Source of the DNA: Acholeplasma laidlawii
GTDB lineage: Bacteria; Bacillota_I; Bacilli_A; Acholeplasmatales; Acholeplasmataceae
Length of the DNA: 48,635 nucleotides
Direction of reading: 5' to 3'
Assembly (NCBI RefSeq): GCF_015709225.1
Contig: NZ_JADNRS010000003.1
Location: 1 to 48,635, forward strand
The notes beneath the pieces were generated by a model that saw only the letters and a program-made list of their open reading frames with translations, made no database searches and was not told where the DNA came from. Below, piece by piece: positions 1 to 48,635 of the stretch. Every line of letters begins with the position of its first letter. Position 1 is the first letter of the stretch. The position numbers and the translations under genes were made by a program.

Positions 1-2
1 AA

Positions 3-527
3 AGTTATTCAGAATCCTTCAAACATAAAGTGATAGAAGCCTATAGAAATGGTGAAGGTGGTTATAGTGATCTGGCAGTCAAATATAAGATAAGTAATTA
101 TGCATTAATTGCAAGATGGGTATTAGGGTATAATAATATTAAAACTACTCATAGTGGATCAGGTGGTGTCAATATTATGGCCAAAAAAACATGCTTAGAT
201 GAAAGAATTGAAATTGTTGAATATTTAATTAAGCACGAGCTTGATTATCAAGGGACCGCCCTAAAGTTCAATGTCAACTATCAACAAGTCTATACTTGGT
301 ACAAAAAGTATCAATCCTTTGGTGTTAATGGACTTCATGATAAACGTGGTCGAAAAAAAGAACCTCAGGAACTATCTGAGATTGAACAATTAAGACGTGA
401 GAACGAAAGACTCAAAAAGGAATTACATTTAAGCGAGGCAGCCAAAGAAGTTTTCAAAAAAAAACAAGAATTGGAGGCAAGAGCCCACTTAACAAGGTTA
501 GGAACCAAGAAACATACGAAACAATAG
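3..527 (+). CDS. IS3-family transposase OrfA, 5' end cut by the window edge
   Basis: DNA-binding half of an IS3-type transposase. The protein shows two helix-turn-helix-like segments: one near the N-terminus (YSDLAVKYKISNYALIARWV) and one around residues 70-95 of the visible frame. A Leu/Glu/Lys-rich coiled coil follows (ELSEIEQLRRENERLKKEL), as expected for OrfA multimerisation. A GTG at 30 could be read as a start, but codons from base 3 onward continue in frame and read SYSESFKHK, the usual OrfA N-terminus, so the true start is upstream of the window. The 3' part contains a nine-A run, after which the -1 frame continues as OrfB. Family assignment is firm; the exact IS name is not known. 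Confidence 0.88.
   Translation, partial: SYSESFKHKVIEAYRNGEGGYSDLAVKYKISNYALIARWVLGYNNIKTTHSGSGGVNIMAKKTCLDERIEIVEYLIKHELDYQGTALKFNVNYQQVYTWYKKYQSFGVNGLHDKRGRKKEPQELSEIEQLRRENERLKKELHLSEAAKEVFKKKQELEARAHLTRLGTKKHTKQ
456..464 (+). other. A9 slippery site for -1 programmed frameshift, OrfA to OrfB
   Basis: Nine consecutive A residues are read as three Lys codons in the OrfA frame. A -1 slip enters the frame that runs open to 1366 and encodes OrfB. This is the standard expression mode of IS3-family transposases. No clear downstream stimulatory hairpin was identified. Confidence 0.75.
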
Positions 528-1366
528 ATTACTTTAAAGATGTTTATGATATCAAATGGCTCTGTGAACTACTAGGCATCGCCAGATCATCATACTATAA
601 ATGGTCAAACAGAATCAAACCTGCATATGAAATAAAGAATGAAGAAACACTAGAAACCATACAAACCTACTATACCCATTTTAAAAAGCGATATGGCTAT
701 AGACGTATTAGAGATAACATCAACTTGTATACTGGGACAAATCATTCTGATAACTATATTTATCGTTTAATGCGTGCCTATAACCTAAAATCTATTATCC
801 GTCGTAAACGTCCAGGTTTCGTTAAAACAAAACCCGAACAAATTGGTGAAAATAAACTAAATAGAGTATTCACTGCATCTAATCCAAATGAGAAATGGTT
901 AAGTGATGTCACAGAATTTAAATATGGCTATGCAGGTCAAAAACTGTATTTATGTGCGATATTAGACTTATATGATAATAGTATAGTCGCTTATCATATA
1001 CATCATAGAAATGATAATCATCTGGTTTTTACAACTTTAAAAAAAACTGTAAAAAACAATCCTAATACGCACCCAATGTTTCATAGTGATCGGGGATATC
1101 AATACACGAGTAGAGCATTTAAAAGTCTATTAGATAAACACAATATTGTGCAAAGTATGTCTAGAGTAGGTAAGTGTATTGATAACGGACCAATTGAAAA
1201 TTTATGGGGCATCATCAAATCTGAAATGTATTATTTAGAAACTTTTGATACATCTGAAAAACTCACAAAAGCAATTGATGATTACATTAGATTCTATAAT
1301 GAAGCAAGAATTCAACGCAAATTAAAAAGCCATACACCTTTAGAATATAGGCATATGGCTATCTAA
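458..1366 (+). CDS. IS3-family transposase OrfB (DDE integrase), made as an OrfAB fusion
   Basis: Catalytic half of the transposase. The frame is open from the A9 run and reads IDYFKDVYDIKWLCELLGI, then YGYRRI, the typical N-terminal region of IS150-group OrfB. The rve core follows, with the first Asp in WLSDVTEF, the second in FHSDRGYQY, and the Glu in IDNGPIENLWG. The protein ends in the usual YNEARIQRKLKSHTPLEYR motif. A TTG at 725 could start a short form, but it would lack the conserved N-terminal region, so a frameshift fusion is much more likely. No internal stop is present. About 300 codons, normal for the family. Confidence 0.88.
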   Translation, partial: KKTRIGGKSPLNKVRNQETYETIDYFKDVYDIKWLCELLGIARSSYYKWSNRIKPAYEIKNEETLETIQTYYTHFKKRYGYRRIRDNINLYTGTNHSDNYIYRLMRAYNLKSIIRRKRPGFVKTKPEQIGENKLNRVFTASNPNEKWLSDVTEFKYGYAGQKLYLCAILDLYDNSIVAYHIHHRNDNHLVFTTLKKTVKNNPNTHPMFHSDRGYQYTSRAFKSLLDKHNIVQSMSRVGKCIDNGPIENLWGIIKSEMYYLETFDTSEKLTKAIDDYIRFYNEARIQRKLKSHTPLEYRHMAI

Positions 1367-1383
1367 TTTTATACTATTTACCG

Positions 1384-1408
1384 TGTCTACTTGACAAGGG
1401 GCTGTTCA
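1384..1408 (+). repeat. Candidate right terminal inverted repeat of the IS
   Basis: TGTCTACTTGACAAGG, continuing to GCTGTTCA, lies 17 bp after the OrfB stop and has the layout of an IS150-group right end, whose mirror would start TGAACAGCCCC. The matching left end is outside the window, so the boundary is inferred. Confidence 0.6.
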
Positions 1409-1449
1409 TTTTAGTTTTTTTTTACATTATTTTTATTAGTTGTTGAAAA

Positions 1450-1477
1450 TTGACGAAAAGTAAAGTATACTTATATT
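1450..1477 (+). promoter_or_regulatory. Promoter of the nucleoside importer operon
   Basis: TTGACG and TATATT are separated by 16 bp, with an expected start near 1484 and AAAGGAG before the ATG at 1530. It lies just outside the IS right end, so the operon has its own promoter. Confidence 0.6.
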
Positions 1478-1529
1478 AACGGGTTATGAAAGCCCTACCA
1501 AGAAACATAAAAACAAAGGAGAATCAAGG

Positions 1530-2630
1530 ATGAAAAAACTGTTACTCTTAATGATGGTACTTGTTGCTGGCTTTGCGTTAGCAGCATGTGGACCAAGTTC
1601 TTATGAAATCGCAATGATCACTGATACTGGTGATATTGATGATGAATCGTTTAATCAAGGTACATGGGAAGGTATTAAAGCTTTTGCCAAAGATAATGAC
1701 AAAACTCATAAATACTACCAACCAGCTGGTGAATCAACTGCAGACTATTTAGCTGCAATCGACTTAGCAGTTGCTGGTGGCGCTAAAATCGTCATTACTC
1801 CAGGTTTCTATTTTGAAGTGCCTATCTTTGAAGCACAAACTACTTACCCAGATGTAAAATTCGTAATTTTAGATGGAACACCACACAATGGTGACTATAA
1901 TACAGTAGTCAAAGACAATACATTATCAGTTTTCTTTAAAGAAGAACAGGCTGGTTTCTTAGCAGCTTATGCAACTTATAAAGAAGGATTTGATCAATTA
2001 GGATTTATGGGTGGTATCGCTGTTCCAGCGGTTCAAAGATTCGGTATTGGTTGGGTAGCAGGTGCTTATCAAGCTGCTAAGGATGCAAACGATACAGATT
2101 ATGCATATGATCCAACATATTACACATATTTAGGTTCATTTGGTCCAAGTGATACAACTAAAACTACTGCGTCAGCTTGGTACTCACAAGGTGTTGAAGT
2201 AATTCATGCTGCAGCTGGTGGTGCTGGTTCATCAGTAATGGCTGCTGCACAAGAAGATACAACAACAGCAAATCCTAAATGGGTTGTGGGGGTTGACTCT
2301 GACCAATCAAGTAACTCACCAAGAGTATTAACATCAGCTATGAAGGGTGTTGGACAAGCTGCAATTCAAGCATTAGAAGCATTCTATAATGATGAATTCC
2401 CAGGTGGTGAAACTTGGAATCTAGATGTAATTGCAGATGCAGTTGGTCTACCAATGGCTAACTCAAGATTTGCTACATTTACTCAAGCAAACTATACAAC
2501 TGTATTTAACACATTAAAAGCTGGTACAATTACTGTCCCAACTTCTGCTGCAGAATTAGAAGCATTCATTGTTGCCTTAGGCTATGAAGTGCCTGCTGGT
2601 TTATCAGCAAAAATTGCTCCAGAAGCTTAA
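1530..2630 (+). CDS. BMP-family (PnrA-like) nucleoside-binding lipoprotein
   Basis: Substrate-binding subunit of a nucleoside ABC importer, anchored to the outer face of the membrane. Residues 1-20 form a lipoprotein signal with the lipobox LAAC and lipidated Cys20. The start of the mature part reads MITDTGDIDDESFNQGTWEG, the signature of the Bmp/PnrA family. The 366-residue length is normal. It is followed by the ATPase and two permeases, which makes a complete transporter. AAAGGAGAATCAAGG precedes the ATG. A strong hairpin after the gene may allow more binding protein than ATPase to be made. Purine or pyrimidine nucleosides are the likely cargo, but the sequence does not decide which. Confidence 0.9.
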   Translation: MKKLLLLMMVLVAGFALAACGPSSYEIAMITDTGDIDDESFNQGTWEGIKAFAKDNDKTHKYYQPAGESTADYLAAIDLAVAGGAKIVITPGFYFEVPIFEAQTTYPDVKFVILDGTPHNGDYNTVVKDNTLSVFFKEEQAGFLAAYATYKEGFDQLGFMGGIAVPAVQRFGIGWVAGAYQAAKDANDTDYAYDPTYYTYLGSFGPSDTTKTTASAWYSQGVEVIHAAAGGAGSSVMAAAQEDTTTANPKWVVGVDSDQSSNSPRVLTSAMKGVGQAAIQALEAFYNDEFPGGETWNLDVIADAVGLPMANSRFATFTQANYTTVFNTLKAGTITVPTSAAELEAFIVALGYEVPAGLSAKIAPEA

Positions 2631-2653
2631 TAATAAATTAGAAAAGATTAACG

Positions 2654-2691
2654 TTAAATAAGGGGGACATTCATTTGTTCCCCTTATTTAA
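2654..2691 (+). promoter_or_regulatory. Intercistronic hairpin between lipoprotein and ATPase genes
   Basis: A 15-bp stem (TTAAATAAGGGGGAC pairing with GTTCCCCTTATTTAA, one G-U) encloses an 8-nt loop. No T-run follows, so it is more likely an mRNA-stabilising or partial-attenuation element than a full terminator. Confidence 0.65.
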
Positions 2692-2715
2692 AATAAAATT
2701 GTTGGAGGCGTTATA

Positions 2716-4221
2716 ATGGTAATAATGAGAGGTATCACCAAAAGGTTTGGTAAATTAGTTGCCAACGATTCAGTGGACTTTGAAGTTAAAAAAGGCGAAG
2801 TTCATGCACTTTTAGGGGAAAACGGTGCAGGAAAAAGTACTTTAATGTCTATTCTTTTTGGTCTATACACACAAGATGAAGGACAAATATTTATTAATGA
2901 TGAATTAGCGCTTATTAAGCATCCAAATGATGCAGCTAAATACCGTATTGGTATGGTGCATCAACACTTTAAATTAGTTGAAATATTTTCTGCATTAGAT
3001 AATATTATTTTAGGATCTGAAGAAACTAAAAACTCATTTATCGTGTACAAAAATGCGCGTAAAAAAATCATGGAGATCATTGAAAAATATAATCTACACA
3101 TTGATTTAGATAAAAAGATTAGTGAGTTAACCGTTGGACAGCAACAAAAAGTAGAGATTATTAAAATGCTGTACAGAGACAGCGATATTTTAATTTTTGA
3201 TGAGCCAACTGCTGTTTTAACACCTCAAGAAATTAATGAATTGATTGAGATTATTAAAAACTTTGCAAAAGAAGGTAAGGCTGTTATTTTAATTTCTCAT
3301 AAATTAAACGAAATTAAAATGTCCTCTGATCGTTGTACGATTTTAAGACGTGGTAAAAAAATTGCTACACTTGATGTTAAGGATGTTACTACTGAAGAGA
3401 TGGCAGAACTTATGGTGGGTAGACCGTTAATCCAAGAATATGATAAGGGTAAATTCAATCCAAAAGGAAATATTTTAGAAGTAAAAGAACTTACACTTAA
3501 TGGTAAAGGCAAGGATATACTAAAATCTATTAACTTTGAAGTTAGAAGTGGTGAAATTGTAGGTATAGCAGGTATTGATGGTAATGGTCAAACAGAACTA
3601 GCAAATGCACTTACTGGACTATCACCAATTTCATCTGGTTTGATTAGACTTAAAGATAAAGATATTTCAAGACTTCCTATTCGTAAACGATATGAGGCTG
3701 GCTTATCTCATATTCCGGAAGATAGACATAAATTTGGTTTAGTATTAGACTTTAAATTATCTGACAACTTAGTCTTACAAGAATATTATAAAAAACCATA
3801 CTCGACTTACGGTATACTAAATCATGATATTATTGAGGAACATGCTAAAAAGTTAGTTGAAAACTATGATGTACGTTCATCCAATAGTGTTGATACGATT
3901 GCTAGAAGCATGAGCGGTGGTAATCAACAAAAAGCTATTCTTGCTAGAGAAATTGAACGTGAACATGATTTATTATTGGCATTCCAACCAACTAGAGGTC
4001 TTGATGTTGGGGCAATTGAAAATATTCATAAAAACTTAATTAAAGAACGTGATAGTGGTCGTGGTGTTTTATTAATTAGTTATGAATTAGAAGAAATATT
4101 TAACTTATCCGACCGTATCTTAGTCATGTATGAAGGCGAAATCACAGGTTCATTTAAAACAAGTGAAATCACAGCCAATGAACTTGGACTATATATGTCA
4201 GGATCTAAAAGGAGCGTATAG
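2716..4221 (+). CDS. Nucleoside ABC importer, double ATP-binding subunit
   Basis: Drives nucleoside uptake at the inner face of the membrane. It has two fused nucleotide-binding domains, like RbsA/MglA and NupO/YufO. Domain 1 has Walker A GENGAGKST (residues 34-42), signature LTVGQQQ and Walker B LIFDEPT. Domain 2 has a degenerate Walker A (GIDGNGQTE, no Lys), signature MSGGNQQK and a Walker B region LLLAFQPTRGLD. The degenerate second domain is normal for this family. Length is 501 residues. GGAGG precedes ATG 2716; ATG 2725 is an alternative. It is separated from the first permease by 2 nt. Confidence 0.9.
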   Translation: MVIMRGITKRFGKLVANDSVDFEVKKGEVHALLGENGAGKSTLMSILFGLYTQDEGQIFINDELALIKHPNDAAKYRIGMVHQHFKLVEIFSALDNIILGSEETKNSFIVYKNARKKIMEIIEKYNLHIDLDKKISELTVGQQQKVEIIKMLYRDSDILIFDEPTAVLTPQEINELIEIIKNFAKEGKAVILISHKLNEIKMSSDRCTILRRGKKIATLDVKDVTTEEMAELMVGRPLIQEYDKGKFNPKGNILEVKELTLNGKGKDILKSINFEVRSGEIVGIAGIDGNGQTELANALTGLSPISSGLIRLKDKDISRLPIRKRYEAGLSHIPEDRHKFGLVLDFKLSDNLVLQEYYKKPYSTYGILNHDIIEEHAKKLVENYDVRSSNSVDTIARSMSGGNQQKAILAREIEREHDLLLAFQPTRGLDVGAIENIHKNLIKERDSGRGVLLISYELEEIFNLSDRILVMYEGEITGSFKTSEITANELGLYMSGSKRSV

Positions 4222-4223
4222 TT

Positions 4224-5369
4224 ATGGACAAGCAAGAAAATAAAACAAATGTAACTTTCAAAGATAAACTAATACGCATTTTAATAAACTTATTTAATGT
4301 ATTAAAACCGAGTTTAATTTCGATTGGTGTAGGTCTTTCTTTCGGGTTCATTATTATGCTAATCTTTAATCCAGGAGGAGCTTTCCCAGGTTTAATTACT
4401 TTATTAACTGGTGGACTTGGCAGTGGTATTAAAGTTGCAGGTGATATTTTATTACATGCAGCACCGATTATCTTAACCGGGGTCGCATTGGTTGTAGCAT
4501 TTAAAACAGGCTTATTTAATATTGGGGCATCTGGGCAAATGATCGTAGCGGGCTATGTTGCTATTCATGTAGGTGTATTATGGAATATTCCAGCACCATT
4601 TCATTGGATGGTTGCATTATTACTAGGTACAGTTGCAGGTGCAGTTTGGGGTGCTATTCCAGGTATTTTAAAGGCATTTACAAATACAAATGAAGTTGTA
4701 TCGAGTATTATGCTGAACTATATTGGTACATTCCTTGCAGTGTTTTTGATTAAAGCCAATGTATATAACGGTGCTACAGCGAAATCTTTAAACATTCAAG
4801 CTAGTGCTGAACTTCCTAGATTAGGCGCTTTATTTGGTAACTCTAAGGCAAATATTGGTATATTTATAGCGATTGCAGTGGCAGTTCTAATGTATTATGT
4901 CTTTAAGAAAACTACACTAGGTTATGAACTTAAGGCTTCAGGATTTAACCGTGAAGCAAGTCGTTATGCAGGTATGAATGCAAAGAGAAATATCGTATTA
5001 TCTATGCTTATATCTGGTGCCATTGTAGGTTTAGGTGGTGCAATTCAGTTCCTAGTAATAGGTACAAACTTAGGTACTACTTATGACTTATTACCACAAG
5101 GTTTTGATGGTATCTCTGTTGCCCTTCTGGGGTTAACTGAACCAATAGGTTCAGTCTTTGCAGGTACCTTTTTAAGTTATATCAGACAAGGTGGATTCTA
5201 TATGCAAGTTAATGGATTCCCACAACAAATTATTGATATTATTATTGCAGTAATTGTTTATACAACATCTATTTCTGTTGCGATTCAATTATTCTTTGCA
5301 AACTTAAAAACTAAGAGATTAATGAAGAAAGCAGCAACCTCAGAAATTGAAGGAGGTATTGAACAATGA
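4224..5369 (+). CDS. Nucleoside ABC importer permease 1
   Basis: Integral membrane subunit of the nucleoside importer, of the BPD_transp_2 family. A cytosolic N-terminus of about 25 residues is followed by roughly nine to ten hydrophobic segments. The family stretch GLFNIGASGQMIVAGYVA lies near residues 95-115, and GFDGISVALLGLTEP lies in the second half. It corresponds to the NupP/YufP type of permease. AAGGAG precedes ATG 4224. Its TGA stop overlaps the start of the next permease (ATGA), indicating translational coupling. Confidence 0.88.
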   Translation: MDKQENKTNVTFKDKLIRILINLFNVLKPSLISIGVGLSFGFIIMLIFNPGGAFPGLITLLTGGLGSGIKVAGDILLHAAPIILTGVALVVAFKTGLFNIGASGQMIVAGYVAIHVGVLWNIPAPFHWMVALLLGTVAGAVWGAIPGILKAFTNTNEVVSSIMLNYIGTFLAVFLIKANVYNGATAKSLNIQASAELPRLGALFGNSKANIGIFIAIAVAVLMYYVFKKTTLGYELKASGFNREASRYAGMNAKRNIVLSMLISGAIVGLGGAIQFLVIGTNLGTTYDLLPQGFDGISVALLGLTEPIGSVFAGTFLSYIRQGGFYMQVNGFPQQIIDIIIAVIVYTTSISVAIQLFFANLKTKRLMKKAATSEIEGGIEQ

Positions 5370-6319
5370 CATTAATCGTACAACTTACTTTAGTGAGTTT
5401 AGTGCCACTTTTAATTGTTGCACTAGGCGGACTCATGTCAGAAAAAAGTGGTGTTACAAACATTGCGCTAGAAGGTTTAATGTTACTTGGAGCATTTGTT
5501 GGTGTATGGGTTATACGTGACCTTCAAAACGCTACAAATCCATTACCTATGCAACTGATTTATTTAATTGGTATTGTCGTAGGTGGTATTACTGGTGGTT
5601 TATTTGCGATGACGCATGCGATTGCCTCAATTAAATTTAATGCAGACCAAACAATTTCAGCAACAGCAATTAACTTATTTGCACCTGCTTTTGCAATTTA
5701 TACAGCTCGTAGCCTTCAAGGTGCTCAACAAATTCGCTTTTCTGCAGCATTTAGAATTGATAAAGTACCATTCTTAGGTGATATACCTATTATTGGTGAA
5801 TGGTTTTTCCAAAAAACTTATATTAGTTTATTTATTGCGGTTGGTATATTGGCATTTGTATGGATTTTACTATACAAAACGAAATCAGGGTTAAGAATTA
5901 GAGCTGTTGGTGAAAACCCACAAGCTGCAGACGCTCAAGGTATTAATATCTATAAAATTAGATATCTATCTGTATTTGCATCAGGGATCCTAGCGGGTAT
6001 TGGTGGTGTTATCTTTGTTGTTACAACCTCTGCGTCATTTGATGCAACTGTTGCAGGTATGGGGTTCTTAGCAATTGCCGTTCTTATATTTGGTAACTGG
6101 CATCCAGGCAGAATCTTACTTTCAGCGATTGTATTCGGATTCTTTAGAACCATTGCGAGTGCGTACTCAGCGATTGGATTCTTAAGAGATTTAGACCTAG
6201 ATACAGAAATTTATCAAATGATACCTTTCGTAATTACATTGATTGTTCTAGCAATTACTTCAAGAAATTCTAGAGCACCTAAAGCAATTGGTCAAATTTA
6301 TGAAATGGGTAAACGTTAG
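5366..6319 (+). CDS. Nucleoside ABC importer permease 2
   Basis: Second membrane subunit, 317 residues, expected to pair with permease 1. It has about eight hydrophobic segments, and the N-terminal family motif LGGLMSEKSGVTNIALEGLM is clear. The region VGENPQAADAQGINIYKIR matches the cytoplasmic coupling loop of BPD_transp_2 permeases. It overlaps the upstream gene by 4 nt and is followed by a strong terminator, so it closes the operon. It corresponds to the NupQ/YufQ type. Confidence 0.88.
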   Translation: MTLIVQLTLVSLVPLLIVALGGLMSEKSGVTNIALEGLMLLGAFVGVWVIRDLQNATNPLPMQLIYLIGIVVGGITGGLFAMTHAIASIKFNADQTISATAINLFAPAFAIYTARSLQGAQQIRFSAAFRIDKVPFLGDIPIIGEWFFQKTYISLFIAVGILAFVWILLYKTKSGLRIRAVGENPQAADAQGINIYKIRYLSVFASGILAGIGGVIFVVTTSASFDATVAGMGFLAIAVLIFGNWHPGRILLSAIVFGFFRTIASAYSAIGFLRDLDLDTEIYQMIPFVITLIVLAITSRNSRAPKAIGQIYEMGKR

Positions 6320-6332
6320 TTTATAAAAATAT

Positions 6333-6370
6333 GCGTATAACTTATCTTATTTAGACGAGTTATACGCTTT
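6333..6370 (+). terminator. Terminator of the nucleoside importer operon
   Basis: The 10-bp perfect stem GCGTATAACT/AGTTATACGC (6333-6342 and 6358-6367) is followed by TTT. Confidence 0.75.
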
Positions 6371-6425
6371 ATTTATATAGGACTAAAAACACATGAATTT
6401 GATAGCATTTACATGGTTTTCATGG

Positions 6426-6453
6426 TTGACTTATCCTTTAAACTACTTAAAAT
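6426..6453 (+). promoter_or_regulatory. Promoter of the deoxynucleoside kinase gene
   Basis: TTGACT and TAAAAT are separated by 16 bp. The expected start near 6460 lies just before the ribosome site, which supports the ATG at 6477 rather than the GTG at 6459. Confidence 0.6.
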
Positions 6454-6476
6454 AGAATGTGAAGGAAGTGAAGCAT

Positions 6477-7130
6477 ATGTTAATAGTTATTGGCGGCATG
6501 ATCGGTTTAGGTAAAACCTCAGTTGGGGAAGCACTAGCCCAAGAATTTGATGGAAAGATGTATTATGAGAGTGTAGATGATAATCCAATACTACCCCTTT
6601 ATTACACAGCAACAGAAGAAGAAACCCAAAAGAAACGTTATCCTTTTTTATTACAATTATGGTTTTTAAATTCTAGATTTAAAGCACTTAAAGATGCAGC
6701 GAATCACGCTGCACAAGGGTTTTCAATTGTAGATAGATCCATATATGAAGATTGGTATTTTGCAAAGATTAATCATGATCTAGAAAGAATGAATGACTTA
6801 GAGTTTTCTATCTATAAGGAATTACTAGATAATATGATGGAAGAAATCCAAGGTTTACCTAAAAAAGCACCGGATCTTATGATATATCTAAAAGGGTCTT
6901 TTGAATCTGTAATTGATAGGATCCAAAATAGAGGACGTGCATTTGAATTAGATGAAGGTCTTAAAAGTTATTATGAACTTCTATGGAAGGGTTATGATGC
7001 TTGGTTAGAACATCATTACAGACACAGTAAAGTATATATTCTAGATACAGATAAATATAATGTGGTACACAACTTAGAACATCGTAAGATTGTATTTAAC
7101 GAAATTAGAAGTATATTAGATATAAAATAA
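6477..7130 (+). CDS. Deoxynucleoside kinase (dAdo/dGuo kinase family)
   Basis: Phosphorylates imported deoxynucleosides to monophosphates, trapping them in the cell. The P-loop GGMIGLGKTS spans residues 6-15. The DRS-type motif reads VDRSIYEDWYF, and the lid region holds RIQNRGRAFE. The length of 217 residues fits the dNK family common in Mollicutes and Bacilli. The start is set at ATG 6477 because GAAGGAAG lies 8 nt before it; an in-frame GTG at 6459 would overlap that site. It sits directly after a nucleoside importer, so the two probably form a salvage route. Base preference (dA, dG, dC) cannot be read from the sequence. Confidence 0.85.
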   Translation: MLIVIGGMIGLGKTSVGEALAQEFDGKMYYESVDDNPILPLYYTATEEETQKKRYPFLLQLWFLNSRFKALKDAANHAAQGFSIVDRSIYEDWYFAKINHDLERMNDLEFSIYKELLDNMMEEIQGLPKKAPDLMIYLKGSFESVIDRIQNRGRAFELDEGLKSYYELLWKGYDAWLEHHYRHSKVYILDTDKYNVVHNLEHRKIVFNEIRSILDIK

Positions 7131-7135
7131 AATAG

Positions 7136-7190
7136 AAAACAGAGTTACCTACTTCATCTTAAACCATGAATTAGGTATCGCTGTTTTTTT
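7136..7190 (+). terminator. Terminator after the deoxynucleoside kinase gene
   Basis: An imperfect stem (AACAGAGTTACCTA region against TTAGGTATCGCTGTT) is followed by a run of T at 7183-7190. Confidence 0.65.
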
Positions 7191-7310
7191 ATAGAAAAAT
7201 AAATGATAAAATAAATTATACCAATAAAACATGAACTAAGATTGTATATTAGGTGCGAGGAGAGTTATGGTATGAAAAATCTTGCTATCTTCCAACAGGT
7301 AGCTAAATAA
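7191..7310 (+). other. Intergenic region with a possible 12-codon reading frame
   Basis: GAGGAG (7257-7262) lies 9 nt before ATG 7272, which opens a 12-codon frame (MKNLAIFQQVAK) ending in TAA at 7308-7310. The sequence GCTATC/GGTAGC inside it can form a 6-bp hairpin. A TATATT (7245-7250) lies upstream but has no good -35. A bidirectional terminator follows. This may be a tiny transcript or chance. Confidence 0.25.
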
Positions 7311-7357
7311 AAAAGGAAACCAAGTTTTAAATCCCCTAACTTAGTTTCCTTTTTTTA
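7311..7357. terminator. Bidirectional terminator, 3' of the gcv operon
   Basis: The stem AAGGAAAC(C)AAGTT / AACTTAGTTTCCTT has an A-run on the left and a T-run on the right, so it can end transcription from both directions. It lies a few bases from the gcvPB stop. Confidence 0.75.
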
Positions 7358-7361
7358 TGTA

Positions 7362-8813
7362 TTAAGATAAATCTTTATATTTAACAATTGGATTTCTTGC
7401 GGCTTTTGCTTCATCTAGGCGTCTTACAACCGTGTGGTGCGGCGCGTTTTTGATGAATTCAGGTTTTGAAATTGCATCACTTGCAATGATTTTCATAGTA
7501 TCGATAAAGTGATCTAGTGTTTCTAAACTTTCCACTTCGGTAGGTTCAATCATTAGTGATTGACTAAAGGTTAGTGGGAAATATATCGTTGGAGCATGGA
7601 TACCATAATCGAGTAGACGCTTTGCAACATCTAAGGTTTTAATATCAGTTGACTGATCGATTAGGCCATCAAAAACAAACTCATGCATCGCGTGTGCCTT
7701 TATAGGTAGTTTAAATAGGTGTTTTAAACTTTCTTTAATATAGTTTGCATTGAGTGTAGCAAGCGGACCGATTTTACCTAAATATTCTTCACCAAGCGTT
7801 CTAATATAAACGTAAGCTCTTAAGTAAACTGAGGCATTACCATAAAAGGCAGATAAGGCACCAATTGTTTCTCTTGGTGTTTCAAAATAATATGTACTAC
7901 CTTCTTTATAAACAACAGGGCCAGGTAAATAGTCTTTTAAGAACGTTTTAACGCCAACCGGACCAGAACCTGGTCCACCACCACCGTGTGGTGTTGAAAA
8001 GGTTTTATGTAAGTTTAGGTGAGTAATATCAAAACCCATATCACCAGGACGAGCAATACCTAATAAAGCATTAAGGTTTGCACCATCGTAATAGAGTAAT
8101 CCACCACAATCATGAATTAAATCAGCAACTTCTAAGATATCTTTTTCAAACATCCCTACGGTATTAGGATTAGTTAACATTAAGCCTGCCACGGAATCGT
8201 CCAAAGCTTCTTTTAAGGATTCAACATTAATTGTACCATCTAAATTAGATTTGACTTCAACTACATCAAATCCAGCAACCGTAGCAGAAGCAGGGTTTGT
8301 ACCATGTGCTGAATCTGGAACAATAATTTTATTACGTTTTAAGTCACCTCTATCAAGGTGATACTTTTTAATGATCATTAACCCTGCGAGTTCACCTTGT
8401 GCACCAGCGTAAGTATTTAATGAATATGCATCCATACCAGTAATTTTAGATAAGTAACTACCAAGTTCAAAGTAAACTTGTAAGAAACCTTGTGACACTT
8501 GATTTGGTTGGAGCGGATGGATTTGAGAAAATCCAGGTAGTGTGGCAAGTTCATCGTTAATTTTAGGATTATACTTCATGGTACACGATCCTAAAGGATA
8601 AAAACCGGTTTCAACTCCGAAGTTTTTAAGGGATACATTTGTATAGTGTCTAACAACATCAAGCTCTGTAACTTCTGGTAAATTCGCAGCTTCATTTCTT
8701 AATAACTCTTTTGGTAATTTAACATGAGGAAAACTATCTTTTGGTAAATTATGACCAATACGACCAGGTTTAGAGATTTCAAATATTAATTTGTCATAGT
8801 ATTTTGCTTTCAT
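7362..8813 (-). CDS. gcvPB: Glycine dehydrogenase (decarboxylating) subunit 2, P-protein beta
   Basis: PLP-binding half of the glycine decarboxylase. With subunit 1 it releases CO2 from glycine and transfers the aminomethyl group to lipoylated GcvH. The PLP lysine is Lys270 in THLNLHKTFSTPHGGGGPG, followed by the Gly-rich loop. The motif PDSAHGTNPASA lies near residues 166-178. The 483-residue length is normal for the split P-protein of Firmicutes. Its ATG overlaps the gcvPA stop (ATGA), indicating coupled translation. A terminator follows directly. Confidence 0.95.
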   Translation of the reverse strand: MKAKYYDKLIFEISKPGRIGHNLPKDSFPHVKLPKELLRNEAANLPEVTELDVVRHYTNVSLKNFGVETGFYPLGSCTMKYNPKINDELATLPGFSQIHPLQPNQVSQGFLQVYFELGSYLSKITGMDAYSLNTYAGAQGELAGLMIIKKYHLDRGDLKRNKIIVPDSAHGTNPASATVAGFDVVEVKSNLDGTINVESLKEALDDSVAGLMLTNPNTVGMFEKDILEVADLIHDCGGLLYYDGANLNALLGIARPGDMGFDITHLNLHKTFSTPHGGGGPGSGPVGVKTFLKDYLPGPVVYKEGSTYYFETPRETIGALSAFYGNASVYLRAYVYIRTLGEEYLGKIGPLATLNANYIKESLKHLFKLPIKAHAMHEFVFDGLIDQSTDIKTLDVAKRLLDYGIHAPTIYFPLTFSQSLMIEPTEVESLETLDHFIDTMKIIASDAISKPEFIKNAPHHTVVRRLDEAKAARNPIVKYKDLS

Positions 8814-10123
8814 TTGAAGTCACCTATCACCTTAACAAAACTATCAATTTCTTGTTTACTTCGTTTTTCAGTAACAGCAAAGGTTAACAAACCATTACCT
8901 AAATCAACAGGTCCTAGAAATCCGTTTTCAACTAAATAATCATCTAAGGATTTTGTATTACCTTCGTACTTTAAGGTAAATTCATTTAAATGAGGTCGTT
9001 TAAAGGGATCTTTAAATAGAGGTAGTTTAAGTAGTTCGTGTTTTAAATAGGAAGCACCATTTAAAGATAACTGAGCAATATCAATAAAGCCTTGTTTACC
9101 TAGGCTAGATAAGTAAATTGCTACACTTAAAGCCATTAAAGACTGATTTGAACAAATATTAGAGTTTGCTTTTGCGCGTCTTATATGTTGTTCGCGTGCT
9201 TGAAGTGTTAATACAAAAGCACGTTTACCGTCAACATCAGTTGTTACCCCGCAAATTCTACCTGGCATTTTTCTAATGAGTTTCTTAGTGGTTGCTAAAT
9301 ATCCTGCATAAGCTCCACCAAAGGATAAAGGCATACCTAAACTTTGAAGATTTCCTGTTGCAATATCAACGCCATAAGCTTCTGGTGTTTTAAGTAGTGC
9401 TAAACTTTGTGGGTTTTGATTTAAGATAAATAATGCATTATTTTCATGTAATAAATTAGCAACACCATCCAAATTTTCAATATGACCATATTTGTTTGGA
9501 TTTTGAACAATAAATGCTGCAGCATCTGTAACAAGATGCTTTAATTCGCTTAAATGGGTAACACCATGTAATTCGGGTACCATCACAAAATCAACATCTC
9601 TATAAGTACCATAAGTTTTAATGATTTCTATAGTTCTAGGATGTAGTGTTTCTGATAGAAGGACTTTTTTTCTTTTAGTTTCTGCAAGTGCCATAAACAT
9701 AGCCTCAGCAGTTGCAGTAGGTCCATCATACATACTTGCGTTAGTAATATCCATACCAGTTATTTCACAAATCATGGATTGGAATTCAAATATATATTGA
9801 AGTGTTCCTTGACTAACCTCTGGCTGATAAGGTGTGTAGGATGTCAAAAACTCTTGTCTTGATGTCAGTGATTTTACTATCGAGGGTGTATAGACATCAT
9901 ATGCACCAAAACCTCTAAATATCGTTAGAGGTTTATTTTTACTTGAAAGTTCAATGAGTTCTTTAGTAAGTTCCAAATCAGATAATTGATTTGGAATACC
10001 ATAAGGTTTATTGAATTTTAATGATTTAGGTATATGAGAAGTTAAATCATCGATATGCTTAACACCGATGGTTTCCAACATATGCTCTATATCATGTTTA
10101 GTATGTGGTAGGTATTTATGCAT
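8810..10123 (-). CDS. gcvPA: Glycine dehydrogenase (decarboxylating) subunit 1, P-protein alpha
   Basis: Partner of gcvPB. The two-chain enzyme carries out the decarboxylation step of the glycine cleavage system in the cytosol. The opening YLPHTKHDIEHMLETIGVKHIDDL is the typical N-terminus of the alpha chain. YDGPTATAEAMFMA near residues 133-145 and GRICGVTTDVDGKRAFVLTLQAREQHIRRAKA are family landmarks. Length of 437 residues is normal. Nine bases separate it from gcvH. Confidence 0.95.
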   Translation of the reverse strand: MHKYLPHTKHDIEHMLETIGVKHIDDLTSHIPKSLKFNKPYGIPNQLSDLELTKELIELSSKNKPLTIFRGFGAYDVYTPSIVKSLTSRQEFLTSYTPYQPEVSQGTLQYIFEFQSMICEITGMDITNASMYDGPTATAEAMFMALAETKRKKVLLSETLHPRTIEIIKTYGTYRDVDFVMVPELHGVTHLSELKHLVTDAAAFIVQNPNKYGHIENLDGVANLLHENNALFILNQNPQSLALLKTPEAYGVDIATGNLQSLGMPLSFGGAYAGYLATTKKLIRKMPGRICGVTTDVDGKRAFVLTLQAREQHIRRAKANSNICSNQSLMALSVAIYLSSLGKQGFIDIAQLSLNGASYLKHELLKLPLFKDPFKRPHLNEFTLKYEGNTKSLDDYLVENGFLGPVDLGNGLLTFAVTEKRSKQEIDSFVKVIGDFK

Positions 10124-10132
10124 AGATACTAC

Positions 10133-10501
10133 CTAGAGTGTAGCTTCGTAGTCTGTTACATTTAATAATGAATTTGCTTCTTCAGGATTTGAAATTTCAA
10201 TTTCTACAATAAAGTTTCCAAATGGATCTTCATTGATCAGTTGAGGTTCTTGGTCTAAGGAAGTATTTACTGCAACTACTTTACCAGATAATGGCATATA
10301 TAAATCAGATGCGATCTTTACAGATTCTACAGCTGCAAATACATCACCTTTTTTAAAAGATTGACCCACTGATGGTAAATCAAAGAATACGATATCACCT
10401 AAATGCATTGCGGCATAAGAAGAAATACCTACTTTAGCTTTATTACCTTCGATAAATACCCATTCATGTGTGTCTAAATATAATACGTCGTTTTTGTTCA
10501 T
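10133..10501 (-). CDS. gcvH: Glycine cleavage system H protein
   Basis: Small lipoyl carrier that moves the aminomethyl group between P-, T- and L-proteins. The lipoylated residue is Lys62 in AAVESVKIASDLYMP. The N-terminal LDTHEWVFIEGNKAKVGIS is typical. Length of 122 residues is normal. It lies between gcvT and gcvPA in one operon. The lipoate-attachment enzyme and the L-protein (lpd) are not in this window and must be encoded elsewhere. Confidence 0.96.
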   Translation of the reverse strand: MNKNDVLYLDTHEWVFIEGNKAKVGISSYAAMHLGDIVFFDLPSVGQSFKKGDVFAAVESVKIASDLYMPLSGKVVAVNTSLDQEPQLINEDPFGNFIVEIEISNPEEANSLLNVTDYEATL

Positions 10502-10519
10502 GTTGATGTTCTCCCTTTT

Positions 10520-11596
10520 CTATACTTTATTATTTTTATTTATAAATTTTTTGTTTCTAACAACAGCTTTAACAAATTTATTTCTAATTTTTACATCTAT
10601 GATTGTACCTAATTTAGCGCAATTTATGTCGATTAATGCAAATCCTAATGCTAAATTCGTAGAAGGGGATAAATAACCTGTGGTTACTTGTCCAATAAGT
10701 TGATCATCTTTATAGATTTCGTATCCAGATCTAGCAATATTCTTTTCTAGTAACTCAAATCCAACATTTTTTCTTAGTGGATTTTCTTTATACGCCAATA
10801 ATGCATTTTTACCAATAAAGTCTTCCTTTTTAAAATCAACAGCAAACCCTAACCCGGCTTCTATAGGATTTATGGTTTCATTCATTTCATTACCATATAA
10901 AGGCATACCCGCTTCAAATCGAAGTGTATCTCTAGCACCTAAACCAATGGGTTTTACACCTAACTTATATAAGTCATCCCAAATCAAAGAAGCATAGGTA
11001 TCATAAGTATAAATTTCAAAGCCGTCTTCACCTGTATAACCTGATCTTGAAATTAGTAATGGACCATGTTCATTATGTGTAAACATAAAGTCTGATGAAT
11101 GTTTTGGTAAATCTCTAAATAATTTACTTAAAATATTAAAACTGTTTGGACCTTGAACTGCAATACAGTTAAACTTATCACTGATATTTCTTAAGTGTAT
11201 ATCAAATGAATGTTTTATTGAAGAAAGATGATTAAAATCTTTTTCAATATTTGAAGCATTGACTACGAGTAAAATTTGATCAGAACTAAATGGATAAACC
11301 ATTAAGTCATCGATGATACCACCATCACTTTTAAGAAGGAGTGCATATTGGTTTTGATATCTTAGCTCGGTGGTTGAAGATAACACATAATTTGCATAAG
11401 CTAAAGCATCTTTACCTTCAATCAGGATTTGACCCATATGAGATACATCAAACATACCAACATCTTTTCTAACCTGATGATGTTCTAGTGCAATGGAAGT
11501 ATAATATAGTGGCATTTGAAATCCACCAAAATCTATTAAGTTTGCACCCAAATCAACATGTTTTTGATATAAACTTGTTGTTTTTAAATTATCCAT
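10520..11596 (-). CDS. gcvT: Aminomethyltransferase, glycine cleavage system T protein
   Basis: Transfers the one-carbon unit from aminomethyl-GcvH to tetrahydrofolate, giving methylene-THF and ammonia. The opening QKHVDLGANLIDFGGFQMPLYY, the VSHMGQI segment and the GARDTLRFEAGMPLYGNE block are hallmarks. Length of 358 residues is normal. It is the first gene of the operon, expressed from a TATAAT at 11633-11638 on the minus strand. No glycine riboswitch motif is visible upstream. The system would link glycine to folate one-carbon metabolism. Confidence 0.95.
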   Translation of the reverse strand: MDNLKTTSLYQKHVDLGANLIDFGGFQMPLYYTSIALEHHQVRKDVGMFDVSHMGQILIEGKDALAYANYVLSSTTELRYQNQYALLLKSDGGIIDDLMVYPFSSDQILLVVNASNIEKDFNHLSSIKHSFDIHLRNISDKFNCIAVQGPNSFNILSKLFRDLPKHSSDFMFTHNEHGPLLISRSGYTGEDGFEIYTYDTYASLIWDDLYKLGVKPIGLGARDTLRFEAGMPLYGNEMNETINPIEAGLGFAVDFKKEDFIGKNALLAYKENPLRKNVGFELLEKNIARSGYEIYKDDQLIGQVTTGYLSPSTNLALGFALIDINCAKLGTIIDVKIRNKFVKAVVRNKKFINKNNKV

Positions 11597-11632
11597 AAAT
11601 AATTACCTTAATCCTTATGTTATGATATATCT

Positions 11633-11660
11633 ATTATAAACGATAAGTAAGTTTTTATCG
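11633..11660 (-). promoter_or_regulatory. gcv operon promoter with a flanking inverted repeat
   Basis: On the minus strand TATAAT lies at 11638-11633. Just upstream, CGATAA (11641-11646) and TTATCG (11655-11660) form an inverted repeat that covers the expected -35 position. No good -35 hexamer is present, so an activator or repressor site is possible. Confidence 0.4.
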
Positions 11661-11709
11661 TCTAATCTAAACTTTAAAATGTTAGAATGAATTTATGAGG
11701 TGTGTGTGT

Positions 11710-12402
11710 TTGAAAAAGTATTTTGTCTTTTCTGATATTCATGGAAACTTAAGACCCTTAGTAGAAGCTTTACATAAAGTCGGTTTTGACATGGAAAATG
11801 AAAATCATATACTTTTATCTTTGGGGGATCATTTTGATCGTGGTGTTGAAAATTTGGAAGTATTAGGTTATTTGATGTATTTTAATAAGTTAAATAGAAT
11901 CATCATGATTAGAGGTAATCATGATGATTTCTTACTGGATTTTTTAAAAGGAACTTCAGATGGCATATTTAATATTCAAAAAAACGGTTTTGGTAATACC
12001 TTAGCCCAATTAGCTAGTAAAAATGCAACCACAATACCTAAGATGAGAGATTCTATTAATGAAAGATTTCCGGATTTAATCGCACTTTTAGAATCCATGA
12101 TTCACAAATTTCAGTTAGGTAAATATATATTTACCCATGCAGGTTATGCCTATAGTAATAAACAAGGATGGTATTTATATAACTTTGCATCTACACCCTA
12201 TTTTTTAAAACATTTTGACACGAAAGACAATTATTATGTATTTGGTCATGCCCATGCTAAAGCTATGAATTATTACGAGTTAGGTGTTGAAAGTAATGAT
12301 ATTTTTGAAATGGGTAATTTTATAGGCATTGATGCGAATACTGTGTTAACTAAAGAAGTTCATGTGTTAATTTTTGACGAAGATGGAAATAGACTGTTGT
12401 AA
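11710..12402 (+). CDS. Calcineurin-like metallophosphoesterase (Ser/Thr phosphatase or ApaH/PrpE type)
   Basis: Two-metal phosphoesterase. The motifs are in order: DIHGN, then SLGDHFDRG (GDxxDRG), then IRGNHDD, with later His residues in FTHAGY and VFGHAHA. These are the metal ligands and catalytic residues of the protein-phosphatase/diadenosine tetraphosphatase group. Length is about 230 residues. An ATG at 11695 is in frame, but GAGGTG at 11697-11702 lies 7 nt before TTG 11710, so TTG is the more likely start. The gene is divergent from the gcv operon. The substrate is not clear. Confidence 0.8.
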   Translation: MKKYFVFSDIHGNLRPLVEALHKVGFDMENENHILLSLGDHFDRGVENLEVLGYLMYFNKLNRIIMIRGNHDDFLLDFLKGTSDGIFNIQKNGFGNTLAQLASKNATTIPKMRDSINERFPDLIALLESMIHKFQLGKYIFTHAGYAYSNKQGWYLYNFASTPYFLKHFDTKDNYYVFGHAHAKAMNYYELGVESNDIFEMGNFIGIDANTVLTKEVHVLIFDEDGNRLL

Positions 12403-12427
12403 CTTATAAATAGATGTATTTGAATAA

Positions 12428-12465
12428 AAAAATCCGCTTAGGTTTGTCCCAGGCGGATTTCTTTA
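12428..12465. terminator. Bidirectional terminator between the phosphatase gene and gpmI
   Basis: The stem AAATCCGCTTAGG/CCCAGGCGGATTT has an A-run on the left and T-rich sequence on the right. It separates two convergent genes. Confidence 0.75.
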
Positions 12466-12485
12466 TCTATATTTTAAAATACTGA

Positions 12486-14021
12486 TTATATTTTTTCGAT
12501 TAATGATTTACCAGTCATTGCTTTAGGTTTTTCAATACCTAATAAATCTAGTAATGTAGGTGCAACGTCACATAGTGCACCACTATTTAATTTGATACCT
12601 TTTTTAGTTACTACAACTGGTACTAAGTTTGTTGTATGTGCTGTATGTGGTCTACCTTCTTGATCACGCATTTGTTCTGCATTACCATGGTCAGCTAAGA
12701 TGATTGCTACACCACCAAGTTCATTGATGATAAAGTCTGTAACTTTACCAACACACTCAACAGTCACTTCAACTGCCTTTTTGGTAGCTTCGATATTACC
12801 TGTATGTCCAACCATGTCTGGGTTTGCGAAGTTAAGGATCATTGTTTGATACTCGCCTGTTTTTAATTCTGCAATAACTTTATCAGTTAATTCATATGCT
12901 GACATTTCAGGTTTTAGATCATATGTTGGAACCTTTGGTGATTCCGCTAGAATTCTAGTTGAGTTTGATAAAGGTACTTCTTTACCTCCATCAAAGAAGA
13001 AGGTAACGTGTGGATATTTTTCTGTTTCAGCTGCACGGATTTGTTTGAAACCATTTTTCTCAATAACTTCACCATATAGATCATCAAATGTTTGAAGTTC
13101 GAATGCCAAAGGTCCTTTAACAGTTTCTTTATAATGCATCATTGATACTAAGAAGATGTTTTTGGGTGCTTTAGAAACATTTAACATTGGTTTACCATCT
13201 GTGTAAATTGTTTTAGCAGCACTTGGATTAGATAATGCAGTTGCAATACGAATTGCTCTGTCAGGTCTAAAGTTTGCAAAGATGACGGCATCATCATTTT
13301 CAATAAGACCTTTTTCGTTTACGATAAATGGTTTAATGAATTCATCTTGGATGCCACTCTTGTAACTAGATTCAATACCATCCAGTGCACTGTTAAAGTG
13401 TGGGCCATCACCTAATGTCATAGCATCAAATGCTAATTGAATACGGTCCCAGTTGTTATCTCTATCCATTGCATAATATCTACCTGAAACTGTTGCTACA
13501 TTAAAACCATAATCTACTAATGTTTTAACAAAACCATATCCAGATTCTTGTGGCGTATCACGGCCATCAGTAAATACATGCAGGTAAGTTTTATCTAAGA
13601 TGTTTTGTTGTTTAGCAAAATCATATAATGCTAAATAGTGTCCCATTTGAGCATGTACTCCACCATCAGAAACTAGACCCATGATGTGTAATTTAGAATT
13701 ATGTTTCTTAGCATGTGCAACTGCATCTAAAAATGCTTGGTTCTTAAAAAAGGAACCATCTTTAATAGCAACATTAATTCTAGAAAGTGATTGCCAAACA
13801 ATACGTCCAGCACCTAAGTTTAAGTGACCCACTTCACTATTACCCATTTGTCCTTCTGGTAACCCAACAGCCTCACCAGATGTTACTAGTGTACTATTTG
13901 GATATTCTTTAAGTAAGTTGTCTAAATATGTTGTATCTGCAAGAGTTACAGAGTTTGAATCAGATGCTGGAGCTATACCAAGACCATCCATGATAATTAA
14001 AGCTGCAAATTTTTCTTTCAT
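12486..14021 (-). CDS. gpmI: 2,3-bisphosphoglycerate-independent phosphoglycerate mutase
   Basis: Interconverts 3- and 2-phosphoglycerate in glycolysis, the step before enolase, whose gene lies 1.3 kb away on the other strand. Metal-binding Asp12 is in IIMDGLG and the catalytic Ser62 is in QMGNSEVGH. Further landmarks are HVFTDGRDTPQ and the metal-ligand block ADHGNAEQM near the C-terminus. Length of 511 residues is normal. GAGGTATATAT precedes the ATG. A minus-strand TATAAT at 14050-14055 is a likely -10. Confidence 0.96.
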   Translation of the reverse strand: MKEKFAALIIMDGLGIAPASDSNSVTLADTTYLDNLLKEYPNSTLVTSGEAVGLPEGQMGNSEVGHLNLGAGRIVWQSLSRINVAIKDGSFFKNQAFLDAVAHAKKHNSKLHIMGLVSDGGVHAQMGHYLALYDFAKQQNILDKTYLHVFTDGRDTPQESGYGFVKTLVDYGFNVATVSGRYYAMDRDNNWDRIQLAFDAMTLGDGPHFNSALDGIESSYKSGIQDEFIKPFIVNEKGLIENDDAVIFANFRPDRAIRIATALSNPSAAKTIYTDGKPMLNVSKAPKNIFLVSMMHYKETVKGPLAFELQTFDDLYGEVIEKNGFKQIRAAETEKYPHVTFFFDGGKEVPLSNSTRILAESPKVPTYDLKPEMSAYELTDKVIAELKTGEYQTMILNFANPDMVGHTGNIEATKKAVEVTVECVGKVTDFIINELGGVAIILADHGNAEQMRDQEGRPHTAHTTNLVPVVVTKKGIKLNSGALCDVAPTLLDLLGIEKPKAMTGKSLIEKI

Positions 14022-14049
14022 ATATATACCTCGTTTCTATTTCAATAGT

Positions 14050-14077
14050 ATTATACTATACTTTGTAAAACGTTTAA
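14050..14077 (-). promoter_or_regulatory. Probable gpmI promoter
   Basis: Minus-strand TATAAT (14055-14050) has a weak TTAAAC 16 bp upstream. Confidence 0.45.
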
Positions 14078-14243
14078 TTATTTTATATATATGAAAGGGC
14101 ATACATTTTTAAAATATTAAAAATATGTAAAAAATGAGCATATCTAAGCTGCTAAAGTATGCTAAATATAGATTGTGAAAATCCCATAATTAATATATTT
14201 AAAACCACATTTAAATTCTAATAAGTTTAAAATTATCGTTTCT
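14078..14243. other. AT-rich spacer between gpmI and the ribU promoter
   Basis: Very AT-rich divergent spacer. It holds weak AT inverted repeats (around 14100-14130) but no reading frame, RNA gene or strong motif that I can support. Confidence 0.5.
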
Positions 14244-14273
14244 TTGGTATATATTTGTATATGATGTTATAAT
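14244..14273 (+). promoter_or_regulatory. Promoter of the FMN riboswitch-ribU unit
   Basis: TTGGTA and an extended -10 (TGTTATAAT) are separated by 18 bp. The expected start near 14280 leaves the whole riboswitch in the leader. Confidence 0.6.
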
Positions 14274-14292
14274 TTCTACGAATCCAATTAAA

Positions 14293-14410
14293 TCATCTTC
14301 GGGGCGAGGCGCAATTCCTCACCGGCAGTTAAAGTCTGCGAGCAAATTTACATTTGCAGGATCCTGTGTAATTCAGGTACCGACAGTATAGTCTGGATGA
14401 GAGAAGAAAA
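14293..14410 (+). promoter_or_regulatory. FMN riboswitch (RFN element)
   Basis: The conserved RFN parts appear in order: ATCTTCGGGGCGAGG at the 5' end, TTCCTCACCGGCAGT, GCAGGATCCTG, CAGGTACCGACAGTATAGTC and the closing GGATGAGAGAAGA. A terminator hairpin follows at 14434-14468, so FMN binding should cause premature termination. It controls the riboflavin transporter gene directly downstream. Confidence 0.97.
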
Positions 14411-14433
14411 TTATTCCTTTTTTAGGTATTTTT

Positions 14434-14468
14434 GGTTACCCGAACTTTATTTTGTTGGGTAACTTTTT
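14434..14468 (+). terminator. Riboswitch expression-platform terminator
   Basis: GGTTACCC/GGGTAAC stem (14434-14441 with 14457-14463) is followed by TTTTT. It lies between the RFN element and the ribU ribosome site (AAGGAGG). Confidence 0.85.
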
Positions 14469-14489
14469 ATTTACTAAGGAGGTTGCCAC

Positions 14490-15218
14490 ATGCAACAAAT
14501 TATAGAGTTTCTACAAAATAATATGCAAATTATAGAGATAAGTTTAATTACTATCTTTGCGATTGCATTAATCATCTTATTTATCTTTGCTTTTAAAGTT
14601 GAAGGTAAACTAGAAAGTCATACTAAGAGAGTGAAAAAAATGGTTACAATATCCATTTTATCTGCAATCAGTGTGATACTTTATTATTTCATAAAGTTCC
14701 CGCTTGGCTGGATACTGCCATTTATTCCACAATTTTTGGATATACAGTTCTCAGCACTTCCAATTTATATTGGTGGATTCATGTTTGGTCCAATTAGTGG
14801 GAGTATTATTGCTATTATAAGGTTCATAGTGAAGTTACCGGGATCCACTACACTAGGTACAGGAGAACTAGCCGACTTACTTATTGGACTTGCTACTGTA
14901 TTAGTATCCTCAATAATGTATCATAAAAATAAGACGAAAAGAACTGCGAGAACAGCTTCAATTTCAATTGTTTTTGTTTGGGTTATTGCAGCTGTTTTAT
15001 CTAACTGGTTATTCATATTACCTTTTTATATGAATCTTTACGGTTTTGATGCCGTCTTAGGCATGTTAACAGTTATACCGGGTGTGAATGAACAAAATTA
15101 TATGTTGTTGTATATTTTATATGCAGTTATACCGTTTAACATTATTTTGTCAGGTATGGTAAGTTTCTTAACCTTTGTTTTATACAAACGTTTATCAATT
15201 GTTTATAAAAAGATTTAG
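14490..15218 (+). CDS. ribU: ECF transporter riboflavin-binding S component
   Basis: Membrane S component that binds riboflavin for an ECF-type transporter. It shows about six to seven hydrophobic segments, an N-terminal extra helix, and the conserved core beginning KMVTISILSAISVILYYFIKFP, then FLDIQFSALPIYIGGFMFGP. The block RFIVKLPGSTTLGTGELADLL matches the RibU/ECF substrate-specific family. Length of 242 residues is slightly above the usual 190-210 because of the N-terminal helix. The FMN riboswitch directly upstream confirms the cargo. The energising EcfA/EcfT module is not in this window. Confidence 0.92.
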   Translation: MQQIIEFLQNNMQIIEISLITIFAIALIILFIFAFKVEGKLESHTKRVKKMVTISILSAISVILYYFIKFPLGWILPFIPQFLDIQFSALPIYIGGFMFGPISGSIIAIIRFIVKLPGSTTLGTGELADLLIGLATVLVSSIMYHKNKTKRTARTASISIVFVWVIAAVLSNWLFILPFYMNLYGFDAVLGMLTVIPGVNEQNYMLLYILYAVIPFNIILSGMVSFLTFVLYKRLSIVYKKI

Positions 15219-15267
15219 TTAAATATTCTATAATTAGAGTAAGTATGCGTTTTCATTGCAACATTAC

Positions 15268-15296
15268 TTTCACTAAAGGTTTAATTATTGTATAAT
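15268..15296 (+). promoter_or_regulatory. Enolase promoter
   Basis: TTTCAC and TATAAT are spaced by 17 bp. The leader ends in AAAGGAGAATTAAAA before ATG 15344, a strong ribosome site. Confidence 0.7.
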
Positions 15297-15340
15297 ATAG
15301 ATGGAAAAATTCTATAAAAAATTTTATAAAGGAGAATTAA

Positions 15341-16639
<1,299 letters not shown>

Positions 16640-16657
16640 TTATTAAAATATAAGCGT

Positions 16658-16688
16658 AAAGTGCTGCAATTAATTTGCAGCACTTTTT
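16658..16688 (+). terminator. Enolase terminator
   Basis: The 12-bp perfect stem AAAGTGCTGCAA/TTGCAGCACTTT has a 5-nt loop and is followed by TT. Confidence 0.9.
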
Positions 16689-16698
16689 ATTTAGAAGA

Positions 16699-16738
16699 GA
16701 AAGAATATATATTTTATATATAAAATCCATATTCTTTC
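16699..16738 (+). repeat. 10-bp inverted repeat upstream of mgsA
   Basis: GAAAGAATAT (16699-16708) and ATATTCTTTC (16729-16738) are perfect arms around an AT-rich centre. The right arm ends 21 bp before the -10 box of mgsA, so it covers the -35 region. A binding site for a regulator is possible. Confidence 0.5.
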
Positions 16739-16756
16739 GATGAGTGTCTGTTATCA

Positions 16757-16765
16757 TGTTATAAT
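16757..16765 (+). promoter_or_regulatory. Extended -10 promoter of the mgsA-rnr operon
   Basis: TGTTATAAT is an extended -10 box without a good -35. GGGGGT precedes ATG 16815. Confidence 0.6.
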
Positions 16766-16814
16766 ATTTAGTGATAGACATAGAATTAAACATATACATT
16801 ATGGGGGTAATCAT

Positions 16815-17183
16815 ATGAGAATAGCGCTCATTGCACATGATAAAAAGAAAGAGTTAATGATTCAATTTGCTAAAGATCATGAAGACTATTTATCAAACCA
16901 TACACTATACGCAACAGGTACAACTGGTAAACGTATTATGGAAAACACAAAACTCAAAGTAAATTTAAAAAAATCAGGTCCACTAGGTGGTGACCAAGAA
17001 ATTGGTTCAATGATTGCTAATGGTAAACTTGATTTAGTATTTTTCTTTAGAGACCCATTAACTGCACAACCACATGAACCTGATGTATCTGCATTATTAA
17101 GACTTTGCGATGTTTATGATGTTCCATTAGCAACTAATAATGCTGCAGCGGACTTGTTTATCAAACACTTAAAAGGGAAGTAA
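16815..17183 (+). CDS. mgsA: Methylglyoxal synthase
   Basis: Converts dihydroxyacetone phosphate to methylglyoxal and phosphate, a bypass of lower glycolysis under phosphate limitation. The catalytic Asp is in [11 protein letters not shown], the best-known family motif. [15 protein letters not shown] at the start and [12 protein letters not shown] near the end also match. Length of 122 residues is slightly short but complete. The start is set at ATG 16815 with GGGGGT upstream; an upstream ATG at 16740 would run through the promoter. It is the first gene of a long co-directional run. Confidence 0.94.
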
Positions 17184-17188
17184 TCTAT

Positions 17189-17824
17189 ATGAAACAAGAG
17201 TTCACACCTAAAGAACTCCAAAAGATGGAGCAACAAAGACGTAAAAAAAGAAATGTGAAAGACTTTATTAATAAGGATTATATTGATGAAAAAGGTGATG
17301 CCATTGTTGATGTAGTCATCAATGATCGCAGTCAGCTCTTTTCACCATATTCTAATAAGATGTTATTAAAAAATGAAATATTTACGTACTTAGATACAAT
17401 CGCCGATCCGATTCCTAATATTTATCCATTAGTGATTAATTTTATTGTTACAGACTTATCAATGATTAACCAAGAATATGTTAAAGAAGCCTTAAAAAGA
17501 TATTACTGGTTTAGTTATAAGGCAATGGAATCTAAACTAAAAAGAGATTTTATATTTATATTTGTTTATTTTATACTAGGTTTATTATTAATCATTGGAT
17601 TTAACTTAATTAATTTTAATGAACTAGGTATAAATTCAACTTGGCAAAGCGTTATAGATAGTGTGATTACTATCTTTGTATGGGTTATTGTTTGGGAAGC
17701 TATTTCCCAACTCATCATTGGTCGTAAAGAAAAAAAGGATGAAATGCTTAACGAAAAGCAAATGGCTCTAGCTGAAATCAAGTTTTATGAAAGTTTAAGT
17801 GATGCAGATACTAAAGTCAATTAA
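17189..17824 (+). CDS. Uncharacterised protein with two membrane segments
   Basis: I do not recognise this family. The 211-residue protein has a basic, charged N-terminus (KMEQQRRKKRNVKDF), a soluble region of about 100 residues, and two hydrophobic segments at roughly 117-140 (FIFIFVYFILGLLLIIGF) and 155-178 (VIDSVITIFVWVIVWEAI). The C-terminus is charged. It lies 5 nt after mgsA and just before rnr with no terminator, so it is probably co-transcribed. No catalytic motif is visible. Confidence 0.7.
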   Translation: MKQEFTPKELQKMEQQRRKKRNVKDFINKDYIDEKGDAIVDVVINDRSQLFSPYSNKMLLKNEIFTYLDTIADPIPNIYPLVINFIVTDLSMINQEYVKEALKRYYWFSYKAMESKLKRDFIFIFVYFILGLLLIIGFNLINFNELGINSTWQSVIDSVITIFVWVIVWEAISQLIIGRKEKKDEMLNEKQMALAEIKFYESLSDADTKVN

Positions 17825-17840
17825 CAAAAATGAGAAAAGA

Positions 17841-17853
17841 GGTGTCTGACACC
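17841..17853 (+). promoter_or_regulatory. Palindrome covering the rnr ribosome-binding site
   Basis: GGTGTCTGACACC is a perfect 6+1+6 palindrome ending one base before ATG 17854. Its left half is the GAGGTG ribosome site. In RNA only GGTG/CACC with a 5-nt loop could fold, which would still cover the site. Confidence 0.4.
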
Positions 17854-20040
17854 ATGAATAAAAAATTTATTAAATGGTTTTATGACCAAAAAAATATACA
17901 AGTATCTTATGAACTTGTAAAAGAAGTATATAAAGAGAAAACCGATGAGTTATTAGAATCACATAAAGAGTATTTTGATATTATAGATAAAGTATACATC
18001 CAATTAAAAAAGCGCTATGCATTAGGAAAAATTACGATCAAAAGAACTATCGCTTTTTTAATGATGTCAGAAGGTTTAAAAGATATTGCTATTGATTTAT
18101 TTGATTTAAATGGGGCGATGGAAAGTGATATTGTACTTGCAGATATTGTAGGATACAACCCATATATTAAAGAGATTATTCACTCAAATTTAACTAAGTT
18201 AATCGCAGACGTTAAAATACGTAGTGATAAGAAGATGAGATTTGATGCGAATGAAGCTCAAAATAAATTAATTATTGTGAAAGATGTACCAGATTATCTA
18301 GTAGACGGACATGTTGTGCTACTTGATGTAACTGAAGTTACAAGAACTCGAATATTTACTAAATTTAGAGAAGTTATAGGTCATAAAAACGATCCAGACA
18401 TGGAAATTGTTAAGATTGTTTATGAATATGAATGGCCACTTAAATTTAGTAAAGAAGTATTAAATGAACTACATCATATCCAAATCGATCATGATTATGA
18501 ACGTAAAACAAGAAGAGATATCACAGATAAATTAGTTGTAACAATAGATGGTGCAGATGCAAAAGACTTAGATGATGCGATTAGTTTAGAATATTTAGAA
18601 AATGGTAATTTTAAGCTAGGTGTTCATATCGCAGACGTCTCATATTTTGTAAGAGAATGTAGCTATTTAAATGAAGCGGCTTATAATCGTGCAACATCAG
18701 TATACTTAGCAGATAGAGTGATTCCTATGATACCTCATGGTTTAAGCAATGATTTATGTAGTTTAAATCCAAATGAAAATAAATATACGATTACTTGTGA
18801 AATGGAATTAAACCCTGAAATAGAAGTGGTTAGTTATGATATTTATGCATCCATTATCCAAAGTAAACATCGCCTAACCTATCATGATGTGAATCAACTA
18901 TTTAAAGAAGATCAATCTACGGGTTTTAAGGAAGTAGATAAGATGTTAATTACGATGAATGAGATTGCTCAAAAGTTAAAACAAATACGTCAAGAACGTG
19001 GTGCGATTGATTTTAATTCTACAGAACTTAAATTTGTATTAGATGTCAATGGTGATGTTTTAGGTGTTGAAGAGCGCACCACAGATGAGGCAGAAGCATT
19101 AATTGAATCCTTCATGATACTTGCAAATGAAACAGTCTCAAGACATTTCTTCTTTAATGATTTACCAGGTATTTATCGAATTCATGAAAAGCCTACCTCA
19201 GAAAAATTAGATATTGCTTTTGAATCCAGTGCTAAACTCGGTTTTAGAGTTGATCAAAGTGCTAAATCAAGCGCTCAAAAACTTCAAAGATTAACAAAAA
19301 AAGTTGTAGACACGCCTTACGAATATATTATTAATATGATTTTATTAAGAAGTATGCAAAAAGCAATATATTCAGAAAAACCAATTGGCCACTTTGGTCT
19401 AGGTAGTGCGTATTACTCACACTTTACATCGCCAATTAGAAGATATCCAGACCTTTTACTACATCGTATGATTAGAGACTTAATCCTAAATAATCCGGAT
19501 GCTGAAACCCTTAAAAAATTAAAGAAACACTATAGAGATTTAATGCCTTCATATTCAGAGCATACGTCTAATCAAGAACGTCAAGCTGTAAACATGGAAC
19601 GCGAAGTCAATAAATTAAAGAGTCGTCAATATATGACACAGTTTATTAATCAGTCTTTTGATGGACAAATTGTATCTATGATGCCAAGTGGATTCTTTGT
19701 GAAATTAGAAAATGGTATTGAAGGATTAGTGAACGTTAGAAACGTAAATCAATATTTAATCTATGATGATGAAGCACTCTTATTTTATACAGAACGTGGT
19801 AAGAGATACCGATTAGGTGATAAAATTAGAGTAAAGCTCATTAAAGTAGATGAAGTAGAAAACAATATCGACTTTACAATTGATCCACAAAACAAAGCAG
19901 AAGACTATAAAACACATAAAACAAGTACATCTAAGGTTAAACGTAAACCCAATCCGGCAGATATGGGAAAATCTAGAAGCGCTAAATCTAAAGCACCAAT
20001 AAGGGGTAAAAAAGGATTTGGACCTAAGAAAAAAAGATAG
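17854..20040 (+). CDS. rnr: Ribonuclease R
   Basis: 3'-5' processive exoribonuclease of the RNB family, acting on structured RNA and, with SmpB and tmRNA, on stalled messages. The cold-shock-like N-terminal part is followed by the RNB core with the catalytic Asp cluster in VTIDGADAKDLDDAI. The late core motif SHFTSPIRRYPDLLLHR is clear. An S1 domain (SFDGQIVSMMPSGFFVKLENGIEGLV) and a Lys-rich tail end the protein. The start is placed at ATG 17854, with GAGGTG upstream; an ATG at 17830 adds eight residues but has no ribosome site. It is followed after 18 nt by smpB, a common and functionally meaningful pair. Confidence 0.94.
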   Translation: MNKKFIKWFYDQKNIQVSYELVKEVYKEKTDELLESHKEYFDIIDKVYIQLKKRYALGKITIKRTIAFLMMSEGLKDIAIDLFDLNGAMESDIVLADIVGYNPYIKEIIHSNLTKLIADVKIRSDKKMRFDANEAQNKLIIVKDVPDYLVDGHVVLLDVTEVTRTRIFTKFREVIGHKNDPDMEIVKIVYEYEWPLKFSKEVLNELHHIQIDHDYERKTRRDITDKLVVTIDGADAKDLDDAISLEYLENGNFKLGVHIADVSYFVRECSYLNEAAYNRATSVYLADRVIPMIPHGLSNDLCSLNPNENKYTITCEMELNPEIEVVSYDIYASIIQSKHRLTYHDVNQLFKEDQSTGFKEVDKMLITMNEIAQKLKQIRQERGAIDFNSTELKFVLDVNGDVLGVEERTTDEAEALIESFMILANETVSRHFFFNDLPGIYRIHEKPTSEKLDIAFESSAKLGFRVDQSAKSSAQKLQRLTKKVVDTPYEYIINMILLRSMQKAIYSEKPIGHFGLGSAYYSHFTSPIRRYPDLLLHRMIRDLILNNPDAETLKKLKKHYRDLMPSYSEHTSNQERQAVNMEREVNKLKSRQYMTQFINQSFDGQIVSMMPSGFFVKLENGIEGLVNVRNVNQYLIYDDEALLFYTERGKRYRLGDKIRVKLIKVDEVENNIDFTIDPQNKAEDYKTHKTSTSKVKRKPNPADMGKSRSAKSKAPIRGKKGFGPKKKR

Positions 20041-20058
20041 TACACAAAGGAATCTCAT

Positions 20059-20508
20059 ATGAAAATTATTACTCAAAATAAAAAAGCACATTTTGAATAT
20101 TTTATTGAACAAAAATTTGTGGCTGGTATTAAACTTCAAGGTAGTGAAGTTAAAAGTATCAGGGCAGGTAAATGTTCAATCAATGAAGCCTATATCACAT
20201 TTAGAAATGGAGAAGTTTTTATCTTAAACATGCACATTGCAAAATTTGATGCATCCTCTATTTTTAATCATGAAGAAACAAGAACTAGAAAACTGTTATT
20301 AAATCGAAGTGAAATTGATAAGCTAATGGGATCACAAACTAGAGATGGTATGACAATTATTCCTCTAACTGTAGAACTTCATGAAGGTTTAATTAAAGTT
20401 GTCATAGCTCTTGCTAAAGGTAAAAAGTTGTTTGATAAACGTGAAACGATTAAAGAACGTGATATTAAACGTGAACAACAACAATCACTTAAAGGTAAAA
20501 TAAGATGA
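20059..20508 (+). CDS. smpB: SsrA-binding protein SmpB
   Basis: Binds tmRNA and brings it to stalled ribosomes for trans-translation. The family sequence FEYFIEQKFVAGIKLQGSEV and SIRAGKCSINEAYI are present, as are IAKFDASSIFNHEETRTRKLL and LAKGKKLFDKRETIKERD. Length of 149 residues is normal. The basic C-terminal tail, which enters the mRNA channel, is present. Its stop overlaps the start of the next gene by 4 nt. The tmRNA gene itself was not found in this window. Confidence 0.97.
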   Translation: MKIITQNKKAHFEYFIEQKFVAGIKLQGSEVKSIRAGKCSINEAYITFRNGEVFILNMHIAKFDASSIFNHEETRTRKLLLNRSEIDKLMGSQTRDGMTIIPLTVELHEGLIKVVIALAKGKKLFDKRETIKERDIKREQQQSLKGKIR

Positions 20509-21491
20509 ACCAAAAAATAAAAGTGGGATTAATGCTTGGTGGCGGTGGTGCAAAGGGAAGTTACCAACTAGGTGTCATCAAGGCATTAGAAGAATTAAAT
20601 CTCTTAAAACACATTGATGTAATATCAGGTGTTTCAATAGGTGCAATCAACACACTTTTATTAATGAGCAAAAAAAGCCATAAAGAAATGGTCAAGATTT
20701 GGGATATCATGGACTCGGAAAATGTCTTTGGTTCAAAACAATCTATCTTAAAAGATAAAAGACTTTATGATTTTAGACCGGTTGCAGAAAAGTTAATTGA
20801 AAGTGTAGATCTTAAACGCATTAAAAGATCTAAGTATCAAGGTTTTGCAACTGCAGCACGTATTTATGATAAGGAATCATTTATACATCAAATTAAAACA
20901 GATACCATGGAAAAGAAAGTATTTAATTTAAATGAAGTAGAAGATCCCTTCATTTCAGTGATGGCATCCTCTTCAATTCCACTGGTATTTGGTCCAACAA
21001 CTATTGGCGAACATAAATATGTAGACGGTGGTGTTATTGATAACTATCCTGTACAACCTTTAATTGATGCAGGGTGCAACTTTATTTTTGCAATTGCATT
21101 AGATGACTGGTTTAATCCACATATTTATGATAATCATGATATTACAATTGTTAACTTTACATCCACATCTGCATTTGAATCCAATCGTTTAGCAGATATG
21201 TTAGATGTTGTGAAGTTTAATCCGGAATTTAAAACTGAAAAAGAAGAACTTGGATACTATGTGGCTAAAACAATGATCTCAAAAATGATAGATGAACGCA
21301 TGATCAAGCGTTCCTTTGGCTTTACATCCTTTATAAAAAAGACTGGGTTTAAAGTTTTAGAACTATCCAAATTTGAAGAGATGTTTGTGAAACATCGAAA
21401 ACTTCAGGAACGATCAAAACTAAAGAAAATGATTAAAGAAAATAAAAAGTTAAGAAAAAGTAAAAAAGGGGTAGAAAAAGTAAATGAATGA
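20505..21491 (+). CDS. Patatin-like phospholipase
   Basis: Probable lipid acyl hydrolase. The oxyanion loop GLMLGGGGAKGSYQLG lies at residues 7-22, the nucleophile elbow GVSIG holds the catalytic Ser, and the Asp of the dyad is in VDGGV. These are all three patatin motifs. There is no signal peptide, so action on the inner leaflet or cytosolic lipids is likely. The C-terminus is strongly basic (KLKKMIKENKKLRKSKKG), possibly a membrane-surface contact. Start overlaps smpB by 4 nt and stop overlaps the PAP2 gene by 8 nt. Together with PAP2 this suggests a lipid-remodelling pair. Confidence 0.88.
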   Translation: MNQKIKVGLMLGGGGAKGSYQLGVIKALEELNLLKHIDVISGVSIGAINTLLLMSKKSHKEMVKIWDIMDSENVFGSKQSILKDKRLYDFRPVAEKLIESVDLKRIKRSKYQGFATAARIYDKESFIHQIKTDTMEKKVFNLNEVEDPFISVMASSSIPLVFGPTTIGEHKYVDGGVIDNYPVQPLIDAGCNFIFAIALDDWFNPHIYDNHDITIVNFTSTSAFESNRLADMLDVVKFNPEFKTEKEELGYYVAKTMISKMIDERMIKRSFGFTSFIKKTGFKVLELSKFEEMFVKHRKLQERSKLKKMIKENKKLRKSKKGVEKVNE

Positions 21492-22359
21492 ATTAGATAT
21501 TATACGTTTTATACAAGGTATTAGAAATTCTTTTTTAGATACACTCATGGAACTCTTAACAGAGTTAGGTGATCAGCTCGTATTTATTGCAATTGCTTTG
21601 GTGATTTATTGGTTTTTTAATAAAAGGATAGCATTTAAACTGGTATTTGTTTTTATAAGTAGTGCTATTGTAAATGAACTATTAAAGGGTATTATTGCAA
21701 GAAATAGACCGTATGTAGAAGACCCTTCACTTGGAGTAGGTACCCTCACACATGGATATAGTTTCCCTTCAGGACATGCTCAAAATACAGGTGTCATTAC
21801 AACTGTATTGTACAAGAATTATTCAAATAAATCTAAATGGTTAAAATGGGTATTACTAGCTGCAATAATCATAGTACCATTTACCCGTATGTACTTGGGG
21901 CAACACTACCTAACTGACGTCCTTGCAGGTTTGGCATTAGGTATTGTTATAGCACTAGGAGTTTCTGTATTAGTTGATATGATGGGTGATAAAGAACACT
22001 TGTTTGGATTACTCATTACAATTCCTTTAGTTCTTATTGTATTTATTATTTCAAGTTTTGGACAAACATATGAAGAACTTAAGAATCTATTTGTTGCAGT
22101 GGGTGGATTAACTGGATTCTTTGTAGGTTATGCAGTAGATAAACTCTATATCCAATATAATGACTTACCAAAAGGTATTAAGGTATTATATAGAGCACTT
22201 GTAGGGGCTTTAATTGTTGGCGCTTTCTATTTAGGGTTAAGTTTCTTATTTGATATGATTGCAGTTGATAATTTATACCTAGATTTTGTTAGATACCTAT
22301 TTGTAGGTTTTGGTGGTAGTGCAATTTCTATGTTTGTATTCAAAATGTTAAAGGTGTAG
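21484..22359 (+). CDS. PAP2-family membrane phosphatase
   Basis: Integral membrane phosphatase, probably acting on phosphatidic acid, diacylglycerol-pyrophosphate or an isoprenyl-pyrophosphate. The three-part PAP2 signature is present: KGIIARNRP near residue 60, FPSGHA near 97, and RMYLGQHYLTDVLAG near 139. The protein has about eight hydrophobic segments. The C-terminal 100 residues add extra membrane helices beyond the basic PAP2 fold. It overlaps the patatin gene by 8 nt. Which lipid is used cannot be told from sequence. Confidence 0.88.
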   Translation: MNELDIIRFIQGIRNSFLDTLMELLTELGDQLVFIAIALVIYWFFNKRIAFKLVFVFISSAIVNELLKGIIARNRPYVEDPSLGVGTLTHGYSFPSGHAQNTGVITTVLYKNYSNKSKWLKWVLLAAIIIVPFTRMYLGQHYLTDVLAGLALGIVIALGVSVLVDMMGDKEHLFGLLITIPLVLIVFIISSFGQTYEELKNLFVAVGGLTGFFVGYAVDKLYIQYNDLPKGIKVLYRALVGALIVGAFYLGLSFLFDMIAVDNLYLDFVRYLFVGFGGSAISMFVFKMLKV

Positions 22360-22360
22360 T

Positions 22361-22774
22361 ATGGTATTTCATAAATCGTTTAAAGAGTTAACTAAAGAAG
22401 AACTTGTTGAAATATTTAAACTAAGACAAACTGTTTTTATGGTTGAACAAGAAATTATTGAAGTTGATATTGACGACCATGATCTTGTATGTGAACATTT
22501 ATTTATTAAAAAAGATGGAAAAATTGTTTCATATGCTAGGCTTATAGAAGAAAAAGAAGAACTTTATATTGGTAGAGTCGCTACCCTAAAAGAATATAGA
22601 AAAATAGGTTTTTCCACTGAAATCATAAAATACTTACAAGAAAAACATGATGTACTTGCTGTAAGTAGTCAAGATGTTAGAATAGACTTCTATAAAAAAT
22701 TAGATTTTAAAGTCGTTGGAAGAAAATATAAAGATGCAGGTATTTGGCATCAAAAAATGGTCTATATTAAGTAG
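22361..22774 (+). CDS. GNAT-family N-acetyltransferase (ElaA-like)
   Basis: Acetyl-CoA dependent acetyltransferase of the GNAT fold. The N-terminal pattern FKELTKEELVEIFKLRQTVF with a following DIDDHD matches ElaA-type proteins. The acetyl-CoA loop is less typical: VATLKEYRKIGFSTEII, where the Q/RxxGxG/A motif is only partly kept. Length of 137 residues is normal. It begins 1 nt after the PAP2 stop with AAAGGTG as ribosome site, and the tRNA gene follows 14 nt later. Its substrate is unknown. Confidence 0.75.
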   Translation: MVFHKSFKELTKEELVEIFKLRQTVFMVEQEIIEVDIDDHDLVCEHLFIKKDGKIVSYARLIEEKEELYIGRVATLKEYRKIGFSTEIIKYLQEKHDVLAVSSQDVRIDFYKKLDFKVVGRKYKDAGIWHQKMVYIK

Positions 22775-22788
22775 ATCATTTTTCACTT

Positions 22789-22865
22789 GTATCCGTAGCT
22801 TAACTGGATAAAGCATTCCCCTCCGAAGGGAAAGAGTGTCAGTTCAAACCTGATCGGATACACCA
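22789..22865 (+). tRNA. tRNA-Arg (anticodon CCG)
   Basis: Acceptor arms GTATCCG/CGGATAC pair fully and are followed by A and an encoded CCA. The anticodon arm is TTCCC-CTCCGAA-GGGAA, giving anticodon CCG (reads CGG). The T arm contains GTTCAAACC. No separate promoter is visible in the 14-nt gap, so it may be made by read-through from the upstream genes. Confidence 0.93.
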
Positions 22866-22916
22866 TTATTGTTTATTTAAGTCTTGACTATTAATTAATA
22901 TTTTCGAGAGGAAAAA

Positions 22917-23282
22917 ATGTCTAAAAGAGTTTGTTTTGTACTGATGTTAACTTTACTAACACTTTTAATCTACTTAGTTTTTAAAATTAAGTTTATGTCA
23001 TATACATCAATCGTTATCCTTATAGTATCTACATTACTACTCGATATCGTATACACTTATAAAAAACCTAAATACAGTAAGGTATTGGTTATCTCTAATT
23101 TATTATCAACAGTGATATTTAGTGTATATATAGTAGTTGCTATAAATGAAAATCCACCAGTAAATGCAGGCGATTTTTTATTATTACCAATCTTGTTATT
23201 TATTGTGTCATTTTCAATAATTATCACAACTCATTTGGCAATGATTATAAAATTACTTTTAGACTCACAAAAAACGTCTTAA
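22917..23282 (+). CDS. Uncharacterised small membrane protein with four helices
   Basis: I do not recognise this family. The 121-residue protein is almost entirely hydrophobic, with four predicted membrane segments at about 5-23, 28-47, 55-75 and 88-117. The short loops contain Lys and Asn residues. There is no catalytic or binding motif. GAGAGGAAAAA precedes ATG 22917. It stands alone after the tRNA gene, with a TTGACT sequence at about 22883 but no matching -10. Confidence 0.65.
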   Translation: MSKRVCFVLMLTLLTLLIYLVFKIKFMSYTSIVILIVSTLLLDIVYTYKKPKYSKVLVISNLLSTVIFSVYIVVAINENPPVNAGDFLLLPILLFIVSFSIIITTHLAMIIKLLLDSQKTS

Positions 23283-23408
23283 ATTTATATTTGGTGTATG
23301 TTTTTGTATTAAGGTTCGCGCTAACTATTATATTTTTAGGGCCGGAAACACCACCAATTAATTGAAGATGTTTTATTACACCAACTATTTTAAATATCTT
23401 TTAAAAAC
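23283..23408 (+). other. Intergenic stretch without a gene
   Basis: It contains an unusual GC-richer patch (GGTTCGCGCTAAC and AGGGCCGGAAACACCACCA) in otherwise AT-rich DNA. No reading frame or known RNA was recognised. It could be a degraded gene or a small RNA that ends at the palindromic terminator downstream. Confidence 0.3.
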
Positions 23409-23415
23409 ACTAAGC

Positions 23416-23440
23416 ACAATCCGATCGGATTGTATTTTTA
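23416..23440 (+). terminator. Terminator with an 18-bp perfect palindrome
   Basis: ACAATCCGATCGGATTGT (23416-23433) is followed by ATTTTTA. As RNA it forms a 7-bp stem with a GATC tetraloop. Confidence 0.7.
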
Positions 23441-23503
23441 TTAGAAGCATTAAATATTTACAGGTTTAGTGATAAAATAGAAGTATACAGGGAGGTTATA
23501 CTT

Positions 23504-24463
23504 ATGAAAGTTATAACAATAGGTGAACTTTTAATAGATTTCATACCTAAAGAAAAAGGGGTGAATCTAAAAGGAGTCCAAAACTTTATAAAACATGCAG
23601 GTGGAGCACCAGCAAATGTAGCAGCAGTGGTTGCTAAACTTGGTGGTGAGTCTATATTTTTAGGACAAGTTGGTCATGACAGTTTCGGTAGTTATTTGAT
23701 TGATAAACTAAAATCATTTAATGTAGAAACTAAATATATTCACCAAACTTCTAAAAGACCAACATCACTGGCATTTGTGAGTTTAACAGATGTAGGTGAT
23801 AGAGATTTTGTATTCTATAGAAATCCTGGAGCTGATGAATTATATGAAGCATCTATGGTGCCTAAAAAAGAATTTGACAGAAACATCCTACATTTTTGTT
23901 CTGTATCGCTAACGGAAAACCCAATTAAAGAAGCACATATCAAAGCAATTGAACTTACTAGAAAGCATAACGGATTAGTAAGTTTTGATCCAAATATCAG
24001 ACTTGCTCTATGGCAAGATCATAAAAAAATGCTGGATGTCATTTATGAATTCTTACACTTAACAGATATCGTTAAAGTATCTAGTGATGAATTAAATTTT
24101 ATGACAGGCTTTGATGATGAACAAGTAGCGATTAAATCCCTATTTGTTGGTCAAGTGAAAGTAGTCATTGTGACTAAAGGTAAAGAAGGTTCTAGACTAT
24201 ATTTTAAAGATATCGATGCAGTCATTAAACATCCTGGATTTACAGTAAGTAGTATTGATACCACAGGTGCAGGTGATGCATTTATGGGTGCCTTCCTATA
24301 TCAACTCAGTAAAAACAATCTTATCTTAAATCAATATAACAGTTATGACATTCTAAAATTTGCAAACGCCTATGCAGCACTATCTACTACAAAATTAGGA
24401 GCGATGGAAAACATTCCTAGTCTTGAAGAAGTTGAGGCAATGATTAATAACTACAAAGAATGA
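23504..24463 (+). CDS. PfkB-family carbohydrate kinase, probable fructokinase
   Basis: ATP-dependent sugar kinase of the ribokinase/PfkB family. The N-terminal GELLIDFIP and the sugar-binding HAGGAPANVAAVVAKLGG are typical of fructokinases. The C-terminal PfkB motif DTTGAGDAFMGAF contains the catalytic Asp and anion hole. Length of 319 residues is normal. GGGAGG lies before ATG 23504. It stands alone between two terminators. No sugar transporter or glycosidase is adjacent, so fructose as substrate is an inference from family resemblance. Confidence 0.85.
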   Translation: MKVITIGELLIDFIPKEKGVNLKGVQNFIKHAGGAPANVAAVVAKLGGESIFLGQVGHDSFGSYLIDKLKSFNVETKYIHQTSKRPTSLAFVSLTDVGDRDFVFYRNPGADELYEASMVPKKEFDRNILHFCSVSLTENPIKEAHIKAIELTRKHNGLVSFDPNIRLALWQDHKKMLDVIYEFLHLTDIVKVSSDELNFMTGFDDEQVAIKSLFVGQVKVVIVTKGKEGSRLYFKDIDAVIKHPGFTVSSIDTTGAGDAFMGAFLYQLSKNNLILNQYNSYDILKFANAYAALSTTKLGAMENIPSLEEVEAMINNYKE

Positions 24464-24521
24464 TATATAATAGCCTTATAAGGTACTTATGTGTTGATTA
24501 TCATCTATATTCACTATTCTA

Positions 24522-24545
24522 ATAAGACCGCTTTCGCGGCCTAAT
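24522..24545 (+). other. GC-rich hairpin after the fructokinase gene
   Basis: CCGC-TTTC-GCGG forms a compact stem-loop within AATAAGACCG...GGCCTAATTA. It lacks a T-run, so it may be a 3'-end processing or stabilising element. Confidence 0.35.
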
Positions 24546-24614
24546 TAACGCTTTAAATGTACATGAATCATAGTATTAACATTATGTAAAATATATTAAT
24601 TACTACAAAATATC

Positions 24615-24648
24615 ATCACCAAGCAGTTAACTGCCATGGTGATTTTTT
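24615..24648 (+). terminator. Terminator upstream of the Y-family polymerase gene
   Basis: ATCACCAAGCAGTT pairs with AACTGCCATGGTGAT (one bulge), followed by TTTTTT. Confidence 0.8.
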
Positions 24649-24675
24649 GTATCTAAAATGATGTGTATTTTCAAC

Positions 24676-24704
24676 TTGCTTTCATCAATTTGGTTGTATA
24701 TAAT
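24676..24704 (+). promoter_or_regulatory. Promoter of the Y-family polymerase-yolD unit
   Basis: TTGCTT and TATAAT are separated by 17 bp, with GGGAGG just downstream. The promoter lies inside the longest possible reading frame (from 24658), which argues for the later start at 24730. Confidence 0.7.
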
Positions 24705-24729
24705 CAAGAAACTAGGGAGGCACAACAAA

Positions 24730-26004
24730 ATGGAAGACCTTAAAATATACCAACTAAATAAAACGATTTTATGTATAGACCTTAAAAGTTTTTATGCATC
24801 AGTTGAATGTGTTTTAAGAGGGCTTGATCCATTTAAAACACCGCTAGTAGTTGCTGATAAATCTAGAGGCGGTGGTTCTATTGTACTTGCGGTTTCACCT
24901 TACTTAAAATCCTTAGGTGTACCATCACGCTGCAGAATATTTGAACTACCTGAGGATTTAAATATTATTTATGCAAAACCTCAAATGCAAACATATCTGG
25001 AATATTCAGCTTCAGTCATTGGCGTCTATTTAGACTTCATCAGTGAAAATGATCTTTACGTGTATTCGATTGATGAGGCTTTTCTAGATTTAACAAGTTA
25101 TTTAGCATACTATAAAAAGACAGATGTAGAACTAGCTCAAGAAATCCTAACTAGAATCACATCTAAATTAGGTTTAACTGCAACGTGTGGTATAGGACCT
25201 AATATGTTAATGTCTAAACTAAGTATGGATATTGAAGCTAAAAAGAACCGTAATAACATTGCTAAATGGAACTATGATGACATCAAAAATCACCTATGGC
25301 CAGTCACACCACTATCTAAAATGTGGGGTATTGGGCATAGAATGGAATCACATTTAAATAAGCTTGGATTATTTACAATAGGAGATATCGCAAACTATCC
25401 TAAAGAGAAGTTAAAACGCAGATTTGGTGTCTTAGGAGAAGAGTTATGGTATCACACCCATGGCATCGATCTAAGTGAAATTAAAGATAAATATAAGCTT
25501 AGAACAAAACCTAAATCCTTTGGTTCGGGTCAAGTACTGTTTAGAGATTATAACGAAACAGAAATCATGACTATTATATTAGAAATGGTGGATGACGTAA
25601 CACGCAGACTTAGAATTGCTAAAAAGCGTGCCCAAACGATTAGTTTGTCTATTGGATACACAAAAAGTGTTGGTGGAGGTTTTTCTAGACAAGTTACACT
25701 TGAACAACCCACTTCATCTGAATCTACTATATATCAAACATGCCTAGACTTGTTTGATATGTATTATGAGGGTTTTCCAATTCGTACAGTAGGCGTACAT
25801 CTTTCTAAATTAACTGATAATAAAGTATATCAATACTCACTGTTTGAAGATGCAGATAAGTTAGAAAAAGAATATCAACTTCATATGACAATGGATAAAA
25901 TTAAACATAAATTTGGTAAAAATTCAGTCATTAGATTATCCTCTGAACAAGAACATGCAACTGCCAAACAAAGAAACAAGCAAATAGGTGGCCATCATGT
26001 ATAA
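24730..26004 (+). CDS. Y-family translesion DNA polymerase (UmuC/UvrX-like)
   Basis: Error-prone DNA polymerase that copies past damaged bases. Catalytic carboxylates are in ILCIDLKSFYASVE (residues 14-27) and VYSIDEAFLDLT. The palm continues with ATCGIGPNMLMSKL, then the thumb motif MWGIGHRMESHLNKLG with helix-hairpin-helix character, and the little-finger domain. With this start the protein has 424 residues. The start at ATG 24730 is preferred because AGGGAGG lies in front and the promoter is upstream. The next gene is YolD-like, which commonly accompanies the UvrX/YqjW subgroup. No LexA-type box was recognised. Confidence 0.9.
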   Translation: MEDLKIYQLNKTILCIDLKSFYASVECVLRGLDPFKTPLVVADKSRGGGSIVLAVSPYLKSLGVPSRCRIFELPEDLNIIYAKPQMQTYLEYSASVIGVYLDFISENDLYVYSIDEAFLDLTSYLAYYKKTDVELAQEILTRITSKLGLTATCGIGPNMLMSKLSMDIEAKKNRNNIAKWNYDDIKNHLWPVTPLSKMWGIGHRMESHLNKLGLFTIGDIANYPKEKLKRRFGVLGEELWYHTHGIDLSEIKDKYKLRTKPKSFGSGQVLFRDYNETEIMTIILEMVDDVTRRLRIAKKRAQTISLSIGYTKSVGGGFSRQVTLEQPTSSESTIYQTCLDLFDMYYEGFPIRTVGVHLSKLTDNKVYQYSLFEDADKLEKEYQLHMTMDKIKHKFGKNSVIRLSSEQEHATAKQRNKQIGGHHV

Positions 26005-26326
26005 AGATAGGGGCATTATCAAATGGGCACCATTTGATGCATTAAATGGATTTCATGAAACAATTGAAGCCTATAAGTATGAAAAAGGTAAAAAAGATAG
26101 ACCAATACTTTTAGAAGATAAGTTAAATAGATTAGATGAACTACTTAAAGAAGCTATTGAAAATAGATTAGAAATTCAAATTTACTATTATTTTGATGGC
26201 TATATTAAAAATATCTATGGGCATGTTAAAAAGTTAGATCGTAATTATAGATATATGATATTGGATAATGGCATTAGATTAGCCTTAGATGATATAGTAA
26301 ATATCATACATCTACCTAAGGATTAA
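25997..26326 (+). CDS. YolD-like protein
   Basis: Small protein of the YolD-like family, about 109 residues, often paired with Y-family polymerases in Firmicutes. The N-terminal DRGIIKWAPFDALNGFHETI matches the family pattern of a KW[AS]PF-type motif. The central IEIQIYYYFDGYI-like stretch and the final LDDIVNI segment resemble a small beta-barrel fold. It overlaps the polymerase gene by 8 nt. ATG 25997 with AGGTGG upstream is preferred over GTG 25988. Its molecular role is not known. Confidence 0.75.
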   Translation: MYKDRGIIKWAPFDALNGFHETIEAYKYEKGKKDRPILLEDKLNRLDELLKEAIENRLEIQIYYYFDGYIKNIYGHVKKLDRNYRYMILDNGIRLALDDIVNIIHLPKD

Positions 26327-26432
26327 TGATTTGATGAAAGTATAAAATGTGTGAACTATTTACACATTTGGGTTACGAAAATGACTTAACTGGGCAGTTT
26401 GTGTTAAAAAATACACTATGAAACGCTTACAT

Positions 26433-26470
26433 AAAATGATTTGCTAAACCAAGTTTACAAATCATTTTTT
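26433..26470 (+). terminator. Terminator of the polymerase-yolD unit, overlapping the marR -35 box
   Basis: AAAATGATTTGCTAAAC pairs with GTTTACAAATCATTTT (one bulged C), followed by further T. The right arm contains TTTACA, the -35 of the next promoter. Confidence 0.8.
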
Positions 26471-26482
26471 ATCGTCTATAAT
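26454..26482 (+). promoter_or_regulatory. Promoter of the marR-ABC exporter operon
   Basis: TTTACA and TATAAT are separated by 17 bp; expected start near 26489, in the middle of the palindromic operator. Confidence 0.85.
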
Positions 26483-26499
26483 AGTTAGGTACCTAACTA
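26482..26499 (+). promoter_or_regulatory. MarR-type operator, 18-bp perfect palindrome
   Basis: TAGTTAGGTACCTAACTA reads the same on both strands. It begins at the last base of the -10 box and covers the expected transcription start. Such placement blocks polymerase and fits autorepression by the MarR protein encoded directly downstream. Confidence 0.85.
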
Positions 26500-26515
26500 A
26501 TAAGGAGTGATATCA

Positions 26516-26950
26516 ATGGAAAAACAACTCATTAAAGAATTGTTTATATTAACAAGTAAATTAAAAAGAATGCTAGATAAAAAGTATTTAGAAAATGGTA
26601 TACATACTGGCCAAGCTAGAGTTTTAATGTATTTACATAGAAATAAGGGTGAGGTTGTATATCAAAAGGATATAGAAGCCTTTTTTCAAATTCGTGGTGG
26701 TACAGTCACGGGTATGATAGATACTTTACAAAATTATGAATATATTCAAAGAATAGATTCAGAAATTGATAAAAGAAAAAAACGTATTGTATTAACACCT
26801 AAAGGTGAAGCGGCTGCATTAAATGCAATTAAAACAACACAGGATATGGAAAATAGTATCTATGAGTTATTAACAGGTCAAGAACTTGTTGTATTTCAAG
26901 GTGTTGTTGAAAAGATGAATGGATTTATAGATGAGGAGGAAGCAAATTGA
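26516..26950 (+). CDS. MarR-family transcriptional regulator
   Basis: Winged-helix repressor expected to control its own operon and the two exporter genes. The recognition-helix and wing area are visible in KDIEAFFQIRGGTVTGMIDTLQNYEYIQRIDSEIDKRKKRI, including the wing DKRKK pattern. The start is at ATG 26516 with AAGGAG upstream, giving 144 residues; GTG 26507 overlaps that ribosome site. Its stop overlaps the start of the first ABC gene by 4 nt. The ligand is probably the exported compound, but this is inference. Confidence 0.9.
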   Translation: MEKQLIKELFILTSKLKRMLDKKYLENGIHTGQARVLMYLHRNKGEVVYQKDIEAFFQIRGGTVTGMIDTLQNYEYIQRIDSEIDKRKKRIVLTPKGEAAALNAIKTTQDMENSIYELLTGQELVVFQGVVEKMNGFIDEEEAN

Positions 26951-28701
26951 GAAAGTTATTTAAATATTTTAATACCGTTAAAAAAGAGTTGTTTCTAATT
27001 CCTATTTTAATTATTGTCGAAGTTATATTTGAAATACTTATTCCTATATTTATGAGTAAGTTAATTGATGATGGGGTAAACGCGGTGGATAGTTTGGGTG
27101 TAGCTAGTCCAAATAAAGAAGTTATTATTTATTATGGAGTACTTATGATCATTTCAGCAGTGATTGCTTTAGCATTTGGTGTTTTAGTTACTAAAACAGC
27201 AGCTAAGGTATCTACTGAGTTTGGTCATAATCTTCGTCAAGCACAGTTTGAAAAGATTCAAACTTATTCATTTGAAAACATAGACAACTTTAAAACATCT
27301 AGTTTAATTACTAGAATGACAATGGATGTCAATATGATTCAACAATCTTTAAATATGACATTAAGAGTTGCATTAAGAGCTCCTGCATTACTTATCTTTT
27401 CTATTGGTAGTATTGCAATATTTGCAGGTACTTTAGCGGCAATATTTGTCATTGTAGTACCTATTTTAGTGATTGGGTTTTACTTGATCTTAAGTAGAGC
27501 ACATAAACACTTTGTTAGAATGTTTACTAAAATTGACCATTTAAACCTTACAATTCAAGAAGATTTAATCGGTATACGTACTGTAAAGTCTTTTGTAAGA
27601 GAAGACTATGAAACTAACCGATTTGACAGAGCTACAAAGGATGTGAGAGATATATCTGTTAAGGCTGAAAAAATTATTACATTCAATAGACCCTTAATGC
27701 AATTTTCAATTGGATTAAGTTTCGTACTGATTGGATGGTTTGGTTCTCAAATGATGAGTATTGGTGATTTAACGGAAGGTCAATTTGCTAATACAATTAC
27801 ATATGTCAACCAAGTATTATTTAGTTTATTAATGCTTAGTCAAATATTTTTAATGTTTGCGATGTCAAGAGCATCAATTGGTCGTATTAATGAAGTATTA
27901 GATGAAGAACCTTACTTAAAAGAAACCGAAAATCCAGTACATGACGTACTAGATGGTTCATTTAGTTTTAATCAGGTTAGTTTTAAGTATGGACAAATAT
28001 CAGAAAAATACGTCTTAAAAGATGTGAATTTAAATGTAGAAAGTGGTTCTTATGTTGGTATATTTGGATCGACTGGTACAGGTAAATCTACCCTTGTTCA
28101 ACTACTTGCTAGACTTTATGATACAACAAGTGGAGAAGTCATAGTGGGTGGTAAAAACGTTAAACACTATGGTTTAGAGGCATTAAGAAAAGAAGTTATT
28201 TTAGTACTTCAAAAAAATGTATTATTTAGTGGTAGTGTTAGCGAAAACATCCAGTGGGGTAAAAAAGATGCCACTGATGAAGAAATCATTCAAGTATTAA
28301 AACAAGCCCAAGCTTATGATTTTGTAATGGCAATGGAAAAAGGATTAGACACACATATAGAACAAGGTGGTGTCAACTTAAGTGGTGGACAACGCCAACG
28401 CTTAACGATTGCTAGAGCACTAATTGGTAATCCTAAAATATTAATACTAGATGATTCCACATCTGCGGTAGATACTAAAACAGATGCCTTAATAAGAGAA
28501 GCATTTAGAAAAGATATGCCACATATGACAAAAGTAGTCATCAGTCAAAGATTAAGTTCAATTGAAGATGCCAATCAAATCATATTAATGGATGAACAAG
28601 GTATCAATTCAATTGGTACGCATGAAGAATTATATCAACATAACACAATGTATAAGACGATATATGATGCACAAAGCAAATCAAAGGAGGTAGCTGAATA
28701 A
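26947..28701 (+). CDS. ABC exporter half-transporter with degenerate ATP site
   Basis: Membrane exporter subunit, six helices then one nucleotide-binding domain. Walker A GSTGTGKST is at residues 374-382 and signature LSGGQRQRL is intact. Walker B reads LILDDS, so Asp503 replaces the catalytic Glu, and the switch region has Gln534 in place of the H-loop His (ISQRLSS). These losses mark the non-hydrolysing site of heterodimeric exporters such as BmrC/BmrD, LmrC/LmrD and TM287/288. The start is TTG 26947 with GAGGAGGAAG upstream, overlapping the MarR stop. Substrates are probably drugs or lipophilic compounds. Confidence 0.9.
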   Translation: MRKLFKYFNTVKKELFLIPILIIVEVIFEILIPIFMSKLIDDGVNAVDSLGVASPNKEVIIYYGVLMIISAVIALAFGVLVTKTAAKVSTEFGHNLRQAQFEKIQTYSFENIDNFKTSSLITRMTMDVNMIQQSLNMTLRVALRAPALLIFSIGSIAIFAGTLAAIFVIVVPILVIGFYLILSRAHKHFVRMFTKIDHLNLTIQEDLIGIRTVKSFVREDYETNRFDRATKDVRDISVKAEKIITFNRPLMQFSIGLSFVLIGWFGSQMMSIGDLTEGQFANTITYVNQVLFSLLMLSQIFLMFAMSRASIGRINEVLDEEPYLKETENPVHDVLDGSFSFNQVSFKYGQISEKYVLKDVNLNVESGSYVGIFGSTGTGKSTLVQLLARLYDTTSGEVIVGGKNVKHYGLEALRKEVILVLQKNVLFSGSVSENIQWGKKDATDEEIIQVLKQAQAYDFVMAMEKGLDTHIEQGGVNLSGGQRQRLTIARALIGNPKILILDDSTSAVDTKTDALIREAFRKDMPHMTKVVISQRLSSIEDANQIILMDEQGINSIGTHEELYQHNTMYKTIYDAQSKSKEVAE

Positions 28702-30554
28702 TGACAAAACATGAAACCAAAAAACTAAAAAAATCTACAACCTTTGTAAGATTGATGAAACTTGTTTTCGTAAGAAATAAATTACCTTTAATTTTAGTGC
28801 TAATCTTTATGGTGGTCTCTACAATCGCAAACGTAAGTGGGTTAAATACGTTACAAAATGTTATGGATGAAGCACTTCGCATGTATGAAGTAGGTAGTAC
28901 GGATTTTAGTGGCATCATTAAGTTATTAGGTATGATGGTTTTATTCTATGTAATTAATATTTCATTTACCTTTGCACACTTAAGACTGATGGTGCATGTC
29001 AGTCAAAATAGCTTAGTGCATTTAAGAACGAGTTTATTTGATCACATGATGGATTTACCACTTAAGTATTTTGACTCAAATAAACATGGTGATATCATGA
29101 GTAGATTCACCAATGACGTGGATGCAACACGTCAAATGGTATCTCAAAGTTTACCGCAGTTAACTGTGTCTTTCATGTTAATGGCCGGGTACTTTATAGC
29201 CATGCTTGCTATTTCTTGGGTAATTGGATTATTTACTTTAGTATTTGCTATAATTTTAATTGGTATTACTAGAATCATTAGTAAAAGAACTAGAAAGTAC
29301 TTTAATGCACAACAAAAAAATACAGGTCTATTAAACGGTTATATTGAAGAAATGATAGAAGGACAAAAAGTTGTTAAAGTATTTAGACACGAACAAGAAG
29401 CAATTGAAGGTTTTGGCATGTTAAATGAAAAAGTAAAAGACTCAGCTAGAATTTCAATGACACGAAGTGGTATGCTTATTCCGATATCCATTAATCTAGG
29501 TTTCTTAGGGTTTGCATTAACTGCAATCTTTGGAGGTATGCTTGTACTAAACGGTTATCTATCTGTTTCAGGATTAGTCTTATACTTAATATTCACTAGA
29601 CAATTCATGGGGCCGGTCAATCAAATGAGCCAACAATTAAACTTTGTTCAAATGGCACTTGCAGGCGCAAGCCGTGTATTTGAAGTGATGGATCTTGAAA
29701 AAGAAGTTGATGATGGCTATGTAACTTTAACCTATGCTAAATATGAGCATAAAGAACTAGTAGAATCTGATGAACCAACTGATATTTGGGCATGGAATAA
29801 TAAAGGTAAATTAACTAGATTAAAAGGTGATGTGAGATTAGATCACGTAGATTTTGGATATAGCAGTGATAAATTAGTTTTAAAAGATATATCTGTATTT
29901 GCAAAACCGGGACAAAAAATAGCCTTTGTTGGTTCAACTGGTGCTGGTAAAACAACCATTACAAATCTAATTAACCGTTTCTATGAAATTAACAATGGAA
30001 CAATTACATTTGATGGTATTGATATTAAGGACATTAAAAAGTCATCACTTAGAAGATCATTAGGAATAGTTTTACAAGATACGCACCTTTTCCAAACAAC
30101 AGTACGAGAAAACATTAGATACGGTAAGTTAGATGCAACTGATAAAGATGTAGTTGTGGCAGCTAAACTTGCTAATGCTCACGAATTTATCTTAAAACTT
30201 CCTAATGGCTACGATACAATTATCACAGATGATGGTGCAAACTTAAGCCAAGGACAACGTCAGTTATTATCGATTGCACGTGCTGCAATCTCAAATCCGC
30301 CAGTATTAATCTTAGATGAAGCAACTTCATCTATTGACACTTATACTGAAAAATTAATCCAAGATGGTATGGATAGATTAATGACAGGTAGAACTGTATT
30401 TGTCATTGCGCATAGACTATCCACCATTAAAAACTCAAAAGCTATCATTTTACTTGAAGGTGGTAACATCATAGAACGTGGTAGTCATAATGAACTAATT
30501 GATTTAAAAGGAACTTATTATGAACTTTTTACAGGTAGTTTTGAATTAGAGTAA
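28701..30554 (+). CDS. ABC exporter half-transporter with intact ATP site
   Basis: Partner of the preceding half-transporter. It has six membrane helices and one nucleotide-binding domain with Walker A GSTGAGKTT, Walker B LILDEAT with catalytic Glu540, and H-loop His571 (IAHRLST). Its signature reads LSQGQ instead of LSGGQ, which faces the degenerate site of the partner. About 50 residues are inserted between the membrane part and the NBD (region TYAKYEHKELVESDEPTDIW), as in BmrD-type subunits. Its start overlaps the previous stop by one base. AAAGGAGG precedes the ATG. Confidence 0.9.
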   Translation: MTKHETKKLKKSTTFVRLMKLVFVRNKLPLILVLIFMVVSTIANVSGLNTLQNVMDEALRMYEVGSTDFSGIIKLLGMMVLFYVINISFTFAHLRLMVHVSQNSLVHLRTSLFDHMMDLPLKYFDSNKHGDIMSRFTNDVDATRQMVSQSLPQLTVSFMLMAGYFIAMLAISWVIGLFTLVFAIILIGITRIISKRTRKYFNAQQKNTGLLNGYIEEMIEGQKVVKVFRHEQEAIEGFGMLNEKVKDSARISMTRSGMLIPISINLGFLGFALTAIFGGMLVLNGYLSVSGLVLYLIFTRQFMGPVNQMSQQLNFVQMALAGASRVFEVMDLEKEVDDGYVTLTYAKYEHKELVESDEPTDIWAWNNKGKLTRLKGDVRLDHVDFGYSSDKLVLKDISVFAKPGQKIAFVGSTGAGKTTITNLINRFYEINNGTITFDGIDIKDIKKSSLRRSLGIVLQDTHLFQTTVRENIRYGKLDATDKDVVVAAKLANAHEFILKLPNGYDTIITDDGANLSQGQRQLLSIARAAISNPPVLILDEATSSIDTYTEKLIQDGMDRLMTGRTVFVIAHRLSTIKNSKAIILLEGGNIIERGSHNELIDLKGTYYELFTGSFELE

Positions 30555-30561
30555 AAAAAAT

Positions 30562-30588
30562 AGGAGAATAAAATTATTCTCCTTTATT
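30562..30588. terminator. Convergent bidirectional terminator
   Basis: AGGAGAATA/TATTCTCCT stem with A-run before and T-rich sequence after. It lies between the exporter operon and the TVP38 gene, and its right arm overlaps the stop codon of the latter. Confidence 0.75.
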
Positions 30589-31272
30589 TTTACCTTTAAA
30601 TCGCGCTAATATCTCGTCCCAGTGACGTAAAATCTTTTGTCCAATATAGAATATAATGACATAGATTGCTATCCAAATAACCCAACCCCAAACGGTATCT
30701 AGTCGAATGAGGCTTGCACCGTATGCAGTTAAATATATAGGGATTGTTCTAGTTATAAGTAGAGTGATTGAAAAGAATCTAAATCGCATGGGTGTAATAC
30801 CAGCGACCATACAAATGATGTCATCAGGAAACCCTGGAAGTAGCATTGTTAAGAAAAAAACTACCTTTTCACGGCCTTTCATCATATCTAGGTACTTATC
30901 TAACTCTTTATCACCTAATATCCAGCGAAGCAGTTTAGTACCAAATATACGACCTACATAAAAACTAATCACACTACCAATTAATACACCAATTATAGCA
31001 AGTGTTGCTCCCTCAAATGGGCCATAAACGTAAGTGCCTGCAAATATGGTAGGAATATTGGTTACGGGTATGATGGTTGTTTGAAGTAAGTTGATGAGTA
31101 TATAGATAACTTTACCTAAATTACCGTAACTTTCTATCTTTTCTTTAATAAAATCAGCATCTGTAAAATATTTGTTTAGTCCAAGTAAAAAATAAAGTAG
31201 TATAAATATACCAACAATGGCTACAAGTATTATAGAAGTTATAAGTATTTTTTTCTTTGTATCTTTGTTCAT
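30574..31272 (-). CDS. TVP38/TMEM64-family (DedA-like) membrane protein
   Basis: Integral membrane protein of about 232 residues with roughly six hydrophobic segments. It has the family landmarks TTIIPVTNIPTIFAGTYVYGPFEG, IGSVISFYVGRIFG, and LLPGFPDDIICMVAGITPM. This family (YdjX/YtxB type) is thought to handle lipids or ions, but its exact function is not settled. Of the in-frame starts GTG 31281, ATG 31275 and ATG 31272, the last has the best spacing from AGGTG and is chosen. Confidence 0.85.
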   Translation of the reverse strand: MNKDTKKKILITSIILVAIVGIFILLYFLLGLNKYFTDADFIKEKIESYGNLGKVIYILINLLQTTIIPVTNIPTIFAGTYVYGPFEGATLAIIGVLIGSVISFYVGRIFGTKLLRWILGDKELDKYLDMMKGREKVVFFLTMLLPGFPDDIICMVAGITPMRFRFFSITLLITRTIPIYLTAYGASLIRLDTVWGWVIWIAIYVIIFYIGQKILRHWDEILARFKGKNKGE

Positions 31273-31336
31273 CATAATCACCTAACTTATTATATCAAAA
31301 TTTTAGTCTAATGGGTTTGTGCCACAATTAAAGAAT

Positions 31337-31386
31337 AAAAAAACTCTAACTAGACCCAAAATTTAGGTGCTGTTAGAGTTTTTAAA
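31337..31386. terminator. Bidirectional terminator between the TVP38 gene and fabV
   Basis: AAAAACTCTAAC (31339-31350) pairs with GTTAGAGTTTTT (31372-31383). It has the sequence for termination of fabV on the minus strand. Confidence 0.8.
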
Positions 31387-31395
31387 CTATATGAA

Positions 31396-32616
31396 TTAAT
31401 CTGCTAGTAAATCAACATACTTATCAGTTTTGTAGGTTGTTTGAAGCGCATCTAAATCAATTTCTTGATCGGTGTTTACACCTGGTACATTAAATCCGTT
31501 GATTTGGTAAAACTCATCTAAGAATAATTTAGTACCTTCTAAATCTAAGAATGATTGATCAATGTCTTTATGCATCAGTTTATTAATACGTTCTTGAAGT
31601 TTAGAATCCATTTCTAGATGGTCTAAACGGATGCGTCCGTTTTCATCTAGAATTCTGTTGTTGCCATAGATCATATCTTTAAATAATCTGTGTTTATGTT
31701 CTAGTGTAGTTTCATGTGTACCATTTTTAGTCATTTCATCAAATAGATAGGATACGTAAATTGGCATTTGAGGAATAAATACACTTGCCTTAGATACAAT
31801 AGCTTTACTTGAAGAAATCAGTGCTTCACCATTATATTTAGCTTTTAATGAGTTGTTTAATCTATCAGCAGTAGCTTCTAAATCTAGTTTAGCTTGGCCG
31901 ATTGTACCAGAGCGGTAAATTGCATCTGTATTTTTTCCACCAATATATGTGTAAGAAATGGTTTTAAAATCTTGAGCTAAAACACCTGCGTTATCTAAGT
32001 AAGTTACCCAGTCACTCCAGTCTCCCCCACCCATAACAAACACAGTATCTTTTGTTTCTTGTTCTGTAGCTGGTTCAACAGTTAATGGTTCTACATGCAT
32101 CGATTTAATATCAATGGTGCGCCCTACAGCTGGTTTACCTAAAGGTTTAATGGAAGAACGTATAAGTTCGCCAGTTTCAACATTTTTACGTGCACCAGAT
32201 GCTAGTGAATAAATAAGTAAATCAATTTGGCCAAATTCTTTTTGGATTTTTTCTAGAATAGCCCTTTTGGTTTCAGGAATAAATGCATCTGCGTTAAAGT
32301 CAAAATGTTTTTGATCTAGATCTTTTACTGCATCCTGGAAGAATAAGTTATTCCAGTAACCAGCAGAACCAGTTTTACTACCACGTGGTATGCTTTCAAA
32401 TGATACGTTGATAGTGTTTGCGTTTGCTGCAAATGCTAAACTAATACGAGATGCTAGTCCGTAACCTGACGATCCCCCAACAATTAATACATTTTTAGGA
32501 CCTTTATATTTAGGTAATTTTTTAACATCTTCAATATAGTTATTGACCATTTTTTGAACACCTAATGGATTTGAGTTTGTAAAGAAGTTACTACGTATAG
32601 ACGGTTTAATAATCAT
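31396..32616 (-). CDS. fabV: Trans-2-enoyl-ACP/CoA reductase FabV
   Basis: Catalyses the last reduction step of the fatty acid elongation cycle, using NAD(P)H. The nucleotide-binding motif VLIVGGSSGYGLASRI is at residues 43-58. The catalytic Tyr-x8-Lys motif is IYRSGTIGQAK, exactly eight residues between Tyr and Lys, which distinguishes FabV from FabI and FabL. Length of 406 residues is typical. GGAG precedes the ATG. Presence of FabV implies that this organism makes or elongates fatty acids, which most mycoplasmas cannot. A FabT-like palindrome lies in its leader. Confidence 0.94.
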   Translation of the reverse strand: MIIKPSIRSNFFTNSNPLGVQKMVNNYIEDVKKLPKYKGPKNVLIVGGSSGYGLASRISLAFAANANTINVSFESIPRGSKTGSAGYWNNLFFQDAVKDLDQKHFDFNADAFIPETKRAILEKIQKEFGQIDLLIYSLASGARKNVETGELIRSSIKPLGKPAVGRTIDIKSMHVEPLTVEPATEQETKDTVFVMGGGDWSDWVTYLDNAGVLAQDFKTISYTYIGGKNTDAIYRSGTIGQAKLDLEATADRLNNSLKAKYNGEALISSSKAIVSKASVFIPQMPIYVSYLFDEMTKNGTHETTLEHKHRLFKDMIYGNNRILDENGRIRLDHLEMDSKLQERINKLMHKDIDQSFLDLEGTKLFLDEFYQINGFNVPGVNTDQEIDLDALQTTYKTDKYVDLLAD

Positions 32617-32642
32617 GATTGTCTCCTTAATTTTAGTAAAAT

Positions 32643-32659
32643 GTTTTGAATATCAAAAC
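32643..32659 (-). promoter_or_regulatory. FabT-like operator in the fabV leader
   Basis: GTTTTGA-ATA-TCAAAAC is a 7+3+7 inverted repeat lying just downstream of the expected fabV start. It resembles the FabT consensus, in which TTTGA and TCAAA are also separated by 3 nt. FabT is a MarR-family repressor of fatty acid genes in Firmicutes. Confidence 0.6.
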
Positions 32660-32668
32660 TATTTATAT

Positions 32669-32674
32669 ATTATA
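32669..32674 (-). promoter_or_regulatory. -10 box of the fabV promoter
   Basis: Minus-strand TATAAT with a weak TTACCA 18 bp upstream (32693-32698); expected start near 32662. Confidence 0.55.
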
Positions 32675-32751
32675 CATGAAATTTGTCTTTAGTGGTAAAA
32701 AGTAGTTGTTTATTCGTTATATGTATTTTTAATATAGTATTAGGTGTGTAT

Positions 32752-32779
32752 AAAAAAAGAACCCAAGCATTGGATTCTT
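32752..32779 (-). terminator. Terminator of the hsp20 gene
   Basis: On the minus strand AAGAATCCAA pairs with TTGGGTTCTT (one mismatch), followed by seven T. Confidence 0.75.
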
Positions 32780-32808
32780 TAATCACAATAACTTGGATTC
32801 TAGAAATG

Positions 32809-33222
32809 TTATTTAAGTTCTAAATAACGTTTTTCAGGTTCTTTTCTAGTTTCTTTTGGAAGTTCGATATGTAACATACCGTTTTCAAAAGTACCATTGA
32901 TTTCATCAAGATGTAGGTTACCTACATAATAACTACGCTTCATAGTACCTTCATATCTTTCTTTTCTAATGTACTTAGTACCTTGATCTTTGGTTTCTGA
33001 ATTCTTAGAAGTATGAGCTTCAATAGTTAAGTAACCATCCTCTAAGCTTACCTTTACATCCTCTTTTTTAAATCCAGGAAGTTCTACACATAATGAGTAA
33101 CCATTTTGTGTTTCCTTAATATCTGTTCTCATTAAGTTAGAAGTAGTCACCGGATTAAGCACATTGAAGTCTTCAAAGAAATCATAAAAGAAACTTCTAT
33201 TTTTGTTCAATAAACTCAACAT
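32809..33222 (-). CDS. Small heat-shock protein Hsp20 (alpha-crystallin domain)
   Basis: ATP-independent holdase that binds unfolding proteins. The alpha-crystallin domain spans about residues 25-135, with VELPGFKKEDVKVSLEDGYLTIEA, the GTMKRSYYVG segment and NGMLHIELPK. With start at 33222 it has 137 residues, a usual size for the family. An upstream ATG at 33366 is in frame but would run through the promoter and operator, so it is rejected. AAAGGGAG precedes the chosen ATG. It is controlled by a CIRCE element upstream, so HrcA is the expected repressor. Confidence 0.95.
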   Translation of the reverse strand: MLSLLNKNRSFFYDFFEDFNVLNPVTTSNLMRTDIKETQNGYSLCVELPGFKKEDVKVSLEDGYLTIEAHTSKNSETKDQGTKYIRKERYEGTMKRSYYVGNLHLDEINGTFENGMLHIELPKETRKEPEKRYLELK

Positions 33223-33283
33223 AGTTTTTACACTCCCTTTATTTTTATTTTTGAACTTGATGTATCTTTCCAAGTCCACATAT

Positions 33284-33312
33284 AGTATATCGAATATTAT
33301 TGGCACTGTCAA
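33284..33312 (-). promoter_or_regulatory. Promoter of the hsp20 gene
   Basis: On the minus strand TTGACA (33312-33307) and TATACT (33289-33284) are separated by 17 bp, a near-perfect vegetative promoter. Confidence 0.85.
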
Positions 33313-33326
33313 GAATAGAGTGCTAA
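33300..33326 (-). promoter_or_regulatory. CIRCE operator (HrcA-binding site) of the hsp20 gene
   Basis: On the minus strand the left arm TTAGCACTC is perfect; after 9 nt the right arm is CAGTGCCAA, two mismatches from GAGTGCTAA. The TTGACA box begins in the 9-nt spacer and runs into the right arm, so HrcA binding would block polymerase directly. Confidence 0.9.
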
Positions 33327-33353
33327 TTTTGTGATATTTTATAGATTCTATAT

Positions 33354-33385
33354 AAAGAAAGCTCAATCCTTTTTAGATTGAGCTT
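33354..33385 (-). terminator. Terminator of the GlcD-like oxidase gene
   Basis: AAGCTCAATC/GATTGAGCTT stem, with an A-run at 33354-33360 that is a T-run on the minus strand. Confidence 0.8.
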
Positions 33386-33402
33386 CAATGATTATTAATG
33401 TA

Positions 33403-34746
33403 TTAAAATACTTTTCCAGGGTTTAATAAGTTTTTAGGATCAAGTGCTTTTTTAATTAATTTCATCACATGGATGTTATCTTGGTTTGTCATTTTTAGGA
33501 AATGTTCTCTCTTGAAGTAACCAACACCGTGCTCTGCAGAAATTAAGCCACCTAAACGATACACTTCTTTATAGAGATCATCTAAGAATGCATGACGTTT
33601 TGCTTGCCAAACGTCATCTGAAAGTGCATCTTTCATCATGATTGTATGGATATTACCATCACCAGAGTGACCGAAGTTTAACACTCTGATACCATGTTTA
33701 ATTTCTAACTCTTTAGTATAACGAATCATGTCAGCAAATTTATTAATAGGTACAACTTCGTCTAACATTTCAAAATATGTAGCATTCATAATACCGTAAA
33801 GAATAGAGTCTCTCATTTGCCATGCTTCAACAGCCTCTTTTTCATTTAAGAAAATTTGCTCGATAGCTTTTTTATCACCAATTTGGTGAATTAGGTCTAA
33901 CGAATTATTGATGTTAGTTAGTTCATTACCATCAACAGTTAATAAGATGTAGGCTTCACCTGTTTGTGAGATGAATTTCTTATTTAAGAAAGATTCACTA
34001 AATTTAATGGATTCACGGTCAAATAACTCAAGTGCAGCTGGCAAGATACCAGTTTTTAATATCTCAATTACTGTATCTGTTGCTGTAAATGGATCATTAA
34101 ATGCTAACACCATAGATTTGTTGAATTTAGGTTTTGGTACAAGTTTTAACGAAACTTGAGTTGTAATACCTAAAGTTCCTTCAGAACCGATAAATAAATC
34201 TAGTAAATCATAACCTGAAGCATCTTTAATTGTTTTACCACCAAGTGCTAATTTAGTACCATCTGCTAAGACAACATGTAAACTTCGAACGTTTTCTCTT
34301 GTAGCACCATATTTAATTGCACGCATACCACCAGCATTGGTAGATACGTTACCACCAATAGAAGACATTTTAGATGCAGGGTCTGGTGCATACATTAAAC
34401 CGTGTTCATCTGCAATTTTTTGAACATTTTCTAATGTGATACCAGGTTCTACGGTTAAGGTCATCGTTTCTAAATCAACTTCAACGACTTTATTCATTAA
34501 ACTTAAGTCGATGATTAATTCGCCACCAACTACCGGTATTTGAGAACCAGCAGCACCAGTATTTGCACCACGTGCAATAATTGGCATATTTTGGGCATTT
34601 GCAAATTGAACTGCTTTAATAACTTCATCTTCATTTATAGGTTTTACAACACCATAAACTTTGTTCGCACCAAAAGGGTTTTGGTATACATCAGGTACAT
34701 CAGTACCGATAAATACTCTACTTGAATCTTGGATTATGTTTTTCAT
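33403..34746 (-). CDS. FAD-linked 2-hydroxyacid oxidase/dehydrogenase (GlcD or D-lactate dehydrogenase type)
   Basis: Flavoprotein that oxidises a 2-hydroxyacid such as D-lactate or glycolate. The FAD-binding part has ARGANTGAAGSQIPVVGGELIIDLSLM-type glycine loops around residues 58-82 and DPASKMSSIGGNVSTNAGG. The C-terminal FAD-oxidase domain ends in SAEHGVGYFKREH and LDPKNLLNPGKVF. Length of 447 residues is normal for GlcD. No GlcE or GlcF subunit is adjacent, so a stand-alone enzyme is likely. Acceptor and substrate are not decided by sequence. A promoter with an inverted repeat lies upstream. Confidence 0.88.
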   Translation of the reverse strand: MKNIIQDSSRVFIGTDVPDVYQNPFGANKVYGVVKPINEDEVIKAVQFANAQNMPIIARGANTGAAGSQIPVVGGELIIDLSLMNKVVEVDLETMTLTVEPGITLENVQKIADEHGLMYAPDPASKMSSIGGNVSTNAGGMRAIKYGATRENVRSLHVVLADGTKLALGGKTIKDASGYDLLDLFIGSEGTLGITTQVSLKLVPKPKFNKSMVLAFNDPFTATDTVIEILKTGILPAALELFDRESIKFSESFLNKKFISQTGEAYILLTVDGNELTNINNSLDLIHQIGDKKAIEQIFLNEKEAVEAWQMRDSILYGIMNATYFEMLDEVVPINKFADMIRYTKELEIKHGIRVLNFGHSGDGNIHTIMMKDALSDDVWQAKRHAFLDDLYKEVYRLGGLISAEHGVGYFKREHFLKMTNQDNIHVMKLIKKALDPKNLLNPGKVF

Positions 34747-34778
34747 ATGAACTCCTTATATATTTTATATATACTTTT

Positions 34779-34808
34779 ATTATATTGAATACGCTTACTT
34801 TATTCAAT
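34779..34808 (-). promoter_or_regulatory. Promoter of the GlcD-like gene with an 8-bp inverted repeat
   Basis: On the minus strand TTGAAT (34807-34802) and TATAAT (34784-34779) are spaced by 17 bp. ATTGAATA (34784-34791) and TATTCAAT (34801-34808) form perfect arms around 9 nt that cover the -35 and the spacer, as expected for an operator. Confidence 0.7.
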
Positions 34809-34887
34809 TTTGAGGACTTGGCATATATTAAATATTCAAGTTATGAAAAATACTTTTAACTTATCTTAAATAAACCATAGCTATCAT

Positions 34888-34915
34888 AAAAAAAACAAAC
34901 TTTTTAGTTTGCTTT
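34888..34915 (-). terminator. Terminator of the phnA-like gene, overlapping its 3' end
   Basis: On the minus strand AAACT/AGTTT forms a short stem followed by at least eight T. The left arm lies within the last codons and stop codon. Confidence 0.65.
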
Positions 34916-35239
34916 TTTAACGAATTCTGATTTTAATTTCATTTGGCCGAAATCTTTAATTTTACAGTCGATATCATGGCCATCTTTTGCATCTTCAATT
35001 AATCTAATACCTGTAACTTTTGTACCTTGCTTAATCACACCAGAAGAACCTTTTACTTTAAGATCTTTAATGACGATAACATCATCTCCATCTACTAATA
35101 TATTATTATTGGCATCTTTGACAGTAAACTTGTTTTCACTTTCAAGTTGAGCAGGATCCCAACTATACTGACAAGCAGAACAAACCATCATGTCGTTATC
35201 TTCATATGTATATTCAAATCCACAACTTGGACAACTCAT
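34904..35239 (-). CDS. PhnA-like zinc-ribbon protein (YjdM family)
   Basis: Small protein, 111 residues, of the PhnA/YjdM family. The N-terminal zinc ribbon has four Cys in two pairs (CPSC and CSAC). The C-terminal domain reads [26 protein letters not shown], the family hallmark. The name PhnA is historical; the family does not degrade phosphonates in general and its role is unclear. Start at ATG 35239 is chosen because AGGTAGGTG precedes it and a promoter lies at 35277-35304; longer in-frame starts would cross that promoter. Confidence 0.88.
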
Positions 35240-35276
35240 ATAAACTACACCTACCTTATTCTCATTATGTTCATTC

Positions 35277-35307
35277 ATTATACCATAATCAATTTTGGAC
35301 CCAAAAT
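35277..35307 (-). promoter_or_regulatory. Promoter of the phnA-like gene with an inverted repeat at -35
   Basis: On the minus strand TTGGGT (35304-35299) and extended -10 TGGTATAAT (35285-35277) have a 16-bp spacer. ATTTTGG-AC-CCAAAAT (35292-35307) is a perfect 7+2+7 inverted repeat over the -35 box. Confidence 0.6.
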
Positions 35308-35411
35308 GTGGGTAAATATGACGATTACGCATTAAAATTATTATATTTTTATTTTTTACCAATAAAACACACCAGGTCTTTCGTATATATGGTGAAAGGT
35401 AGGATTTACAT

Positions 35412-35885
35412 ATGAAAAAAACATTTAGTATTCCATTATTAATTATTACGGCCTTAACATTAGTTGGTTGTAAATCTGAAAACTCAAACTTACTCGAGTT
35501 TAATAATAAAGAAAGCGTGATGGCATTTCAACTAAGTTCATCTGTTGATGTCATAGAACAAGAAACACCAGAAACAACTACAACAAATAAAGAAACTGTT
35601 GAAGTTGTAACAGAAGAACAAGTAGAAGCTGTAGAAGAGATTAGCCCATATGTGGTCATGTTTGAAAATATGTTAGCTTCAAAAAACGGGTTTAGCCATG
35701 AAACTAAACCATCAAATTTAGAAGGTTATACACATATGCAAGTCGTAACTATTCCAGACTTCGAAGGTCAATCTAATACGTATGTTATGTATTATAATAT
35801 AACTAGCAATTTAGAAGATGACAACGACGATATGGATGATGATCATGATGAAGACGATGATGATCATGATGATTTGAGTATTTAA
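35412..35885 (+). CDS. Lipoprotein with Asp/His-rich C-terminal tail, function unknown
   Basis: No family recognised. Residues 1-20 form a lipoprotein signal with lipobox LVGC and lipidated Cys20. A Thr/Glu-rich linker follows (about 48-75), then a small globular part of about 60 residues. The last 25 residues are almost all Asp and Glu with two His, a pattern expected to bind divalent metal ions. It lies just upstream of a P1B-type metal ATPase cluster in the same direction with no terminator between. A metal buffer or sensor at the cell surface is a reasonable guess, nothing more. AGGTAGGA precedes the ATG. Confidence 0.7.
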
Positions 35886-35899
35886 TTATAAGATGAAAA

Positions 35900-35942
35900 C
35901 TTGATTTAGGTCAAGTATTTATTTTTATGTTCATACTATAAT
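35900..35942 (+). promoter_or_regulatory. FNR/CRP-type class II promoter before the Ric-like gene
   Basis: CTTGATTTAGGTCAAG (35900-35915) is one base from the FNR consensus TTGAT-N4-ATCAA. A TATAAT lies at 35937-35942, giving an expected start at 35949. The palindrome centre (35907.5) is therefore at -41.5, the classical activating position. No good -35 is present, as expected for an activator-dependent promoter. Confidence 0.75.
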
Positions 35943-35974
35943 AAGGGTGTAGAAAAAGAAAAGAGGTATGAACA

Positions 35975-36277
35975 ATGAAACAATCAAGTTTTATAGTAGC
36001 TAAAAGTGAGTATATGGATAAATTGAAAATGTATGTACCAATCGTTGATCGTGTACATGGTAAATTACATCCTGAGTTTCATGAGGTAAGACGCGTATTT
36101 GAATTACTTAATGATAAACTCAATCAAAATAATTTAGACTTAAAAACTGAGTTTGAAGCATTAAAAGTAATCACTAATCATTATAAAGTACCACATGATG
36201 TGTGTGAAAGTTATGAAGCGGTATACCAAATGCTTGATGAGTTAAATAAAGCATATGATGAAAGTGCGGTGATTTAA
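35975..36277 (+). CDS. Small helical protein resembling a Ric/ScdA-type (hemerythrin-like) fragment
   Basis: 100-residue soluble protein, predicted mostly helical. The segment VDRVHGKLHPEFHEVRRVFELL (His28, His32, Glu34, His36) resembles the HGxxHPE pattern of the di-iron Fe-S repair proteins Ric/ScdA/YtfE. Further possible ligands are His69, His74 and Cys77. It is shorter than a full hemerythrin domain, so full di-iron binding is uncertain. Its stop overlaps the ATPase start by one base, so the two are translated together. An FNR-type site controls its promoter. Assignment is tentative. Confidence 0.5.
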   Translation: MKQSSFIVAKSEYMDKLKMYVPIVDRVHGKLHPEFHEVRRVFELLNDKLNQNNLDLKTEFEALKVITNHYKVPHDVCESYEAVYQMLDELNKAYDESAVI

Positions 36278-38133
36278 TGGTCTCATTTATATATAAACAA
36301 AAGATAAAGATTATGATACTTTCTATTTTATTGATTGTATCAGGGTTTATCTCACGTTACGCTTTTGATCAAAAACTGATATTTGATGTAACACTTATGG
36401 CTGCATCCATAATTGGGGTGTTACCGATTGCTATATCTGCCTTTCAAGCATTAAAAGTAAAAGTTATTAGTATTGATTTACTTGTTACAATTGCAGTTTT
36501 AGGTGCGTTTATTATTAAGGCATACGAAGAGTCTGCAATTGTTACATTCTTATTTTTATTTGGTGCCTATTTGGAACAAAGAACACTTAATAAGACAAGA
36601 TCAGCGATTAAGGCACTAACTGAAATGGCACCAGAAACTGCACTTAAAAAGATGGATGATGGTGAGTTTTTAGAAGTTGGTATTGATGATGTAGAAGTAA
36701 CTGATATTTTATTAGTTAAAACGGGTGCTAAGGTGCCTGTGGATGGTATTGTTTTAAGTGGTAGTGCCTATATTAATGAAGCAAGTATTACAGGTGAAGC
36801 AGTATCTGTTAAAAAAGTTGTCGACTCCAAAGTATTTGCAGGTACGATTTTAGATAATGGAACAATACAAATCGTTGCACAAAAAGTAGGAGAAGATACT
36901 ACGTTTGGTAAAATCATAGAACTTGTTGAAGAAGCACAAGATTCGAAGTCTGAGGCTGAAAAGTTTATTGATAGGTTTGCTACATGGTATACGCCGTTTG
37001 TTTTAGTACTTGCGCTTATTGTTTGGGTGATTACACAAGATGTAGCATTAGCTATTACAATACTCGTACTAGGTTGCCCGGGTGCACTTGTCATTGGTGT
37101 TCCAGTATCTAATGTTGCTGGTATTGGAAACGGTGCAAGACATGGTGTTTTACTAAAGGGAAGTGAGGTTATTGGTAACTTTAGTAAGGTTGATACCATC
37201 GTTTTTGATAAAACAGGAACACTTACAATAGGACATCCTGTATTAAGATATGAGGCTTATTTTGAGTTGGATAAAATAGAAATCATACCTTATATTTACA
37301 GTATAGAAAAACAATCAGATCATCCGCTTGCAAAGGCTATTACAGGTCACATAAAAGATGCTAAAACACTACACATAGACCACACAGATGTTATCAAAGG
37401 TGGTGGGATTGTTGCAAGTATCCATAAAAAAAGAGTACTTGTTGGAAATTTAGTACTCATGAAAGATAATGGTATAGAAATAAAGTCAGATATCATGGAT
37501 GAAATCAATAGATTAGAACATGAAGGACACTCCATAGTTCTTGCAGCTATTGATGAAAAGTTAGTAAGTTTAATGGGGATTCGTGATGAAGTAAGACCCA
37601 ATCTTGTAAAGGATTTAAAACGAATCAAAAAAATGGGTGTTAAAAACTTGATTGTATTATCTGGAGATAATCAAGGTAGTGTAGATATCGTTGCTAAAGA
37701 GTTAGGACTTTCAAAAGCAGTTGGAAACATGTTGCCAGAAGATAAAGCAAACTACATTAAAAAACTCATGAGTGAAGGTCATATGATTGCTTTTGTTGGT
37801 GATGGCGTAAATGATAGTCCATCCATCGCGCTTGCACATATTGGTATCGCTATGGGTGGTGGAACTGATGTTGCGATTGAAACATCTGATGTTGTATTAA
37901 TGAATGATAATATCAATAAACTACCACATGCTTTAGGCCTAGCAAAAGCTACTAAACATAATATGATCCAAAATATATTAATCGCGATTGGTGTTGTTGT
38001 CGTATTATTAGTAAGTTTATTTTGGGGCGAGTGGGTCAATATGAGTATTGGTATGCTAGTTCATGAAGCAAGTATCTTAGTAGTCATCCTAAATGCCATG
38101 AGACTTTTAAGGTATAAAACGAAGAATAATTGA
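36277..38133 (+). CDS. P1B-type heavy-metal ATPase with CPG motif, no HMA domain
   Basis: Membrane pump for a transition metal. It has no N-terminal metal-binding domain. The actuator motif is ITGEAV, phosphorylated Asp311 is in VFDKTGTLT, the P1B-specific HP is in SDHPLAKAI, and the hinge is GDGVNDSPSIALAHIGIAMGGG. The membrane metal-binding motif is Cys267-Pro-Gly269, not the usual CPC, SPC or TPC, followed by ALVIGVPVSNVAGIGNGARHG. Metal specificity cannot be predicted from this motif. Length of 618 residues is normal for a pump without HMA. A separate HMA chaperone is encoded 73 bp downstream. Confidence 0.9.
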   Translation: MVSFIYKQKIKIMILSILLIVSGFISRYAFDQKLIFDVTLMAASIIGVLPIAISAFQALKVKVISIDLLVTIAVLGAFIIKAYEESAIVTFLFLFGAYLEQRTLNKTRSAIKALTEMAPETALKKMDDGEFLEVGIDDVEVTDILLVKTGAKVPVDGIVLSGSAYINEASITGEAVSVKKVVDSKVFAGTILDNGTIQIVAQKVGEDTTFGKIIELVEEAQDSKSEAEKFIDRFATWYTPFVLVLALIVWVITQDVALAITILVLGCPGALVIGVPVSNVAGIGNGARHGVLLKGSEVIGNFSKVDTIVFDKTGTLTIGHPVLRYEAYFELDKIEIIPYIYSIEKQSDHPLAKAITGHIKDAKTLHIDHTDVIKGGGIVASIHKKRVLVGNLVLMKDNGIEIKSDIMDEINRLEHEGHSIVLAAIDEKLVSLMGIRDEVRPNLVKDLKRIKKMGVKNLIVLSGDNQGSVDIVAKELGLSKAVGNMLPEDKANYIKKLMSEGHMIAFVGDGVNDSPSIALAHIGIAMGGGTDVAIETSDVVLMNDNINKLPHALGLAKATKHNMIQNILIAIGVVVVLLVSLFWGEWVNMSIGMLVHEASILVVILNAMRLLRYKTKNN

Positions 38134-38171
38134 TTTAAATCAAGGTTTATTAGAATACTAGAGTATATAAT
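38130..38171 (+). promoter_or_regulatory. FNR/CRP-type class II promoter before the HMA chaperone gene
   Basis: TTGATTTAAATCAA (38130-38143) is a perfect match to the FNR consensus and overlaps the ATPase stop codon. TATAAT lies at 38166-38171, expected start 38178, so the palindrome centre (38136.5) is again at -41.5. Confidence 0.8.
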
Positions 38172-38206
38172 ATGACTATAAAATAAAAATAAAGGGAGTA
38201 ATACAT

Positions 38207-38440
38207 ATGAAAAAAACCACAATTCAATTAGAAACATTAACTTGTCCATCATGTCTACAAAAAATTAATAATGCAGTTAAGGGATTAGATGGTGTAGATA
38301 AAGATAGTGTCAATGTTATGTTTAATTCAAGTAAAGTTAAATTAGAATTTGATGACACAAAACTAGATATTGATAAAATTGAACAAGTAATTAAGTCTCA
38401 AGGGTATGAAGTAATCAAATCTAATACAAAAGATATCTAA
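38207..38440 (+). CDS. HMA-domain metallochaperone
   Basis: 77-residue protein consisting of a single heavy-metal-associated (ferredoxin-like) domain. The metal-binding motif is TCPSC near residues 13-17, the CxxC of CopZ-type chaperones. The C-terminal part reads IEQVIKSQGYEV, as in the family. It probably delivers metal to the upstream ATPase, which lacks its own HMA domain. It has its own FNR-type promoter and the ribosome site AAAGGGAG. Confidence 0.9.
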   Translation: MKKTTIQLETLTCPSCLQKINNAVKGLDGVDKDSVNVMFNSSKVKLEFDDTKLDIDKIEQVIKSQGYEVIKSNTKDI

Positions 38441-38475
38441 GCAAAAAAAGAAAACGATTTGTTAGCATGAATCAT

Positions 38476-38504
38476 TTGACTTCAAATCTATAATCATATA
38501 TAAT
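38476..38504 (+). promoter_or_regulatory. Promoter of the EIIA gene
   Basis: TTGACT and TATAAT are separated by 17 bp. TTTGACTTCAAA, a small inverted repeat, overlaps the -35. Confidence 0.7.
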
Positions 38505-38536
38505 CACTTAGGCTAAACGAGTAAAGGAAATAATAT

Positions 38537-38983
38537 ATGAACTTATTTGAAATTGATCATATCCATTTAGATTTAGAAGTATCCAGTAAAGATGAGCTAT
38601 TTGACTTTATTGCTAATACACTTAAAGCATTAGGACGTATTACTGAAAGTGCTGATTTTAAAAAAGCGTTAGAAAAACGTGAAAGCGAAATTTCAACAGG
38701 TCTTGGTGAAGGTATCGGTATGCCACATACTTTAGATACATCTGTGATGTTTCCAACGATGCTATATATTCGCTTAAAAAACGAAATAGACTATCAAGCA
38801 ATCGATGGTTTACCAGTGAAGGAAATATATGCAATTGCAATGCCAAATAGCTATCAAAAAGAGCATCTAGTATTAATCAGTAAGATTGCAACTATCTATT
38901 TTGAAGAAGCATCAAAACAAGAAATTAGAGCGCTAGATACAAAGGAAAGTATTCATAGTTTCATCTCTAAAAACTTAAAATAA
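38537..38983 (+). CDS. PTS fructose/mannitol-type EIIA protein
   Basis: Phosphocarrier of the sugar phosphotransferase system, EIIA-Fru/Mtl/Ntr fold. The phosphorylated residue is His64 in GEGIGMPHT. The length of 148 residues fits a stand-alone domain. No EIIB or EIIC is adjacent, so it may serve a distant transporter or act in regulation like PtsN. Enzyme I is encoded at the other end of the window. A strong terminator follows. Confidence 0.85.
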   Translation: MNLFEIDHIHLDLEVSSKDELFDFIANTLKALGRITESADFKKALEKRESEISTGLGEGIGMPHTLDTSVMFPTMLYIRLKNEIDYQAIDGLPVKEIYAIAMPNSYQKEHLVLISKIATIYFEEASKQEIRALDTKESIHSFISKNLK

Positions 38984-38991
38984 CACAAAGT

Positions 38992-39022
38992 CCGCATAAA
39001 TTATCGTTTATGCGGTTTTATT
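38992..39022 (+). terminator. Terminator of the EIIA gene
   Basis: CCGCATAAA/TTTATGCGG perfect 9-bp stem with 6-nt loop, followed by TTTTATTTTT. Confidence 0.9.
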
Positions 39023-39057
39023 TTTTATGGCATGTTAAAATAATTTTAGGTGATGAC

Positions 39058-39567
39058 ATGAGAGTTGAAATTTGGTTTGACTTCAATCAAGAGAGTTTAG
39101 AAGTCATAAATAATTTAAATAATGCCTTTGAGCGCTTTAAACATTCTAAAGATGTGGATATCTTATTTAGATCTTTACCGCAAAAAGAAGAGCACTTTAA
39201 ATACCATGAAATATTCCAATACGGAAGAAAAAAAGGGTTAAAACATAGTTATTTATGTACTGTTTTTGAACTCTTTAGTAGTAAAGTTGATTTGACAACT
39301 GTGTTAGAAAGCCGTTTATCACCATATTATGTAGATATTAAAGATTTACAAACAAATTTAAAAGAACATAAGAGTTTAAGAATTGTTAAAAATCAATTAG
39401 AACATGCAACACTTCAAAAGATTGATACTGCTCCAACACTTACTTTTACCCATGGGTTTAGATTAGTGGGCGTTAGTTCTATTTCTGATATTGAACAAAC
39501 CCTAATTAAGATGTATGAAAAAGACTCAGGTATTAAATACTGTATAGAAGAAGATTGTGAAAGATGA
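39058..39567 (+). CDS. DsbA/FrnE-like thioredoxin-fold protein without the active-site CxxC
   Basis: 169 residues from the chosen start. The opening MRVEIWFDFNQESLEVINNL corresponds to the first strand and helix of the DsbA/FrnE family, where DFxCPxC is expected, but here both Cys are absent. The later part (ATLQKIDTAPTLTFTHGFRLVGVSSISDIEQTL) matches the cis-Pro region and last strand. The C-terminus contains CIEEDC. The fold assignment is moderate; oxidoreductase activity by the usual site is unlikely. ATG 39058 with AGGTGA upstream is preferred over 39010, which lies within the previous terminator. Confidence 0.6.
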   Translation: MRVEIWFDFNQESLEVINNLNNAFERFKHSKDVDILFRSLPQKEEHFKYHEIFQYGRKKGLKHSYLCTVFELFSSKVDLTTVLESRLSPYYVDIKDLQTNLKEHKSLRIVKNQLEHATLQKIDTAPTLTFTHGFRLVGVSSISDIEQTLIKMYEKDSGIKYCIEEDCER

Positions 39568-39587
39568 TGTGAAAATCATCTTTTTTT
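39560..39587 (+). terminator. Terminator overlapping the stop of the DsbA-like gene
   Basis: AAAGATGAT/ATCATCTTT stem with 6-nt loop and T-run; the left arm contains the TGA stop. Confidence 0.85.
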
Positions 39588-39616
39588 GTAAATATGCATA
39601 AAAATGAGTGACATCA

Positions 39617-39625
39617 TGGTATACT
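39617..39625 (+). promoter_or_regulatory. Extended -10 promoter of the DEAD-box helicase gene
   Basis: TGGTATACT is an extended -10 without a good -35. AAGGGA lies before ATG 39667. Confidence 0.55.
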
Positions 39626-39666
39626 TGATAAGGTTCAAAAAACGAAAAAGAAATAAGGGATACTAA

Positions 39667-41310
39667 ATGGCAATTTTATTTAACGATTTACCAATATTAG
39701 ATACAACAAAAGTAGCATTAGAAAAATTAGGTTTTACTGAAGCTACACCAATACAGGAACAAGCAATTCCAAAGATGATTTTAGGTTTAGACTTAATCGG
39801 TCAAGCTCAAACAGGAACAGGAAAGACATTTGCTTTTGGCATACCGATGGTCGAAAAAACTGATACATCCTTAAGACAAACTCAAGGTTTAATTTTAACT
39901 CCAACTAGAGAATTAACAAATCAAGTATACAAAGAAATTATTAAATTAGTTAAGTTTTACCCAGAATTAAGAGTTACAACCATCGTTGGTGGTGAGTCCT
40001 ATGAAAAACAATTCAAGGAATTAGACAGAAAACCACATATCATTGTTGCAACACCAGGTCGTATTATTGATCATATCGATCGTGGTACAGTGGATTTATC
40101 ACACATTACAACACTTACATTAGATGAAGCTGATGAAATGTTAAAAATGGGTTTCCAAGATGATATCGAACGCATTTTACAAACAACACCAGAAACACGT
40201 CAAACTGTATTATTTTCTGCAACAATGCCAGCATTTATTAAAAAGATAGCTAAAAACTATCAAAAAAATCCTGAGCTTATTAAAATTGAAGCAAAAAGTT
40301 TAACAGTTGATCGTATTTCTCAAGCTTACTTCTTAGTTAAAGAAAAAGAAAAACAAAGTTTATTAGAACGTCTATTAGATTATGAAAACCCATCAACTGC
40401 AATTATTTTTGTGAATACAAAAGCAGGTGCTGATAGAATTACTGAAAGTTTACAAAAAGCAGGATTTACTGCTGATGCACTACATGGTGACTTAAAACAA
40501 TCACAACGTACATACGTTATGAACCGTTTTAGAAGTAAACAACTATCTATCTTAGTAGCAACAGACGTTGCAGCTAGAGGGTTAGACGTTGATGATGTTG
40601 AAGTTATTGTAAACTATGATTTACCTCAACAAGATGAAATCTATGTTCACCGTATTGGCCGTACAGGTCGTGCCGGTAAAAAAGGTAAAGCATTCACATT
40701 TGTTACACCACTTAAACGTCGTATGTTAGATATGTTAGCTCACTACACTAAAGCTGATATTAAACGCTTAGAAGTACCAACTGCTGATGATGTTTACAAA
40801 GAACAACTTAAAACATTCAAACATAAAATTAAAACTGAACTAGCAAATGAATATCCAAACCATTTAGAAGCTATTAAAGAATTATTAGTGGATGAAGGTT
40901 CTAAGGATCAATTATTAAATTACTTACTAGACAGCATGCTACCTTCTAAGAAAACTTATGAAACAATTGAAATCATTCCTGAAAAAGCACCAAGAAGAAG
41001 TCAAGGTGAAAGAGGAAATGATAAAGGTAGAAGAGATTCAAGATCATCAAGAGATGGTTCACCAGCACGTGGTAGCGGTCAATATGTTGACTTCACCCTA
41101 AATATTGGTAAAGCAGATGGTTTAACACCTCCTACACTATTTAAATTCATGGAAAAAGAATATGGCATCTTCTCTAAAAATATTGGAGACATTAGACATA
41201 ATAAAAATGAAACAGTATTTGGTCTTAGAAAAGATTCTGTAAGACGTCTTAATGCAAATAAAGAAGTGAATTACAAAGGTAGAAAAGTAGTTATCAAAAC
41301 ATTAAACTAA
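39667..41310 (+). CDS. DEAD-box RNA helicase (CshA/DbpA-like)
   Basis: ATP-dependent RNA helicase for ribosome assembly, RNA decay or cold adaptation. Motifs in order: Q motif PIQEQAIP, I AQTGTGKT, Ia PTRELT, Ib TPGRI, II DEAD in LDEADEM, III SAT, IV IIFVNT, V ATDVAARGLD, VI HRIGRTGRAGKKG. After the helicase core a Ser/Arg/Gly-rich linker (about 445-475) leads to a DbpA-type RNA-binding domain (YVDFTLNIGKADGLTPPTLF). Length of 547 residues is normal. The unit has its own promoter and terminator. Confidence 0.95.
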   Translation: MAILFNDLPILDTTKVALEKLGFTEATPIQEQAIPKMILGLDLIGQAQTGTGKTFAFGIPMVEKTDTSLRQTQGLILTPTRELTNQVYKEIIKLVKFYPELRVTTIVGGESYEKQFKELDRKPHIIVATPGRIIDHIDRGTVDLSHITTLTLDEADEMLKMGFQDDIERILQTTPETRQTVLFSATMPAFIKKIAKNYQKNPELIKIEAKSLTVDRISQAYFLVKEKEKQSLLERLLDYENPSTAIIFVNTKAGADRITESLQKAGFTADALHGDLKQSQRTYVMNRFRSKQLSILVATDVAARGLDVDDVEVIVNYDLPQQDEIYVHRIGRTGRAGKKGKAFTFVTPLKRRMLDMLAHYTKADIKRLEVPTADDVYKEQLKTFKHKIKTELANEYPNHLEAIKELLVDEGSKDQLLNYLLDSMLPSKKTYETIEIIPEKAPRRSQGERGNDKGRRDSRSSRDGSPARGSGQYVDFTLNIGKADGLTPPTLFKFMEKEYGIFSKNIGDIRHNKNETVFGLRKDSVRRLNANKEVNYKGRKVVIKTLN

Positions 41311-41333
41311 ATAGCACATTCGTGCTATTTTTT
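41309..41333 (+). terminator. Terminator of the DEAD-box helicase gene
   Basis: AAATAGCAC/GTGCTATTT stem with ATTC loop, followed by TTT. Confidence 0.9.
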
Positions 41334-41404
41334 ATATATATAGATACAAAAACCATTTAAAAATAAGTCATATTGCAATAACACCCTTTTAACACCTTAA
41401 TGGT

Positions 41405-41423
41405 TCTATATTATAAATATAGA
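41405..41423 (+). repeat. 8+3+8 inverted repeat upstream of the jet-like operon
   Basis: TCTATATT-ATA-AATATAGA is a perfect inverted repeat about 60 bp upstream of the -10. It is AT-only apart from one C and one G, so chance is possible. Confidence 0.35.
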
Positions 41424-41481
41424 CTATCTATAAATATTCTAAGTAATAAAGTATAGTATTAGTGAAATAATCGTTAAAAAA

Positions 41482-41490
41482 TGATACAAT
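41482..41490 (+). promoter_or_regulatory. Extended -10 promoter of the jet-like operon
   Basis: TGATACAAT is an extended -10 without a recognisable -35. AGGAGG (41508-41513) precedes the TTG start at 41522. Confidence 0.5.
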
Positions 41491-41521
41491 AAGTTAGAAA
41501 AGGCAATAGGAGGATTTAGTC

Positions 41522-42895
41522 TTGCATCTATTTGATAACATCCCAGATACACTATTTAATGTCTTATCTTCTCCAAACAAACATATATATGTAGACTGTC
41601 TGTTTATCATATATGATGCCACCAACTCAATTGAAAATGCGTTTCAAGGTGAACGAGGCTATGTGATTGATAAGCTAGTTGACTATTTTGATGAACTTAA
41701 AGAAGAGTTTCAGATGGGGGATAGTGAAGTCACAACTTCACGTCAAAAGTCTGTTTCTGTCATTAATATATTGAAGCAAAATGGTTGGTTAGGTGAGGAA
41801 GAACTAGGGGATTATAAAACGTCATTAAATTTATTTGATTACTCCATAAAAATCATTGATTTACTAAAAAGAATTCAAACGGGTGAAGAAAACGAGTATA
41901 CCGGTGAAATCTACACCGTGTACTCTCTTTTGTCATCTTTTGATATTATTGATGGTTTAACCATTGTAGAACAAGCATATCAAAAAATTGAAGATGTCTT
42001 AAGAAAACTAAAAACATTAAAAGCAAACATCTATCGTTTCTACTTTGATTTAGTTAAAAAGGATAGAAAAGATGATTTACAAAAAGTTTTAGAAAAACTT
42101 CTTATAGACTATAAAACAAACTTCTTTGATAGTGCATACTACCATTTAAAGACCACAGATTCACTACCAAGATATAAACGTAGTATTTTAGAAAATATAT
42201 CCTATATTTACCAAAATGAAGGTTATATGGAAACCATGGCTGAACAAGCACTTACTAAAAGAAAAGCACTTCAATATAATGATGCTTATAACTATGTAGA
42301 AGAGCGTATTCGTTATATAAAAGATTCTATAGATGCCATTGAGTATTTAATCGAAGGTATTGATAATAAAAACGAATTATATATCAATGCTGCTGCATCT
42401 AAAATTATGTTTTTAACTAATACATCTGAAGATTTAGAAGGCTTAATGAATCGTTTATTTAAAATCATTTTAAGTGATAAAAAGGTAGATTACAGTCAAA
42501 TATTTAACCTTTTTAGAGCTAGAAACTTAGATGAAAACTCGCTTCAAACAGTTAGAAGGCCAAGAGTTGATGCCGTTGCAGAGGAAATTGACTATAACCA
42601 AGATATCTCTGATGAGGTTAAGGAACGTAAGATGGCAAGCTTACTTAAGGCAAACTTGTTTTCTAAAAAAGAAATTAACAACTATGTCACTTACCTACTA
42701 GGTGATGCACCAAAGATATTAGCAAGTCATATCGAATTAGAATCAAATGATGATTTTGTTAAACTGATCTTAATCTTCTTATTTAGTAAATCAACAGGTA
42801 TGGTTTACGATGTTAGATTATTAAATTATGATACGAGAATTGGACATATTAAATTTACTGATTTTGAAATCTTTGTTAAAGGAAAAAGCTTATGA
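41522..42895 (+). CDS. JetA-like (MksF-like, DUF5716-type) SMC kleisin subunit
   Basis: First gene of a three-gene SMC-like operon. The N-terminus LFDNIPDTLFNVLSSPNKHIYVDCLFIIYDA matches the start of Firmicute Wadjet JetA-type proteins (DUF5716), the kleisin of the complex. The middle is helical with charged segments, suitable for a kleisin linker. There are no catalytic motifs. Length of 457 residues is usual. The start is TTG with AGGAGG at 8 nt. Its TGA overlaps the next ATG by 4 nt. Recognition is from memory of the family, moderately firm because order and partners also fit. Confidence 0.8.
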   Translation: MHLFDNIPDTLFNVLSSPNKHIYVDCLFIIYDATNSIENAFQGERGYVIDKLVDYFDELKEEFQMGDSEVTTSRQKSVSVINILKQNGWLGEEELGDYKTSLNLFDYSIKIIDLLKRIQTGEENEYTGEIYTVYSLLSSFDIIDGLTIVEQAYQKIEDVLRKLKTLKANIYRFYFDLVKKDRKDDLQKVLEKLLIDYKTNFFDSAYYHLKTTDSLPRYKRSILENISYIYQNEGYMETMAEQALTKRKALQYNDAYNYVEERIRYIKDSIDAIEYLIEGIDNKNELYINAAASKIMFLTNTSEDLEGLMNRLFKIILSDKKVDYSQIFNLFRARNLDENSLQTVRRPRVDAVAEEIDYNQDISDEVKERKMASLLKANLFSKKEINNYVTYLLGDAPKILASHIELESNDDFVKLILIFLFSKSTGMVYDVRLLNYDTRIGHIKFTDFEIFVKGKSL

Positions 42896-43530
42896 TGAAC
42901 AAAAACCAAGCAATAAAAAAACTAAGTGAAGAGTTTGTAGTATTAAAAGAAGCAGAAAAAACTGTTTTTTCTAGAATTGTAAACAAATTACTTCAAGTGA
43001 ACTTCATCACTAGAAAAAAGATTGCTGATGCAAATGATTACCGTTTTGTATTAGCGTATAAGGAAATATTTGAAGCCTATTTTTGTTTATCAGATTTTGA
43101 ACTCATTATTGAGCGCCATGAAGAAGTTTTATATATCAAAAATATATCAAACTTCAATCACTTAAGACTTAGAAAAGCTGAAAGTATTTTATTACTTATT
43201 ATTAGAATGTTATATCAATCCAAGATGGATGTAATCACACTGGATGAAAACGTTGAAATATACTTAAGTGAGGTTCATGATGAACTCACTAAAGTAGGTT
43301 ATCTAGATAATAAACGTATGACTAAGGAGACATTGAAACCTAGTCTTCAATTATTAAAAGGTTACAACATCATTGATTATATGGATAGTAAATTAAATGA
43401 CGATGCTAGAATTAAAATATATCCAACAATTTTATATGTTATTAGAACAGACAGTATTAAAGAATTATTAGATCACATAGATGACTATGTTAAAGGGGGT
43501 AATGTAAATGAAGAAATTGACGAAGATTAA
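42892..43530 (+). CDS. JetB-like (MksE-like, DUF4194) SMC accessory subunit
   Basis: Winged-helix accessory (KITE-type) subunit that binds the kleisin. The helical N-terminus FVVLKEAEKTVFSRIVNKLLQVNFI, the beta segment LIIERHEEVLYIKNI and the LRLRKAESILLLIIRMLY helix are the DUF4194 pattern. Length of 212 residues is typical. It overlaps jetA-like by 4 nt and the ATPase gene by 23 nt, so all three are translationally coupled and probably made in fixed ratio. Confidence 0.82.
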   Translation: MMNKNQAIKKLSEEFVVLKEAEKTVFSRIVNKLLQVNFITRKKIADANDYRFVLAYKEIFEAYFCLSDFELIIERHEEVLYIKNISNFNHLRLRKAESILLLIIRMLYQSKMDVITLDENVEIYLSEVHDELTKVGYLDNKRMTKETLKPSLQLLKGYNIIDYMDSKLNDDARIKIYPTILYVIRTDSIKELLDHIDDYVKGGNVNEEIDED

Positions 43531-46500
43531 ACTTATTAACTGGCATTTATTTACAGACCAAACCATTAAAATAGATGGTAATACATTAATCTCTGGTGAA
43601 AATGGTGCTGGTAAATCAACACTACTTGACGCCCTACAATATCTATTAGTCGGTGGAAGATCTGGTGCTAAATTTAATATTGCAGCAACTGATGATGCCA
43701 AACGTACCCTTGAAGGTTACGTTCGTGGTCGTATTGGTGCTGAAAATAAAGAATTCATCCGTTCAGGCGATGTCATTACGCATGTTGCACTAGAGTTTTA
43801 TGATGAACAAAGTGATGAATTTGGTATTATTGGTGCAGTCCTAGAGTTACCTAAAATGGGTAACTTAAAAGAAAGATTTTATTTACTAGAAAACCTAAAT
43901 ATTCATGATGGTATTTTTATGGATAAAAATACGCCAAGAGATTACCGCTCCATGAAGGCATATTTAAAAACATTATCCATTGATTTTATGCCGTTTGACT
44001 CACAACGCCAATACCGTGATGCTCTTGCTAAATACTTTGGTATTGATGCTAAAAAGTACTCAAAAATATTACCTAAAGCTCTTGCTTTTAGACCAATCGA
44101 CTTACAGTCATTTGTTTTTGAGTTTTTATTAGATGATGAACCAATTGATATTCAAAGTCTAAAAAATAACGTGACCCAACTTAAACGTGTTGAAGGTCAA
44201 ATTCGTTTAGATAAAGAAAAATTAGAAAAATTAGAAAAAATTATTACTTTGGGCGAGTCTCTTAATCAAAACCTAGATCAAATTACGACCAATGAGTTAA
44301 TTGATCAAATGGCATTCATTGAAAAAAGAGAGACCTTTTTAAGCCATTCAGAAAATCTACTTGATAAAGTCAATGCTAAGTATGAAGTACTTAAACGTCA
44401 AAAAGATGATTTAGATAGACAAATAACATCGAATGATGAAACGATTTTAGAACTTGAAACATCACGTCAAAATGATGATATCACGCGTACCCTTTCAAAC
44501 CTAAAAGAACAGTTACATACCAAAGGTAACCAGTATAATGAACAAAAAGAAATCGTAAGTGATTTAAAATCAACCTTAAATAGAGAACTTGATCTATATA
44601 GAGACTTTGTGAATTTAAATCCAAATACACATATCTCTGCATTCTTAAAATATTATTCTAGTCACGAAGAAAACTCAAACATCTTAGAATTAAGCAGCTA
44701 CATTGAAGGTGCACAATCTGCAGCTAGTGGTTATTTAAATGCTTTAAGTGTAGAAAAATCTGAACTTGAAAAAGAAAGAGGTAATATCTTAAATGAATTA
44801 AGAATTGCTGAAAACAGGTTAAATGCATTAAAGAGAAATGTTAAAACATATCCTAGAAATGTTCAATCATTAATGGATGCTATTAATACAGAACTATCAA
44901 ACTATTATAAAAAAGATGTACGTGTGCGTGCTTTTTCAGATTTAATTGAAGTTAAAGATGAAGCATGGCGTGATGCATTAGAAGGTTACCTAAATACAAG
45001 ACGTTTTGACTTGATTATTGATCCACTATACTTTAATGATGCACTTGAAGTCTATGACCGTGTTAAAAATGAATTATCTATTTACGGTGTAGGGTTAGTC
45101 AATACATCTAAAATTGGTGAATACACAACACATTTACCAAATTCACTTGCTGCTAAAGTAACAACAGATCATCCTTATGCTAGAAACTATGTCAACATGA
45201 CCATGGGTTATGTTGTCACAGTTGATAATTTAAGTGATTTAAAAAATCATCAAAGATCAATTACTAAGTCTGCAATGACTTATGCTAACCACACAGCAAG
45301 ACAAATCAATCCAAGTCAATATCAAGTACCTTACATTGGTAATTCATCTACACATCTTCAAGTAGAGATGGATACAAAGTTAGTAGGTGAACTGACAAGT
45401 GAACTTAAACGTGTATCTAATTTACTTGAAAAAAATCAAATGTCCTTGAGATTATTACAACAATCTAAACTGACTCATATTGTATCTTCAAATCAAATTA
45501 GATACTTTGATAATATTAAACAAACAAGAAAAGAATACATTGAACTAGAACAAAAAGTAGCGAATTTATCAAGTAATCCTAAGATTGCTGAATTAGAGTC
45601 ACAACTTGATGAAGAGCGTAACAAGAAACGTCAACTACGTCTGGATTTTGAAAAGTTAGCTGATCAAATGGCTGATTTACGTAGTGAAAAAACACGTATT
45701 CTTGAACAAATTGAAGAATCACGTGATGCATTATCCAATTATCTAAAGGAACAAAAAGAGTGGAATCAAAAATATCCAACACTTTTACCGATAGCATATA
45801 ACCAGTTTAATGCATTAAAAGTGAGATATCAGTCAAATTATGACTTGATTTCTAGAGATTTAGCGCAATCTACAATTCAAATTAAATCTCAAAATGCACG
45901 TGCAGAAGCTGATGTTGTAAACTTAATGCGTGCATATATTACAAACTATCACTTTGGTGCTGCACCAGATCTATCAGAGCTCATTGAATTTGAAAAAGAG
46001 TTTGTCTTAATTAAAGACAATAATTTAATGAAGTATGAACAAGAAGCAATTGACTTAAGAAAAGCTTCTGAAACCGGATTTAGAGAAGAATTTGTAGGTA
46101 AACTAAGAGCATCGATTGAAGCCGCTCAAATTCAAATTGCAGAACTTAACCAAGCCTTAACTGGAAAGCACTTTGGTACGGACAGTTATGAACTTGTTAC
46201 AAAACCATCAGAGAATCCAGAGTTTAGAACTTACTATGATATCATTATGGACTCTGATGCGGTAGCTAAACATACCTTATTTACAGAAAACCTATCTAAA
46301 CGTAAAGAAATTATATTAATGGAGTTATTTAATAAGATTGCTTCATTTGATCCTGAAAATGATAAATTTGCATTACAATTTTTAGATTACCGTTATTACA
46401 TGAGTTATGATATTGAAGTCACAAACGAAAATGGTAACAAATCATACTTTAGTAAGGTAAGTAAAGAAAAATCCGGTGGTGAGACCCAAGTACCATTCTA

Positions 46501-46774
46501 TATTGTTATTGCAGCAAGTTTCCAACAACTATTAAGTAAGAACAAACGTATTGATGCTGGTTGTATGGTATTATTTGACGAAGCATTTAACAACATGGAT
46601 GAGTCTAGAATTGATGCGATGATGAAGTTCTATAACTCATTAAGTATTCAATTATTTATCGCAGTTCCACCTCAAAGAGTAAGTAATATTGTAAACTATG
46701 TAACAACATCACTAGCGATAGTTAAAGATAACGATTTTGCAATTGTAGAGGCATTTAAAAGAGAGGTTATTTAA
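43508..46774 (+). CDS. JetC-like (MksB/MukB-like) SMC ATPase
   Basis: Large SMC-family ATPase expected to extrude or capture DNA loops. The N-terminal head has KLTKIKLINWHLFTDQTIKI and Walker A GENGAGKST at residues 30-38. Two coiled-coil arms (about 215-350 and 640-780) flank a hinge-like region (about 450-590, ALEGYLNTRRFDLIIDP). The C-terminal head has signature KSGGE at residues 988-992 and Walker B VLFDEAF with Asp1024 and Glu1025. Length of 1088 residues fits JetC. All ATPase motifs are intact. The adjacent JetD nuclease gene found in Wadjet systems is missing. Confidence 0.88.
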   Translation: MKKLTKIKLINWHLFTDQTIKIDGNTLISGENGAGKSTLLDALQYLLVGGRSGAKFNIAATDDAKRTLEGYVRGRIGAENKEFIRSGDVITHVALEFYDEQSDEFGIIGAVLELPKMGNLKERFYLLENLNIHDGIFMDKNTPRDYRSMKAYLKTLSIDFMPFDSQRQYRDALAKYFGIDAKKYSKILPKALAFRPIDLQSFVFEFLLDDEPIDIQSLKNNVTQLKRVEGQIRLDKEKLEKLEKIITLGESLNQNLDQITTNELIDQMAFIEKRETFLSHSENLLDKVNAKYEVLKRQKDDLDRQITSNDETILELETSRQNDDITRTLSNLKEQLHTKGNQYNEQKEIVSDLKSTLNRELDLYRDFVNLNPNTHISAFLKYYSSHEENSNILELSSYIEGAQSAASGYLNALSVEKSELEKERGNILNELRIAENRLNALKRNVKTYPRNVQSLMDAINTELSNYYKKDVRVRAFSDLIEVKDEAWRDALEGYLNTRRFDLIIDPLYFNDALEVYDRVKNELSIYGVGLVNTSKIGEYTTHLPNSLAAKVTTDHPYARNYVNMTMGYVVTVDNLSDLKNHQRSITKSAMTYANHTARQINPSQYQVPYIGNSSTHLQVEMDTKLVGELTSELKRVSNLLEKNQMSLRLLQQSKLTHIVSSNQIRYFDNIKQTRKEYIELEQKVANLSSNPKIAELESQLDEERNKKRQLRLDFEKLADQMADLRSEKTRILEQIEESRDALSNYLKEQKEWNQKYPTLLPIAYNQFNALKVRYQSNYDLISRDLAQSTIQIKSQNARAEADVVNLMRAYITNYHFGAAPDLSELIEFEKEFVLIKDNNLMKYEQEAIDLRKASETGFREEFVGKLRASIEAAQIQIAELNQALTGKHFGTDSYELVTKPSENPEFRTYYDIIMDSDAVAKHTLFTENLSKRKEIILMELFNKIASFDPENDKFALQFLDYRYYMSYDIEVTNENGNKSYFSKVSKEKSGGETQVPFYIVIAASFQQLLSKNKRIDAGCMVLFDEAFNNMDESRIDAMMKFYNSLSIQLFIAVPPQRVSNIVNYVTTSLAIVKDNDFAIVEAFKREVI

Positions 46775-46779
46775 CCCTA

Positions 46780-48492
46780 ATGACAAAACTTAAAGGTAAT
46801 GGTGTATCCAGTGGTATAGCAATTGCTAAGGTACATCAATTCAAACTAAATAACATGTTTGCAATGAATAAGTATGCAACCGACAAAGCGTTTGAAATCA
46901 AACGCTTAGGGGATGCACTTTATAAGGCAGATAAGGAACTTGAAAATCTAACCAAACAAGCTGAAGAAAGAATTGGGGATGAACATGCCCAAATCTTTAG
47001 AGCACAGCAAATGATGATTAAAGACCCTGAAATGATAAAAAATGCGCATGTTAAAATAAATGACTTTAATCTAGATGCTGCCTACGCATTTAAGCAAACC
47101 ATGAGTGAAATGATTGATTTGTTTGAGTTAAGTGATAATCCATACATTAAGGAACGTATCTCTGATTTAGAAGATATTTCAAACAGAGTATTACATATTT
47201 TAAGTGGAAAAACGCATAGTCTTTATGTATTTAATGAAGATGTGATACTTGTAGCAACTGATTTAGTCCCTTCAGAAACAATCAATTTAGACACAACTTT
47301 TATTAAAGGTATTGTCATTGAAAAAGGATCTAAAACAAGTCACTCAGCAATTCTTGCTAGAAATTTAGGTATTCCTGCAATTACTGGTGTTGATGTAAGT
47401 AAAATACATCACGACACACTTGCAATCATTGATGGACACACAGGGGATATTTTATTAGAACCTAGTGAAGATACCATCAAAACATACCAAACTAAACAGC
47501 AAGAAGCACTTAAATTACAATCAACGTATGAAACAATAAAAGACCTTAAAACAGCAACCATAGACCATCATGAAGTCCATTTAGCTGCAAACATTGGTGT
47601 TGATCTAGACATTCAAGAAGCACTAGATGCTAATGCTTCAGGTATTGGTTTATTACGTACAGAAAACCAGTATTTAGAATCTGATGATTTTCCAACCGAA
47701 GATGAACTATTTATCTTCTATGAAAAGGTAGCAACATCATTTGAAACTAATGAAGTCACTATTAGAACGCTTGATATTGGTGGCGATAAAAACTTAAGTT
47801 ACCTCAATATGCGTAAAGAATTAAACCCATTTTTAGGTAATAGAGCAATCAGATATAGCCTAAGTTATCCATCATTATTTAAAACTCAACTTCGTGCTAT
47901 CTTACGTGCTAATAAACATCAAAATATTAAAGTCATGTTTCCAATGATTTCTACTTTAAAAGAACTCATGGATGCGAAGAAGATACTAGATGAAACCTAT
48001 CAAGCATTAAAGATTGAAGGACATGAAGTAAATTATCCAAAAATTGGTATGATGGTTGAAGTACCATCCGCTGCACTTGGTATAGAAAAGTTTTTACCAC
48101 ATATTGACTTCATCAGTATTGGAACCAATGATCTGATTCAATACATGTTTGCAGCAGATAGAATGAATGAACGTGTAGCATATCTTTATCAACCATATAA
48201 TCCAATTTTATTGTCCACCATTAAATCTATGATTGACAAGGCTAATAAGCATGGTATAATAGTTAGCGTGTGCGGTGAAATGGCTGGCCATAAAGCTCAA
48301 AGTTTACTACTTATTGGCTTAGGTATCAAACATTTAAGCATGCATGCAAACTTAATTTTAGAAAACAAATACTTGATTTCTAAAACAACTTATAAGGCAC
48401 TAGAAGAAATTGCCGAAAAAGCATTATTACTAGATTACCCTTACGAAGTTGAAGCACTTATAAATACATATATTAAAGGACTTAAAAATTAA
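46780..48492 (+). CDS. ptsI: PTS enzyme I (phosphoenolpyruvate-protein phosphotransferase)
   Basis: Transfers phosphate from PEP to HPr, the first step of all PTS sugar uptake. The phosphorylated residue is His188 in GSKTSHSAILARNLGIPA. The PEP-binding half has LLRTENQYLE, RTLDIGGDKNLSYL, FISIGTNDLIQYMFAADR and the active Cys in VCGEMAGH. Length of 570 residues is normal. It starts 5 nt after the SMC ATPase stop with GAGAGG about 12 nt upstream of the ATG; no separate promoter or terminator lies between. ptsH is not adjacent. Co-transcription with an SMC operon is unusual. Confidence 0.96.
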   Translation: MTKLKGNGVSSGIAIAKVHQFKLNNMFAMNKYATDKAFEIKRLGDALYKADKELENLTKQAEERIGDEHAQIFRAQQMMIKDPEMIKNAHVKINDFNLDAAYAFKQTMSEMIDLFELSDNPYIKERISDLEDISNRVLHILSGKTHSLYVFNEDVILVATDLVPSETINLDTTFIKGIVIEKGSKTSHSAILARNLGIPAITGVDVSKIHHDTLAIIDGHTGDILLEPSEDTIKTYQTKQQEALKLQSTYETIKDLKTATIDHHEVHLAANIGVDLDIQEALDANASGIGLLRTENQYLESDDFPTEDELFIFYEKVATSFETNEVTIRTLDIGGDKNLSYLNMRKELNPFLGNRAIRYSLSYPSLFKTQLRAILRANKHQNIKVMFPMISTLKELMDAKKILDETYQALKIEGHEVNYPKIGMMVEVPSAALGIEKFLPHIDFISIGTNDLIQYMFAADRMNERVAYLYQPYNPILLSTIKSMIDKANKHGIIVSVCGEMAGHKAQSLLLIGLGIKHLSMHANLILENKYLISKTTYKALEEIAEKALLLDYPYEVEALINTYIKGLKN

Positions 48493-48503
48493 GTCCTTCA
48501 CAC

Positions 48504-48592
48504 GGAACAATACTCAAGAGGCTGAAGAGGCACGCTTGGAAAGCGTGTAGGGTGTAATAGCCGCGAGGGTTCAAATCCCTCTTGTTCCGCCA
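48504..48592 (+). tRNA. tRNA-Ser (anticodon GGA)
   Basis: Acceptor arms GGAACAA/TTGTTCC pair fully, followed by discriminator G and encoded CCA. The anticodon arm CACGCTTGGAAAGCGTG gives anticodon GGA (reads UCC/UCU). The long variable arm marks it as a class II tRNA. The T arm contains GGTTCAAATCC. It lies 11 nt after ptsI. Confidence 0.95.
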
Positions 48593-48605
48593 GTTGAATT
48601 TAGAC

Positions 48606-48635
48606 AGTCTGATACTCAAGTATCAGACTTTTTTT
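48606..48635 (+). terminator. Terminator after tRNA-Ser
   Basis: AGTCTGATACT/AGTATCAGACT perfect arms, followed by a T-run that reaches the window end. It probably ends the jet-ptsI-tRNA unit. Confidence 0.9.

What the first reader, a model, noticed from the sequence alone, without database searches (positions are those of the whole stretch)
41522..46774. Intact JetABC/MksFEB-like SMC operon without the JetD nuclease
Three coupled genes match Wadjet subunits JetA, JetB and JetC in order, size and motifs, and the ATPase has intact Walker A, signature and Walker B. In Wadjet defence systems a fourth gene, JetD (Toprim-containing), cuts the trapped plasmid. Here the next gene is ptsI and no JetD-like frame exists in the window. 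The complex may work as a chromosome-organising SMC, may use a nuclease encoded elsewhere, or may inhibit plasmids without cutting. In a small mollicute-like genome this is a striking investment of over 5 kb.
Basis: partly seen in the sequence, partly recalled or inferred. Interest (0 to 1): 0.68.

Follow-up and report, generated by a model that had tools for sequence, protein, structure and literature searches.

The report
Nuclease-free Wadjet complex as Acholeplasma condensin
A three-gene machine known from bacterial anti-plasmid defence is present here without its DNA-cutting part, and across Acholeplasma, its relatives and many phytoplasmas it is the only chromosome-organising (SMC) complex we could find, so it has probably taken over folding and segregating the chromosome.

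Summary
Window 41522-46774 holds intact, coupled jetA-jetB-jetC (type I Wadjet / MksFEB) with all three ATPase motifs and no jetD. No jetD exists elsewhere in the 99.7%-complete genome by two different profiles. The pattern is not local. In 88 genomes of the family, JetA is found in 68 and a JetD in one; that one, in strain MO-XQ, lies beside a second, separate jetABC. The same 88 genomes have no ScpA, and their few weak SMC-hinge hits fall in JetC. jetABC is therefore the only detectable SMC complex in Acholeplasma and its relatives. It is vertically inherited, nearly always single-copy, and under stronger purifying selection than its neighbours cshA and ptsI. In phytoplasmas jetA has separated from jetBC, yet they are almost always kept or lost together. 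Over 296 genomes of the class, JetA without JetD sits almost only in lineages lacking SMC-ScpAB. Best explanation: a nuclease-free Wadjet/MksBEF complex serving as chromosomal condensin in place of SMC-ScpAB (confidence about 0.7; function inferred, not shown). MksBEF acting as a condensin is known in Pseudomonas. I found no paper describing this clade-wide substitution, though key papers were not available to read.

The parts
41309..41330 (+). intrinsic-terminator-like hairpin after cshA, separating cshA from the jetABC-ptsI unit
   Evidence: 9-pair stem plus T-run; 0.0 expected in shuffles
41508..41513 (+). ribosome-binding site AGGAGG for the TTG start of jetA
   Evidence: sequence
41522..42895 (+). 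jetA / mksF: kleisin subunit, 457 aa
   Evidence: PADLOC JetA1 3.2e-94; Pfam PF18982 JetA 6.7e-77; best structure match E. coli Wadjet 8q72_E, with MukBEF chains lower (low-confidence model)
42892..43530 (+). jetB / mksE: KITE subunit, 212 aa
   Evidence: PADLOC JetB1 8.3e-69; Pfam DUF4194 1.2e-31, MksE 1.1e-6
43508..46774 (+). jetC / mksB: SMC ATPase subunit, 1088 aa; Walker A GENGAGKST, signature KSGGETQ, Walker B VLFDEA intact
   Evidence: PADLOC JetC1 E=0 over 1-1086; motifs; profile matches solved type I JetC, then MukB
46780..48492 (+). ptsI (PTS enzyme I), 5 nt after jetC, probably co-transcribed; occupies the place where jetD would follow
   Evidence: the same neighbour in all genus-level loci examined

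Best explanation
jetABC encodes a kleisin-KITE-SMC ATPase complex of the type I Wadjet/MksBEF kind that lost (or never had) the JetD nuclease and serves as the chromosomal condensin of Acholeplasmataceae, in place of SMC-ScpAB. Inferred working: JetC dimers joined by JetA and JetB load on the chromosome, use ATP to extrude loops, and so compact and separate sister chromosomes. Without JetD, an encounter with a small circular DNA does not end in cleavage. Shown here: gene content, intact ATPase motifs, absence of JetD, absence of SMC hinge and ScpA, vertical inheritance, strong purifying selection, coordinated retention or loss of subunits. Inferred: complex formation, loop extrusion, and the chromosome-segregation role.
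For: JetA in 68/88 family genomes, ScpA in 0/88, SMC hinge only as weak hits inside JetC frames, JetD in 1/88 by two profiles. Outside phytoplasmas and one genus (g14), JetA or JetC occurs in 53/54 genomes: core-gene, not defence-like, distribution. Class level (296 genomes): 71 of 81 JetA-positive genomes lack ScpA and only 4 of those have a JetD; of the 10 that have SMC-ScpAB, 6 carry JetD beside JetC (Fisher test). MO-XQ (G022) holds both a JetD-less core copy and a JetD-bearing Wadjet, in different parts of the JetC tree. Core JetC of the family including phytoplasmas forms one clade, 99% SH-aLRT. dN/dS 0.02-0.04 against G005, lower than cshA 0.064 and ptsI 0.114. Phytoplasmas: jetA unlinked from jetBC but agreeing on presence/absence in 27/29 genomes, distance correlation 0.97. 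P. [quoted passage not shown]
Against: No functional data. About 30% of class genomes have neither ScpA nor JetA by these profiles, and ten phytoplasmas have neither JetA nor JetC, so some relatives seem to live without any detectable condensin; being the only SMC complex does not prove that it does a condensin's job. ScpB was not searched.
Confidence: 0.7

Rival explanations
1. JetABC still works against plasmids, without cutting: by loop-extruding small circles it silences, compacts or mis-segregates them.
For: Close sequence kinship to Wadjet type I. JetABC is described as the shape sensor and JetD as the effector (PMC10586767).
Against: Near-universal, vertically inherited core distribution and dN/dS below neighbouring housekeeping genes, unlike patchy defence systems. 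The review reports all four subunits needed for plasmid suppression in B. subtilis (PMC10586767). Retained in phytoplasmas with 0.5-0.8 Mb genomes.
Confidence: 0.1
2. It is an ordinary Wadjet whose nuclease is encoded elsewhere, or is an unrelated nuclease recruited in trans.
For: Only that subunits can be unlinked, as jetA is from jetBC in phytoplasmas.
Against: Pfam JetD_C at E<=10 and a clade-specific JetD profile at E<=1 find nothing in the genome; over the family they find only the JetD of MO-XQ, while the Pfam model also finds JetD in other families of the class.
Confidence: 0.05
3. JetABC has a chromosomal role other than global condensation, such as replication-fork, repair or transcription-linked DNA tethering, and these cells have no condensin at all.
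For: Ten phytoplasmas and genus g14 lack JetA and JetC and show no SMC or ScpA, so life without a condensin appears possible in this family.
Against: The losses are in reduced, host-dependent or incomplete genomes; other members of the family keep it almost without exception (53/54).
Confidence: 0.13
4. Decaying remnant of a Wadjet system that lost jetD.
For: Absence of jetD alone.
Against: Intact frames and motifs in nearly all full-length family copies examined; dN/dS 0.02-0.04.
Confidence: 0.02

Closest known systems
Wadjet type I (JetABCD)
   Same: JetA, JetB and JetC profile membership, gene order A-B-C, overlapping genes, ATPase motifs
   Different: No JetD nuclease; core-genome distribution; stands in place of SMC-ScpAB instead of accompanying it; next gene is ptsI (Acholeplasma) or a C1-like peptidase (most other genera)
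MksBEF of Pseudomonas aeruginosa
   Same: Three-subunit MukBEF-like complex; documented chromosome-segregation role there (PMC7485682); [quoted passage not shown]
   Different: P. aeruginosa also has SMC-ScpAB; here it is the only SMC complex detected, and it belongs to the type I JetABC sequence family
MukBEF of E. coli
   Same: A single kleisin-KITE-SMC complex standing in for SMC-ScpAB in a whole lineage
   Different: JetC is 1088 aa against 1482 for MukB, distant sequence
Complete Wadjet of strain MO-XQ (CP017948, locus L103)
   Same: Homologous JetABC in the same family of bacteria
   Different: Has JetD and a distant JetC, and lies in the same genome as a JetD-less core copy (L104)

Membership tests
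Wadjet type I (JetABCD) defence system | JetA, JetB, JetC homologues in order | tested here: met
Wadjet type I (JetABCD) defence system | JetD Toprim nuclease present | tested here: not met
   none in the genome, 1/88 in the family (beside a separate copy)
Wadjet type I (JetABCD) defence system | Restricts small circular plasmids | not testable with these tools
   needs a transformation assay
MksBEF condensins | kleisin MksF, KITE MksE, MukB-like SMC in one operon, no nuclease required | tested here: met
   (MksE PF21980 1.1e-6)
MksBEF condensins | intact SMC ATPase motifs | tested here: met
MksBEF condensins | contributes to chromosome organisation or segregation | not testable with these tools
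   inferred from absence of SMC-ScpAB and housekeeping-like conservation
SMC-ScpAB | canonical SMC hinge (PF06470) and ScpA (PF02616) | tested here: not met
   own genome none; family 0/88 ScpA
MukBEF | MukB of about 1480 aa with MukB N-terminal domain | tested here: not met
   MukB PF04310 below cut-off (21.6 against 23 bits); length 1088 against 1482

The most novel reading that the evidence does not exclude
A whole bacterial family (Acholeplasma, relatives and many phytoplasmas), and probably several sister families, have discarded SMC-ScpAB and run their chromosomes with a defanged anti-plasmid complex; the takeover happened more than once in the class, so the defence-to-housekeeping path proposed for MukBEF/MksBEF is a recurrent evolutionary route.
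Probability: 0.4. Interest if true: 0.8.

Novelty: new variant of a known kind. Interest (0 to 1): 0.64.

Why it matters
It would give a natural, clade-wide case in which an immune-type SMC complex has replaced the usual bacterial condensin, and a tractable host (A. laidlawii, if G005, whose JetC is 98% identical, is that species) to test how a plasmid-sensing motor is made safe for chromosomes. It also offers an answer to what segregates chromosomes in many phytoplasmas, for which the known partitioning repertoire was described as sparse (PMC3322544), and warns that 'Wadjet' calls made from JetABC alone may be housekeeping genes.

Tried and rejected
Single-sequence phmmer of JetA and JetB against the PDB found no relatives; profile and fold searches did better. 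AlphaFold models were of low confidence (pLDDT 65-67) and are used only as weak support. I looked for loss of the JetD-contacting JetB N-terminus ('IFDR' motif of PMC10586767): the N-terminus is too divergent to align and the result is inconclusive. The idea that the gene after jetC in other genera might be a replacement nuclease was rejected: it is a C1-like peptidase (PF03051), and in Acholeplasma it is ptsI. The first impression that phytoplasmas keep only JetA was wrong: jetBC lie elsewhere in the genome. JetC relatives on plasmids and phages are few and distant (21 plasmid and 2 phage records, all under 60% identity), so there is no sign that the operon is a mobile-element gene here. No promoter could be called: matches not above chance. 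The 2011 MksBEF survey (PMC3179180) and two 2022 Molecular Cell Wadjet papers were not available.

Full report
OBSERVATION. The window carries three overlapping genes on the + strand: 41522-42895, 42892-43530 and 43508-46774. They match PADLOC JetA1, JetB1 and JetC1 at 3e-94, 8e-69 and E=0 over nearly their full lengths, and Pfam JetA, DUF4194/MksE and SbcC_Walker_B. Walker A, signature and Walker B are intact and nearly invariant among family members. jetA starts with TTG behind AGGAGG, jetA/jetB overlap by 4 nt, jetB/jetC by 23 nt, and ptsI begins 5 nt after jetC. A terminator-like hairpin at 41309-41330 separates the upstream DEAD-box helicase gene.

NO NUCLEASE. The Pfam JetD C-terminal model finds nothing in the genome at E<=10 (genome 1.33 Mb, completeness 99.67%). 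A profile built from ten JetDs of the same class finds nothing at E<=1. Over the 88 genomes held for the family, both find exactly one JetD, in G022. G022's contig has the length of the record behind locus L034, CP017948.1 (Tenericutes bacterium MO-XQ). There jetD follows a second jetABC (L103), while the ordinary jetABC of the same chromosome (L104) has none. In the loci where the flank could be read, jetC is followed by ptsI in Acholeplasma or, in nearly all other genera, by a C1-like peptidase.

NO OTHER SMC COMPLEX. JetA is found in 68 of 88 family genomes, and JetC in four more that lack a JetA hit. ScpA is found in none of the 88, although the same model rings in 9 of 14 control genomes, including B. 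subtilis. The canonical SMC hinge gives only seven weak hits (E about 1e-4 to 1e-5), in frames of 878-1113 aa, six of them beside a jetA and the seventh inside the JetC of G070. The SbcC Walker B model hits only JetC in the window's genome. Leaving out phytoplasmas (g11) and one genus (g14), JetA or JetC is present in 53 of 54 genomes: the distribution of a core gene, not of a defence system.

CLASS LEVEL. In 296 genomes of the class, ScpA is found in 135, JetA in 81, JetD in 21, and the SMC hinge in 138, of which four are weak hits like those in JetC. Only ten JetA-positive genomes, in two families (f10, f15), also have ScpA. In those ten, six have JetD directly beside JetC and two more have a weak or distant hit. 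Of the 71 JetA-positive genomes without ScpA, four have a JetD, two of them beside a second JetA copy. Fisher tests are significant (p about 1e-4 on the conservative count), with the caveat that genomes of one clade are not independent. About 88 class genomes have neither complex by these profiles, so absence of a detectable condensin is not unusual in this class; this weakens the argument from uniqueness and was not followed up.

VERTICAL INHERITANCE AND CONSTRAINT. In a tree of 70 JetC proteins the JetD-less JetC of the family forms one clade (SH-aLRT 99) with phytoplasmas as one branch. The JetD-bearing copies of MO-XQ and G206 fall outside it, and other SMC-less families form further groups (f3/f21/f22; f9/f19; f5), with JetD-bearing copies between them. 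This fits more than one takeover, but it is a quick tree with some long branches. Against G005, dN/dS is 0.022, 0.025 and 0.037 for jetA, jetB and jetC; cshA and ptsI next door give 0.064 and 0.114, and in more distant species the Jet proteins also change less than these neighbours. The upstream helicase gene is kept in most genera.

PHYTOPLASMAS. Genus g11 is Candidatus Phytoplasma: contigs of 750,803, 769,143 and 635,584 bases are the published lengths of 'Ca. P. ziziphi' Jwb-nky, 'Ca. P. luffae' NCHU2019 and a third complete phytoplasma. Here jetB and jetC stay together while jetA lies elsewhere. Of 29 genomes, 17 have both JetA and JetC, 10 have neither, and the two discordant ones are incomplete drafts. 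JetA and JetC distances correlate at 0.97 even though the genes are unlinked. Motifs are intact in at least nine of the ten JetCs examined; the Walker A pattern was not matched in L164. A review of phytoplasma genomes calls the chromosome-partitioning repertoire sparse and doubts the annotated 'smc' genes (PMC3322544). The mobile-unit 'smc' genes (PMC6148798) carry no SMC hinge.

MECHANISM. Established for relatives: JetABC is a loop-extruding DNA motor and JetD the nuclease it activates; MksBEF of P. [quoted passage not shown] PMC7485682). The simplest account here is the same step taken further: the JetD-less complex is the only condensin. Shown: gene content, absence of the alternatives, conservation. 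Inferred: assembly, loop extrusion, segregation role.

COMPARISON AND NOVELTY. By sequence it belongs to the JetABC/MksBEF family. It is not a Wadjet defence system in the full sense, because JetD was tested for and is absent. Single MksBEF condensins have been mentioned elsewhere (PMC10197239: B. longum and T. muris have a distant MksBEF; [quoted passage not shown] In the open library I found no statement that Acholeplasmatales or phytoplasmas lack SMC-ScpAB and carry this complex, but the 2011 MksBEF survey and the 2022 Wadjet papers could not be read. Hence: new variant of a known kind. The identity of G005 with A. laidlawii PG-8A rests on my memory of its genome length (1,496,992 bases) and was not confirmed.

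Noticed in passing
L090-L102 (jetA) and L161-L170 (jetBC), phytoplasma genomes: jetA has split from jetBC in phytoplasmas, yet JetA and JetC agree on presence/absence in 27 of 29 genomes; ten phytoplasmas (several of them single-contig) have neither JetA nor JetC and no detectable SMC or ScpA.
   Followed up: partly
class-level search: About 88 of 296 genomes of the class have neither ScpA/SMC hinge nor JetA: possible condensin-free lineages, or complexes too divergent for these profiles.
   Followed up: no
L103 and L104 (G022, CP017948): One chromosome (MO-XQ) carries both a JetD-less core jetABC and a complete, distantly related jetABCD: a natural side-by-side comparison.
   Followed up: partly
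L105 (G077): A second, divergent jetABC at a contig end, alongside the core copy in the same genome; whether a jetD follows cannot be seen.
   Followed up: no
L166:1918-2436 (G073): A fragmented, degenerate partial second copy of jetC about 1.1 kb downstream of the intact one in a phytoplasma.
   Followed up: no
window 3-1366: Two adjacent transposase-like frames (helix-turn-helix orfA, integrase-core orfB) at the contig start, resembling an IS3-type element; judged by eye only.
   Followed up: no
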